From contig JAAXWG010000001.1 of assembly GCA_013350285.1 (NCBI GenBank), forward strand, positions 62,001-126,000: a stretch of DNA of 64,000 bases, in the 5' to 3' direction. Source of the stretch: Candidatus Altimarinota bacterium (lineage in GTDB: Bacteria > Patescibacteriota > Gracilibacteria > BD1-5 > UBA6164). Made by a program: the position numbers and the translations under genes. The notes below the pieces were generated by a model that saw only the letters and a list, made by a program, of their open reading frames with translations, did not search any database and was not told the DNA's origin. Positions within the stretch are counted from its first letter, which is position 1; each line of letters opens with the position of its first letter. This document shows positions 1 to 64,000 of the stretch, piece by piece.

Positions 1-242
1 TTTTTAGCAATTTCAGAAAACTTCATTATTAAATCATATTCTCTATCAAGCTGTAAAATTGCTTCTGATTTTCTTTTTGAAGATGCAATTTGTCACATAA
101 GTATTAATCTATCTAAAAATATAGATGCTATTTTTGAAGTCATTTCAGTAAGAAGTTCTCTTGTGAGTTCTCTTGCTTTTTTTAAATCTTCTTGATTTTC
201 ACTATTTAGTAAAATTCAAACTTGAAACAATCTTTCATCCAT
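1..242 (-). CDS. Hypothetical protein, C-terminal part outside window
   Basis: Begins with ATG at 242 and runs off the left edge, so only the first 80 or so residues are visible. The start reads MDERLFQVGILLNSENQEDL with one TGA-Gly, and a second TGA lies further on. The visible part is Lys/Glu-rich and probably helical, with no signal peptide or membrane segment. I recognise no family. It is the next gene downstream of the TrpR-like gene on the same strand, 131 bases away, and may be co-transcribed with it or use its own promoter in the AT-rich gap. Confidence 0.55.
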
Positions 243-348
243 GATTTTAAAATTAAGAATAATTTATTTATTTCCAATATTATATATAATTATAAAATCA
301 TGAATAACAAAATAAAGTTTCTACAACAATGTTATAGTAATATACTAC

Positions 349-359
349 ACTGTAACAGT
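349..359. promoter_or_regulatory. Short palindrome ACTGT-A-ACAGT
   Basis: An 11-base palindrome sits in the 131-base gap between the TrpR-like gene and the gene that starts at 242. Its size suits a dimeric regulator site. It does not resemble the classical CTAG-centred TrpR operator. A role is inference only. Confidence 0.2.
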
Positions 360-373
360 ATAAAACTCTATAA

Positions 374-637
374 TTATAATAATTTATGTATAATTTTTTT
401 TTCGTATGTATAAAGTCTACTTCATCTACTTACTGTTGTTAAAGATATTCTTAGTTTTTCAGAAATCTCTCTTTGTGTAAGTCATTTTTTTAAATACCTT
501 AATATTTGAATTCTTGCTCAAACATCTATTATTTCATCAGGTGTAAATAAATCTTTTATCAAATCGCATAAATCCTCTTTTGTTTCTATCTTTAATATAA
601 TTTCAGACACTAACTCTAAAGCGTTTTTTAATTCCAT
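374..637 (-). CDS. TrpR-like (YerC/YecD-type) DNA-binding repressor
   Basis: An 87-residue protein starting MELKNALELV. The core, from about residue 25, reads LCDLIKDLFTPDEIIDVGAR, then LRYLKKGLTQREISEKL, then SLTTVSRGSR. This is the arrangement of Trp-repressor-superfamily proteins: a four-helix dimer core followed by a helix-turn-helix whose T-REI-x-L and T-V-S-R-G-S-R elements are diagnostic. Three of its glycines are TGA. The gene follows trpS by 59 bases on the same strand, so control of tryptophan or aminoacylation genes is a reasonable guess, but the effector cannot be read from sequence. YerC-type relatives exist with other ligands. An upstream in-frame extension exists but lacks family similarity, so I chose the internal ATG. 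Confidence 0.8.
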
Positions 638-696
638 ATTTTTTATTTTAAAAAATATATTTAATATTAATATCAAAAGGTTATATATAAATTTTT

Positions 697-1809
697 TTAA
701 CTTTTTCAATATCAAATAATTCACATTTTTTCCTTTAATTCTTGTAATAATTCTTGTCAAATTTTTCTTACATTCTCACTACCTTCTTCAATAGATGAAA
801 TCACTAAATCCATATTATTTTTATAATATTCTCTTTTTTCTCTGATAGGAGATATCAATTCATCTAAAATTTTTACTAAAAGTTTTTTTAATTCTCAATC
901 TCAAACACTATTTTCTCAACCTTCAATATATCTTTTTTTGAGTTCTTCAAGATGCACTTTATCACTATAAAATATATCTAAATATTTAAATACTACATGA
1001 TTTTCTATATTTCAAGGAGCTGAGACTGAAGTTTTTCATGAATCAGTATACATACTATTCACTCATTTTTTGATTTCATTTAATGTCGCTGTCAAATAAA
1101 TAGTATTTCATAGGCTTTTACTCATTTTATCATTTCCATCAGTTCCTACCAGTCTTGGAGTTTCTGAAATCAGAGCCATTGGTAAAGGAAAGCTTGTCCC
1201 GTACATAGTATTTACTTTTTTGATTATCTTTCTTGCTAATTCTATATGCGGAATTTGGTCTTCTCATACTGGAACTATTTCTCATTTTGGTAGCATAATA
1301 TCTGCAACTTGACTAACGGGATAATTGATAAATCAAAGTGAAACTGAACTATTCTCTCATTCTCATCTATTTTCAATTTTTTTCATTTCATCTTTAAGAG
1401 TTGGATTATTTGTGGCAACACTATATGGAGTAAACATAGTGAGTAAATTGAAAAGTTCAGCAAATTCTGGAACATAACTTTGAACGACGAAGTTTGATTT
1501 TTTTGGATCTAGTCATACAGATAGCCAGTCAATAACCATATTTACTACAGCACTCCTTAATCTTTCTGTATCTCATAAATGATCTCACAAAACTTGATAA
1601 TCTGCTATTAAAAAATTATTTTTAATATTTTGGGTATCTTGCATTAATAGCCAATTTTCTAGTGCTCATTTAAAGTGTCATAGATGGAGTCTCCCACTTG
1701 GTCTCATACCAGTTAAACAATTTACAACCCTATCTCAAACTTTATATTTAAAATCTTCTACTCATCTTATTACATGTGGAGTTTTATTGGATATATTTAT
1801 TTTTTTCAT
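697..1809 (-). CDS. trpS: Tryptophanyl-tRNA synthetase
   Basis: A class Ic aminoacyl-tRNA synthetase that charges tRNA-Trp in the cytoplasm. The 370-residue product has the HIGH-type motif as HLGH (residues 42-45) after TGMRPSGR, and the KMSKS loop near residues 228-232 within DGNDKMSKSLG. The VGEDQIPHIELAR segment is typical of TrpRS. Many glycines are TGA, and tryptophan in this same gene is TGG, which rules out a TGA-Trp code. The end is Gly-rich and finishes with TAA. It is transcribed with the TrpR-like gene just downstream, and a good promoter lies 38 bases upstream of the ATG. Confidence 0.95.
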
Positions 1810-1846
1810 AGAAATATTTATTAAAAAGTAAATAATAATAATAATA

Positions 1847-1874
1847 AATATAAAATTAATTACATTTTTGTCAA
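1847..1874 (-). promoter_or_regulatory. Promoter of trpS (TTGACA-16-TATATT)
   Basis: On the minus strand a perfect -35 TTGACA (1869-1874) is followed after 16 bases by TATATT (1847-1852), 38 bases before the trpS ATG. The same 16-base spacing recurs at the dnaK, proS and aroB promoters in this window. Confidence 0.6.
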
Positions 1875-1901
1875 ATATTTTTAAAAAAATCAATACTCAA
1901 C

Positions 1902-1923
1902 AAAAAAACCTCAAAATTTGAGG
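1902..1923 (-). terminator. Intrinsic terminator
   Basis: The palindrome CCTCAAAATTTGAGG is followed, in the minus direction, by a run of seven T. It lies 21 bases beyond the stop of the coiled-coil gene 1944-3884 and separates that gene from the trpS promoter. Confidence 0.65.
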
Positions 1924-1943
1924 CTCTTAATAAATATTTTTTT

Positions 1944-3884
1944 CTACTTTCATTCTCATCACAAAGGTTTTGAGAGATTATCCATCATTTTTTGAAATTT
2001 ATAATCTCCATTAATATCTAAAATTCATCATTTTTTAAATTCTTGAAGTATTTGTTCTCTTGTAAATTGTTCTGGATTTTTTTCTTTATTTTTATAATTC
2101 TCTATATTCAGTGGTTCCGTTGGACTTCCACTTATCATTTTATTAAAAAATCTGATAAATATTTCTTCCTCATTTTCAAGCATACCATTTCAAAATTTCC
2201 CTTCTTTTATATTGATATTTTCTTGTAATTTTTTTCCTCATCATAAATCAATAATTCCCCTTTTACTAAAATTTACTTCTTCTATGACTTTGTCAGTAAT
2301 AGATTGAGGAATGCTATCAAATCAAGTGGAGTGAAGAAGAGAAAGAGTTTTTTCTTGTTTTTGTTGTTTTTCAGTAAGCTTCACTTTTTCTTTTGGATCA
2401 AAATCAGTATTTAAAAGAGCTTTTCTTAATTCTTTTGCTCTTTTTACAAGTTTTGTTATTTCTTCTTGTATAGAGTCTATTATATTTTTTAATTCATCAA
2501 GTCTTTTTTGTTCTTCAGGAGTTTTATCTGTTTTAGAAAAAAGAGAATTATATTCTTGTCCATATTTTTGGATAAAATCATTTTTTTGTTTTTGGTCTTC
2601 TTGAAGTTTAAATCTTATTTCTTGTAATTCTCTTCTTTTTGATAATATATCTTCTGTATTTGGTAATTGTGGTAAATCTGTCTCAAGCTTGTATTCTCAA
2701 TCAGCTCAGAGTATATAGGCTCTCGGTGGCATGGCAGAAAAATCCAACATCTTGTCTCAATTTATATATTGTTCTCCATCTTTTTTTGCTTCATCTGCTC
2801 AAAAAAATGCTTTTGCTTGAGCCTCATAGATGGTAGATTTATTTGGAAGAGCTTCTTTATCAAAAGGATTTTCAGCTTCAAATTGATGAAGTTTTACAAG
2901 TATTTCTTGGCTTTCAAAACTATTCGGAGATTGTCTTGCAAGAGATTCTACAAATGTATAAACTTTTTTATAGGCTTCTTTTGATTTTCATTTTGATTCT
3001 TTGAGGATATCTTTTAAGTTTTGTCATTGATTAAGAAAAGTAAAAAGTTCTTGATTTAAAAGCTTTATTTTTTCTATATTTTGTTCTTGTATTCATTTTT
3101 CAAGTTTATTTATAAATAGGCTTATTTTAGTGTTTTTTCAAAATTTTTGTTGTTTTATGTATTCTATAAAAGATTTTATATTTTGCTTATCTATTTTTAT
3201 CTCTGTTCATATAGATTTTATCTCTGTTCATATAGATTTTATCTCTGTTCATATAGATTTTATCTCTGTTCATATAGATTTTATCTCTGTTCATATAGAT
3301 TTTATCTCTGTTCATATAGACTGTTTATCTTGATTTAATCATAAAAGTCATTCAGAAACCTCTTTTTGCTGTTTTTTCTTCAGTTCACTTCTCATTAATT
3401 TTATATCATATAGTTTTTTTATTAATGCCTCTTTATTAGAAGAATTTCTAGTTATTAATTCTTCTATCTGATAAACAAGTAAGTTGAGATATTGTAAATC
3501 TTTACCTCTTAAATCAATATTTATAATATTATTTTCAACTAATTTTAATTCTTCTAATAAAAAATCATCTAATGTCTCTTTATCAGGATGCATTTGTCAT
3601 CATAGTGTCTCATCTATATATTTCTTTAGCTTTCATTCTTGTATAAGAGTATATAGGAAATCTTTTTTTTCTTGAGATAAGCTTAAAAATATCTTTTTAA
3701 AATTGTCTATTCCCTCATATTTTTCGTATGATTCAAAAACTCTATCCCATTTTTCTTGCTCTCTTATATTATGTATCTGCTTATTACTTTCTTGAAGCTT
3801 GAAAAAAGGAGGAGAAACTTTTGATTCATTACTTTCCTGAGGTCATAAATACTCTGAATTTAGTATTTCTCACTTTAGTGACAT
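1944..3884 (-). CDS. Large coiled-coil protein with KSIGTEI heptad tandem repeat
   Basis: A 646-residue protein starting MSLKGEILNSEYLG and ending KPLGGEGK. It is rich in Lys, Glu, Gln and Ile, with long predicted helical stretches. There is no signal peptide and no membrane segment. Residues of about 188-228 are six near-identical copies of KSIGTEI, seven residues long and so in register with a coiled-coil heptad. I recognise no enzymatic motif. The neighbour at 3950-4762, transcribed just upstream, carries a different 21-nt repeat that also encodes a heptad. The two may form or regulate a filament or scaffold, but this is inference only. Confidence 0.65.
3199..3320 (-). repeat. 21-nt tandem repeat, about six copies, coding
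   Basis: The unit on the plus strand is ATCTCTGTTCATATAGATTTT. There are five full identical copies and a sixth that diverges in its last bases. On the coding (minus) strand each copy encodes KSIGTEI with Gly as TGA. Near-identity at the DNA level implies recent expansion. Confidence 0.95.
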
Positions 3885-3949
3885 AAAAAATAGAGCTATA
3901 ATATAAATTTATAACTCTATTGTAACATATAATAAAAATAATCACAAAT

Positions 3950-4762
3950 CTAGACTCTCATTGGTCATTGTTGTCTTTTTAAGTCTTGTTTTTCTTTTTT
4001 CAATTGTTCTTCCTGCAATATAAGTCATTGCAATATTTTCTGTGTTTCTTGCAATACATTATGAAGATCCCCTAATTCTGCTAATTTTGCTTTATCATCT
4101 GCTAATTTTGCTTTATCATCTGCTAATTTTGCTTTATCATCTGCTAATTTTGCTTTATCATCTACTAATTTTTCTTTATAACTAGCTATTTCTTTTTGAA
4201 GCCTTTCTTTTTCTGCCTCCAACTCTTGTAATCTTTTATCTATCTTTGCTTCTTCTTCTGTAATATCACGATAAGCTATCACTATTTCTTGTCCTTTTTG
4301 ATCTAAATATTTTCTAAATGAAGGTATTTTCTTTTGAAATTCAGCAATTATACTTTTTATTTGATCCTCAGGAATTCTTACTAGCCTTAACCCCCTTTCT
4401 AAATTACCTATTTCAACCCCCTTCAATACATTTTCTATTCTACTCGCCACCGAAGATTCTTGTTTTGGGTTTAATTTTATACCATAATTATCTTCTAAAT
4501 TAATAAAAAAATCTTCAGTTATATTTGCCACCTTTCCATCAATTTCTTTTACATCTTTAGGGCGAAAATCTCATTTTTCTCATTTTTTAATTTCATCATT
4601 AAGTGCAAGTAATGCTCCATGTGTTGCAACATTTGTTGATAATCTTGATACTTGTTCTGTTACTCTTACTACCTTTGGGTCTAAAACTTCTGCTTCAGCA
4701 CCTTGTGGATTACTCTGCAGAGCTCCTAATAATGCAACTCATGCCGCTAGCTTATTAACCAT
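3950..4762 (-). CDS. Coiled-coil protein with DDKAKLA repeats, possibly exported
   Basis: A 270-residue protein. The N-terminus MVNKLAAGVALLGALQSNPQ followed by AEAEV resembles a short signal peptide (weak call). The middle is mixed charged sequence. About residues 180-240 form an uninterrupted coiled coil that contains four exact copies of DDKAKLA and a fifth, degenerate one. The tail is Gln/Lys-rich. The gene is read through TGA at 4025-4027 and ends at TAG. It lies 65 bases upstream of the KSIGTEI-repeat gene on the same strand, so the pair is probably one transcript. I recognise no family. Confidence 0.65.
4080..4163 (-). repeat. 21-nt tandem repeat, four perfect copies, coding
   Basis: The unit on the plus strand is GCTAATTTTGCTTTATCATCT, four perfect copies followed by a diverged fifth at 4164-4184. 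It encodes DDKAKLA in the coiled coil of the overlapping gene. It is unrelated in sequence to the repeat at 3199-3320 but has the same length and the same heptad outcome. Confidence 0.95.
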
Positions 4763-4828
4763 AAAATAAAAGAATTAACAAAATATTTAACTCCTCTATT
4801 TTAATACTTTTATTTGTTTGAGTCAAGT

Positions 4829-4863
4829 AAAAAATCAAAAAAAGTTTTACTTTTTGATTTTTT
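4829..4863 (-). terminator. Intrinsic terminator of aroA-aroC
   Basis: A 13-bp stem (AAAAAATCAAAAA / TTTTTGATTTTTT) with a 9-base loop lies about 90 bases beyond the aroC stop in the 189-base gap before the next minus-strand gene. It reads equally well on both strands. Nothing else is visible in this gap. Confidence 0.5.
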
Positions 4864-4951
4864 AGAGTATTTTGCAATATTTTTTAGAGTGTTTCATTCA
4901 TTTACAATGACATAAAAATAAGAATATAGAAACTTGAAAACAAGAAAATAA

Positions 4952-6052
4952 TTACTTTTTTGCATTATTTATAAGAACAAAATCAAGTATATCTATGGCA
5001 CTCATTGCCTCAATCACTGGGACAACTCTCGGTAGTATACAAGCATCATGCCTTCACTCTATTTTGAAATCTACTTCATTTCAATATTTATCAACGGTTT
5101 TTTGCGGACAATAAATACTGGAAGTCGGCTTCACTGCAACTCTAAAAATTATATCTTCTCCGGTCGTAATTCAGCCTAAAATTCATCCATATTTATTGTG
5201 TGGAGAATGAATAAAATCCTTTTTATTCTTTTTGTTCTCCTCGCCTTGTAGGAGAGGTGAGCTTATAAATCACTCATTATACATTTTTCAAGTGAGATGT
5301 ACTGTATCAAATCAAGCTCCATATTCAAATCCCAAAACTCAGCCAATTGAAAGCATACTTCATGCAAGTCTTGCTTTTACTTTATCAAAAACTGGCTCTC
5401 CCAGTCAGCTAGGAGAATTTTTTATATGGCATTCTATTATTCCACCAATACTATCTCCGTCATTTTTTATTTTTTCCACATATTCTATCATTTTTTGTGC
5501 TACTCCTTCATCAGCTGTTCTGAGAATATTTTTTTCTATAAAATCATAATTTACATTTTCTGCTTTGTATTCTCCTACCTGCTTTGTAAAGGCTTTTATT
5601 TCTACTCAAAATTTTTCTTTTAAATATTGCTTTGCTATTGCTCAGGCAATTACTCTTGATACCGTTTCCCTTCCACTACTTCTTCCTCCGCCTCTATAAT
5701 CTCGTATCCCATATTTTAAATCGTAAGTTAAATCGGCATGATTGGGTCTATAAATATCTTTTATATTTTCATAATCTTGTGATTTTTGGTCTTCATTTCT
5801 CACAATTATAGTTATTGGATGTCCTGTAGATTTCCCCTCAAATACTCAAGAAAGTATCTCAAAATTTTCATCATTTTCTTTTCTTGCTGTCGTAATAGCA
5901 CTTTGTCAGGGTTTTCTCCTCCCCAGTTCATGAGCAATATTTGCTAAATCTATTTCAAAATTTGATGGCAATCCATCTATCACAACTCCGAGAGCTCCTC
6001 AATGAGATTCTCAAAAAGTAGTGATTTTAAAAATCGTTCCGTGGGTGTTCAT
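4952..6052 (-). CDS. aroC: Chorismate synthase
   Basis: Catalyses the last shikimate-pathway step, 5-enolpyruvylshikimate 3-phosphate to chorismate, using reduced FMN. The 366-residue product begins [20 protein letters not shown]. It contains [16 protein letters not shown], the [30 protein letters not shown] block (visible from about residue 105) and RVAVKP near the end; all are family signatures. Residues of about 264-280 ([17 protein letters not shown]) have no counterpart in the family at this point and coincide with a small palindrome, so they look like an in-frame insertion that the protein tolerates. The gene follows aroA by 44 bases, probably as one operon. Confidence 0.95.
5219..5265 (-). 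repeat. Palindromic element inserted in frame in aroC
   Basis: The core CTCCT-cgccttgt-AGGAG is flanked by GAGGTGAGC. It resembles the element inside aroA at 6253-6318, which has the same AGGAGAGG and GTGAG parts. It encodes the extra residues in aroC. The boundaries are approximate. Confidence 0.6.
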
Positions 6053-6096
6053 AGGGAAAAATGTTAAAAGTATAAAAATTAAAAAGTGGAAAAGAT

Positions 6097-7398
6097 CTAC
6101 TTATTATTCATTATTTTCAAATCTTTCCAAAAATTTGGATAAGTTTTGTTTACACAATTTGGATTAAGAATATTGAGATTTCCGATATATGTTTCCAAAA
6201 TTCCGAAACACATTGCAATTCTATGGTCATTGTAGGTTTCAATATTTATTGTTTCTCCTTTTTCAGTTTTCCCCTCTCTCTTTAGGAGAGGGGCTAGGGG
6301 TGAGGAAGCAGTTATTTCGCCAATTTCTATACTTTTCTCATCACTTTGCACTTGCACTCAAATTTTCTTCAGTTCATTTTTCATCGCATCTATTCTCTTT
6401 GATTCTTTGAGATTAAGTGTCTGAAGTCAAGTAATATAAGTGTTTCAAGGTAAAAACAGACTCATAATCATAAAACTCAGACTGACATCTGGCATATTTT
6501 CAAAATCAATTTGATAATCTCTATATTGACTCAAATCAATATTTTTTATTCAAGGAGCTTGTATTATTGTCGTTTCCCCATCACTTTCAAACTCAAGTCA
6601 AAAAATTTTCATCACTTTCAAAAACTTGTAATCTCATTGTTTTGTATCACTTCCGAGATTTCCTATCTTTATTTTTCCTCAATGAAGAGCATAAAAACAA
6701 GCAATATACGACAAAGCCGAAGCATCTCATTCTACAACTAATTTCTGAGCATTATATTTTCAAGGAGGCACAATAAATTTTTTATAATTTTCATTTATCA
6801 CTTCTCCTCAAAATTTTTTTATTTCATTGATAGTTATATCAATATATGGCTTACTCACCAAATCACCAAGTACTTCTATTTCTAGTCATTTTTCAAAAAA
6901 TGGAGCAATTTGCAAAAAAGCAGTAAAAAACTGACTTGATATAGTTCCGTTCATTTCTATCTTGTTTGTCGTTAATTCACTTGGATATATTTTTATCGGT
7001 GGATAATCTCCATTTGATTCAAATTGTACTCATAATTGTTTCAAGGCATCAAGCAAATCTCACATCGGTCTTTGTAAAAGTCTTTGTTCCCCTGTCAAAG
7101 TAATGGTTCAAACCTTGTTTAAAATTGCAAAAGCCGTCAAAAATCGCATACAAGTTCCTGACTGTCACAAGTATAACTCTTTATTATCTCATCTTATTTT
7201 TTCTATTCATCAATGTATTGTTGTAGTATTTCACTTAAATACTATTTCTATACCAATATTTTTTAAAGCATTTATCATAGACTGAGTATCATCACTCAAC
7301 AAAATTCATTCCAGTATTGTCACCCCTCTCACAAGTGAAGCAAGGATAAAATCTCTATTGCTAATTGATTTAGATCAAGGAAGATGTATCGTTTGCAT
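6097..7398 (-). CDS. aroA: 3-phosphoshikimate 1-carboxyvinyltransferase (EPSP synthase)
   Basis: Transfers enolpyruvate from PEP to shikimate 3-phosphate. The 433-residue product starts MQTIHLPGSKSISNRDFILA, the substrate-binding motif. It continues with LGQSGTCMRFLTAF and LTGEQRLLQRPMGDLLDAL, and has the late NDHRIAM motif near residue 390. Length is normal for the family. Residues of about 365-382 (SSPLAPLLKREGKTEKGE) are a foreign-looking insertion encoded by a palindromic element just before the NDHRIAM strand. The aroC gene lies 44 bases downstream on the same strand. Glycines are a mix of TGA and GGA. Confidence 0.95.
6253..6318 (-). repeat. Palindromic element inserted in frame in aroA
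   Basis: A perfect 8-bp stem CCCCTCTC / GAGAGGGG (6271-6293) is followed by CTAGGGGTGAGG. In this roughly 28% GC genome the G/C run stands out. It encodes the extra SSPLAPLLKREG stretch of AroA. It resembles, in size and behaviour, the Rickettsia palindromic elements that insert in frame in genes. Confidence 0.7.
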
Positions 7399-7450
7399 AA
7401 AAAAATAATTTTCTTATAAAATTTTTCTTTATTGTACTACTTATAGATTT

Positions 7451-7504
7451 AAATCAAACAAAAAAACCAAAAAATGAATATTTTTTGGTTTTTTTGTTTG
7501 ATTT
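7451..7504 (-). terminator. Intrinsic terminator with 24-bp perfect stem
   Basis: The arms 7451-7474 and 7481-7504 are perfect complements with a six-base loop, rich in A on one side and T on the other. It starts three bases beyond the stop codon of gene 7508-9013 and precedes the aroA start region. Confidence 0.8.
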
Positions 7505-7507
7505 TTT

Positions 7508-9013
7508 TTAATACCAATTATGAGAAAAGTGGAAATTTAATGCTTGTTCAGGAGTTTTATGTCTTTTTTTTATATATCTTAACATACCTACTGCTTCTTC
7601 TAATGGTACTCCAATTCATTCTCTTCCACTTGGATAATATAATTCTACATTAGAAACAAGTAATTGTCCCAATCAAGAAGCATTTGATACTATCCCCATT
7701 TCTGGAGATAATTCATCTGCTCTTGTAGTTGCAAAATCTCAAGTTGTAATTTTTTCTTTAAATCCTTTTGTTGTCTCTTTTCTTCCTCTCTTAAAAAACT
7801 CATAATTCAAATTCCCTACTATTCAACCAGACTCTTTTTCAAGAAGAATATGAAATGATTCATTTTTTCACCAATCCTTTGGTAATCAAGACATAATTGC
7901 CGCATAAGTAAAAAGCTGCTGAGTTTCTTTTGCTCAAGGTACAAATTGATATCAAAATTTTTCTTTTTTAAATTTATCTAAAAGATTTACATCTATTTCA
8001 TTTAAGTCTTCAGGACTTATTTCTTCCATTCATCTATATCATCTTGATTTTAGAACTTTTTCCCTTGTAAAATTTTGGTATTTTTTCATATCATCTTCAT
8101 TAAATCAAAGATTTTTTAATATATCTTTTCTTTTTTGTACATCTTGTTCAAAATAATTAAGAAAAAATGATAAAAACTCCTTTGAGATTTTTCCCTCTTT
8201 CAAAACAGATTCTTGTGGAAATGTATCAAGAAAATAATCTTTTGCTCTTTCAAATTCAGTAATCATATACTCTATTTCTACTTTTTTATCTGCTTCTGAC
8301 ATCTGAGATAAATCTTTATGAAAAGCAAATAAATTTATAGCCATATTAGCATCTAATCATCTTTGTAAACCAAATAATACAATTTCCTTTTCTGATCCAT
8401 TATATTTTTCTGCTGTCTTAGTTGAGATTTCAAGAAATTTTTTTAATTCTTCACTTTTTGCTCTCCTTATAATTTTTATTTCTGTTCATTCATGGATAAT
8501 AAGCCTCTGTCATGATGTATTAAAAAATTCTCAATAATATCAATTTCTTTTCCATTTTTCTCATAATACTTCTACTTCTTGAACATTGGGAGGTAAAAGT
8601 TGTCATGCTGTTGTTTTCAAATAAAGCCCTCCATTAAATTTTGAATTAAAAGTAAAAGAAATTTGTATATTATCTTCTTTACCTTCTTCTACATCTTTAT
8701 AATCAATATTTCAAATATTCACATATTTTAATCTTTGTTCTCTCGGAAGCTTTAAAAATTCTTTATTTGTCATTGTTTCAAATTGTTTTTCCTCTTCAAC
8801 ATTTAATTTATTTCTTGTTGCTCTTTTTGTATCAAAAATAATATATTTTTTTTGTCTTTCTAAATCAGTAAGAAGTAATTCAAGTTTTGCTTTTTTACCC
8901 CTTGCTTTATCTGACATATCTTCTTTAAGTTTAGCTAATCTTTTTTGAACTTCTTCTACTTGTTTTTGTATTTTATCTAAAACATTTGTATGTACTTCTC
9001 ATCAATTTGCCAT
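7508..9013 (-). CDS. Putative murein hydrolase, lysozyme/transglycosylase-like C-terminus
   Basis: A 501-residue protein, MANGGEVHTNVLDKIQKQVE at the start. The N-terminal 120 residues or so are coiled coil. The C-terminal part (from about residue 380) reads FHILLEKESGGIVGNLNYEF, then ASGLGQLLVSNVELYYPSGR and EAVGMLRYIK. This matches the lysozyme-fold pattern: a catalytic Glu in an ESG motif, then a GLGQL helix and an EA-x-G-M-L-x-Y-I helix. I therefore infer a peptidoglycan-cleaving domain with Glu near residue 391. No signal peptide is seen, so export would be by another route. It lies 40 bases downstream of another cell-wall hydrolase on the same strand. Confidence 0.6.
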
Positions 9014-9053
9014 AAAATATAAAATTAATAATTAAAAATATTTTTTTATAAAA

Positions 9054-11114
9054 CTATATATGGTTTAGTTTTTTTGCTTGCACATATTCATAAAAATCCC
9101 CTACTGTAATATATCATTTTCCTCAAGCAAATTCTGCAATTGCGGGATTTTGTTTATAAATTTTAAGATAATCAGGATTATTATCCGTTCATTTTCAAAT
9201 ATCTACCCCTATCCTTGTATCTTCTGATTTATTAAGAGAGGCAGGGTGAAAAGTTACAAGATATAAATCCTCTATTCTTTTTAATTTTCATTTATATGGA
9301 AGATAATATTTCCTAACATAATCTAATTGTTCTATTCAAGACATTTTTGCCAAAGCCTCTTTACTCGTACCAAGAGCCTTTGCTGTATTTGGCATAAATT
9401 GAATAAGTCCTATAGCCCCTTTAGGATTTTCCTTGCTTGTACTTATTCATGATTCTGCTTGCATAACAGTAAGCATATTATTAGTAGAACATCCTATCTC
9501 ACTACAAATATTTCTCAATTTTTCCATAAAGGCTTCTGATTTTTCAAGTTTTGTTCTTGCTATAATTTCTGCTTTATCTGATTGTTCAGGAGAAATCCTT
9601 GAAGAATCAAAAAATGCAGCTCTTACCATTTTTCTTCCAGTTGCCTGAGCATATCTTGTAAGAGGAATAGGTTTTCATTTATTTGCATAGGCATCTATAA
9701 CAAACCATTCTCATCCCCACTTATACCCTACAACTCTATGTCATGCTCCACCTCTTTTTTCAAGCATTTTTCATACTTTTCCTTTTCAAGTATAAAATAA
9801 ATCTACAAAATCTACTCAAGGGGTATTTAAAAAATCTAATTGTTGAGACTTTCATTTATAAGAATTATCTATTGCTCAATTATTATAACTATTCATTGCC
9901 ACATCAGCATCACCACTTTGAAGATTAATTTCAAATTGATTTTTTGCATTCATACGAGCTATATAAGCACACCAATAAGAGTTTTTTCATTTCTCTCTAT
10001 CTGCTTGTGCATCACTCATAGAAACAAATGGTCATCATTTTCATTCATATGATTCATTATAATCTTTATCAAACTCAATTTTTCATTCATATATTTGTCC
10101 AAATGTTTTTCCATTTTTTGTTTTTATTTTATCTTTATCCACTTCTATTTCTCCATTATATTTAGTCGTAAATAAATCTGAAAGTATTTTTAAATCTGCA
10201 GGACTTTTATAATCAATTTTTATTTCTGTATCGCTTGACCTTGCTTCTCTAATGATATTTTCAATATCTCAAGTTCTTATTTTTTCGTATCTATAATTTT
10301 CTGCTTGTAAGAAATCATCTTTTTCATTTTGTTCTAATGGTTTTTCATCAAGTATTTCTATAGTATATCCATCATATATCCTGATATAATCTCAAGTTGG
10401 CTTTCCTTGTGAATCAGCTATATAGTATCAAGGTCTTGGTATATATCCTCTTACTCATTCTACTCCATTAATTTTTACACGAGAAATTTTATCTATTGGA
10501 AGAATATCTCAGGCTCCTATAGTATTATTTACATCCTTATTTTTTCAAAAATTGGTAATAAAACTTTGTCATTTTTGTATATTTTCTTTTGAAACTTGTT
10601 TTCCATCTTCTGAAAGAAGGAAAACTTGAGCAAGATCAACTCCTTCTTTTTTCATCATATAAACATCTCCTGCTGAAATGTTATTTGGTCATTTTCTGAG
10701 AACTTCATTTACTGCCTCTTTTGATTTTCATTTGAGGTTTTTTATAGGATTTATTTTTGTTTTTCATTGCATAATTTCTTCCAAAAATTTATATCTATCC
10801 TTTGGGCTTATTTTTCTTAACATTTCTTGTTTTAGTGAAGAAATCTGTTCTTGAATAGAACTTATATCAATACTTGCTCATCCCATCTCATTTATAAAAT
10901 TTTGGAGCTTCTTTTCTGAATCTTGAAGTTTTTTAGTCATTTCTTGTAATTTTTTATAATTTCATGTATCATCTTCTGAAATTCAATGACTTATTCACAA
11001 CATTTCTTTTTTCATTTTTTCCCATTGTTGTTTGAGTCACTCTAACTCACTTTTTAAAGAAGAAAGAGAGTAAATTTTATCTTTATTTAGATTTGGATTT
11101 ATAACTTCGGTCAT
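9054..11114 (-). CDS. Large multidomain cell-wall hydrolase with SLT lytic transglycosylase domain
   Basis: A 686-residue protein starting MTEVINPNLNKDKIYSLSSL. The first 120 residues are coiled coil. Around residues 385-510 a segment begins SYWCAYIARMNAKNQF and later has GHRVVGYKWGGEGFVIDAY; a Cys then His in these settings suggests a CHAP or NlpC/P60-like peptidase (inference). From about residue 545 the sequence MLTVMQAESGISTSKENPKG then AIGLIQFMPNTAKALGTS is a clear soluble lytic transglycosylase domain with catalytic Glu near 553. No secretion signal is seen. The gene is first in a two-gene unit with 7508-9013 and is divergent from the channel-like gene at 11253. Confidence 0.75.
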
Positions 11115-11252
11115 TTCATTTTTTTAAAAAATTAATATCTTGCCTTAAGATTAACATATATTTTCCTAAAAATCAAAAATCTGTATAAAATCTCTTTAAA
11201 AATAAATAAACTTCCATATAATGAAAGAGTTTTAAAAAATAATATATCAATT

Positions 11253-11984
11253 ATGAATGGAAATATTAATTTTGAGCAATTTACAAATGATATTTCGTAT
11301 GAAATATTTTCTCGTCTTGAATATTATACTCCAAAAGTATTTTTTGCTCTTATTATACTTCTTTTTTGAATTATCATTTCTATCACTATCTATAAAATGA
11401 CTCTTTATCTTTTTGAAAAATTTAAGATAGGAGATTTTATCAATAAGATAGATATGAGCCCTCTTAAAAAAGAGGAAGAACTAAAAGAATGAGCTACTAC
11501 AAAAAAAGTAAAAAGAATAAAAAAAATAAATATTACAGAAAAACTTGAGCTTGATAAAATTGTCGGAAAATCTTTTGCTTATTATATTTTTCTTGTATTT
11601 TTTAGATTTTCTATCATTGCAATTGGTGTAACAGAAATAGAAAATTTTTTAAGTGATGTGCTCAATTATCTCCCAAGTCTCTTTATAGGAATAGTTATTG
11701 GATTTTTTGGTATACGATTTGCTGATACCGTCTATGATGTAATCTTTCATGCTCTCCAGATAGCAAAGCAAAAAACAGGAAAAGTGATAGCAATGCTTGC
11801 AAAAATTATTATTCTCTTTTTTACTACGATGCTTGTGCTTCATTATATAAAAATAGTTGATCAATTTATTATTAATACTTTTATTATAGGCTTTGTTTGA
11901 TCTATCTCTCTCGCTTGTGCTATTGCATTTTGACTTGGAGGAAGAGAAGTTGCCCATGAAATATTAGAAAGCTTTAAAAAATAA
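11253..11984 (+). CDS. Small-conductance mechanosensitive channel-like membrane protein
   Basis: A 243-residue polytopic membrane protein. It has a TM segment at about residues 27-48, a charged linker rich in Lys, then three or four further TM segments. The C-terminal part FIGIVIGFFGIRFADTVYDV and ACAIAFGLGGREVAHEILES resembles the conserved TM-helix repeats of MscS-related proteins, in which the Gly/Ala-rich helix lines the pore. The large cytoplasmic MscS beta domain is absent, so a gating role is uncertain. It is first in a plus-strand run of seven closely spaced genes, and a TATAAT at 11217-11222 may be its -10 box. Confidence 0.6.
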
Positions 11985-11993
11985 GAAAAATAG

Positions 11994-13349
11994 ATGAAAA
12001 AAGATTTTTTGAATTATATAGAAAAAGAATTTGAGTTCTCAAAAGAAGAAATGGAAAAATTTGAAAAATCACTTTCTCAAGGATTAAAAAAAACTATTCG
12101 TATCAATACCAATAAAATCTCCATAGAAAATTTTAAAAAAATTGCTTCAAAAAAATGATGGATTTTATCCGAAACAAACTATGGAAAAAATATGTTTTAT
12201 ATTGATAGAAGCTCTGATCTTGATATTCCTCTTTGAAACACTTTGGAGCATCTCAATGGATATTTTTATATCCAAGAACTTGCGGCTTCAAGTGCTCCTT
12301 TTTTTCTCTCATGAGATACAATAGATACTCAGGAGTATATTATTCTTGATATGAGTGCGAGTCCTTGAGGAAAAACAAGTAGTTTATGTGAATATTACCC
12401 AAACTCTCTTATTGTTGCAAATGAACTTGATAAAAAAAGACTCAAAACTCTTTTTGAAAATACAGACAGAATGGGAAACGAAAATGTAATTATTACAAAT
12501 TATGATGGAAGATTTTTTCAAAATCACAGCGAAATTTTTGATAAAATTCTCCTTGATGCTCCTTGTAGTGGTGAAGGGACAGCATTTAAAACAGATGATG
12601 CTCTCAAATATCGGAATATTAAAAATATTAAAAATATCGCAAAACTTCAATACAAATTACTTGAATCAGCTCTTATATCACTTAAAGTTTGAGGAGAAAT
12701 TGTCTATTCTACTTGTACCTTAAATACCATAGAAAATGAAGGTGTGATAGAAAAAATAATTTCAGAATATGGAAAATGTATTGAAATTATTCCTCTTTCA
12801 TCAAAAGAAAAATTTAAAAGAAATTGGCCCCATAGAGAAAACACTGGTTGATTTTTTGTCGCAAAAATAAAAAAAATCAAAAATAGAGAAATAAAAAAAG
12901 AAAAAAAGATTGAAAAAGTAATACAAAATATAGAAAAACTCAGCTCAAAAACAAGCAAAATGATAGAAGATTTTTTTGAAAATACTTTTTGATATGATGT
13001 GAGAGAAAAATATTTTTTTTCATATATGGGAAATATTTATATGACTTCTAAAAGCGGAGAAAAACTTTGGAATGATTTATTTTTTTATAAGATATGAGTT
13101 CAAATTTGAGCAATAAATAACTGAATATTTGAAGCAAATTTTTTTGCATGAACTTTGGAAAAATTTAAAAAATGAACTCTCTCAATACAAGAAAAAGATT
13201 TTTCTCTTCTTATGCAAGGATATGAAATAGAAACTCAAGAAAAAGATGGATACTATCAACTTCTTGTAGATAATACTCCTGCTTGAATAGGAAAAATAAA
13301 AAATACGAAACTAAAAAGCCTTATTCCTACAAAGTTTGTAAGAAAATAA
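11994..13349 (+). CDS. rRNA (cytosine-C5)-methyltransferase, RsmB/RsmF (NOL1/NOP2/sun) family
   Basis: Transfers methyl from S-adenosylmethionine to C5 of a cytosine in rRNA. The 451-residue product has the SAM-binding motif DMSASPGGKTS near residue 120 (Gly as TGA-GGA) and the catalytic motif DAPCSGEGTAF near residue 190. A second catalytic Cys lies in VYSTCTLNTIENE. The C-terminal hundred residues end in GIGKIKNTKLKSLIPTKFVR, like the RsmF RNA-binding extension. The gene starts nine bases after the channel gene. Whether it is RsmB or RsmF cannot be settled by eye; the C-terminal extension favours RsmF. Confidence 0.88.
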
Positions 13350-13411
13350 TTTTTTTACAAATTTCTCATTTTTTATACAATAACAAAAATATTTTTTCAT
13401 ACATACCAAAT

Positions 13412-14638
13412 TTGGAAACAAAAGTTTTTTGATGTAAAGTAAATAAATATTATACTGATTTATGGCTTAAAAGTGATTTTTTAAAAGATAAAAGGGGTAT
13501 TTTTATTGCTTCTTGTGTTGTGACTGATAAAGCAAAAAAGAAGTGGATAAAATTTGTAAAACAAAATATTTCAAAACTTCAAGAAGATGAAAAGATATTT
13601 ATAAGTGGATGTGGAGCCCTCAAAAAATGAGAAAAAGATGAATTATTTTTTGAAACATATAATGAACTTAATGATTGGAGAGAAAAAATAGTTCTTTTGT
13701 GAGAAGCTCCAAAAGAAGAGCAAAAAGAAGAAGAAAAACAAGAAAATAAAAGCCTTGCTCTTACAAAAAAATTTATTGTAATCCAAGGATGATGTGATAG
13801 TTTTTGTACTTTTTGTCTTACTGTTCAAAAAAGAGGAGCACATTTTTCAAGACAAAAAGAAGCAATACTCAAAGATATTCTTGCATTTGAAAAAAGATGA
13901 GGAAAAGAAGTTGTCTTAACGGGGATAAATCTTTCAGCTTGGGGAATGGCTTCAACAAATGATATCTGAAAATCAAGATTATGAGAATTACTCCACTATA
14001 TTCTTGAAAATACGAGTATTCCACGAATACGAATCAGTTCACTTTGACCAGAATTTATTGATGATACCGTGTTAGAAATTTTTGCAAAAAAAAGGATTTA
14101 TCCTCATTTTCATCTTTCTCTTCAGTCTTCTTCTGATACAATACTCAAAAGTATGGCAAGACACTATGATAAAAAATATATTGAAACTCTCCTCCAAAAA
14201 ATCACAAAAATACAAAGAGAAGATAGAGTAAAAATAAGTATTTGAGCAGATATTATTGTATGATTTCCTTGAGAAACAGAAGATGATTTTATAGAAACTT
14301 GTGAGCTTATTCAAAAATATACTATCAATAAAGTCCATTGTTTTCCTTTTTCTGCACATAATTTTTGAGAAACAGTTCCTGCATCATTTTTTCCAGACCA
14401 AGTAAATGAAAAAATAAAAAATGAAAGACAAAAACGACTTCTTAGTCTTGCAGAAAAAATAAGAAACGAATTTATACAAAGTCAAAAATGAAAAGAATTT
14501 AATGTCCTTGTAGAAAAAGTTGCAAAAGAAAAATTTGAAGGATGGACTGAAAACTATATAGAAATAAATGAGAAAAATTTTGTAATCAAAAACTGAGAAG
14601 TGAAAAAAAATACTATTATAACTTGAACTCTTATCTAA
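13412..14638 (+). CDS. mtaB: tRNA t6A37 C2-methylthiotransferase
   Basis: A radical-SAM enzyme of the MiaB/RimO/MtaB family, 408 residues. It has an N-terminal UPF0004 domain with the first Cys cluster (FGCKVNKYYTD, later ASCVVTD and SGCGAL) and the radical-SAM motif CDSFCTFC near residue 133. Then come TGINLSAWG, LSLQSSSD and IGADIIVGFPGETEDDF, and a C-terminal TRAM-like domain. The CKVN motif and domain order favour MtaB over MiaB. The TTG at 13412 is the best start, since no ATG precedes the FGCKVN motif at a sensible distance; this start is the least certain part. The stop overlaps the lspA start by one base (TAATG). Confidence 0.85.
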
Positions 14639-15195
14639 TGGAAAGAAAAAATACAAAAAGTAAGTTTTCCTTAAATGTGAAAGAAAATAATAAACTATCA
14701 AGCAAAAAAAAATGAGTAGATTTTTTTTCGCTTCGCTTTTTTATAATAATTTTTTCATCATTATTTCTTATTTTTCTTGATTTATTCACTAAATTTATAG
14801 CAAAAAATTTTCTTGATATTCAAATAAATATTATCAAAGATCTATTTTTTCTTGAGTTTGTAAAAAATCCATGAATAGCATTTTCTATTACAATCCCCAC
14901 TCTTTTTTTAAAAATTATGACTATAATTTTGATTTTTGGGATAGTTTATTATTATATAAAAGAAGAGCAAAAAAAAGAAGATAAATATATAGATATGAGC
15001 TTTATTTTGATTCTTTCTTGAGCTTTATGAAATGCTTATGAAAGAATCTTTGTTGGAGAAGTTATAGATTTTATCGGAATAAAATATTTTAGTGTTTTTA
15101 ATTTTGCTGATATTTACATAAGTTTATGAGTAGCACTTTACCTCTATAAAATTTTATTATGAGCCAAGAAAATCCATTTGGACCAAGAAAAATAA
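14638..15195 (+). CDS. lspA: Lipoprotein signal peptidase (signal peptidase II)
   Basis: An aspartic membrane protease that cleaves prolipoproteins before the lipidated Cys. The 185-residue product has four TM segments and the family motifs in order: FLDLFTKF, FVKNPGIAFS, GALGNAYERI, then VIDFI and FNFADIYI carrying the two catalytic Asp residues. The basic, Ser-rich N-terminal 25 residues are longer than usual. The ATG overlaps the mtaB stop by one base, and its last 37 bases overlap the next gene, which signals translational coupling. A likely substrate, a lipoprotein with a GSGC lipobox, is encoded at 58616. Confidence 0.92.
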
Positions 15196-15920
15196 ATATG
15201 CAAGAATTGTTTCTTAACTCTCTTGGAAGCTTTATTGCAGGAATTATAGGAAGCCTTATAATTATTATAATAATGCTTATTTTTTGAAATACTTTTAATA
15301 TCTCTGGAAAAATCATAGACGAAAATCTTGGAACAACAACCAACAATATGTTCCCTTTTGTTCTTTCTATTATTGGACTTATTGGGACAAGCACAACAAT
15401 GTTTTTAAATTATATATTTCTTCGTCTTACAAGCCCTGAAAGATATAAAAAAAATACAATCATTACAGGACAAATAGCTTTTTTTATAGTACTTTCCTAT
15501 ATTTTTATCACTCCCCTTTATATTTTTGCATGAAATATGTCGTATGGAAATATTATGATTGTATTTTTGGGACATACTCTTATAAATATTTTTTGAACAA
15601 GTATTATTATAGAAGTTCTTAATAATTATAGATATATTTTGACAGGATTGTATGGAAGTTTTATAGGACTTTTTATCAGTATTATACTCACTGTAATGAT
15701 ATTTTTCTACCTTAGCACTTGATATGCAAAGCTTATTTCTCTTCTCTTTCTTCTTCCCCTTATCAGTACAACAACTACTTTTTTTAAGCAATTATTTGAG
15801 CTTATGTATTATAAATATAACCATTTTAGCAATCTTGATCAGCTTGGTGATATTTTCTACCAGATAGAAATTCAAGAAAAACAAGACTTCCAAGAAGCAA
15901 TAGAAAAAGATACTATTTAA
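15159..15920 (+). CDS. Polytopic membrane protein, unknown
   Basis: A 253-residue protein with six predicted TM helices and a soluble charged tail of about 45 residues. It opens MSQENPFGPRKINMQELFLN. The first helix is IIGSLIIIIIMLIFG-like; the others are evenly spaced. The C-terminus ends in a Glu/Gln-rich helix. I recognise no family motif. It overlaps lspA by 37 bases in another frame and precedes the AMMECR1 gene by 20 bases, so it belongs to the same operon. Confidence 0.7.
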
Positions 15921-15940
15921 TCCTTTAAAAATAATACATT

Positions 15941-16474
15941 ATGTTAGAAATAATTAGCCAAACAATAGAATACTATTTTAAATATTTGAGAGAACCTTCT
16001 CCAAGTGATTTAAAGATACAAAATGAAAGCCTTCTTGGTATACCATGATGTACTTTTGTTACTTTGTATAAAAACTGAGAAATAAGAGGAGCTTGAGGAA
16101 ATGTAAAAGAAATAGAAAAAAATATCGTAGATGAAACTATAAAAAATACGATTACTGCTCTCACTCTTGATAAAAGATTTTCTCCTATTACTATGGAAGA
16201 AGCCAAAGATATAAAAATAAGAGTTGACCTCATAAAAGAAAGGCATATTTTAGAAGAATGAAAAATGCTTGAGCTTGACCCAGTAAAATTTGGAATTATC
16301 TGTATAAAAAGAGATTATGAAAAACTTGCTGTCATCCTCCCAAATATTGCAGCAAAACTTCTTACTGGATCTGATTTTATCCCTATGATAAAAGAAAAAT
16401 TAGAAGAAAAAGAATTTAACGAAAAAGATTATATCATCTATCAAATCACAACCCAAACTATGACAAATTTTTAA
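15941..16474 (+). CDS. AMMECR1-domain protein
   Basis: A 177-residue protein spanning one AMMECR1 domain. The signature region reads GIPGCTFVTLYKNGEIRGAG, matching the family pattern G-x-F-V-T-L plus L-R-G-x-G; the usual Cys after LRG is Ala here. Downstream are DKRFSPITMEEAKDIKIRVD and a YIIYQITTQTM end. The biochemical role of the family is not established, though in many bacteria it occurs with MEMO and radical-SAM partners. Neither partner is seen nearby. It sits 10 bases before rmuC. Confidence 0.8.
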
Positions 16475-16484
16475 TCAAAAATAT

Positions 16485-17588
16485 ATGCAAACAAACGAAA
16501 TCATTGTCTTTTTATTCTTTGTGATTATATTTCTTATTTGAGCTATTATTTATCTCGCTCTCAAACAAAAATGAGGTGATGGAAAAGATGTAAATCTCCT
16601 CCAAAAGCATATTTTTGAGCTGACAAAAATGATGGAATCAAAAATATCAGAAACCAATAAAAATCTTGATTATCGTCTTTCTGAAAGTAATAAAATGATT
16701 GTAGATAATCTCCAAAAAACTTTTGCTACCAATAGTAAAATCAGTGAAGATTCCAATAAAAGAATAGAAGATATTACAAAAAAACTCTGAGAACTTGATG
16801 AGACAAACAAGCAAATAAAAGATATAGGAAATCAACTAGAATGACTGGAAAATATCTTAAAAAATCCAAAACAAAGAGGGATTTTGTGAGAATATTTCCT
16901 AGAAACGGTTTTAAAAAATATTCTTCCTCCTGAAAATTACAAATTTCAATATGGATTTAAAAATGGAGAAATTGTTGATGCTGTTATTTTTATCAAAAAA
17001 AATATTATCCCTATAGATTCAAAATTTAGTCTTGAAAATTACAATAAATTTATAGGAGCAAAAACAGATACTGAAAAAGAAAAATACCAAAAAGAACTCA
17101 GAAATGACCTCAAAAAAAGAATTGATGAAACGAGTAAATATATTCGTCCCGAAGAAGGAACGATGGATTTTGCTTTTATGTTTATCCCCAGTGAGTGAAT
17201 TTATTATGATATATTGATAAACAAAGTTTGAACACTTGCAACAAATACGGCTGATTTGATAGAATATGCTTTCAAAGAAAAAAGAGTTATTATCGTTTCT
17301 CCGACCAGTTTTTATGCTTACTTACAAACCGTTTTACAAGGTCTGAAAGCTCTTCAAATAGAAGAAGCAGCAAAAGATATACAAAGACAAGTCATTATTC
17401 TCTGAAAGCATCTTAATGCATACGAGGAATATATCAAAAAACTTGGAAATAGTCTCGGAGTGAGTGTCAATCACTACAATACTGCCTACAAAGAATTTTA
17501 TAAAATTGATAAAGATATTACAAAAATAGCGGAAGTAGAAGGCGAAAAAAAAGAGATTTTGGAGCTGGAGAGACCACAGAGTAATTAG
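16485..17588 (+). CDS. rmuC: DNA recombination protein RmuC
   Basis: A 367-residue protein. It has one N-terminal TM helix (residues of about 6-27), then about 100 residues of coiled coil, then the RmuC nuclease-like core. Core motifs include [21 protein letters not shown] (visible in part), [20 protein letters not shown] and MFIPSEGIYYDI followed by [20 protein letters not shown]. The family limits inversions between short inverted repeats and has a PD-(D/E)XK-like fold. It is the last gene of the plus-strand run that begins at 11253. After it the sequence changes character. Confidence 0.88.
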
Positions 17589-17779
17589 GAAGAAAATATT
17601 GATATTTTTGTATAATAAATATAATTAATATACTAATTTCGTATTTTATGCTTTTATGGAATAAAAACAAATTTAAGTTCAGATAAAGAGTAGTTAGCAC
17701 GAAATCGCTTCGCTCTCTCAGGAGGCTCAGTTTTGTTTCGTTTCACTACACAAAACTTTTATTAAGATACAATATTATT

Positions 17780-18469
17780 ATGAAAACAGTAGGAATAATT
17801 GGAGGTCTTGGACCAGAAACGACATCGGAATTTTACCTAGATGTAGTTTTTTCGTGTCAGAAGAAAGACAAAACTCATAGGCCTTCAATCATAATCGCCA
17901 GCGTCCCTTTGCCTTACAAAATTGAAGAGGAAGCTATTGCTAAAAACCTAGGATTTGAAAGAATACCTCCTTTTTTAATTGAAGAGGCAAAGAGGCTAGA
18001 AAAAGCTGGTGCTGATTTTATTGTTATGCCCTGTAATTCTCTACATGTTTTTATCAAAGAGATCAGGGGTGCTGTCGATATTCCAGTTTTAAGCATTGTA
18101 GACGAAACGGTAAAATTCCTTAAGAAAAATAATTTGAATAAGGTTGGAATAGTTTCTACTTCCGCGACGATTAAGAATAAATTATACGAGAATGCCTTCG
18201 CTGAAAACAAAATTGGTTACGAAACTCCAGACGATTTTCAACAAGCGAAAATGGGCAAATTTATTCTTAATCTTGTTACTGGAATGCAGAATAATAAAGA
18301 TAGAGAAGAACTTATTCAAATTATTTCAGATTTTGACAAGAAAAATGTTGATTGTGTCGTGTTAGCATGTACAGACCTCCAATTATTAATTCCTCAACAC
18401 CCAACCTTAAAGATATTCGACACAATGAAAATATTTGCTGATGCAACTGTTGAGGAATTATTGAAATAA
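17780..18469 (+). CDS. Aspartate/glutamate racemase family protein
   Basis: A 229-residue protein starting MKTVGIIGGLGPETTSEFYL, the N-terminal motif of the Asp/Glu racemase superfamily. The two catalytic cysteines are present: VMPCNSLHVF (about residue 82) and VVLACTDLQLL (about residue 195). It likely interconverts L- and D-aspartate or glutamate, which would serve peptidoglycan or D-amino-acid metabolism. Every glycine is GGN, there is no TGA, and AAG and AGG codons are frequent. This sets it apart from the preceding genes and points to transfer. It is followed by an inverted repeat, not by a coupled gene. Confidence 0.88.
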   Translation: MKTVGIIGGLGPETTSEFYLDVVFSCQKKDKTHRPSIIIASVPLPYKIEEEAIAKNLGFERIPPFLIEEAKRLEKAGADFIVMPCNSLHVFIKEIRGAVDIPVLSIVDETVKFLKKNNLNKVGIVSTSATIKNKLYENAFAENKIGYETPDDFQQAKMGKFILNLVTGMQNNKDREELIQIISDFDKKNVDCVVLACTDLQLLIPQHPTLKIFDTMKIFADATVEELLK

Positions 18470-18546
18470 AAGTTTTTTTTTATAAAAATGCCATCAAAAT
18501 ATGCTAAAGCTCCACTTCGCTCCATTCTTGGACATCGTGCAACTCA

Positions 18547-18610
18547 CGGCTATACAAAATATTTTGCTCCTAAAATTTTCAATTTTGTGGCAAAATACTT
18601 CGCATAGCCG
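18547..18610. repeat. Imperfect 20-bp inverted repeat, MITE-like
   Basis: The arm CGGCTATACAAAATATTTTG (18547-18566) pairs with CAAAATACTTCGCATAGCCG (18591-18610) at 17 of 20 positions, with a 24-base loop. The surrounding 18484-18620 is richer in G/C and non-coding in appearance. It resembles a small non-autonomous palindromic element rather than a terminator, as no T-run follows. Confidence 0.5.
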
Positions 18611-18661
18611 CGGGGCATTATATGAAATTGTAAAAACTTTTTTATTTTTAATTTTAAAACT

Positions 18662-18997
18662 ATGGACAAAGCAAAAAAAACTAAAATAGGAGTAATGATT
18701 TGTAATATTATTTTTGTACTTTTACTCCTTCCATCATTATTCATTTCTGCTATGTCAGGTATGATGTTTGATGCTCCTGGTTCTGAAAATTCTACTTATA
18801 CAATACTGTTATTTAGTAGTGTAGTATCTTTCCCTTTGTTGATTATATTATCAATTCCTTTTTCAGGAATTTTTTACAAATTCCAAAAATATAACATTTC
18901 TCTGATAGTAGCTTTATCACCATTATTGAGCATTATTTTTTTTGCTTTATCTTTGTATTTATTGGGTGTTATGTGTAATGGAAATTTTGTATGTTAG
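18662..18997 (+). CDS. Small membrane protein, unknown
   Basis: A 111-residue protein, MDKAKKTKIGVMICNIIFVL at the start, with three or four TM segments and an ending MCNGNFVC. A basic N-terminus suggests the inside-first orientation. It has no TGA codons and all Gly are GGN, as in its two neighbours. I recognise no family. The gene lies between two inverted repeats in the putative island. Confidence 0.55.
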   Translation: MDKAKKTKIGVMICNIIFVLLLLPSLFISAMSGMMFDAPGSENSTYTILLFSSVVSFPLLIILSIPFSGIFYKFQKYNISLIVALSPLLSIIFFALSLYLLGVMCNGNFVC

Positions 18998-19034
18998 TTT
19001 TTACAATATAACATAACACGGTATATAGGGTTCT

Positions 19035-19077
19035 ATGATTTTTGCTCAATTAGATTTCAAAGGATTGCAAAAATCAT
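19035..19077. repeat. 11-bp inverted repeat in the island
   Basis: ATGATTTTTGC (19035-19045) and GCAAAAATCAT (19067-19077) are exact complements around a 21-base loop in the 198-base gap between the membrane protein and the SRPBCC gene. No T-run follows, so a terminator is unlikely. Function is unknown. Confidence 0.4.
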
Positions 19078-19195
19078 CTCTCTCAAATTTTGGAAACACT
19101 GTTATAATTTTAAAGGAATTTTTCAAAACTTCTCATATCCTTAAACATTATCTTTAACAAATTTTTTAGAATTTTATATTTTTTACCCATAAATT

Positions 19196-19642
19196 ATGAA
19201 ACATATTCATTTAGAAAATTCATGGATAATAAAAGCTCCTCTTGAGGAGGTTTTCAGCATCATCACTGATTTTGAAAATATGCCAAAAAACTTTCCTCAA
19301 GTTGCCGAGTCGCTCATCATTACAAAACAAGAAGGAAATAACTTGGAAATTGAAGCTCAAGTAAAATCTTTTGGTAGCACTTTTCTTGTCAAAATGAAAA
19401 CCAAAATTCTCCCACAAAGAGGCTTTATTTCTGATAATGAGAGTCCAAAATTTGGCACATCAGGACATGAGGAGCTTTTGTTGGAAAAAGTAGAGAGTGG
19501 AACAAAAATCAACTATGTTTACGAAGTTGATATTCATAAAAAATGGTTACGAATTATTGCTAAGCCACTTATTGGCTGGTTTGCAATGAAAGCATGGGAA
19601 AAAGCAGTCGTGGATAAATTGAGAGAAATTTTGGAAAAATAG
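19196..19642 (+). CDS. SRPBCC (START/Bet v1-like) family protein
   Basis: A 148-residue single-domain protein. It opens MKHIHLENSWIIKAPLEEVF, followed by SIITDFENMPKNFPQ; this is the typical beta strand plus V-F-x-x-I-x-D helix of polyketide cyclase/dehydrase-like lipid-binding proteins. The C-terminal long helix reads FAMKAWEKAVVDKLREILEK. Such proteins bind hydrophobic ligands; the ligand here is unknown. There are no TGA codons and the Gly codons are all GGN, as in the two genes before it. A strong terminator follows 46 bases after the stop. Confidence 0.8.
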   Translation: MKHIHLENSWIIKAPLEEVFSIITDFENMPKNFPQVAESLIITKQEGNNLEIEAQVKSFGSTFLVKMKTKILPQRGFISDNESPKFGTSGHEELLLEKVESGTKINYVYEVDIHKKWLRIIAKPLIGWFAMKAWEKAVVDKLREILEK

Positions 19643-19688
19643 AGAGAAAAAAATTGGTAAAAAATTTACATCCAATTTTAACACTTTG

Positions 19689-19726
19689 AAATCCGGACTT
19701 GAAAAGAAAAAGTCCGGATTTTTATT
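19689..19726 (+). terminator. Intrinsic terminator
   Basis: A 12-bp stem AAATCCGGACTT / AAGTCCGGATTT with a nine-base loop and a following T-run. It closes the SRPBCC gene and the putative island. Its CCGG core is more GC-rich than other terminators in the window. Confidence 0.85.
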
Positions 19727-19770
19727 ACGAAAATCAAGTTAGATTACTATAACAAAAAATCCTTCACCAA

Positions 19771-20970
19771 TTAAGCAAGAGACGAAATTATTGCCTGTTT
19801 TAAATCATCAAATCCTTTTTTCTTATAGGAACTTACAAAAATAGGATTTATATCACTATATTTATTTTTTAAGACTTCAATCTCTTCAGCAGAAAGTAAA
19901 TCTATCTTATTAAAGACAAAAAGTCTTTTTTGATTTGCTCCAATACTTGCAAGTATATCTTCAACAACTCTCATTTTTTCATCTATTTTCGTATCCGTGC
20001 TATCAACAACATGAAGTAAAATATCAGACTCAATACTGTCTTCCAGAGTAGAAGAAAAAGCCTCTATCAAATTTGGTGGCAAATCTCGTATAAATCCTAT
20101 TGTATCACTTAAAAGTATCTCTATTCAAGTATTTCAAAGATTTTGAAATGTATCAATATCATCAAGTTTCATCTCTTCATAGGGAATAAATAGTTTTCAG
20201 ACTGAAGTTCCAAGAGTTGCAAAGAGTTTGTCTTCCGATAAAACTCATTTCTTTGTGAGTGTATTGAGAAGACTTGATTTTCATGCATTGGTATAACCCA
20301 CAATTCCCACTGTAAAAAATCCAAGTCTTTCTCTGTGTTTTCTATGTTCTTTTCTTACTTTTTTATATTTTTCTAATTCCTTTTTTATTGTTTCTTCCAT
20401 TTTTCTTAAGTGTCTTTTCATTATTTCAGTATTTGTTTCCCCTTTTCCTCTTGCAAGTTTTGATCCTCATCATTGTCTAGAAAGTTCCATTCCCATACCA
20501 AAAATTCTTGGTCCCATATGATGAATAGAAGCAAGTTCTATTTGTAATCTCGATTCTATTGTTTTTGCATTTTTTTCAAAAATTTTGAGGATTAAATCTA
20601 TTCTATCCCAAGCTTTTGCTCAAATCTTCCTTAATTTTTCATTGATTTTATACATTTGATGAGATTTGAGAGCATTTCAAAAAATCAAAATCTTAGCTCA
20701 AAACCTTTCCATTTCTTCAATTATTTCATCAAGTTTTCCTTCTCAAATATAAGTATTATAATCAGGAGTTCCTCTTTTTTGAATATGTTTTAGTATAACT
20801 ACTCCTCCATAAGTATGAACAAGATTTTCCATCTCAAGCATTCTATCATCCATATTTTCTCTTTTACAACAATCAAAAGGAATTACATCTGCTATAAAAA
20901 CTTTTAATTCCTTGTTGCTATATTCAATTTTTTGTTGCTGTTGCTCTAACTCTCTTTCACTTTTTGCCAT
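19771..20970 (-). CDS. hflX: GTPase HflX
   Basis: A ribosome-associated GTPase that binds 50S subunits or stalled 70S ribosomes. The 399-residue product has the N-terminal HflX domain with YIGEGKLDEI and the glycine-rich linker GGGSKLARGKGE. The G domain follows: G1 GYTNAGKSS near residues 225-233, the LFATLGTSVG switch, G3 DTIGFIRDLPPNLIEAF and G4 FNKIDLL. The order and the IRDLP-x-L-I-E-A-F motif are diagnostic. It is transcribed alone, convergent with the island. The start is the first ATG, which gives a charged Gln-rich N-terminus. Confidence 0.95.
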
Positions 20971-21028
20971 ATTTTTTATTTTAAATAATTTTAAATAATT
21001 ATATTTATTTTTATTGAAAAATAAAAAC

Positions 21029-21061
21029 AAAAAAAGAGGCATTTCATTTTGCCTCTTTTTT
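21029..21061 (-). terminator. Intrinsic terminator of rpmE
   Basis: A 12-bp stem AAAAAAGAGGCA / TGCCTCTTTTTT with an eight-base loop lies directly beyond the rpmE stop, followed in the minus direction by T-rich sequence. Confidence 0.8.
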
Positions 21062-21070
21062 GAATTTTTT

Positions 21071-21292
21071 TTATTTTTGTCCCATTGATTGAGTTTTTTT
21101 CAATCTCTCGTAAAATTTGTCCACAGAACCTGTTTTTACAAGTTTTTGTTCTCCTGTATAAAAAGGATGACATTTTGAGCAGATTTCAACTCTTATAGAG
21201 TCTTCTTTTAAAGTAGAAATAGTTTCAAATTCAGAACCACAAGAGCAAATAGCTTTCACTTTTTTTACTTTTGGATGAATATCTTTTTTCAT
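21071..21292 (-). CDS. rpmE: 50S ribosomal protein L31
   Basis: A 73-residue ribosomal protein starting [20 protein letters not shown]. It is the zinc-binding form: the cysteines lie in CSCGS and in [12 protein letters not shown]. The [21 protein letters not shown] segment is the family signature. No glycine is TGA, in contrast to most genes here. It lies between hflX and three tRNA genes on the same strand, 53 bases after tRNA-Leu, and may share their transcript. Confidence 0.95.
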
Positions 21293-21345
21293 AGTGTTTG
21301 TAGATAATCTTGCCCGCCAAGTACGAAGCAAATATATAAAGTAAA

Positions 21346-21430
21346 TGGTGCCCAGAGAGAGACTCGAACTCTCACACCAGAGGCACTGGCTTCTAAGACC
21401 AGCGTGTCTACCAATTCCACCATCTGGGCA
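21346..21430 (-). tRNA. tRNA-Leu (anticodon TAG)
   Basis: The cloverleaf reads from 21430 with acceptor TGCCCAG, a GGTAGACAC D-arm and anticodon stem-loop CTGGT-CTTAGAA-GCCAG. A class II variable arm, a GTTCGAGTC T-arm and an encoded CCA follow. The TAG anticodon reads CUN leucine. Confidence 0.95.
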
Positions 21431-21441
21431 TAAAATGTAAA

Positions 21442-21527
21442 TGGTGGGCAGAGAGGGATTCGAACCCCCGAAGGTGTAACCAGTGGATTTACAGTCCACC
21501 CCATTTGACCGCTCTGGAATCTGCCCA
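21442..21527 (-). tRNA. tRNA-Tyr (anticodon GTA)
   Basis: The acceptor TGGGCAG begins at 21527. The anticodon loop CTGTAAA carries GTA. There is a long class II variable arm as usual for bacterial tRNA-Tyr, a GGTTCGAATCC T-arm and an encoded CCA. It lies 11 bases from tRNA-Leu. Confidence 0.95.
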
Positions 21528-21612
21528 AAAAAGAACTCAGAAACTAGATTTTAGACCTTAGTATTTACTTTTTTTCTAAGTTCTAAGTTCTAAGCCCCAA
21601 GTTCTATTTTAA

Positions 21613-21689
21613 TGGAGCCACTTGTCGGATTTGAACCGACGACCATTCGCTTACAAGGCGAGTGCTCTACCAGCTGAGCTAAAGTGGCT
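21613..21689 (-). tRNA. tRNA-Thr (anticodon TGT)
   Basis: The acceptor AGCCACT begins at 21689. It has a standard D-arm, the anticodon loop CTTGTAA with TGT, a GGTTCAAATCC T-arm and an encoded CCA. It is first in the tRNA cluster, 85 bases before tRNA-Tyr. Confidence 0.95.
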
Positions 21690-21730
21690 TAAATTTTCTC
21701 ATCTTTTTACTTTTTTTGAAAGCGAGAAAC

Positions 21731-21758
21731 ATATTATAAAAAAAGTTTTTGTTGTCAA
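21731..21758 (-). promoter_or_regulatory. Candidate promoter of the tRNA cluster
   Basis: On the minus strand TTGACA (21753-21758) precedes TATAAT (21733-21738) by only 14 bases, or TAATAT (21731-21736) by 16, the spacing seen at other promoters here. It lies about 45 bases ahead of tRNA-Thr. Confidence 0.5.
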
Positions 21759-21835
21759 TTTTTTTTTGAAGTTTTTTCATTTTTTTTACTTTCTTCTTTT
21801 TTTGTATATAATTATTTAAAAATAAGTTAAATTAT

Positions 21836-22738
21836 ATGTACTCCCAAGAAAAATTACAAAATTTTCTTAAGCAAGATTGAGAAAAACAAAAAATAATCGT
21901 GATTTATTGACCGACAGCTTGTGGTAAAACAAAGATGTCTCTTGATATTGCTGAATTTCTCAATACAGAGATTATTTCTACTGATAGTAGACAGATATTT
22001 AAATATTTAAATATAGGAACCTGAAAAATAAAACAAAGTGAGAAAAGAGCGATAAAACACCATATGATAGATATTATTTTTCCAAATGAAAAATATTCTG
22101 TAGGAGAATATAAAAAAGAAGCTGAAAAAATTATACAAAATCTTCATTCTCAAAAAAAAATTCCAATTCTTGTTTGATGAACTTGACTTTATATTGATAG
22201 TCTCATCTATGATTTTGATATTCCTCAAGTTCCTGCTGATGAGATTTTGAGAAAAAAACTTACACAAGAAGCTCATGATTTTTGAAATGATTTTGTATAC
22301 AAAAAACTTTGCGAAATTGATAGTGATTTTGCACAAACTCTTCATCCCAATAATCTCAATTATGTCATAAGAGCTCTTGAAATAAAGCTTCTTAGTGGAA
22401 AATCAAAAGGAGAATTTAAAAAAGAAAAAGTCCTCAATTATGATACTCTTTTTCTTACCCCCTATAATGGTGAAAGAGAGAAACTTTATGAAAATATAAA
22501 TTCAAGAGTAGAAAATATGCTTGAAGAATGACTTATTGAAGAAATAAAAAATATTTTGGGAAAATGATACAAAACAACTGATTTTTGACTGCAAACTATT
22601 GGATATAGTGAAATAATTTCTTTTTTAGATTGAATTTTTTCTCTCCAAGAAGCCAAAGAGCTTATTCAAAAAAACTCAAGAAATTATGCAAAAAGACAAC
22701 TCACTTGGTTTCGTAAATATGAAGATAAAATATTTTAA
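21836..22738 (+). CDS. miaA: tRNA dimethylallyltransferase
   Basis: Adds an isopentenyl-type group to A37 of tRNAs that read U-starting codons. The 300-residue product has the P-loop [13 protein letters not shown] (both loop glycines partly TGA/GGT), [25 protein letters not shown] and LVGGTGLYI, then [11 protein letters not shown] and [11 protein letters not shown] near the end; all are MiaA signatures. Its length is typical. It is transcribed away from the tRNA cluster. A TATAAT at 21817-21822 is a possible -10 box. mtaB, at 13412, modifies the same tRNA position class. Confidence 0.95.
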
Positions 22739-22837
22739 TCCATTTTTCATAAAAACTCTTCTTGTCAAGCGAGATTATTAGAAAACAAAAGAAATATATG
22801 ATAAAATTTAAACAATATATTTCTTAGTACAATTCTT

Positions 22838-24211
22838 GTGAATCTAATTGACCTTATTCCAAAAAACAAATGAAATATCTCTCAAGAAAAAAAAGAAAAA
22901 TCTAATGAAAAAGTAGATGATCTTTTTAGTATTTGAAATTCATCAGGAATCAAAAATTGAAACAATAAGACAGAAGTAAATAATTCTGATCTCTACTTGG
23001 GAAATTATTGAACAAAAAATCAAGATAGTAGTATAATCACTCTTATAAATGATATATTCTTAGAAGCTTTTCGTTATAAAGCATCCGATATTCATCTAGA
23101 ACCAAGAGATAAGGATTTTCGTATCAGATTTAGAGTAGATGGACACTTTATTCCTTATAAAAGTTTAGAACTTACAAAAAGAGATTCTATTATTGCAAGG
23201 ATAAAAATTATGTCATCTCTTAGAATAGACGAACACAGACTTCCTCAAGATGGAAAAATAAATTATAGACTTTTTTGAGATAAAATAGTAGATGTAAGGG
23301 TTTCTATTATGCCAACAATTTATTGAGAAAAATGTGTACTCAGAATACTAAAAAAAGATGAAAAACCACCTGAATTAAAAACACTTGGTATTATGCCTTA
23401 TAATATGATAAAAATTCAAGAACATCTCAAAGATAGTTATGGAATGATACTTGTAGTATGACCAACTTGAAGTGGGAAATCAACAACCCTTTTTAGTCTT
23501 TTATCAAGATTTAATCCAGAAGAAAATAATATTTCTACCCTAGAAGATCCAGTAGAATATAGAATTCCTTGAGTAAATCATACTCAAATTTTCCCTGCAA
23601 TAAACTTTTCTTTTGCTACATGACTTAGGTCTCTATTGAGACAAGATCCAGATATCATAATGGTAGGAGAAATCAGAGATGAGGAAACTGCAAAACTTGC
23701 TGTGGAAGCATCTATTACAGGACATATTGTTTTTTCTACTCTCCATACAAATAGTGCAGTACATACAATACAAAGACTTACAAATTTATGAATTGATCCT
23801 CTTCTCATCACTTCTTCTATACGAATGATTATTTCCCAAAGACTTGGAAGAAAACTCTGCCCAAAATGTAAAATAAAGTATAATCCTGATGAAAAAATAA
23901 AAAATTATATTGTATGAAAAGTAGGAAAATATCTCAAAAATAAAGAGGAAATAAATTTATACAAAGCTAATCTTGAGTGATGTGATTCTTGTAATCATAC
24001 AGGCTACAATGGAAGAATCTGATTTTTTGAAATTCTTGAAATAAGTGAAAAAATGGAAAATCTTATAATGAAACAAGGAAGTAAGACACAACTTGAGATA
24101 CAAGCACTTGGTGATTGAATGATTCCTATCAAAGAAGATGCTTTATTAAAGGTAGTACTTTGAGATACAAGCTTAGAAGAAGTTATTTCTGTACTTTGAA
24201 ATAATAATTAA
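22838..24211 (+). CDS. pilB: Type IV pilus assembly / type II secretion ATPase (PilB/GspE family)
   Basis: A hexameric ATPase that powers pilin polymerisation at the inner membrane, 457 residues. The N-terminal 65 residues are variable. The core includes [10 protein letters not shown], Walker [14 protein letters not shown] (two of its glycines are TGA), the Asp box [11 protein letters not shown], Walker [15 protein letters not shown], and STLHTNSA. A zinc-binding CPKC...[12 protein letters not shown] tetracysteine follows. An in-frame TAA lies just upstream, so the start must be downstream of it; the first usable codon is GTG at 22838. The full N-terminal MshEN domain is missing, as in shorter PilB forms. 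Pilin-like partners are encoded at 49800 and 59264. Confidence 0.92.
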
Positions 24212-24272
24212 CTTGAAAATATTTGTTAAATGATTATTTTTATGATACAATTAATCCATATCAATAGAAAAA

Positions 24273-24518
24273 ATGAATACTGTTCTTTTAAGACTTTTTG
24301 AACAACACGATGTATCCGAAAAAGATAGATATGAAATAGGTCAAATGTACAATTTTCTAAGCGAAGAAAAAAAACAAAGACTTATAAAAGATTTTGAAAT
24401 TTTTATAAAAAAAGTAAAGAAATTTCAAAAACAATTAAAAGAAGAAAAAGATATATTAATCGGAGAAACAATAAATGAAATAAAACAAATAATAGAACAA
24501 ACAAAATTAAAAAAATAA
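24273..24518 (+). CDS. Small helical protein, unknown
   Basis: An 81-residue charged protein, MNTVLLRLFEQHDVSEKDRY at the start, with a Lys/Glu-rich, probably coiled-coil C-terminal half. It has no TGA codons. It lies 61 bases after pilB and 23 bases before another small gene, so it may belong to the pilus operon. I recognise no family. Confidence 0.55.
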   Translation: MNTVLLRLFEQHDVSEKDRYEIGQMYNFLSEEKKQRLIKDFEIFIKKVKKFQKQLKEEKDILIGETINEIKQIIEQTKLKK

Positions 24519-24541
24519 TATACAATAAAAATAAAAACAAA

Positions 24542-24820
24542 ATGTCTAGCACTACACTTGAAAACCATTTTAAGAAAAAAAAGAATACATGATATTTTGA
24601 AGAGTTAAAAGCTTCTCTTAGTAAGTTAGAATATCAAATCTCTCCCTTTTTTATTGAGCAATTTAATAGATATAGAAATGAACTTTTATCTCTTGTCTCT
24701 GAAAATGTTTCCACTGTAGAAGATCCTTTTGTACAAGAATTTATTGCTGACAAAAATAGAAAAATTTGAGATGCTCTTTCTCATACTCCAGAATTAGATT
24801 ATAATGGCTTTCTCAACTAA
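24542..24820 (+). CDS. Small protein, unknown
   Basis: A 92-residue protein, MSSTTLENHFKKKKNTGYFE at the start, predicted mostly helical, ending DYNGFLN. Two glycines are TGA, which supports it as native. It lies at the end of the plus-strand pilB run and converges with nth, whose stop is eight bases away. No family is recognised. Confidence 0.55.
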
Positions 24821-24828
24821 AAAAATAC

Positions 24829-25491
24829 TTACTTAGATTTATCTTTCTTTTCTGGAAAGATATTTTTTTTATAAAAATCACAAATCTTATTTAATTGACA
24901 AGTCAAACATTTTGGTTTTCTTGCAATACAATGATACCTCCCAAAAAGTACCAAACTATGATGAAGGTCTACATTATCTCCTGCTGTAAATATTTTTTCA
25001 ATGGCATTATTGGTAGCAAGTGGAGTTTTTGTTTTTACGATACCTATACGATTAAGAACTCTATGTACATGAGTATCTACTGCTAAATAAGGAGCCCTAT
25101 AAATAATAGAAAGAAATACTTTTGCAGTCTTTATTCCCACTCATGGAAGATTTACAAGCTCAGAGAGTGTAGAGGGAATTTTAGAATTATATTTCTCTAT
25201 AAGAAGTCTAGATGTCTCAAAAATATGATGTGATTTATTATTAAAAAAAGAAATACTTTTTATAAATTCTTTAATTTTCTTTTCTCATAAATTTACTCCA
25301 TCAAGAGGATTTTTTAGTACTTCAAAAAAATATTTATTTATTTTATTTACTTGTTTATCTGTTGATTGAGCAGACATAATAATAGCAACAAGAAGCTGAA
25401 ATTCTGTATTATAATATAATTCTGTAAGAGCATTTGGATAAAGGCTAAAAAGACTTTTTTTCATTTGTCTTATTTTTTCTTTTTTTGTCAT
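24829..25491 (-). CDS. nth: Endonuclease III (DNA glycosylase / AP lyase)
   Basis: Removes oxidised pyrimidines from DNA. The 220-residue product has IIMSAQSTDKQVNKI early and the helix-hairpin-helix LPGVGIKTAKVFLS with the catalytic Lys. AVDTHVHRVLNRIG follows with the catalytic Asp. It ends with a [4Fe-4S] cluster motif of spacing C-x6-C-x2-C-x5-C (CIARKPKCLTCQLNKIC). All catalytic residues are present and the length is normal. It is transcribed alone, minus strand, between two convergent or tandem genes. Confidence 0.95.
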
Positions 25492-25577
25492 TTTTTTAAA
25501 TTTATAACAATTAATCTCTACAAATCTTTTTTTCTTTTAATCTTTTTCACTATTCTCTATTCATTATTCTCTATTCA

Positions 25578-27533
25578 CTAATACACTTCCTTATTATAAC
25601 ACTCCTCACAATACACAATTTCTTCTCTTTCAGGAGCATAAGTTGTCTGTATCTTTTTTCATTTTTTTCAAGTTTTTATATTGATTTCAAATTCTTCTTC
25701 TTTATATTTTCATATGTTTTTATGATTTTCTTCGCAAGTAAGACAATCACAAATTCTTTCAAATAATTTTCTTGGATTTCTTAAACTCATCCTATCAAGA
25801 TGTCTTTGGTCTGGATGTCTTCTTGGTATAGGAAGATTATGTTTTCTATAAAAAGAGAGTTCTTCTTTTATTATTCTAAAAGGTTTTTTAGTAACTTCAC
25901 ATTCAATAGCCCAGTTCAAAATATTATCAGGAATATCTGCAATATTTTCAGGAAGCTTACTTGCAGGAATTATTTTTTCTACTTTTGGAAAAGGGGCTTC
26001 GTAAGTGCTGTATTTAAAGACCGGTCTTTTTCAAGCTTCTTCAAGAGTATTATAAATATTTCATTCTCTATCAATATAATTTATTTCTCACTCAAGACCG
26101 GTCTTAGAAACCTCAGGATTTATTGGATAATATTCTTGAGCAACGGTTTCATTATATCCAAAAGGAGAGAGAGAACTAGGAAAAAATTCTCACCACTCTT
26201 GCTCCCCCTGCTTCACTATCGCTCAGCTTTCCCCCTCAATTGAGGGGGACTGAGGGGGAGTCATCATATGTTCTATAATTTTTGGCACCAATTTTTCATA
26301 CTCTTCTTTTGTATATTGTTTATTGAGTATACAATATTGTTCATTACTATGAAGTCAAACACACCCAAAACAATTTTTTACTCAATTAATACAAAAAAAA
26401 CAATATATTAAATTACTTACATTATCCCAACAATCAAAACAAAAATTTAGATTGTTTCCATGACCTACAACAGATGATTCATATGATTTTTGTAAATTTA
26501 TTCAAAAATAATTCACATCCATTATATCTTCTGAATTAACAATATTTGTAGAATATCGTATATCTTTTGAACCAGCTACTTGAAAACATTGATAAATATT
26601 TTTTGATCAAGATATTAAATCTCAGAGAATATTTTCTGAATTTTTTACATCTAATAGGTAGTTTCTAGGAGATTTTTGTAATAACTCATCATATCATTTT
26701 TTTATTTGATTTGATGATAAAGTCTCTATTTTTAAAAAATATTCTTCTTTTGAATACCTTTTATTAAATATACAATATTCACTATTATTTAGATTTACAC
26801 ATCAAATACAATTTTTACATCAAATACAAGAAAAAATATATTTACATTCCCTACAATTATAAGAATACATTCAATATTCTACATAAAAACACTGAATACA
26901 TCGTATGCAATAATAACATTGCTCACTTTCTCAAACTCAAAAACTATCTACACAATATCTAGAAAAAAATACATCTTTTCCATAGTAACAATTTTCATCT
27001 TCTTCTGCATTAAATATCAAATAGCAATTTTTACAATATCACACTTGACTGACAAAATCACTATTTTCAACTTTTAAATTTGAAAGGGACATTTTAGGAA
27101 CAGATATATCTAGATCATGAAATTGCTCAAAAAAACTCCTTGAAAAATCAAAATCACGAGCATAATTAAAAGGATTCCATTTATCACTAAACCAATCTTC
27201 ATAATGATATACTTTATAAGGCTTATCTGGTGAATACATAGAAAATATTCTTTTTCATGTAAGATCACAGGTTCTAAAAGTTATAGTTTTTTCATTTCTA
27301 AAACTTAACCTTCTTTGCTGTCTGCAATCAGGACAAAGTGTAGGAGAGGGGATAAGGTATTTAATTTTTCCGTTTTCAAGCAACTTCACCCCCGGGGTTG
27401 AAAAAGAAACCCCGGGGTTTGGGAATACTGGACTTACTTTTTCATAAAATTCCAAATCTTTGTCTGTGATATCAAAATTTACTCCACAATGTTTACAAAT
27501 TTTTGTTTCTAGCACTTTTTCATTTTCAAACAT
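25578..27533 (-). CDS. Cys-rich zinc-ribbon protein of a CPR-wide family
   Basis: A 651-residue protein. The N-terminus has CKHCGVNFDITDKDLEFY and LCPDCRQQRRLSFRNEKTI. The middle has two arrays of CxxC and NCxGC units, each ending in an EYC-I-x-NK-x-Y-x-EEY element. The C-terminus has FFPSSLSPFGYNETVAQEY, RHPDQRHLDRMSLRNPRKLF and a final Cys pair, CEECY. I recall close relatives in many candidate-phyla genomes; their function is unknown. Metal-binding structural or nucleic-acid-binding roles are possible. Two stretches, about residues 38-57 and 424-445, are in-frame palindromic insertions absent from the conserved pattern. Confidence 0.75.
26190..26262 (-). repeat. Palindromic element inserted in frame in the zinc-ribbon gene
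   Basis: The core CCCCCTCAATTGAGGGGG (26231-26248) is a perfect 18-base palindrome followed by ACTGAGGGGGAG. It encodes TPPQSPSIEGES and neighbouring residues between the conserved EYEKLVPKIIEHM and the conserved WGEFFP segment. Confidence 0.7.
27386..27425 (-). repeat. Paired ACCCCGGGGT palindromes inserted in frame
   Basis: Two copies of a CCCCGGGG-centred palindrome, near 27389-27399 and 27408-27421, lie 20 bases apart. They encode NPGVSFSTPGV near residue 40 of the zinc-ribbon protein, where the family normally moves straight from SPVF to the YLIPPPTLCPDC-type segment. Confidence 0.6.
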
Positions 27534-27560
27534 ACAATTTTTTAGAAAATATTTTTTCTT

Positions 27561-29363
27561 TTATTTTACAGTATATGTTTTTCCTCTTGAATATATTTCT
27601 GTTGAATCAGGTGAAGTAATAGCAGGAAATAAAACATCGCATTTTCTAATACTTGAAATAAAATCTACAAAATTGCTACAAGGACAAGTGTTACAAGCCA
27701 CATTTCAAATAATTGTATCCTTTCCACTATCATAGAGACAATCTCCAGTATTAAGATTTGATATAAGTTGACATATTCATTGTGAAGGGCAAATGTTTGT
27801 ATCACTAAGATTACACTTATATCCTGTTGGACAAGCACAATTTTTATCACATTTTTTTAATAATACAGGGCATCATTTATTTATTTCTTCTCCAAATACA
27901 AGTGGGCAAAGATCATCGCAATCACCAATTCCATCTTTATCACTATCATTGAGACAATTTTTTGGTAATACATGAATAATGACTGATGCTTTTCCAACTT
28001 TTCAAGAACCATCCTTTACAATAAGTATCACTTCATATACTCATGGATTTTGAAAAATATGATCTATATTTTTACCATATCATTTCGTCCCATCTCAAAA
28101 ATCCCAAGTGTATTCATATTTTCCATCTCATCAGCTCACGATTGAATCAAAATCTACCAATAATGGAGCATATCAATTGATAGGATTTGCATCTACTGAA
28201 ACATTGAGAGCATTATCATTTTCTTTTTTATCAAAAGAAGAAACAACAATAGTAGAAAAAACTTCTGCCGTATTTCAACAATTATCAATAACTCTTAAGT
28301 ATACCTCCCAAGTTCCATTTGTAAGAAAACTATAATTATCAATATAACTTCCATATTTTATAATTTTTTCTCATGAGCTTGTATTATAAAACCTCCAAAT
28401 ATATCATTCTTTATCTTTTACTCATTTTTCACAAGTTGTTTCAACAAGTGCTTTAAAATCATAAGTATTGTTTGAATCTTTTAAATTTGATAGATTACAG
28501 TTTTGAGAAGAATTTGTGCAAGATTTATCATAGATTTTCATTTTGAGAGCAATATCATTTTTTACTACATCTTCTTTACAATTATTTGCCCTAAGTGCAA
28601 TATAAGCCATATAAATAAATTCCTCTTTTGTTACTGCTTTTTTAGGGTATATCTTATTATCTTTTTTTTCAAGTAGTTTATAAATTTTTTTATTTCATAA
28701 ATTATCATACTCTACAAGCTCATATTCAAGGGCCTTTTTAAAATATCCATAAAATGTATAAGGGGTCTTATCAAGATTTTGAGCTATCACATCTTGAGAG
28801 AGACTTTCTGTAATTGTTCCATTTTTAATTTCTTGGAGGATTTTTTCATTTTCCTCTATTGTAAGAATCTTTGAATTTCTGAGTATTACCGCATAAGCCT
28901 CTTCTCTCGTAATAGTGTTATTTGAACAAAAAGGTCTTTCTCATATTTTGTAAGTTCCATCTTCACATTTATCTCAAGCAACATATCCTCTTACATAATC
29001 CTTTGCATCAGCTTCAGCAACACAATAAAAATATTTATTTTTTTCATTTATATCAAAATATATATCTTTGCCTGTATATGACTCAAGTAAATCAAGAGCC
29101 GTATTTGGTTGAATACATTTTTTACAAATAACTTCTATACTGATCCCAACAAATTCATCTCTTGCAAGAAGTTTTTCTGGATTAAGTTTTCCATTTTCAT
29201 CAGGAAAAATCATTCCTCTATTATAGAGCTCTTGCACTTCTTTGTAATATTTATAATCTTTATTTATATCAGAAAAAATATCTTCAACAGGAATAATTGT
29301 CTCTGCAAAAGCTGGAGAAAAAAGAAAAAAGAAAGAAAAAAGTGATAAAAATATTTTTTTCAT
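27561..29363 (-). CDS. Exported SLH / PKD-domain surface protein
   Basis: A 600-residue secreted protein. Residues 1-20 are a clear signal peptide (MKKIFLSLFSFFFLFSPAFA). They are followed by three SLH-like segments (for example FSDINKDYKYYKEVQELYNR and YFYCVAEADAKDYVRGYVA) that could bind the envelope. A PKD domain follows with YEYTWDFGDGTKGYG near residue 415, then an NDSDKDGIGDCDDLCP thrombospondin type-3-like calcium motif and a Cys-rich C-terminus. This architecture fits a cell-surface or S-layer-anchored adhesin. It starts 27 bases before the zinc-ribbon gene's region on the same strand. Confidence 0.78.
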
Positions 29364-29373
29364 AAATTTTTAT

Positions 29374-29604
29374 TTAAAGAGAAGAAATAAAACGAAATCT
29401 TGGAATTTTTTTTTCATCAATATCTACCATATCAAAAAAATCATTTTTTGGCCTTACCCATAAAGCATTTTCTCAAAATTCAGAAGAAGTATATAAGGCT
29501 TTATACACAACCATTTTTCATAAATTTTCACTATCAAAAGCTTCTCCCATTACTTCATATTGTTTTCATTTATAATGTTCATAAATTCAGATTTGTATCT
29601 TCAT
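29374..29604 (-). CDS. DUF1653 family protein
   Basis: A 76-residue protein. IYEHYKGKQYEVMGEAFDSE, VVYKALYTSSEFGE, LWVRPKNDFFDMVDI and IPRFRFI match the DUF1653 pattern: Y-x-H-Y-K-G-x-x-Y, V-V-Y-x-x-L-Y, W-V-R-P and P-R-F. The family is small, cytoplasmic and of unknown function. Four of its glycines are TGA. Its stop lies 11 bases before the start of the SLH/PKD gene. Confidence 0.8.
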
Positions 29605-29653
29605 TGGATAATCAATAATTATAGTAAAAAAATTATAAAAATTTATTTAGAAG

Positions 29654-30142
29654 TTAATTCTTTATATAGTCTCTAACTTTTTCTCTAGGATATGTATTAA
29701 TTTTCCAAAATGAATTTTCTAAATTGCAAACAATTTTACTCTTCCATTTTCTTTTATCAATATCAGTATAATATATTTCTACTGAAACATGATTTTCTCA
29801 ATTTGTAGGTAAATCTATGCAATAATAATTATTCTGTGCTTGTGAGTAAACAGAAGGACGAACTATACTATTTAATTCATATATCTTTCAATTAAATATA
29901 TATTTATCAAAATATATCAATCTAGTTCATACATTTTGTATATGAATAAATGGGGTACTAAAATTTTCTCAGTTTTTTTGAATTAAACCAACTCCATAAG
30001 TAGCATATACTTCTACAACATCATCTAAATCTCAAAGTCTCTTATTTATCTTATATTGAAAAATTCATAATACAATAGCAGAAATGAGTATTCAAAAATC
30101 TATTACTAAATTCCAAAGATTATAAGTATTTATATTATCCAT
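29654..30142 (-). CDS. Membrane-anchored protein, unknown
   Basis: A 162-residue protein with one N-terminal TM helix (LVIDFGILISAIVLGIFQY, about residues 11-30) and a soluble, probably beta-rich domain after it. The soluble part has VEVYATYGVGLIQKNGENFS and ends KVRDYIKN. Predicted topology puts the domain in the cytoplasm or outside depending on a weak charge bias. No family is recognised. It lies between the SpoU gene and DUF1653 on the same strand. Confidence 0.6.
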
Positions 30143-30212
30143 AAAAATAAATTTAAACTATAAATATAATTTCAAAATCCCCTATTTTAAAAAAAACTGT
30201 GATATATATCAA

Positions 30213-30665
30213 TTACAAAAAAGTATACATTATAATTCCTGCTGCGACAGAAACATTGAGTGAAGATTTTTTTCACATCATCGGTATCATAATGATTTCA
30301 TCACAAATTCAAAGTATTTTTTCATCAACTCCTTTTACCTCATTTCAAACAACAACACAAACTTTCTCAAAATTTTTATTTTGATATTCTCGGAAATCTT
30401 TTGCATTTTCGCCTGTCTCAAGAGCAAATATTTTATATCAATCGTTTTTCAATTTTTGTATAATTTTCTCTCCATCTTTAAAATATTCCCAATCAATCGT
30501 TTTTTCTGCTCCAAGAGCTGTTTTTGCAATATCACTTCTCGGTGGTGTTGGAGTATGTCCGCATAAAATAAGCTTGGTAAATCAAGCTCCATCAGCATTT
30601 CTAAATATTGCTCACACATTCTGGAGAGAACGAAGTGAGTCGAGAAGAATAATTTTTTCCTTCAT
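30213..30665 (-). CDS. SPOUT-family RNA 2'-O-methyltransferase (TrmH/SpoU-like)
   Basis: A 150-residue protein containing one SPOUT (knotted) methyltransferase domain: DSLRSLQNVGAIFRNADGAG (motif 1, with the N-x-G-x-I-x-R core), VCVVVGNEVKGVDE (motif 2) and IPMMGKKSSLNVSVAAGIIM (motif 3). No N-terminal substrate-binding domain is present, so it is at the small end of the family, like TrmL or minimal TrmH proteins. The target RNA is unknown. It is divergent from the large ATPase gene at 30793. Confidence 0.88.
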
Positions 30666-30792
30666 AAAAGATTGTTATTTTTATCTTTATACGAGAAAAA
30701 AATTTTTTTTCAATATTTTTATATGATTATCTATTCCAAGAAAAGGAAAATTATAGTATAATATGTAAAACTTTTTTACTTTTAGCAAAACT

Positions 30793-33234
30793 ATGGAAAC
30801 ACAAATATTTTTTTATTTTCAAATCCTCGTCCTCTTAAGCATTATTTTCTTTATAATAAGAAGAATATTTGTATTGAGAGAAAACTATAAAAGAACTCTT
30901 TCTCTTTGTTTTTTAAAAGTAAGTCTTCCAAAAAAAGATTCTGATCTTGATGAAAAAAAAGAAACTCTCAAAGATTTTAAAGAAATGGTTTCTATTATGG
31001 AACAATTCCTTTCTTCTATGAAAAGTATTTATTCTCATAGGATAGAAAGAAAATTTCTCGGTCAAGATCTTATAAGTCTTGAATATATTGTTTATGATAG
31101 TGAAATTTATTTTTATGTTGTCACTCCAAAAAAATATAAAGACCTTATAGAAAAACAAATTACCTGATTTTATCCAGATGCAATTATAGAAGAAACCCTT
31201 GAGCCAAATATTTTTAAAAATAAAAAATATTATGATGGAGTGTATCTTTATACAAAAAAAGAATCTTGGTATCCTATAAAAACTTATCAAAAATTGGAAT
31301 CAGATCCAATAAATAATATTACTAATGCTTTTTCAAAGTTAGAAGAAGATGAATCTGCAGTACTTCAAATTCTTCTCAAGCCAATTGATGATGATTGGCA
31401 ACATAAATCAGCTCGTATTTCAGCAAAAATACTCCAATGAAAAAAGCACGGATTTACACTCAATCCTATAAAATTAATTGTAGGAATGGTGCGATTTTTG
31501 ACAGAGGCTCACGAAAATAATCAAAAAACTGGAAATGGTGATACTTCAGCTCTTACTCAAGAAAGAGCAAAAACTGTTGATGAAAAATGAGACAAAACTG
31601 GATATGATACAATTATAAGAATTGTAACCGCAGGAAATAACAAAGATTTAATCCATTCCGAGCTTACAAATATTGTTTCAAGTTTTTCTCAGTTTAGTCA
31701 TCCTGATTTTAATAAAATTGTATATTCAAGATACCATTCAAAAAATAGACTTGTAAAAAACTATATTTATAGATACTTTAAAAGACCATTTATTTTGACG
31801 ACTCAAATGATTCTCAATACTGAAGAAATTGCTTCTATTTTCCATTTTCCTCATTCAAAATACAATAAAACTCCTGAAATAAAATGGCAAAATTTCAAGA
31901 TTGTAAAAGCTCCAGCAAATCTTCCAAAAGAGTGAATTCTCCTTTGACATAATATCTACAGGGGTATAAAAAAAGAAGTAAGACTTAAAAATGAAGACAG
32001 ATTTAGACACTTTTATGTAATTTGACAAACAGGTACATGAAAATCAAGTATTTTACAAGTAATGGCAAGACAAGATTTGAGTCTCTGAAATTGACTTGCT
32101 GTGATTGATCCACATGGAGATCTCGTAAAAGATATTATTCCCTTTATTCCAAGAAACAGAGCCGATGATGTGATTATTTTTGATCCAAGTGATACAGAAA
32201 GACCGATTTGACTCAATATTTTGGAAGCAAATACTGAAGAAGAAAAAGAGCTTGTAACTCTTGATGCAACAAATATAATGATAAAACTTTTTTGAAACGA
32301 AATTTTTTGACCAAGACTTCAAGATTATTTTAGAAATGCCTGTCTCACTCTTATGGAATATCCTTGAGGATGAGCTTTGACAGATGTTGTAAGTCTTTTT
32401 ACCAACAATGATTTTAAAAATGAGCATATAAGACATGTAAAAAATCCTGTTGTAAAAGCTTGGTGGGACAAAACTTATGCAAGTATGGGGGATAGAGAAA
32501 AAGCTGAAATTATCCCATATTTTGCTGCAAAATTTAGTGCCTTTATTACCAACTCAACAATGAGAAATATCATCGGACAGACAAAAAGTAGCTTTGATGT
32601 ATTTGATGCAATGCAAACAAAAAAGATTTTGATGATAAACTTGAGTAAAGGAACGATAGGAGATATAAACTCTGAACTTCTTGGGCTTGTACTCGTAAGT
32701 AAAATACAAATAGCAGCAATGAGAAGACAAAAAATAGAAAAGGACAAGAGAGCTGATTTTTTTATGTACATTGATGAATTTCAAAACTATATTACTCCAA
32801 GTATTGAAAGTATTTTATCAGAAGCGAGAAAATATCGTCTCGGGATGATTCTTGCTCACCAATATCTTGGTCAGCTTGAAAAATCTGATGCTCTTACAAA
32901 ATCTAGCCTCAATCTTAAAAATGCAATTTTTTGAAATGTAGGAACTATAATGAGTTATAAAGTTGGACCGGATGATGGAGAATTTTTGGCAAAATATTAT
33001 ACCCCAACTTTTAGTGAACAAGATCTCATTAATATGGATAAATTCAAAGCAACTATAAAAATAGCTATTGATAATCAACCAAGTATTCCTTTTTCTATTA
33101 TTCCTGAAAATCCATATCTTATAAAAGGAGATAATAATATTGCCAAGGCTTTTTATGAACTTTCAAGACTCAAATATGGAAGAGATAGAGAATTTGTAAG
33201 AAAAGAAATAGAGTATAGAATAGGAACTTTTTAA
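30793..33234 (+). CDS. VirD4/TraD-like (type IV secretion DNA-binding) membrane ATPase
   Basis: An 813-residue protein with an N-terminal TM helix (about residues 5-25), a long variable region, and a C-terminal RecA-type ATPase. Walker A is VIGQTGTGKSSIL (about residues 408-420). AVIDPHGDLVKDIIPFIP follows, and Walker B is FFMYIDEFQNY (about 655). Then come SEARKYRLGMILAHQYLGQL and a C-terminal GDNN tail. This matches HerA/TraD-like proteins that move or anchor DNA, common in candidate phyla. No relaxase, VirB4 or other conjugation gene is nearby, so the partner system is unknown. It leads a plus-strand run of five genes. Confidence 0.82.
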
Positions 33235-33244
33235 AAAAAGAAAA

Positions 33245-33991
33245 ATGGACGAAAAAAGTTATATACAAATCCTTGAAGAAAAAAATAAAGCTCTCGCTCA
33301 AAAACTTGAAGTAGCAAAAGACTGGATGAAAAAAGAAGTAAAAGAAAGGAAAATAGAAATAGAAAATGATTCTTTTGAAGACCTTGCTATTCATATACAA
33401 AAAAAAATAAATACTTTTTTTTCAGAAATTCTTCTTATCAATCTCAATGAAGAATTTATTGATAATATTATTTCAAGTGAAATAAGTTTTTATCAGATGC
33501 AAAAAGATATCCATATAGATGGTATGATTATTCTTTTGTGATACCAAAAAAATCTTGATTTTCTCATAGAAGAAAGCATAACAAAAGAGTTTAGAAAATT
33601 TGCAATAAAACAAGGATTGAATACACTAGAGGAAGAAAATCCTCTTGAAAAAAGTCTTTTTCTTGTTGTAGAAAAGTGATATTCTCTTTCTATAGGAAGG
33701 CTTTTTTGAATATTAAAAGAGTTAAAAGAAAAAAAATATTTTTCTCCTTATGTTTTTTGTTTTAAAAAATTCTTAAAAAAACACTCTTCCCTTTGAGAAA
33801 TTCTTCAAAATAAAGATTTTTTTCAAAAACTAGAAATTTTGATAAAAAAAGAAATTTTTTGAGAAAAAAGACACAAAGGAAAAATAGAGCTAAATGATGT
33901 AATAGAAGCAAGATATACACTCATTGGAAACCTAGAAGAAAAAGATTGTATTATCTATACCCTTCTTGCTTATCAAAATATTAATTTCTAA
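33245..33991 (+). CDS. Hypothetical protein
   Basis: A 248-residue soluble protein, MDEKSYIQILEEKNKALAQK at the start, with an N-terminal coiled coil of about 45 residues and a mixed alpha/beta remainder. It starts 10 bases after the ATPase stop, so co-expression with the ATPase is very likely. It could be an accessory factor, but no motif shows a role. Glycines are often TGA. Confidence 0.6.
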
Positions 33992-34004
33992 AAATTTCCT
34001 AATT

Positions 34005-34409
34005 ATGAAAAAACTTATTCCTTATATATTTTTCTTCCCTCTTTTCTTTTATCTCCTTATTATTATTCTCAACACTGATTTACTTGTTTCAAAAAGTGAT
34101 ATAAATATTTTTTGGATATTTCATATAAGAGAATTTCCCTTTATTTCACTTACAACTCTCTTTTTTTCTCTTTATATTATCATTATTTGGTGACTCCTCA
34201 AATTTTCTGATATATTTTTTCATATAAAGAATAAAAAATTAGAAGAAGAACTCAATAAAACAAAAGCAAAATTACAAGAAGGGCAAGAAGCAAATTTTCA
34301 AGTAGTTATTGAATCAATACAAAAAGAAAACAAACAAGCTCAAGAAAAAAATGAAATTATTCTCTCTCAAATCAAAGAAGAATTAAAAATAATCAAAGAA
34401 AAATTATAA
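34005..34409 (+). CDS. Two-TM protein with cytoplasmic coiled coil
   Basis: A 134-residue protein with TM helices at about residues 5-25 and 48-68, then a charged coiled-coil tail of 60 residues. This layout resembles LapA-domain (DUF1049) proteins, but no sequence motif confirms it. It lies 13 bases after the previous gene and 15 bases before rsmI. Confidence 0.6.
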
Positions 34410-34424
34410 TTTATACCAAAAAAT

Positions 34425-35081
34425 ATGCTTTATATCGTATCCACTCCTATAGGAAATCTTGATGATATTACATTGAGAGCTTTAAAAATTCTTGAAAATG
34501 TTGATTTTGTTGCTTGTGAAGATACGAGAAAAACCTGAATACTCCTTGCTCATTTTAATCTTAAAAAAAAGCTTATAAGTTATCATTCACATTCTTGAGA
34601 AATGAAAGGAGAAAAAATTATTGAACTTTTGAAAAGTTGAAATAGTATTGCTCTTGTCTCAGATGCTGGAACTCCTTGAATTAGTGATCCAGGCTATCCT
34701 CTCATACAAAAAGCCATAGAAGAAAATATTGAAATTATTCCTATTCCCTGAGCCTCTGCTTTTTTGACCTGTCTTCAAGCTTCTTGAATGCAAGCAAATC
34801 ATTTTACTTATCTTGGTTTTTTGCCCATCAAAAAAGGGAGAAAAACACTGCTTGAAAAACTCAAACAAAAAGAACATCCTGTTATTATTTATGAATCTGT
34901 TCATAGAATAGAAAAAACACTCTCTGAATTAAAAGAAATTTTTTGAGAAAATCATCAAGCTGTCGTTGGAAGAGAATTGACAAAAAAATTTGAAGAAATA
35001 AAAAGAGGAAATTTTTGAGAGATGTATAAATACTTTCAAAATAAAGAAAAGCAAAAATGAGAATTTGTAATCATCTTTTAA
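34425..35081 (+). CDS. rsmI: 16S rRNA (cytidine-1402 2'-O)-methyltransferase
   Basis: A tetrapyrrole-methylase-fold enzyme that methylates C1402 of 16S rRNA. The 218-residue product starts [20 protein letters not shown] and has [65 protein letters not shown] and [14 protein letters not shown]. All are RsmI motifs in order. The C-terminal domain of longer homologues is shortened. It overlaps nothing; the next gene starts two bases after its stop. Confidence 0.94.
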
Positions 35082-35082
35082 T

Positions 35083-35367
35083 ATGCATATAGGAGATTCA
35101 ATAAGGAGGAAAAATAGAGAAACTCTCGTCATAAAATCACTTATTTGGAAAACAATAGTTGATATTTTTAAAGAAAAAAAAGCAATAGATATTACTGATT
35201 TTATCATATCTATCACTTTTCGTGGAAGTGTCATATTTGTAAAAACCAGTAAACCCATGATTAATTATGAACTTCTCAATATTCAAGATACAATCAAAAA
35301 TGAAACTCAAATAAAGTTAAAAAAAATATGAATTGTGATAAAAGATATGGAAATTAGGTTTTTGTAG
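35083..35367 (+). CDS. Small protein, possibly DUF721/DciA-like
   Basis: A 94-residue protein, MHIGDSIRRKNRETLVIKSL at the start. The pattern of a helix followed by beta strands FRGSVIFVKTSKPMINYELL and a final IGIVIKDMEIRFL recalls small DUF721-type proteins, some of which load the replicative helicase. The match is loose and made by eye only. It is the last gene of the run and converges with the next gene, whose stop is six bases away. Confidence 0.5.
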
Positions 35368-35373
35368 GATATT

Positions 35374-36777
35374 CTACACATGTTCTTTATCTTCTTCTAA
35401 CCAAATTCAAACTTTTTCCTCTCATTTTCAAATAATATATTCTGGAAGAGAATCTAATATAATATCAATATCTTGTTGTGTTAAAGATTTTTTAAATTCT
35501 TCTAACATTGTAACATATACATCTTCTCTTACAAATTGTGTAGGAGTTGGCATAGTTTTTCTATCGTTTACTGCTATAAAATGGAGGAAATTTTGAGGAT
35601 TTTTAAGTATCATCTTTATAAGAGTTCTTGTTCCTTTTGAAAAAGGTGCAAGCTGAATTTTTTTAGTTTCTTTATCAAAACTATCGGTTGTTCCTGATGG
35701 AAACATAAGTAAAATATTTCAAATAATATTTCATAAAAAATATTTCTTTATATTTTCACCAAAAGATTTTTTTACTATCTTTTCTAATTTTTTTAATTCT
35801 GGAATATTCGCCCAATTGAGTGTTTGTGGCCAAGTTTTTAGTAAATTTCAAACTTTTATTGGTCAAGCTTTTCAGAATTCACCAGTAACAAGAGCAGGTC
35901 AAAGAACGATAAAAATTTGCTCTGGATGAACCTTGCAATAATTAATAAGCATAGTTGCTATAAAAGGAGCATTGAACCAAGAACTATGATTTGAAATTTC
36001 TAAAATATTTCCTTGCTTTAAAATTTCTATTATTTCTTCAGCTATACCTAAAAACAGAGGAATTATTTCATCTATATTTTTAACTAATAAATCTTCAATA
36101 ATTTTTTTATAAGATTTTTCATTAAGATTTTCATTTGCAAAATTAATAGGATAATTTGGTTCTGCAGGATAGAGTGTTTGAAATGGATTATCAATACGAA
36201 GAGGAGTTTTTTCTTCTTTTAAAAGGAGTTGTGTCCAAGCAATGATATGATAGCATTTTTGTGCATTTTCAAGTTCTTCATCTCTTTCTAATTCTCAATT
36301 TTCAAGAGTCTTTGTATAGAGAGGAATTCATCAACTTTCTACTATAAAATTATGTATTATTTTTACTACTTCATCCTTTTTTCAATTATATAAATCATCT
36401 TTCCCTTTATGATTTTTAAGAGTAAGTAAATGAGCTATTTCCTTTTCTACAAGAGCTGAAACTTCTCCTTCAAGTAAAATTACATTTTGAGCGACTTCAT
36501 TTCTTCCTTCTGCAAAAACTGGTTCTAATATATTTTTAGGCTTTTCTTGTTTTTCCGTTGTTTCTTCCTCTTTTTTTCACGAAAAAATTCATGTTAAAAT
36601 ATTTTCTAAGAGTTCCCTATCATATTTTCATTTTTTTTCTACAATTTCACATATTGTATCCATAACCTGTTTTTGCACTTCTCAAAATCATTGAAATAAA
36701 TCACTTACTCAATTCAATAATTTTACAATACCATGTTCTAAAGAGTTATTATTTTTTTCTTCACTTTTATCACCCAT
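35374..36777 (-). CDS. Acyltransferase-like protein with unusual catalytic motif
   Basis: A 467-residue protein. The N-terminal 220 residues are helical and unassigned. From about residue 260, EISNHSSWFNAPFIATML and later LLMFPSGTTDSFD resemble the NHxxxxD and FPEGTR blocks of PlsC-type acyltransferases in the right order and at roughly the right spacing. However, the catalytic Asp is Asn here, so activity is doubtful. There is no membrane anchor at the N-terminus. It may act on, or only bind, acyl-lipid. It converges with the small gene ending at 35367. Confidence 0.5.
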
Positions 36778-36784
36778 AAAAACA

Positions 36785-36827
36785 AAAAATATCTACAAAA
36801 TAAATTCATCATATTGTAGATATTTTT
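36785..36827 (-). terminator. Intrinsic terminator
   Basis: A 14-bp stem AAAAATATCTACAA / TTGTAGATATTTTT with a 15-base loop. It lies 19 bases beyond the stop of gene 36847-37158 and ahead of gene 35374-36777. Confidence 0.7.
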
Positions 36828-36846
36828 ATAAATAAGTCAAATTTTT

Positions 36847-37158
36847 TTAGGCTACTTTTTTATATTTTTGGTCTGATTCTAGATTAAGCGGAATAATGTT
36901 TGCCTCTCATTGTTGTTCTGGAATATGTTGCATTATTTGATTCTTTGAATCTCGTAAAGCATCTATAATTTTTCTTTGTGTTGCAAGATATTCAATCATT
37001 TCATCTGGAGACATTGAATTAATTCAAAGTAAGGAAAAAATTATATTTGAAGAAGTATTTTGTTGTTGTTGTAATAATTTAACAGATATATCCCCACTTC
37101 AAGAAGAATTCAGCCTTTTTCAAGAAATATCATATATATCTGCACCCATAGAAAGCAT
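36847..37158 (-). CDS. Small protein, unknown
   Basis: A 103-residue protein, MLSMGADIYDISGKRLNSSG at the start, with a Gln run (QQQQ) and a helical middle (SPDEMIEYLATQRKIIDALR). A second in-frame ATG four codons on could also be the start. No family is recognised. It has its own terminator and is divergent from dnaK. Confidence 0.5.
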
Positions 37159-37263
37159 ATTAAATAATTAACAAGTATATTATAATAATATTTTCATAAA
37201 TTTGCAAGTTTTTCATACATTATTTTACAATTTCTTTTCTTGTAAAGGATTAAAAATCTATTT

Positions 37264-37290
37264 CTAGCACCTAAAATAAAAAAGTGCTAA
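37264..37290 (+). promoter_or_regulatory. CIRCE-type operator (HrcA binding site)
   Basis: CTAGCACCT - nine bases - AAGTGCTAA has exactly the 9-9-9 layout of the CIRCE element (consensus TTAGCACTC-N9-GAGTGCTAA), with 13 of 18 arm bases matching. It lies immediately upstream of the dnaK promoter, so HrcA would repress dnaK. No hrcA or grpE gene is in this window. Confidence 0.8.
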
Positions 37291-37297
37291 AAATATT

Positions 37298-37325
37298 TTG
37301 ACAAAATAAAAATAAAGAATAAACT
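37298..37325 (+). promoter_or_regulatory. Promoter of dnaK (TTGACA-16-TAAACT)
   Basis: A perfect TTGACA at 37298-37303 is followed by a 16-base spacer and TAAACT. It starts eight bases after the CIRCE element and lies about 95 bases before the dnaK ATG. Confidence 0.6.
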
Positions 37326-37420
37326 ATTTTCATAGTAAAAAAGTGTAAGTAAAAATAAATAAATTTTTCTTAAGTATTACTTTTCTACTTTTAAACTTTT
37401 TATCTTTTAAATTTATATAT

Positions 37421-39307
<1,887 letters not shown>

Positions 39308-39316
39308 TATATTTAT

Positions 39317-39342
39317 AACCGCCACAAAAGTGGCGGTTTTTT
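39317..39342 (+). terminator. Intrinsic terminator of dnaK
   Basis: The GC-rich stem AACCGCCAC / GTGGCGGTT with an AAAA loop and T-run follows nine bases after the dnaK stop. Confidence 0.92.
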
Positions 39343-39361
39343 AGATTTTAAAAAATTTTTT

Positions 39362-40438
39362 ATGAAAGTAAGTGAATTATTAAAAGAATTTCCAGAAAAA
39401 AATTTTTCAGAAGTATGGAAAGAAAAAATAAATAGTATAAGATGAATACAACTCCAAATTAGTGAAAATGAAATTAAAGATTTTGAAGAAAGAATTAAAA
39501 AAGTATTTACTTTAGATAAGGAATTAAATGAACTTAAAAAATATCTAAAAAATAATGAATATTTAGAAATAAGTGAAATTGATAGTGAAATAATAAAAAA
39601 TAATTGAATTTATTTATTAGATTGAATTATTAATTTAATCAATAATCCTAAAAATATAAAAATAAATTCAGTATATATAGAGGGTATTCTTGAGAATTTC
39701 TATATTGAATTGGATAAATATTATTTTAGAGAAACTTTCAATAGTATTATTAATAAAAAATTTTTAGATGCAAATATAGAAAAATTGAACTCAGTTATTA
39801 GACTGATAAAATTAGAAAATGAAAAGAAAGAAAATATTTCCTCAGAAAATTTAGAAAAAATATCAGACCTATTAGAAAAGATAAAATCAATTGATGAAAA
39901 ATTTCCAGAAATTGAAAAGAAAATGGAAAGTTTCTTAAGTTTTGAGAAAAATATTACAAAAGATCAAATAGGAAAAATATGAGATTTTTATACCGAACAA
40001 GGAAAAATATTGAATAAGACTAATTATAAAAATGTTCTTTTCTTTATAAAAAACAAATTTGAATGGAAGAATACAGACTGGATAATATTATCAATTGTAA
40101 CTTGAGTATTAATTATCTCTTTCTCAATATTTAATATTTACAAAAAATGAGAAACTATTTTATCAACATTACCTTCAATTGCAACATTATCAGTATTTCT
40201 TATATTTTTTCTAAAACAATATAGTAATAATAGAAACTTGATAAACTCCTATAACTTTAAATGAACAAGTGCAAATATTATGGAACAATTATTGACGACA
40301 AGAAAAAAGACAGAAGAATGAAAATTAATTCTTGAAAAAACTTTAGATAAAATACTAGAAGACCCTGTTATTCACCAAAAATGATGAAATGATACCATTA
40401 ATTTAGTAAATACAAGTCTAAAAACACCTTGAAGCTAA
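39362..40438 (+). CDS. Coiled-coil protein with two TM helices, unknown
   Basis: A 358-residue protein. The first 235 residues are Lys/Glu/Ile-rich helical and coiled coil. Two TM helices follow (DWIILSIVTGVLIISFSIF and LSTLPSIATLSVFLIFFLKQ, about residues 240-295). The last 65 residues are soluble. It opens MKVSELLKEFPEKNFSEVWK. Glycines are largely TGA. I recognise no family; the layout of coiled coil, hairpin TM and tail is seen in some membrane sensor or tether proteins. Confidence 0.6.
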
Positions 40439-40440
40439 AA

Positions 40441-40470
40441 TATAGAGATACATTGCAATGTGTCTCTATA
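40441..40470. terminator. Bidirectional hairpin between convergent genes
   Basis: The 30 bases form a near-perfect 14-bp stem (TATAGAGATACATT / AATGTGTCTCTATA, one G-T pair) with a two-base loop. It starts two bases after the stop at 40436-40438 and overlaps the stop codon of the opposite gene, so it can serve both. Confidence 0.65.
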
Positions 40471-41095
40471 ACAAATTTTCTTTATGAAAAATTTTTCAGG
40501 TTCAGATTATTTTTCCATAAATTCCATTTTTGTATAATACAAAAGTATTTTCATCAATTCCTAATCCAAATTGTACTTGCATTTTTTTTATTCATTTTTT
40601 GAGGATTTCTTGACTATTAATTTCAGTAAAATGTGGCTCTATAAGAGTATTCTCTATATATCAAAGTCATTGTATCCAATCATTTTCATCATTATTTCTA
40701 AGATAAGCTCATAGTATCATCGCTCCTGCTGATTCTCAAATAATTATTTTTGCCTTTTGTAAAGCAGAAAAAAGAATATCTTCTTTGCACATCTTAAGTA
40801 AAAATTCATTATCATTTCCACCATTGATATAAATAGTATCTCCAGAAAATTTTTTAATATCTTCAATATACTGAGCATTGAGGTATTGTATTCCAAGTTT
40901 TCTAATATATGGTCAAAATTTATGCGGTAAAAAATTAGTTCTATTTTTCTTCATAATTCCTGTTCTTGCAAATGGAATATGTAATATTTGCTTTATTCCC
41001 TCCCCTTTAAAAATTTTTTCTATACAACGGTAAAAAGCATCCAATGCTTCTTCTCATTTATCAGGATTCCATCATCATCAAAGATAAAATTTCAT
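40466..41095 (-). CDS. Peptidase S51 family protein (dipeptidase E-like)
   Basis: A 209-residue protein. It starts MKFYLGGGWNPDKGEEALDA and has LHIPFARTG, YINGGNDNEFLL, IIIGESAGAMILGAYL and GYIENTLIEPHFTE. The Ser in GESAGA fits the S51 nucleophile elbow, and the Glu and His in the last block fit the remaining active-site region. The substrate is uncertain: S51 enzymes cleave Asp-X dipeptides or cyanophycin-derived dipeptides. It is downstream of the oxidoreductase beta-subunit gene on the same strand. Confidence 0.78.
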
Positions 41096-41126
41096 AATTA
41101 AAATTATAGAAGATAAATTTCCTCTC

Positions 41127-41729
41127 CTACCACCTCTTGAAACTTGGACAATCTTGAACAATATCCAAAAGTGCAAATCATGGGTGAAGAATTGCTTCTT
41201 TTATAAGTTCTTTTAATCATTTTAAATCTTTTGAAAATCATTGTTTTGCAAATTGACATCCTGCTTCACGAGCAAGTTCAAGTGGACGAAAAGGAGGTGT
41301 TGTATTCCCTTCTGGAGTTGTTTTTGTCTTTGCTCCGAGTGAAGTCATCGGACTTGCTTGCCCTGTCGTAAGAGCATAATTTTCATTATCAAAAACAAGA
41401 TAAGTAATATCAAGATTTTTTCTACAAGCATGAATAAAATGCCCCATTCCTATTCCATAGCCATCCCCATCTCATCCCATAGCCATGACCGTCATATCTG
41501 GACGAGCAAGTTTTACTCAAGTTGCAAATGGCAAAGCCCTTCCATGAAGAGTTTCTGCTGCATATCCATCTATATATTGCGGAGCTTTTCCACTACAACC
41601 AATACCAGAAACAAGCACTCTCTGATGAGACTCAATCCCAAGCTCTTCAAAAGCACTTTTTATTGCTGCAATAATAAGAAAATTTCCACATCATGGACAC
41701 CGCTGTATATTTTTTAATCCGCTTCTCAT
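41127..41729 (-). CDS. 2-oxoacid:ferredoxin oxidoreductase, beta (TPP-binding) subunit
   Basis: The beta subunit binds thiamine diphosphate and decarboxylates a 2-oxoacid. The 200-residue product has the Cys motif RCPGCGNFLIIAAIKSAF, ETLHGRALPFATGVKLA and the TPP/Mg motif MGGDGDGYGIGMGHFIHACR, then DITYLVFDNENYALTTGQAS. It is 60-80 residues shorter than usual for the family at the C-terminus, ending at CPSFKRW, yet has a clean TAG stop. Pyruvate or 2-oxoglutarate preference cannot be told by eye. The alpha subunit is encoded 252 bases upstream. Confidence 0.92.
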
Positions 41730-41981
41730 AATTTTAAATTATAAGCTAAAATATTTTTTCTTTCTTTTTCCATAAAATCATTTAGAAAATCTGGAGTCTT
41801 ATGGGGCGAGATAATAGTGAGAACATTTCGTAAGCCTCAAAATCTCCCTAGCTAAAATTCGAATCCCTTGCTAAATCCTTTTGCATACTTTTGATGTCAA
41901 AAGTATGGATAGGAATAAAACTGTTTTTATAGATTTCTGCCTTTGCAGGAATGACAAAGAATTTATTTTTGTTTTTTTCTT
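41730..41981. repeat. Intergenic palindromes between the two oxidoreductase genes
   Basis: This 252-base gap holds no gene. A perfect 22-base palindrome ATACTTTTGATGTCAAAAGTAT lies at 41885-41906. A 28-base element AGATTTCTGCCTTTGCAGGA then ATGACAAA lies at 41931-41958; a copy with three differences occurs at 52331-52358. Confidence 0.6.
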
Positions 41982-43655
41982 TTATTTTAGTAATTCTTCT
42001 TCAAAATCCTCATAATAAAATGGCATCAAATCATATTTTCTCATATGTGATATTTTCAGTCCATCTACAAATTTTAGTCAAAGCTCTTTTACGATATAAT
42101 TTTCAAGTTGTCAGCTGTAATTATATTCTACAAAAATTACTTCTTCTTTTCCTTTTAATTCTTCTAAAAGTCTTGCATCAAGCGGTTTTAAGAAATGAAT
42201 AATTATTACACCAAATTCTGGATTATTTTTTACAAATTCACGAGCAGTATAACTAATAAAGCTTGTTGTAATAATCATTTTTTTTGCATCTTGATTTATC
42301 ATTTCATAGCCCTGTATTCCTTCTTTTTTATAAAAATTTTCTAGTTTTTTCCATCTTTTTTCCGTCATTTTTTTCTTCACAAGAGAATCTTCTGTTGTTG
42401 CTCCATATTCATCATGCTCATAACTTGTTGCTATAAATTCTCCTCACTTTTTCCCTATTTCTACCATTGGAGAGATTCCATCTTCGCTCAAAGCATATCT
42501 TGCATAATCATTTGCTGGATTTTCTACAAATTTTCCTCTTTCATATAGTGCTTTTTTGAGTTCTCCTATACTTCCCTTTCCTTCTGCAAATTGCTTATCA
42601 GTAAGAATTATTACTACTGTTTGATATTTTTCTGCAAGATTAAGAGCTTGAGAAGCAAGATAATAGCCATTTTCTAAAGAAGAAGGACAAAGAACAATAT
42701 GATCAAAATCTCAAAATGAAGGAGAAAGAGCAAAATTTAAGTCTCATTGTTCCCCAAAAGTTGGAGTTCAAGTACTTGGTCAAGCTCTTGCCACAAGTAC
42801 CATTGTAAGAGGAATTTCTGCTTGTATAGCAAAAGAAATTGCTTCTGTCATCAGAGCAAATCCCCCACCAGAAGTTCCCACCATTGCACGAACTCAAGTA
42901 AAACTTGCTCAAAGTGCTGAGTTTACTACTGCTATTTCATCTTCTGCTTGAAGATAATTTATTTTTTTGGAATTGATAATTTCAGTTAAAATTGTAGAAG
43001 AAGGTGTCATCGGATAGGCACTATAATAGGCAAGTCCATTATCTATTGCTCCGTAAGCCAACAATTTATTTCCATAACTTACTGACTTTTTTTTCCTTTT
43101 CTGTATTTCACCAAAAGGACTTGAAAAAGGAAGTATATAATTATCAAAAATATGAGTAAAAATTTGTTTATTTTTTTCTATTACTTCTTCTCATTTTTTC
43201 TTAAATACCTGTTCTATATGTTCTTGTAAAATATGTATTGGAAGACCAAGAAATTTTGCAAATACTGCAATAAGATAAGTATTGTCATATGTATCATTTA
43301 TTTCTACTGGGAGAAGATTATATTCATCAAAAGAAATATTTTTTTCATCTTGTAATTTTTGTATCCATTTATTATTGGCTATGATAAATGATTCTTTTCA
43401 TAATTTTAAATCTTTGATATTTGCTTCAAGATTTTTATCATCAAGAGCAATAAGTATATCTGCATATTTTGATAAAGAAACTTCTGTATCACTTATATTG
43501 ATATCAAAATAATTTGTTCCTCATTTTATTACAGAAATATACTCTATATCTCAGAGTATATTATATCAAAGTGAAGCAAAAACATCAGCAATAATATCTG
43601 CTGTTGAATTCATTCATAATCAAGCTGCCCCAGCAACCCTAATATTTAATTTCAT
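41982..43655 (-). CDS. 2-oxoacid:acceptor oxidoreductase, fused gamma-alpha subunit
   Basis: A 557-residue fusion. The first 180 residues form the gamma-subunit domain: MKLNIRVAGAAGLGMNSTAD, then EVSLSKYADILIALDD. The alpha-subunit domain follows: NKLLAYGAIDNGLAYYSAYP, MTPSSTILTEII, QAEDEIAVVNSALGASFTGV and VGTSGGGFALMTEAISF, then PLTMVLVARAGPSTGTPT. This is the KorA-type arrangement of ferredoxin oxidoreductases, which oxidatively decarboxylate 2-oxoacids to acyl-CoA. It pairs with the beta gene at 41127. It starts 18 bases after the stop of the large exported protein at 43673. Confidence 0.92.
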
Positions 43656-43672
43656 TTTTATAGTATTTAGTA

Positions 43673-46612
43673 TTATTTTATTTCTATTCAAGTGAGAGTT
43701 TGAGATCAAGTTGCATTTGACATTTCTCAAGAAGAAGTTATTTGTTCTCTATTTAAAGAAGAATTATCCTCTGTAAGAGAAGAAAAAATTATTGTTAAAC
43801 CTGTTCAAACAATTGATCAAACTATTGCTAGAAGAGCAATAATTGCCATAATTTTTGCTTTTGTTTCCCTATTTGCCATATATTATTTTTTTAATGTATC
43901 TAAATATTTTCCTACTTCATTAACCAAAACTGCTTTTGGTAGAATATTTTTTGAACCAAACATAATTGCACTTACTTTTCAGTGAGCGACGAATATATTA
44001 GTAATATTCCCTCAAAAATCAAATTTTATTACAGTTCTTGCTGATGCAAGAGTATATTCAATATCAATTTTTTCTACTCAAAGAATTCTCTCAATTGCTT
44101 CACAAACAAAATCAACATCTTTTAAATCTTTGAGTGGAAGATTTATTTTTGGAGCAAAAGAAGCTAAATCAATTTTTCCAATTATAGTAAGAAGATTTCA
44201 TTTGAGAAGATAATTATTTCCTTTATAAAACCTAAGCTTCATATCAGAAAAATAATGTTCTTTTTCTGTCATTGTATAGCGAGAAAATACTTCAGCACTC
44301 AATGTATCAGGAACTCAAAAATTTTGAGGACTAATATTTAAAATACTTCAAGAAAGTGTTATATTATATTTTCCAGCCTTCTGTTGAACAAAAAGAGTAT
44401 TATATGGAATATTTAAAAAAGACGAAAGTGTAGAAAACTCTCATTTTTCTCAGAGAAGTTTTGTTGATTTAAAAACTCTTACTACTTTATCTTCAGAGGA
44501 AGTTTGAATTGTTTTTTCAAAATTTTCTACTTTTTTTCCTTCTAATGTAAAGAAAGTATAAATAAAGAAATTATTAAAATTATTTTCTCAATTTTCACTT
44601 TTTTTATTTTTTTCTCACCATTCTTCTTTTATGATATTAAGTTTATAAGAAAATGATTTTTTTTGTCCATTTATGATAATATTTGAAATTTCATAATCAT
44701 TTGAAGGGTACAAACTAAAAGAAAAATTTGATCATCAAATAAATATATCCTTTACTTCATAATACATATTTTCTTTTATATTGAGAGTCATATTTGTCAT
44801 ATCTATTTGACTAAACTGATTCATATAAGCTATAAAAGATTCTTGACTAAGAGTATTATTTTCTTGAGTTTTATATATTTTTGTAGAAAGAAGTTGTCTT
44901 TTAAATTCATCATAAGTAAGGACATATTTGTCATAATCTTCGAGAGCGAGAAAATATTCTTCATACAAATCCATAAGTGCTTCATATTCATCTATAAGAA
45001 TTTTATCTTTTGCATTTGTTTCATCAAGAAGAACTTCATTTTCTACAAAAAATTTTTTCATCACTTCTACTGATTTTTTAAGTTCATCTGCATTTTTTAA
45101 ATAAAGTGATGTATCTGCTTCTTTCATTTTAAGTAATGCTCCTTCTATTCTTTCTAGTTCAAAAAATATTCCTCTCAAATAGGCTTGTATATTTTTTAGA
45201 AGTTCAAGATTTATATATATTCAAGTCTTTTTTCTTGTTTCATCACCATTTCCATAAGTATATTTATTTATTTCTACATACTCTCATAATATTTTTATAA
45301 TATCCTCCAAATAAGAATTTCCCAATTGAAAATTTGAGACAAGAATACTTTCAATATAAAAAGAAAAATAATCAAAATAAAGCTTCTCCTCTTTTTTATC
45401 AAATTGTTTTTCTAAAGAAATGTTTGCAAAATAATCATTAAGAAAAAAATAGATATTATTATAAAAATCTTCTTTTTTTACATAATCATAAGTATTTATA
45501 TAAGAGAGAAGAGAAAAAATATTGCTCATATTTTTATCTTCAGAAGAAATATTATGAAGCTTATCAAGGATATCAAAATACATTTTTTTTGCTTCTATAT
45601 TTTCTCATCAATAAGACAACAAAAGGGTCTTATAATAAAAATAAACAAGATAGCTACTTTCCTCATAAGACTCTTTATGAAGAGATTTTATAAGCTCAAG
45701 ATGAGCATAAGTATCTTTTACAAGAGAAGTATTATATTTTTTTGATGCAAAGATAGTTTTTAAATTTTTTTCAAAATATTTTTGATAATAAGAAAGTTTT
45801 TTTGTATTGTTAAAAAATAAGTTTTTATATTTATTGATATAATATATTCAAGGAAAATAAAAATTTCATTTTTCTTGTGTGATTTTTTCATATTGTTTTT
45901 GGTAATCATTTTGTTTTTGTTTTGTATAAGCAATATCACTTTCTATAAAATTATGAGAAAATCCAAGTGAAGAAATTTTTTCTCCTACTATCTTAGTATC
46001 TCATCAAAAAGAATTTTCAATGTATCATAGATTTGATACAGAGTATACTCTTATTCTATCAGCATTTTTTAGATATTTTGTTTTTAATGAATCATAATGA
46101 ATAAAACTATGTGGAAACAAAAATACATCCGTATAATTTTGTTTTCCTCACTCATCTGTGAATATTATATGAAGAAGAGAATTTTCAGAAACAAGAGAGT
46201 GATTTCTCTCTCCTATATGCACAAAAAATTTCCCTTTTCATTTTATTTGTATATTCAATCATGGTCATTTTATAGTTGGAAGAGAAGAAAAATCATACAA
46301 AGAAAAAGAAAAATCTCACTTTTTTAGTTCAATTTCAGTTTTTTCTCAAATTTTTTTTACACTATATGAAGATTCTTTTGAGAAAAAAATTTCATTCAAA
46401 GGGCTTATTCTTTCCAAAAGAAATTGAGATTTTTCTCCTTCTTCTTCTTTGTATATTCAGTTTTTTAGTAAAAGAGAAAATTTTCATTCTTTTGGGATTA
46501 AAAAAAATTCTTTTTCACTTTCGCTTTTTGGAAGAAAAAAAGTATAAAAAATCAAAATTCCCAAGATAAAAACAGTAATAATTCAAAGAAAAAATTGTGA
46601 AAATTTTTGCAT
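43673..46612 (-). CDS. Very large membrane-anchored exported protein, FecR-like N-terminus
   Basis: A 979-residue protein. An N-terminal TM anchor (FFLGIITVFILGILIFYTFF, residues of about 7-28) is followed by a beta-rich region near residues 60-180 that has the layout of FecR-type domains (GPGLNIQIKGKGKFFVHIGE, and FLFPHSFIHYD). A helical region of about 450 residues follows, with repeated aromatic and Asp/Glu residues. Near the C-terminus are another beta-rich region and a second TM helix (IMAIIALLAIVGSIVGTGL-like, about residue 940). The FecR call is by eye. It likely exposes a large domain outside the cell. It is upstream of the oxidoreductase genes on the same strand. Confidence 0.6.
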
Positions 46613-46710
46613 AAAATTGTTTATAAATTAGCTTTTTAAATGCTTTTAGCATAATATGATTTTACTATAAAATTTCAATTTTTATAGTATTGAAAAACTT
46701 CATTTTTTAT

Positions 46711-47751
46711 TTATAATTCTTTTTCAAAAAAAAGAGAAAAATCATCTATTATTTTTTTGTTTTGTATAAGGATTCCAAGCTCCATATTTTCATCCATACT
46801 TGTGTTTGAAAAATTTATACTTCAAACAAACAATAAAGTATCGTCTTTAAGTATTGCTTTTGCATGAATTTTTCTTTTTGAGTATATAATATTTGCTCCC
46901 AAATTTTTAAGTTCTTTTAATTTTTCTCCTTCTGTATCACTCGTTATTATTGTAACGAAAACTCAAGCTTTTACACTCTCTTTTAAGAGAAAAAATAGAG
47001 TTTCATCTGCCAAATAAGGAACATATAATTTGAGACTTTTTCCTGCATTTTTTAGCATATATTCTATTTTTTCTCTTGATGAATATGGGCTTACGAGAAG
47101 ATTTGGATGATAGATAATTCTTTCTTCTCAAGCAAAATCTCTTTTAAAAATTTCTTCTCCTTTTTTGCATATTTCATCATCTTTTATAAACAAAAATATA
47201 TCTTTATTACTTTTAAAATTCGTGTAAGAAATATTTCCTGTTGAGAGAATAAGTTCATTATCTACAAGCAAATATTTTGCATGATTAAAAGTATAATTTT
47301 TTGGATTTGACCAAACAATAGCAATTCCTGCTTGTTGGGCTTCTTCAAATGCTTTTTTATTGAGATTTGGAGCCATATAGACATTTTTTTCTAAAATGAT
47401 TTTTACATCAATTCCTCTTTTTTTTGCTTTTATGAGAGATGCTCTTATATTTTTTTCTGTATAAATATAAGTATTTAAGTATACTTTTTTTTTAGCTGTA
47501 TCTATTTTATCTGTAATTTTCTTTATAAGGCTCATATCAGGAGTATCAAAAATTTCAATTTCTTGTATTTCTTTTAATTCTTCTTCTTTGAAATTTTTTA
47601 AATTTTCTCTTAATTGAGAATAAGTTTTACCTTGTTCTTGTTTTTGCTTATGAAAATCAAGATATTCTCAAGAAAAAAAATAACTTGAGAGTCAAAAAAA
47701 TATACTAAAAACAAGTATTCCTATAAGATTTTGAGTAAGATTTTTTTTCAT
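46711..47751 (-). CDS. Phospholipase D-like protein, membrane anchored
   Basis: A 346-residue protein. A TM/signal anchor is at residues 8-28 (NLIGILVFSIFFGLSSYFFS). Two PLD half-domains follow: KKVYLNTYIYTEKNIRASLI, then HAKYLLVDNELILSTGNISY (first HKD motif, near residue 157), and KSLKLYVPYLADETLF, then HAKAILKDDTLLFVGSINFS (second HKD motif, near residue 297). Both motifs have the His, Lys and As-p-like residues. The family includes phospholipases, cardiolipin synthases and nucleases; the substrate is unknown. It sits next to dnaJ on the same strand. Confidence 0.85.
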
Positions 47752-47762
47752 TTCTATTGACT

Positions 47763-48863
47763 TTAAGAAAAGATTTTTGAAAAAACTCAAGTTTCTCAAA
47801 CATCCAATTTTTTTTCAATTGCTATTGCTTCATAAAGTTCTTTTTCTTTTTTTCCAAACTTTTTTGGAATTTTTATATCAAGATAAATAAATAAATCTCC
47901 TTTTTTATCACTTTGAATATGTTTTACTCCATCTCAAGCAAGTTTTATAATTGTTCAAAATTGTGTAGAGGAAGCTATTTTTATTTTTCTTTTTCCTATT
48001 ATAGGAATATGTATTTCTTTTTCTGTTCCAAGAATTGCTTCAATTACATCTATTTCGATTGTATAGGACAAATCATTTCCTTTTCTTTCTAATCATTTTT
48101 CTTCATTACTTGCTTGAAATCTCACATACAAATCTCACTTTGCACTTGTTCCGACTCCATCATTTCCCTCTCATGTAAGCTTGATAATCATCCCGTTTTC
48201 TATTCATGCTGGAATATCTATATCAATTTCTTTTGTCTTTTTTATCCTCTTTTTTCCATGACAAGTATGACAAAGCTCTTCAAGAATTTCTCCAGTTCCA
48301 TTACAAGCATCACATACTCCTGTATGCTCTATCACACCAAAAAAACTTTCCTGTCTATATTTAACATAACCACTTCCTCTACATTTATCACAAGTTTTTT
48401 TTCATGAACCGCCATCTCATTTACAAGTTTCACAAGTTTGAAGATAATCTATCTTTATTTTTTCTTTTCCCCCATAAATACTTGTTTTTAAGTCAATTTT
48501 TATAGTATATTCTAAGTCTTCTCCTCTTTGTTCAGATGATCTTTTTCTTGTTTTTGAAGATGAAGAAAATCCTCATCCAAAAAACGATTCAAAAATATCT
48601 CCTAAGTCTACATCTCCTGTAAATCCTCAAGAAAATCCATTATTTCAAGTTGTTCAAAATGTATCATATTGCTTTCTTTTTTGAGCATCAGAGAGAATTC
48701 CATAAGCTTCTCAAATTTCTTTAAATTTTTTCTCTGACTCCTTATCTCCTCCATTTCTATCAGGATGATATTGCATTGCAAGCTTTCTATAAGCTTTTTT
48801 TATATCTTCTTCTGTTGCATTTTTTTGTACTCATAATATTGCATAATAATCTTTTCCTGACAT
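47763..48863 (-). CDS. dnaJ: Chaperone DnaJ (Hsp40)
   Basis: Stimulates DnaK ATPase and delivers substrates. The 366-residue product is type I: a J domain with YHPDRNGG (HPD near residue 35), a Gly/Phe-rich linker, a zinc-binding region with four CxxC motifs ([25 protein letters not shown] and CHTCHGKK, about residues 143-215), and two C-terminal beta-barrel domains. Many Gly are TGA. It is not linked to dnaK; a PLD protein follows it after 12 bases. Confidence 0.96.
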
Positions 48864-48883
48864 CAAAAATTATTTTAGAAAAT

Positions 48884-48921
48884 AAAAATCTGCCTCACTA
48901 TAATGAAAAAGACAGATTTTT
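48884..48921 (-). terminator. Candidate intrinsic terminator
   Basis: A nine-bp stem AAAAATCTG / CAGATTTTT with a 20-base loop, between the tail-collar-like gene and dnaJ. It would end the transcript of the former. Confidence 0.5.
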
Positions 48922-48978
48922 CAAAAGAATTTTTTTTGAGAAAAAGAAGATTTTTAAATTGGGAATTTATCTTTAATA

Positions 48979-49767
48979 TTATCCTGTTCTTTTCCACATA
49001 TAGACAACAATATAAGGTTGGAGATTATTATGAGATGATGAAGCATTTGTCTCTGTATTATTATTTATTGAAACTCATGTTATATTTGAATTAGTTCAAA
49101 AATAAGTATTATCAGAAGAAAGTAAATAAGATATATTTTTAGGAGAATTCGTACTCATTCCAACAATAGAAGTATTAATAATAGAATCTATGTTTTTCAT
49201 ACCTGAGTCAAATATCCAAATACTTCATGAATTTCTTGATGTAACAGAGGCCTGTATTCTATTATGACTATGTCATGGATCATTTACTCAATGATTATGC
49301 ACTGGTAATCAACTTTCCGAAGCAGTTAATAAATGAGTTTTTTCTCCTCATGTTTCCTCTATTACATCAAATTCTGTTTGACCAGAATCTCTTCCTACAA
49401 GAACTCTTCAAGCTCAAAAAGCAACCCAAGTCCCTCAAAAGAGAGTAGATGGATTAGTAGAGGATACCGATGTATAAATAGATCAAATAGGATATACTGA
49501 ATTTAAAAGTGCTCCTGTGCTTATTGCAGTAACTTCATCTTTCAAATAATTCAAATCATTTACCATATTATTCCAAGCAGTTGCAGTAAGGGTATCTCCA
49601 TTATTTACACTTACAGGAGCTATCCATGTGTAGGCATATACTCAGCCTATAATTAAAATTGTTCACAAAAAAGATATTCCTATAAAAAATCACTGCTTGA
49701 TATTTCATCAAACTTCTTTTGTAAATGTTTTTAACTTTTGTAAAAGTGTTTTTAAAAAAGTTTTCAT
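48979..49767 (-). CDS. Phage tail-collar-like protein with N-terminal TM segment
   Basis: A 262-residue protein. One TM helix lies at about residues 26-45 (GFFIGISFLGTILIIGGVYA). The C-terminal region has YPIGSIYTSVSSTNPSTLFG, GTWVAFGAGRVLVGRDSG, HLLTASESGLPVHNHG and, at the very end, NNLQPYIVVYMWKRTG. This succession (P-I-G-S-I-Y, F-G-G-T-W, G-R-V-L-V-G, L-P-x-H-N-H, L-Q-P-Y-x-x-V-Y-x-W-x-R) is the classic C-terminal domain of phage tail fibres and microcystin-dependent proteins. Here it is tethered to the membrane, and no other phage gene is near. Confidence 0.8.
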
Positions 49768-49799
49768 AAAAATTAAAAATTAAAAAATAAATATTATTA

Positions 49800-51173
49800 T
49801 TAAAATATGCAAATTCAAAAAACTCAAGTTCAAAAAATACAAGCTAAATTTACACAACTACTTCCATTCCATGTGTATCAAGTAGTACATTTAAACCTAC
49901 ATTCAGAAGTACTCGCTGAGGCATTATAAGTTCAAGTAGTAGAAGGAGTCCAAGTAGAACCATTCCAAGTTTGAGTTATACTACTTACAGTATTCCAACT
50001 TGCATTAGTAGTAGGAAGTCCAGTACAAGTTCAAGTTTGAGTACTTGCAATACAAGCAGATCCTTCCCAAGTATAATTAGTATCACAATCAAAATCACAT
50101 TCCGTTTTATTTTCTCCCCAAGTCATACTTGATGGAATCCAAGAGCCTCCATTCCATGTTTGAGTAAATCATGTTCCTGTCGTTGCAGTAGCATATGTTG
50201 GAATAGTTCCACTACAATTTGCTTGTTGAGTTGCTGGATCACAAGTATTTGTTCCACCATTCCAAGTATAGTTTGTATTACAAGTAAAATAACAAGGAGC
50301 TGTTGTATTTGTATTTTGCCAAAGTTGATTATGCATTGTTGGGCTTCATGCAGTAAAAGTAGCATTAGAATAGCTTGGAGTTAAACCACAACTATATCCA
50401 GCAGTAAATTCTATGGCATCACATCATGCAGAAAAAGCACAATTTGTATCTATAAGTCATCCTCCTGTAGAACTAAGTATTTGATAAGTTCATTGTCCTA
50501 TATATTTTCCAGCTTTACATATTTCTTCACAATTTGTATAATCAGTATTTTGCCAAAGTTTTGTTGTCGGATTGTCAAGGAGAGAACTAAGTAATGTTCA
50601 AGTTAAACTTTGTGGTTTTTTTGTATCAAAACTATAAGGAATATTTGCTTTTGCATTGTTGAGAATAAACATATTTCTATAAGGTTCCGTTGCAATATTT
50701 ATAGCACCATTTCACTCGTATGCAATGAGAAGACTTGGAAGAGTATACTTTGCTACACTTGAATAATTTCATTCTACAATACTTGTAGGGCTTCCATTAT
50801 TTTCCAAAGTTCCTGCCAATTGAAACTCTCATCTATTTTTTGAAACTCCATATAAATAAGGAATTTTTAGTAATGGATCAAGTGGATATTTTTTAAAAAC
50901 ACCTTCATTAAACTTTCCTTGAAAAGCAACAAGTTCACTTTCATTTTGAAGCATAAAAGCATCTCATGGTTTTGGGAATGCTCATTTTTCTTTTTTATAT
51001 ATTTCTAAATCTGATTTCAGAGATGAAATAACTTCTTTTCTTTTTGTATCCCTTGAAGTATTAATATGTTTTGAATAACTATAAAATCAAATAGTTGCAA
51101 GAATAACAAGTATAGAACTAATAACTATGAGTTCTACAAATGTAAATCAAAATTTTGATTTATATATTTTCAT
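49800..51173 (-). CDS. Pilin-like protein with Cys-rich repeats
   Basis: A 457-residue protein. The N-terminus MKIYKSKFGFTFVELIVISS is a type IV prepilin leader: cleavage after the TGA-Gly, then F-T-F-V-E with Glu5. The hydrophobic helix continues, and a globular pilin-like part follows to about residue 180. From about residue 215 on there are repeated Cys-rich units of the type C-x3-C-x4-Y-T-W-x-G-x2-C (for example CDFDCDTNYTWEGSAC), with Thr/Asn/Trp between them. It could be a minor pilin or adhesin whose disulfides require an oxidising exterior. It fits with the PilB-type ATPase at 22838. Confidence 0.78.
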
Positions 51174-51312
51174 AAAAAAAATTAAATAAATATACACATA
51201 TTGAGAATATCATATTAAAAAAATTTTTGCAAAAAATGAAGAAAGATTTATTTCTTGAGAAAAAAGAAAAAATAAATATCATTATAAAAAATATTTTTTT
51301 CCTTTTTTCTTT

Positions 51313-52305
51313 ATGTACTACATAATAAATTTAAGCCAAGATGGAAACAAAATAAATAGATTTCTCTCCAATACTCTTCTCAAAAAAATAGAAGAAAGCT
51401 TAAAAAGAAAAGAAAAAATAATTCTTTATATTAATAAAAGGTGAGAATATAGCTCTCTCGTCTGTAAAGATTGTCAAAAAAATTTCAAATGCCCAAATTG
51501 TGATATTTCTCTCAGTATACACAAAAATCCTCCTCTTATGATGTGTCATACTTGTTGATATAAAAGAGAAATTTTTCTTCGTTGTCCTTTTTGCCAATCT
51601 GTCAATCTAGAAAATATATGAGTAGGGACAGAACAAATAGAAAGAGATATAAAAAAACTTTTTAATGAAGCTAAAATCTTACGATTTGATTTTGATAGTA
51701 TAAAAAATGTTGGTGAAAAAAAAGAAGCTTTACAAAAAATAAAAGAAGCAGATATTGTTATTGGGACAAAAATGATTAGTACTTGATTTGATTTACAAAA
51801 TATTACTCTTATAGGTATTATTTTATTAGAACAAGAACTTTCTCTTTCTCATTATAAACAAGAGGAAAAGGTCTATCAAAATATAAAACAGCTTATTGGA
51901 AGAGGAGAAAGACTTGGATGAAAAACAGAAATACTCATCCAAACCTTTATTCCAGAAAATGATATTGTAGAAAGTATTTGTGAAAAAAATTATAATGACT
52001 TTTTTCAAAAAAGTCTAAAAGAAAGAAAACTTTTTCATTATCCTCCTTTTTATGATTTTACAAGGCTTGAATATAGAGATGTAAACAAAGAAAAAGCTTT
52101 TGATTTCATAAAAAAAATAAAAAATAAACTTGATTTACTCAACAAAGAGCAAAAATATGAAATTATTCTCTCTCCCGAGCCAAGGAAAAAATATAATCAA
52201 TTTCATTATCAAATAATAATAAAATGAGAAAATAATAGAAATCTTATTGAAAATATAAAAGAGGAAATTATGAGAAATAAAAATCTCATTGCTATTTTTG
52301 AATAG
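51313..52305 (+). CDS. priA: Truncated primosomal helicase PriA, C-terminal half only
   Basis: A 330-residue product matching the C-terminal half of PriA. It begins close to the helicase C lobe: KIILYINKRGEYSSLVCKDC then CPNCDISLSIHK, a zinc-binding CHTCGYKREI...CPFC set, GVGTEQIERDIKKLF and VIGTKMISTGFDLQNITLIG, and the C-terminal domain with FHYPPFYDF. Missing are the N-terminal DNA-binding domains and the lobe with Walker A (GxTGSGKT) and the DEAD-like motif. A TAA- or TAG-free extension upstream is not present, and the ATG at 51313 is 39 residues or so before the first conserved motif. So this is a short form rather than a frameshift. It lies upstream of dnaN. Confidence 0.85.
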
Positions 52306-52330
52306 AGGAAAAGAATTTTGTCTATTTAAT

Positions 52331-52358
52331 AGATTCCTGCATTCGCAGGAATGACAAA
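52331..52358. repeat. Dispersed 28-base palindromic repeat, second copy
   Basis: AGATTCCTGCATTCGCAGGA then ATGACAAA, with the palindromic core ATTCCTGC-attc-GCAGGAAT. A copy with three mismatches is at 41931-41958. It lies in the 178-base gap between priA and dnaN, which also holds CTTTCCTT and AAGGAAAG arms (about 52375-52413) of unknown role. Confidence 0.65.
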
Positions 52359-52483
52359 AAGTTAGTTTTTCGAAACTTTCCTTAAAAAATAGTTTTTAAC
52401 AGAAAAGGAAAGACTAAATTTGATTAAACAAAAAAAAATAAGATAATAAAAAAAATACTTTATTTTTATTTATTTTTATTCCT

Positions 52484-53605
52484 ATGAAGTTTACAATAAA
52501 CAAAAAATCACTCAAAGAAGGACTTGATGTCGTAAGCCATGCAACAGCCTGAATTACAACGACTCCTATACTTGAAAATATTCTTATAAAGGTAAATTTT
52601 TCTAATATTTTGCTTGTTTCAAATAATCTTGAAATGGCTATTGAATATATCATTACAGAGGGGATAAAAATAAACTCTGAATGAAGTTTTTCTATTCCAA
52701 GTAGACTTTTTTCTAGCTATATAAATCTTATAGAAGAAGATGAAATAGAAATAGAACTTATGTCTCATGAGAGTCTTCAGATAAAAACAAACTCTGGAAA
52801 AACAAAAATTAAATGAAAAATTGCTGATGATTTTCCTCTTATACCAAAAATCAAAGAAGAGATAAATATGCAAATTAACGGAGGAATCCTAAAAAAATCT
52901 ATAGAAAAAACTCTTTTTTCATCAGCGGAATGAAATATAAGACCAACTCTTGCTTGAATTTTTGTACAGATAAAAGACGATGAAGCAATTTTTGCATCAA
53001 CTGATAGTTTTAGACTTTCTGAATACAAAAATAAACTTTCTAAAAAAACAGATAATAATTTTTCTCAAATAATCCCAAGTAAAACTGCTTTTGAAATAAA
53101 AAGTATTATAAAAGATGAAGATGAAATAAATATTGTTTCTGGAGAAAATCAAATTGGTTTTTTCTTTTGAAATATAAAAGTGTATTCAAGACTTCTTAAT
53201 GGAAAATTCCCTGATTATCATAATTTTTTTCCAAGTAATTTTTCTACAAAAGCTGAGATTAATAAGTATGATCTCATTCAAGGACTCAAAAAGATAAATC
53301 TGATTAGTCGTGAAAATAATTATTCTATAAAGATGAGTTTTAGTGCTGAAAATGGAATACTTCTTGAAACTTCTGAAACTCAAATCGGAGAAGGTGAAGT
53401 AAGACTTAAATGAGATATAGAAGGTGAAAACAATATTATTTGAATTAATTCAACTTATTTTCTTGAGGTTTTAGGTGTTATAGATACTACCCATATAAGT
53501 ATAAGTTTTGAAAATCCTCTTGCTCCTGTACTTATCACTCCTCTTGAAGAAAACAAAAAAGAAAAATGAAATTTTAGACATATTATTATGCCTCTCAAAA
53601 TATAA
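52484..53605 (+). CDS. dnaN: DNA polymerase III sliding clamp (beta subunit)
   Basis: A ring-shaped clamp of 373 residues in three topologically similar domains, tethering the replicase to DNA. Starts MKFTINKKSLKEGLDVVSHA with TTTPILENILIKV, the DnaN N-terminal pattern. Later SFSIPSRLFSSYI, FASTDSFRLSEYK (S-T-D-S-x-R-L) and VYSRLLNGKFPDYHNFFPS (the R-L-x-x-G-x-F-P-D-Y motif) are diagnostic, and the end is FRHIIMPLKI. Many glycines are TGA. It is convergent with engB, whose stop is seven bases away. dnaA is not adjacent. Confidence 0.95.
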
Positions 53606-53611
53606 TTATAA

Positions 53612-54196
53612 TTAATTTTTGAGAGTTTCTCCAAGTAACAATAAAAGTTCCCTTATTCAAATATTTTTTTGTGTAGAAATGGGGGTAATCTTTTGTCAGA
53701 AAAAAATCTCTTCACTATGTTCTAGAGATTTTTTTATTTCATTATTTGAAAGCCTATCTACTTTACTCAAAATAATACATTTAGGAAGCTCTAAGTCTTC
53801 CAAAAACTTATACATTGCAATATCTGATTCCTGAGCTCATATTTTGGAATCAATAATCAAAACGACTTGTTTTATTGTAAACTTTCTTTCTTCTAAATAC
53901 CAACTTATAAGTCCATCTATTTTTTCCATTTTTTCTTTTCCCATTTTTGCAAAACCATATCATGGTAAATCTGTAAAATAATATTTATTATTTACAAGAA
54001 AAATATTTGCCCTCCTTGTTTTTCACGGTTTTGAGCTCGTATGCACTAAATCTTTTGTATTAAAAATTGCATTCATCAAGCTTGATTTTCCTACATTTGA
54101 CCTTCCTATAAAAACTATTTCTTTTCTTTCATCAAAAAAAACTTTTTCATCAATCGTGTCAACTGATTTATAAAATTTTACTTCTTTTATTTTCAT
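53612..54196 (-). CDS. engB: Ribosome biogenesis GTP-binding protein EngB (YsxC/YihA)
   Basis: A 194-residue GTPase needed for 50S assembly. G1 is FIGRSNVGKSSLMNAIF, followed by SSKPGKTRRANIF (switch I region). G3 is FTDLPGYGFAKMGKEK, and G4 is ILSKVDRLSNNEI. G5 (TPISTQKNIGI) is near the C-terminus. All are as in EngB. Length is typical. The ATG gives MKIKEVKFYKSVD. It is divergent from the membrane protein at 54269 and convergent with dnaN. Confidence 0.95.
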
Positions 54197-54268
54197 TTTT
54201 TTAAAATTTGTTTAATTTTTAAATATACGGTATAATACATATAATTAATTTAAAATAAACTTTTATTT

Positions 54269-55441
54269 ATGAAATACGAAAATGAACTCAATAAAAAAGT
54301 AATTGCAAATGCTCAATCAAGTTACTTTATGCCCATTGTAAGTATTGCATTTCTTTTTTCTTGAGATACAAATATCAATCACCCCTTTGTAAGATGACAT
54401 GTAAAAACAGCAAGCTTTATACATTTACTATTTCTTATCGTTTATCTCATTTTTATTCAATTTGCATTTATGGTACACTTCTCATTTCTTTCTTATAGAC
54501 TCAATTATATATTTGCAAGTATGTTTTTTCTTTTTCTTTTTTGAGCCTTGATTTTTGCTTCTGAAAAAGCTCATAAATGAGAGATTTTTTGAATTTGAGA
54601 TATGATAAAAATATCTTCTTGAGAAAAATGATTTATTTCTTGAGAAAAAAAAGAAAACCTCAATGAAGAAGATAAATTAACTCTTATACTTTCCTCTATT
54701 CCTCTCATTTGAATATTTATTTATGGAAAAAATTACAAAGATTCAACTATTGAAAATATTTCTAAATTCAATATTTTTGTAAGTTTTTTTATTTCTCTTA
54801 TTTATGTTTCTGGGAATAAAGAAGTAGCAAATATTTTTTTCCTCTTTTATATAATTTTTATTGTTTTTTCTTCTATTATGATTATGGCACAATGAGAAAT
54901 GATAACTATAAATATGAGAAAAATATTTCATCCTTTTGCACTATATAATTTTTTAAAAGATATATTTTCATACCTAAAAACTTATTTTTGAAAAGAAAAA
55001 TTTAAAGATTTTTCAAGTCTCAGAAATGAAAAAGAAGAAAAAAGAAAGATTGAAGAAGAAAGAGAAATCAATTTACTTCAAGATTTAAAAAATTTTCCTT
55101 TTAATGAAAAATTAATATATTTTCCTGTTTTTAATCTCCTACTTTTAGGAAAATTACACACAAAAAAATATTTTCATATAGTAAATGCTTTATGAATTTC
55201 TCTTGTAATTCTCTTTTCTTGGTTAATTTTATGAATAGAAAATGTTTATCAACTCCTTCTTGTTTTTCCACTTTTTTATGGAATTGCTTTTTTAGAAACA
55301 AAAGAAAACTACAAACTTGCTTTCTTTTTTGATATCTGAAAAATTATTATAAATCTTTTTTGAAAAATAAAATGAATGTTTAGAAAAGCAAAAGAAATAA
55401 AGAAAAAAGAAGAAAATATTTCTCTCAAAGTGGAAAAATAA
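54269..55441 (+). CDS. Multispanning membrane protein, unknown
   Basis: A 390-residue protein with about eight TM segments, in two hydrophobic blocks: residues of about 20-180, and 290-370. A charged cytoplasmic helix of about 60 residues lies between them (FKDFSSLRNEKEEKRKIEEE). The first block resembles DUF4870-type small membrane domains only loosely. TGA glycines are common. It stands alone on the plus strand, and its stop is 18 bases from the aroB stop. No family is assigned. Confidence 0.6.
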
Positions 55442-55458
55442 TTATATAAAATTAGATA

Positions 55459-56568
55459 TTATTGCATAGCTTCCATTATAACTTCTTTATTTACAGAAGT
55501 CACCCATTCTCATCAAAAATCAGACATTCCTCAGATATGTTTTGGTAGTGTAAATCTTATTTCTCACCTAATATTTTTCTTATCTCATATCATTATTTGA
55601 ATTAATTCTTCAATATTTTGTCATTCTGGTATAGTAGTAGGAAGTCATAATTTCTTTAGTAATTTTTCCTGATTATCTAAATCACAATTAGTAAATCCGG
55701 TTTTTAGTAAAGTAGCTACTCTTCCTGCAACTTGCATTCAGATTGCAACACAATATCAGTGAGGAAGAGTATAATTTGATGCCGACTCAACGGCATGTCA
55801 TACGGTATGTCAATAATTTAAAGTTTTTCTTCTTCATTGTTCTTCAGGATCTTGCATAACAACATTTCATTTTATTTTACAGTTTTTTTGAGCAATATAT
55901 GTTTCTCTTTCATTATTTAAATTCCTTGTTGCTATATCTGAAACATTATCAACCAACCAATCAAAAAAGTCTTTATCTCCTAATACTCAATGTTTTACTG
56001 TTTCCGCCATACCATTTCTATAGTGTTCATCAGTTAAAGTATTTAGCCATCAAACATCAACTATAACAGCATTTGGTTGTTTAAATGCTCATATTGCATT
56101 TTTTAAATTTCAAACATCAATTCCAACTTTTCATCAGATAGAAGAATCAGCCTGAGATAAAACAGTTGTAGGTATTTGTATTAATGGAACTCACCTATTA
56201 TGTGTATCAGCAACATATCAAGCCATATCTCATACAACTCATCATCAAAGAGCAATGACTAAACTATCTCTTCAATATCTTTTTTCAAGTAATCAATCTT
56301 GAAGAAAATTATAAGTATCACGATTTTTTGATGGTTCTCCAGCAGAAAATACAAATATTTGATTATTTTGTAATCAAAGTCATTCGATTAATGCTCAAGT
56401 TATTTTTAATTTTTTTACATTACTATCTGTAATTAGAGCTATTCTCCTTTTTGAAAATCATAATATATCAATAATTTTTTTAACATGTTGTCAATTTGCC
56501 TCTCAGTATTTAATAGGGTAAGAAAAATTTTCTCATGGAATAGTAATAATTTTTTGATTAGGATTCAT
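55459..56568 (-). CDS. aroB: 3-dehydroquinate synthase
   Basis: Catalyses the second shikimate-pathway step, DAHP to 3-dehydroquinate, using NAD and a divalent metal. The 369-residue product has FSAGEPSKNRDTYNFL, VIALGGGVVGDMAGYVA, PLIQIPTTVLSQADSSIGGK, GMAETVKHGVLGD, the metal-binding RRKTLNYGHTVGHAVE and the late HGYCVAIGMQ. All active-site Lys, Glu and His residues of these motifs are present. About 34 of its 41 or so glycines are TGA, including all three of the GGG run, among the highest use in the window. It shares a divergent control region with proS. aroA and aroC are 50 kb away. Confidence 0.95.
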
Positions 56569-56598
56569 ATTAAATATAAAAGTTAAATAATAATATTT

Positions 56599-56626
56599 AT
56601 TATTATTTATTTAAAATAAAAGTCAA
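56599..56626 (-). promoter_or_regulatory. Candidate promoter of aroB (TTGACT-16-AATAAT)
   Basis: On the minus strand TTGACT (56621-56626) precedes AATAAT (56599-56604) by 16 bases, 31 bases ahead of the aroB ATG. It is back-to-back with the proS promoter in the 316-base gap. Confidence 0.5.
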
Positions 56627-56655
56627 TACTTTTTATAAAAAACAAAATTCTTAAT

Positions 56656-56683
56656 TTGCAGTTTCTAAAAAAAAGAATATAGT
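56656..56683 (+). promoter_or_regulatory. Candidate promoter of the proS leader (TTGCAG-16-TATAGT)
   Basis: TTGCAG at 56656-56661 and TATAGT at 56678-56683 have the 16-base spacing found at the trpS, dnaK and aroB promoters. Transcription would begin near 56690, about 25 bases before the leader peptide and about 195 bases before proS. Confidence 0.55.
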
Positions 56684-56713
56684 AAGCATACAGTTAAAAA
56701 ATTACAAAAAATT

Positions 56714-56770
56714 ATGCTAAAAGAAATAAAAAAATTCCCCCCTCAAAGCTTTTTATTTCTCAAGTCTTAA
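56714..56770 (+). CDS. Proline-containing leader peptide of proS (18 residues)
   Basis: The short frame from ATG 56714 to TAA 56768-56770 reads MLKEIKKFPPQSFLFLKS. It carries two adjacent proline codons, CCC-CCT, in a six-C run that is conspicuous in a genome this AT-rich. It lies directly upstream of a terminator hairpin and the prolyl-tRNA synthetase gene. This is the layout of ribosome-mediated transcription attenuation, where a ribosome stalled for lack of Pro-tRNA keeps the terminator from forming. That reading is inference; peptide expression is not shown by sequence alone. Confidence 0.6.
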   Translation: MLKEIKKFPPQSFLFLKS

Positions 56771-56795
56771 AAAAAGAAGAGTTTTTTGTATAATC

Positions 56796-56844
56796 AAAAT
56801 CTTTAATTTCTTTTTACTTGAGAGAAGAAATTAAAGATTTTTTT
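56796..56844 (+). terminator. Attenuator hairpin upstream of proS
   Basis: The arms AAAATCTTTAATTTCTT (56796-56812) and 56825-56841 pair perfectly over 17 bp. The loop is 12 bases and a T-run follows. No gene ends upstream on this strand, so the hairpin lies inside the proS leader. The loop holds ACTTGAGA (56816-56823), complementary to TCTCAAGT (56758-56765) in the last codons of the leader peptide. That pairing would compete with the hairpin. Confidence 0.75.
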
Positions 56845-56884
56845 ATTGAGAAGATAGTTTTTATTTATTAAAAAAATAGTTTTT

Positions 56885-58552
56885 ATGATACAACTTTCTA
56901 AATTTCCTTTTAAAACAATGAAATCTACTCCAAATGGAAGTGATAATATTTCCACTGGACTTCTTCTCCAATCTGGAATGATACGACAAGTTATGGCTTG
57001 AGTGTATACTTATACCACCCTTTGACTTCAAGTGCTAAAAAATATAGAAAATATAGTCAGGGAAGAAATGAATAATTATGATTGTTTTGAAACTCTTATG
57101 CCTGCTCTTTCTCCTCGTGATGCTTGGGAAAAAACTTGAAGATGGGATTCAATAGATGTATTTTTTCATATTCCTGTAACAAATGATAAAGAATATTGAC
57201 TCAATTCAACTCATGAAGAAATTATTACTCCTTTGTTATGAGAATTTATTCAATCCTATAAAGATTTACCTGTCTGTGCTTATCAGATACAAAATAAATT
57301 TAGAAATGAAAAAAGAGCAAAATCTTGACTTCTAAGAGGAAGAGAATTTATTATGAAAGATGCTTATAGTTTTCATAGTTCTGATGAAGAATTTAAAGAA
57401 TATTATGAAGGAATGAAAAAAGTATATTTAAAAATTTTTGAAAGACTTTGACTTGGAAATGATATTTATATAGCTCAAGCTGATGGAGGAACTTTTACTG
57501 ATAAATATTCTCATGAATTTCAAGTAAAACTTGAAATAGGAGAAGATCTTATATTTCTTGATCCTCTTTCAAAAGAATGTTTTAATAAAGAAGTTACTCC
57601 CAGTATGATTTCCACTCCAAATAAAAGTGATGCAATACTTCTTGAAAGAGAGGATATCTATGCTCCTTGAGTTATAGGAGTAGAAGCACTTACCAAAACT
57701 CTTGGAGTTCCTGCTCATAAGGCTACAAAAACAATGATGTTTGAAACAAATGATGGTAAATTTATCGTTGCTTCTGTAAGAGGAGATTATGATATAAATA
57801 CCTTAAAACTCCAAAAAATTATTGGATGTAAATGACTCTCTCTTGCACAAGAAGAAAAAATAAAACAAATGACAGGAGCAGAAGTAGGATATGCTGGTAT
57901 TTATAATCTTCCAGCTTCATGAATTGAGCTTTATCTTGATGATTCTCTTGTATGACTTACAAATTTTGAAACAGGAACAAATAAAACATGATATCATAGT
58001 AAAAATGTAAATTTTTGAAAAGATATTCTAGAACCTAAAAAATTTTATGATTTCAAAGAAGCAAAAATTTGAGATAAAAACCCAAATACTTGAGAAATTT
58101 ATGAGGTTTTTAAGTGATGTGAAGTAGGAAATATTTTTCCTCTTGAAACAAAATTTTCTCTTGCTCTCGGAGTAAAATATCTTGATGAAAATAATCAAGA
58201 AAAAATTCCTCTTATGGGATGTTATGGAATAGGAATTTCAAGACTTATGGGAGTTATTGCTGAATATTATATGGATAAAAATGGTATTGCTTGGCCAGAA
58301 AATATTGCTCCTGCTTATTATTATATCATTGTTCTTTGAGAAGAGAATTTACAAAGAGCTTCTTCATATGCAAAAAATCTTGAAAAAGAAGGAAAAAAAG
58401 TAATTTTTGACGATAGGATGGGGAAAAAAATTTGATTTGGTCAAAAAATGGGAGATGCAGAACTTCTTGGAATAAAAAATATTGTCATATTTTCAGACAA
58501 AACAAAAGATACAGAAAAATGATATGAGACAAAGATAAGAGGAGAGAAATAA
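56885..58552 (+). CDS. proS: Prolyl-tRNA synthetase
   Basis: A class IIa synthetase that charges tRNA-Pro. The 555-residue product opens [20 protein letters not shown]. It has motif 2 in [20 protein letters not shown] (the F-R-x-E and G-x-x-R-x-R-E-F elements), then [23 protein letters not shown], and motif 3 [16 protein letters not shown]. The STHEE motif is also present. Length (about 555) fits the bacterial type with an editing-domain insert. The 5' leader of about 195 bases holds a Pro-containing mini-ORF and a terminator hairpin. Control by Pro-tRNA supply is the obvious hypothesis. Confidence 0.96.
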
Positions 58553-58615
58553 TTTTTTGACTTTTAAAATAAATAAAGTATAATAATATTACTTTATCTT
58601 TTAAATATTATAATT

Positions 58616-59056
58616 ATGAAAAGTTTAAAAAATATTTTTGTTGCTTGATTAGCAACAGCAGGAATGCTTACAGGTTCAGGTTGTTGATGACCAAAACCAA
58701 AAGAAACCGATACATTAGTGGTAGAAATAAAAACAAAAGCGGGGGAAATTACTAGTATTACAACTGAAGGTCCTCATTGAGCCCATGAAGTAGGTGATCC
58801 CCTTCACTTAATTCAAGTAACTAATTTTGAAGATTGGGATGGTAATGGTGTTTTTCAACCAAATGATGGAAATCCAAGTGAGAAAATAATAGAAGTGGGT
58901 CCATATAAACCAGGAATTGGAGAAATTTGAGAACCTACGGAAACAACTATAGATGATACAGGGGACTATGTTGAAAAAGGATTTGTCAGTAATAGTGTTA
59001 CAGGAAGAGTTGTAAAAGTATTACCACCAGAAGAAGAAGAAAAAGAAAAAAAATAA
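58616..59056 (+). CDS. Putative lipoprotein, unknown
   Basis: A 146-residue protein. The N-terminal leader MKSLKNIFVAGLATAGMLTG ends in a lipobox (GSGC, then GG), so it is a candidate substrate of LspA. The mature part is Glu/Thr-rich and has a D-W-D-G-N-G-V-F motif that may bind calcium. The tail is EEEEKEKK. No family is recognised. It lies 63 bases after proS and is followed by a palindromic terminator. Confidence 0.65.
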
Positions 59057-59079
59057 TACAAACTTTAAAGTTTGTATTT
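59056..59079 (+). terminator. Intrinsic terminator
   Basis: A perfect 22-base palindrome (ATACAAACTTTAAAGTTTGTAT, arms 11 bp with the centre as loop) begins on the last base of the lipoprotein stop codon and runs into TT. Confidence 0.6.
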
Positions 59080-59160
59080 GAAGAAAAAATAAAAAATGCT
59101 GGTATATGTAATAAAAATAGAATAACAGATGAAGATAAAATAGATGAATATATTAATAAT

Positions 59161-59280
59161 ATGTGTTCTGATTTTTTTGCTAATATAGATGAAAAAATAA
59201 ACGAATTTGTAAAATATTCAAAAATATTTTTGGAAAATATTTTTGGAACTCCTTCATCTACTTCTACCACTGTCAAATAA
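59161..59280 (+). pseudogene. Small open frame, doubtful or decayed gene
   Basis: An open frame with plausible coding character runs from about 59070 to the TAA at 59278-59280. Its only ATG (59161) leaves 39 residues, starting MCSDFFANIDEKINEFVKYS and ending SSTSTTVK. The frame is open for about 30 codons upstream without any ATG, GTG or TTG start. It overlaps the end of the opposite gene by 17 bases. It may be a decayed gene, or one with an unusual start. Confidence 0.25.
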
Positions 59281-61639
59281 ATTTGCTCGTTGAATATTCA
59301 TTATTATTTATTCCATAAAGTTCAAAAAGAGAATTTGTGGTATTAAATTTTATAGGTTGGACTTGTTTTGATATATTTATTCAGTAGTTATATGATGTAA
59401 CAGGAAGTGTAAGTCAAGAATATTTTTGCCCTTTATCAGAACAATTTGTCCCCCAAGAAATGAGGAGATTTGCTTGAGTATGGTAACTACAAGCCATTGT
59501 TCAAGTTGTATTTAAAACTCAATCTCAGAAATCAATACTTGAAGCAAGTTGTGATGCACTTGGAATGTTTTGAGAAGCAATTCAAGGGGAAAGTATAACA
59601 TCATTTCAAGTTGTTCATAATATATCCGTTGTATTTCAAAAAATTATATTATTTCAATAGTATTTATTTCAAGTAGAACTTCAAGAAACTACACTTATTC
59701 ATCAAACATTGTTATATATTTGCATATTATTGAATGTATTATTATCAGAAGAAAAAGTTGAAGTAAATTTAATTCAGGTTGTATTGTTATTATAAATTTG
59801 CATATTATTAAAAATATTATTATTTGAATTGTATGAAAGATTCAATCATCCATCATTATTATTATATATTTGTGCATTATTAATAACATTCTGAGAAGAA
59901 TTACTTAATTCTATTCCAAATCTTGAATTATATATTTCTATATTTTGTACTAAATTTCTATTTGCTCAAGAATCTATCTGTAATCCCCAAGTATTATTAT
60001 ATGATTTTATATTTGAAAGTTTATTATTTCAAGAGCTTGATGAGCTAAAACGAATTCCATTAGCATTACTATAAGTCTCTATGTTTGATAAAATATTATT
60101 TCCTGCATTTCAAAACATAATTCCTGAATCATACACGATAACATTATTTGAAGTCGTATTTCAAGTATTATAAAAATAAAGCCCATAAGAATATGAATTA
60201 TAAATTTTTACATTATTAACCGTACTTGCTATCTGTGCATTATTGGAAGAAGAACGGAAATAAATATTATATCAATATTTATTCGTATTATCTTTATATC
60301 CATCTACACTTATTCAAGAAACAATAATATTTTTTATATCATTTATAAAAAATATTCAAGTATTATACTTAGCACCTCCTCAGCTTAGATTATTTTGGAA
60401 TATTACTCCATCTCTACTTTGTCAAATCAAAGCTATACAATTTCATCAAAATTTTATATGTCCATTAGAGTCTGAAGTTCCAATAATATTATATAATCCA
60501 TTTGGAATTTTATATATTGTATTTGCATTCAAGGACATAGGATTTATATTCTGAGTTCATCAGATAAATGTAGTTGTATCAATTGTAAGATTGCTTAAAT
60601 TACAAGTATTTGTTGACCAATTTTCAGTATATACTCCACTTGTAGCAAAGATTTGTTTTAATTGCTCATCTCACAAAGCATAAATATCACTTTGAAAAGT
60701 TATTGTTTCTGGTTGTGAACTTTGATTAGAAGAAATGATATTTGAATATATTCCTCAAATATTTTTTTGTAAAAAACTTGATATTAAATTAACTGCTCAC
60801 TCTTCATCATTAGTTATATCTATATCAATAATTTCTTTAAAATCTGGTTCTCAAGAAAGTGTCGTATTTGTATAATACTTATCAATATTATCTGCAAAAG
60901 AAAGTTTTCCTGTTTGAGTTCATAATTGATTAACATCTCACTGATAAAGGATAATACTTCTTGTAGGTGAAAAATCAAATCCTCCTGTCATAGTATATCA
61001 AGAATCCTTATATGATGCTGGTAAATTTTGATATCATGAAAAAACAAAAGTTTTATTATTTAAAATATTTTCTATATCAACACTTGTTATCTCACTTGTA
61101 ATTATACTTGGAACTCCAAGAATATAATTTGTTCAAGATACTTCTGTTTTTATAAATTTTCAATTATAATTTCCTTTTACAATAGATTTTGTTTTTCAAT
61201 TATTATCAGCATAAGCCTGAGAATAAAGAATATTTGAAAAGCTTATTAGGTTTCACTCATACATAGCAGCTATTTGAAACTCCTGTTTTGTGTTCGTCAG
61301 AGAATAGGTATATTCATTTCCTGTCAGAGGATCTATTGGTTTTTTACTTAATTCTCTTACATTTGTAAAAACAGAATCTCAAAAAGTTCCCTGATTCCAA
61401 ACTAGACTTCCACTATAAGTTATAGAATATTTATTACTTGGCTCTGGAAATTCTCAAACCATAATATGATAAATTTCAAGTGATTTAATCATACTATTAA
61501 TATCTGAAATCCTTACACTGTCTCTTGCATTTTTCGTATATCATAAAAAGGCTATAAATGATATTGTTCAAAGTATTGCTAAAATTGTTATTACTACTAT
61601 CAATTCTATAAGTGTAAATCCTTTATTTTTTGATTTCAT
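59264..61639 (-). CDS. Prepilin-like leader fused to a parallel beta-helix domain
   Basis: A 791-residue protein. MKSKNKGFTLIELIVVITIL is a type IV prepilin signal: G|FTLIE, Glu5 and a hydrophobic helix. A pilin-like globular part follows (ISDINSMIKSLEIYHIM, CLNPISY-like). From about residue 380 there are repeats of about 25 residues rich in Asn, such as NNVKIYNSYSYGLYFYN and NIETYSNANGIRFSSSS. These are the strand-turn pattern of right-handed beta-helix proteins (NosD/pectate-lyase type). It ends YSTSKFIGQW. This suggests a pilus-tip or surface adhesin, or a polysaccharide-binding or cleaving protein. Confidence 0.82.
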
Positions 61640-61685
61640 AGAAAAATTTTAAATATAAAATTATTTGTAATAGTAATGAAAAAAA

Positions 61686-61716
61686 TAAAAAAACGAAATA
61701 GATTATTTCGTTTTTT
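61686..61716 (-). terminator. Intrinsic terminator
   Basis: A 14-bp stem AAAAAAACGAAATA / TATTTCGTTTTTTT with a three-base loop. It follows the stop of the beta-propeller gene in the minus direction and separates it from the pilin/beta-helix gene. Confidence 0.8.
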
Positions 61717-61751
61717 TATTGACAGCAAATTATTATCTTTTTTAGTGCATT

Positions 61752-64000
61752 TTATTTTAACTCTAAACTTTCTTTGTCAGTAAAATTATTAATATCTGTT
61801 GTCTGAATTTTCTTATCAGAAATACTATACATAGTATCCCCTATGTAAAGAGCTCTTTTTATAAAATATTGACTAAAATTCCATGATTGAGATGCAAGAT
61901 AAGATCCTATAGTGCTTTCTTTATAACAATATTCTGGGACATAATATGTTTCTTTAGGAGGACAATATATTGTCCCATCAAGTAATTCTTTACATGTTGT
62001 CTCACTTTCTTTGGGAACAGTATATTTTTTACACTCTTCTATTCTTTTTTGTTCAAGTCCTGTCGTATCTATATGACTTATTCTTTTTTTCTCTTTTATC
62101 CCTATCTTATCTATATTTATAGCAATAAGTCCTTGGAAAAAATCTTTTCTTTTATAAGTCTCATTTGGGTAATTATAATAAAGTTGTGCGGGAAGGAGAA
62201 GAAGTTTTTTACTTGCATTCCATATAAACATTCTTGGATTATTAAGAGCCTCACTATAACTTCATGAATCTCATAAAACGAGTGATTGTAATTGTTTTAC
62301 ATCTATATATCAAGAAGCACTGCTTGATGGATTTTCACATTTTCGTACACATTGAAGAGTACAAATTTCAGCTCATGGAGGACAAGCACTTGCACATTCA
62401 TTTTTTACACAAGAATTTGGACAAGCATCAAAACTATAACTTGTACAGTCAAGAGAAGAACTTTCTGCTTTTTTATCATAATTTATTTCGTATAAATCTA
62501 CTTTTAACCCCCCATTTGTTGTTCCTCCCCATTGATTTATACTTGTATCATATCCAAGTCCTATAAGATGATTTTCATCATAAGGATGAAGGTATGTAGA
62601 GTATCAAGGAATTTTTAGTTCTCCTATTATTTTAGGATGAGTTACATTTGCTAAATCTATAACAAAAAGTGGGTCAATCTGCTCAAAAGTTACGAGAAAT
62701 AATTTGTCTCCTATATACCTTGAAGATTGAAAATTTTCTCATTTTGCAATTCATTCTAAAGAAGAAAGTTTTTTCAAATCTTTATCAAGAATAAAGAGGT
62801 TTGTTTGTCTTTGAGGGGACCACTGAGTTGTAATAATTCTAAAATTTGATTCATATTCATCCATACTATATTGATTGAGTGGACTTCATGGAACCATTGT
62901 TGTATTTTGATATTTTAATTTATTTTCATCAACATTTAATTTATGTATAAGTGTATTTTCTCAAGCTGGAAACCAAGGCATTATACAACGAGCTCATGCA
63001 GGACAACTATATTTTGAAGGACTATATATATGGCTTGTAAGATATAAATTATCAAGACTCATATAAATCTCTCCCGTATTTCCAAAAACCACTTTATTTT
63101 TTACTTCTTTTGAAGTATCTTTTATATTGATAATAGAAATAATATTGTAGCTTGGATTAAAAGAATATTGCTTCATAGTATCAGCATCAGGAAGTATATA
63201 TTCAATCTCATTACAAGCAATAGCTGTTCATGTTTTTACATTATAAGGAAATTTTTTTCATTTTACTACAAGGTTTTGATCATTTATATCACTTGTTTTT
63301 GTAATATCAATATCTTTTGGAAGACTCTTACTTAAATCAAACTCTGGAACTATTCATTTTGAGTCATAACTATAGTAGGGGAAATTTATATAATTATTAC
63401 TAATAATATAAAGATAATCTCCTATTTTTCTTGATTTTGTGTAATCACCATCTACTGAATATATTTTTTCTAATTTAAGGTTTTGTATATCTGTAGTATT
63501 ATAAACAATCACATAAGTTTTTGTATTTCTATTTATCCAATAATACGAATAATCATATTGAACATATCAAGTCGCAACTATAGCAAGTCTTCATGCATCT
63601 ATAAATATTTCCCCATTATAAAATGTTTCTGGGATTTGTATTTTTTTTACAACTTCTAACTCGCTTGATGGATAAGCTTTCGCTATATATACATATTTTT
63701 CATTTTTTTGAGAAGCATTATTATAAGATTCTGAAAAGAAATAGATATATTTTCCATCTGTTTTTACTATATCTGCTTCATCTACTCAGGCTACTTGTAT
63801 ATTAGTTTGAGAATAATCAGGAGTTTCAGAACCTCCTCAGAGCTCATTTGAGCTTTCTGTTGATGTAGTTTCTCAAACTAAAGCATCACTTGTTACGGCT
63901 TTTTCCATTCATCAAAGTAGTTGATCATCATAGTCATATCTACGAATAGGATTATTCTTATAATATTCCTTAAGAAAATTTGACATAACACTTTTCATAT
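61752..64000 (-). CDS. Beta-propeller domain protein (partial at 5' end)
   Basis: At least 748 residues; the 5' end may lie beyond the window. The signature IQVAGVDEADIVKTDGKYIY of the secreted beta-propeller family (PF09826) is near residue 70 of the visible part. Then come propeller blades: FINAGRLAIVATG-like, GEIYMSLDNLYLTSHIY and VIDLANVTHPKIIGELKIPG. A Cys-rich loop (CPNSCVKNECASACPPGAEI) and a C-terminal blade follow. An ATG at 63998 could be the start, but it lacks the expected signal peptide, so I treat the gene as incomplete. It is probably exported. Confidence 0.8.

Follow-up and report, generated by a model that had tools for sequence, protein, structure and literature searches.

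A predicted proline-codon attenuator ahead of the prolyl-tRNA synthetase gene in a bacterium that reads TGA as glycine

Control of amino-acid genes by transcription attenuation is textbook knowledge in Proteobacteria and is also known in Actinobacteria. Leader-peptide attenuators described in Proteobacteria, Actinobacteria and Bacillus include those of trp, his, leu and pheST, of trpS and leuS in Streptomyces, and of the hisS paralogues in Bacillus (PMC1262725, PMC2965389); the main text of neither paper mentions proline, prolyl or proS. Leader ORFs with proline codons, MgtP included, precede mgtCBR and mgtA of Salmonella, where a low level of charged tRNA-Pro has been shown experimentally to increase downstream transcription (PMC3641672).

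The leader described here precedes proS in a window of 64,000 nucleotides, by which we mean the whole stretch of DNA that was analysed (Table 1). Like the classic attenuators (trp, his, leu, pheST and others), it combines a short ORF carrying cognate codons with a terminator before the first gene and a mutually exclusive antiterminator, the choice between the two being set, as predicted here, by ribosome position. Unlike them, it would sense proline, its targets are proS or, in relatives, proB, proC or proA, and its host reads TGA as Gly. It shares with the MgtP and mgtA leaders the proline codons in a short leader ORF, but those leaders control Mg2+ transport and virulence genes rather than proline supply or charging, and comparison by eye revealed no sequence relation to the window leader. 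The T-box of Firmicutes likewise places a synthetase gene under a leader terminator tied to the charging of its tRNA, but it binds tRNA directly, and none was detected in the window leader. A literature search that covered few subscription journals returned no attenuator reported to act on proS or on the proline pathway, and none from this lineage. The mechanism is known in kind; its targets, the use of proline for these targets and the lineage appear to be new.

From sequence, computed folding and comparison with related genomes we consider it highly likely that transcription of proS is set by a ribosome-mediated attenuator whose signal is charged tRNA-Pro. Translated with its 19 in-frame TGA codons as Gly, the downstream gene matches the profiles of a bacterial-type ProRS with an editing domain. 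The survey of proS in the order found the editing insertion present in some genomes and absent in others inside one family. Another observation concerns the altered code: ARAGORN reports a tRNA-SeC with anticodon UCA (L191, G000:C5:45287-45362), which in a TGA=Gly genome is more likely a tRNA-Gly that reads TGA. The leader lies between proS and the divergent aroB (55459-56568, minus strand). Since no plus-strand gene ends at the hairpin either, the original prediction was right to hold that it serves as the end of no other gene.

Table 1. Positions of the leader elements and of proS in the window.
Feature	Position	Strand	Remarks
Promoter-like pair TTTGCA - 17 - TATAGT	56655..56683	+	9/12 matches, weak; expected start ~56690
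Leader mini-ORF MLKEIKKFPPQSFLFLKS	56714..56770	+	ATG 56714, TAA 56768-56770, 18 codons
Hairpin 1:2 around the Pro codons	56722..56760 (56722-56732 with 56750-56760)	+	P 0.97, full-length naked RNA
Adjacent Pro codons CCC CCT, proposed stall site	56738..56743	+	22/28 leaders have CCC as their first Pro codon
Region 2, antiterminator 5' strand	56758..56781 (56758-56765, 56771-56778)	+	spans the leader stop codon
Possible internal promoter TTAAAA - 16 - TATAAT	56767..56794	+	10/12 matches; between mini-ORF and hairpin
Terminator hairpin 3:4	56796..56844	+	stem 56796-56841, 20 bp, -18.5 kcal/mol; T run 56838-56844
Region 3, terminator upper 5' arm and loop	56808..56823	+	antiterminator partner of region 2
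proS, prolyl-tRNA synthetase	56885..58552	+	TIGR00409 449.7 bits (above cut-off), PF00587, PF04073

The 18-codon mini-ORF with its adjacent CCC CCT is present as originally claimed, and these two are its only Pro codons. Every one of the 28 leaders collected from the window and its relatives (see below) encodes proline. Pro codons make up 63 of 518 leader codons, compared with 555 of 18,328 codons in the window genes, an enrichment that arises partly by construction because Pro codons were the criterion by which leaders were sought. The choice among Pro codons is no artefact of that search: CCC accounts for 33 of the 63 in the leaders and for 33 of 555 (6%) in the window genes, a background taken from the window genome only. 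Among 35 tRNA matches in G000 one tRNA-Pro was found, with anticodon UGG, so that, given a complete assembly, CCC has to be decoded by wobble.

The terminator hairpin is also real, with a run of seven T at its 3' end, although its stem has 20 pairs and not the 17 first proposed. The predicted 8-base complementarity was reproduced, TCTCAAGT at 56758-56765 matching ACTTGAGA at 56816-56823, and a second block that had escaped the earlier note (56771-56778 with 56808-56815) adds eight pairs. The competing helix spans the terminator loop and the upper part of the terminator 5' arm.

Folding was computed on RNA lengthened stepwise, with ribosome positions masked according to assumed footprints. When a ribosome was placed at the Pro-Pro pair (56723-56754 masked), the antiterminator formed with P 0.99-1.00 at RNA ends 56824-56832; when it was placed at the stop codon (56753-56783 masked), P was 0.00 at all RNA ends. 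With these footprints, region 2 is masked at the stop codon and released at the Pro codons, which agrees with the earlier proposal that a stalled ribosome would sit just upstream of the competing pairing. Without a ribosome on the leader, the only state in which hairpin 1:2 forms, the antiterminator reached P ~0.6 at RNA ends 56824-56828 and dropped once the 3' arm emerged. From RNA end 56840 onward the terminator prevailed (P >= 0.92) whatever the state of the ribosome. Because the terminator is the more stable fold regardless of state once its hairpin is complete, the switch can only be a kinetic one. Such dependence on timing is usual in attenuation control.

That the mini-ORF is translated, that ribosomes stall on it and that transcription responds is inferred from this arrangement. 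With ample prolyl-tRNA, the ribosome would pass CCC CCT, reach the stop codon and cover region 2, so that the terminator would form ahead of proS. With prolyl-tRNA scarce, it would halt at CCC CCT, where its footprint would open hairpin 1:2 and leave region 2 free; region 2 could then bind region 3 while the 3' arm of the terminator has yet to be synthesised, and RNA polymerase would continue into proS. The window mini-ORF contains no TGA, and the switch is therefore testable in E. coli.

Taken alone, the window leader provides modest evidence, which becomes strong once the comparison with other genomes is added. Its 2:3 pairing is better than that of about 97.6% of region 2 shuffles (p = 0.024), and the fold of the whole leader has z = -2.9. 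The window holds 29 terminator-like hairpins on both strands, and only the one in the proS leader follows a mini-ORF whose Pro codons lie close together. So modest a departure from the shuffles would suit an ordinary terminator-like hairpin that happens to follow a random short ORF in an AT-rich spacer, but 26 other genomes carry the same architecture ahead of proline genes, and it is missing at hisS, at pheS and outside the order. This reading by chance is largely refuted by the genome comparison, and we give it almost no weight.

The comparison covered the proS upstream regions of the family and the order, then proB loci and further stretches. It bore out the expectation that relatives would keep a proline mini-ORF and a hairpin: 28 leaders were found in 27 genomes of the order (22 of family f1, five of family f2) before proS or proline-biosynthesis genes, with covariation in one genus. 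They occur in 11 of 20 genera in the window's family and in one genus of a second family. An intrinsic terminator lies between the mini-ORF and the first gene in all 28, and the competing helix is present in most of them, not in all. At the proS loci, with proB and proC loci covered in part, no leader was found in g3, g4, g10, g14 and g18-g20, among others. A single motif match in G049 (L117) was discarded as probable chance.

The peptides take several forms. Form (a), MNTKQNWHLQPLNPS and similar, occurs in g13 (seven genomes) and g2 (two); form (b), ..FLHPVDPKN and ..YLLPVFP, in g5 and g15; form (c), ..AYLLPVPLPTLGR, in g26 of family f2 (five genomes); form (d), ..FTSIFPPFFIKSPMIG and similar, upstream of proB operons or proS in g8, g9 and g11 and in the tandem leaders of g17 (G016); form (e), ..LPCP..KMVF, before proB or proC-proA-proB in g6; and form (f), MILAPVHSCV, in g12. 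The window peptide (..KFPPQSFLFLKS) is closest by eye to the form (d) leaders. The tandem arrangement in G016 (L212, G016:C123) consists of two Pro mini-ORFs, each with its own terminator, before a proB-like gene; the competing helix of the second (L212b) is not significant. CTGCAWCCCGTNNACCC resembles a conserved RNA motif but was rejected as one, since it encodes LQPVNP/LHPVDP and occurs in only part of the family.

These peptides bear on what the ribosome would respond to. The adjacent Pro codons of the window leader and of the IIPPYF-type leaders of proB operons, together with the presence of an EF-P gene, would be compatible with a signal that reports EF-P activity, or slow formation of the Pro-Pro bond, in place of tRNA-Pro charging, the hairpin switch being unchanged. 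However, in the proS leaders of relatives the Pro codons mostly stand singly or apart (LQP, LHPVDP, LLPVPLP), and at such codons EF-P is expected to matter little; moreover, the controlled genes serve proline supply and charging. We regard an EF-P signal as unlikely and retain the charging of tRNA-Pro as by far the more probable one.

Conservation of the 2:3 pairing was assessed by comparing duplex energies with those of 1000 dinucleotide shuffles in 26 leaders, L017 being too short and L228 having been found later. The pairing had p <= 0.024 in 19 of the 26; six leaders gave p 0.055-0.13 (L018, L025, L124, L209, L210, L212a) and L212b gave 0.58. The combined Fisher p of ~5e-27 for the 26 is a guide only, because the rows are related to one another, and so not independent, and were partly hand-picked by eye for likeness. 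In 18 of the 26, region 2 lies over the stop codon of the mini-ORF; in four (L009, L027, L029, L129) it touches the first base of that codon, and in four (L010, L196, L212a, L212b) it stops 1-13 nt short of it. It starts 12-23 nt past the first Pro codon, 12 being the lower bound set in the script. In g13, the 2:3 helix shows two-sided compensatory changes in 4 of 10 pairs, and its covariation score of 0.42 was matched by 1 of 500 shuffles, slid helices scoring at most 0.23; the test sequences were trimmed by hand around the helix and leave out two g13 genomes whose helices are shifted or bulged, choices that favour the result. The window's own genus is represented by one genome. The elements, the mutually exclusive helices, their geometry, their conservation and their gene context are all observed in the sequences and the computations.

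The genes behind the leaders (proS, proB, proC and proA) all make or charge the amino acid that would be sensed, as is expected of an attenuator. The leader is followed by proB-proC-proS in G025, by proB-proC in G007, by proB-proS in G010 and G046, by proC-proA-proB in G031 and by proB in G060. In G008 (L211, G008:C72) a proB-like gene comes first and a type I proS follows about 1.2 kb past the terminator; the synthetase fragment matches proS_fam_I with 243 bits. There, the type I (archaeal/eukaryotic-like) ProRS replaces the usual bacterial type. The leaders of g6, among the nearest relatives, stand before proB or proC-proA-proB and not before proS. At 207 bits, the ProC of G025 exceeds the NCBIfam cut-off. 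Three proB-like proteins that were tested score 82.6-157.9 bits against TIGR01027, below its cut-off of 186, and are therefore best named glutamate-5-kinase-like; proA in G031 and G000 was recognised by visual inspection of the sequence. No such leader was found at the proC-proA-proB cluster that G000 carries elsewhere (C4).

The promoter-like pair proposed upstream of the mini-ORF is present, though weak. Relatives supply a stronger signal: 19 of 28 leaders have an exact TTGACA ahead of their mini-ORF, compared with 2% of control stretches; the window leader has none. In 12 leaders it starts 32-35 bases ahead of the ATG, a distance that would probably place the transcription start at or next to the start codon. 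The site between the mini-ORF and the hairpin would, if active, bypass the attenuator. It matches a promoter better than the upstream pair does (Table 1) and could be what drives proS, with the mini-ORF untranslated and the hairpin either incidental or the end of a short RNA. But shuffled regions contain 3.7 comparable promoter-like sites each, such internal sites being expected by chance in an AT-rich stretch, and the relatives retain not only TTGACA ahead of the mini-ORF but also the mini-ORF, the terminator and the competing helix. Transcription of proS from this internal site is, in our judgement, very unlikely.

A position of the start at or near the ATG, which is probable for several leaders, also leaves no space for an aptamer, and so argues against a terminator governed by a T-box or by a metabolite-binding leader RNA. 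T-boxes control most synthetase genes of Firmicutes (PMC1262725), and some leaders of g13 and g2 carry UGGNACC-like letters, but the UGG letters are missing in f2, g5 and the window, and Rfam covariance models gave no match to a T-box or relevant riboswitch in a search extended to a lax threshold. Control of this kind is extremely improbable, and attenuation by the translating ribosome remains the preferred account.

Within the family, no leader with cognate codons was found at 30 hisS or 30 pheS loci, and a general scheme for all synthetases is unsupported by these 60 loci. As a separate observation, a terminator-like hairpin without a His-codon mini-ORF (L239, -12.4 kcal/mol) lies about 60 bases ahead of hisS in G000. 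Outside the order, nothing comparable preceded any of 52 proS loci, which speaks against a class-wide distribution; the matches at L332, L335 and L346, among these loci, were of the chance type.

The odds appear even that the leaders constitute a proline regulon of one TGA=Gly order, in which attenuators would stand at proS, proB-proS, proB-proC-proS or proC-proA-proB according to genome. The peptides would be of several dissimilar kinds, and about a dozen genomes would translate theirs from a leaderless message, its start codon lying at the transcription start. If the attenuation itself is real, small-genome uncultured bacteria with an altered code have retained codon-level feedback on proline supply and charging.

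In g26 and part of the g13 genomes, the attenuator and proS are separated by a reading frame of about 80 residues (..SLQ..GRWKIQNKKKHGGYL..; L009, L027, L129, L154, L010, L012, L124), for which neither Pfam nor NCBIfam gave a match. In G046 (L029) a proB-like gene occupies the position of this ORF.
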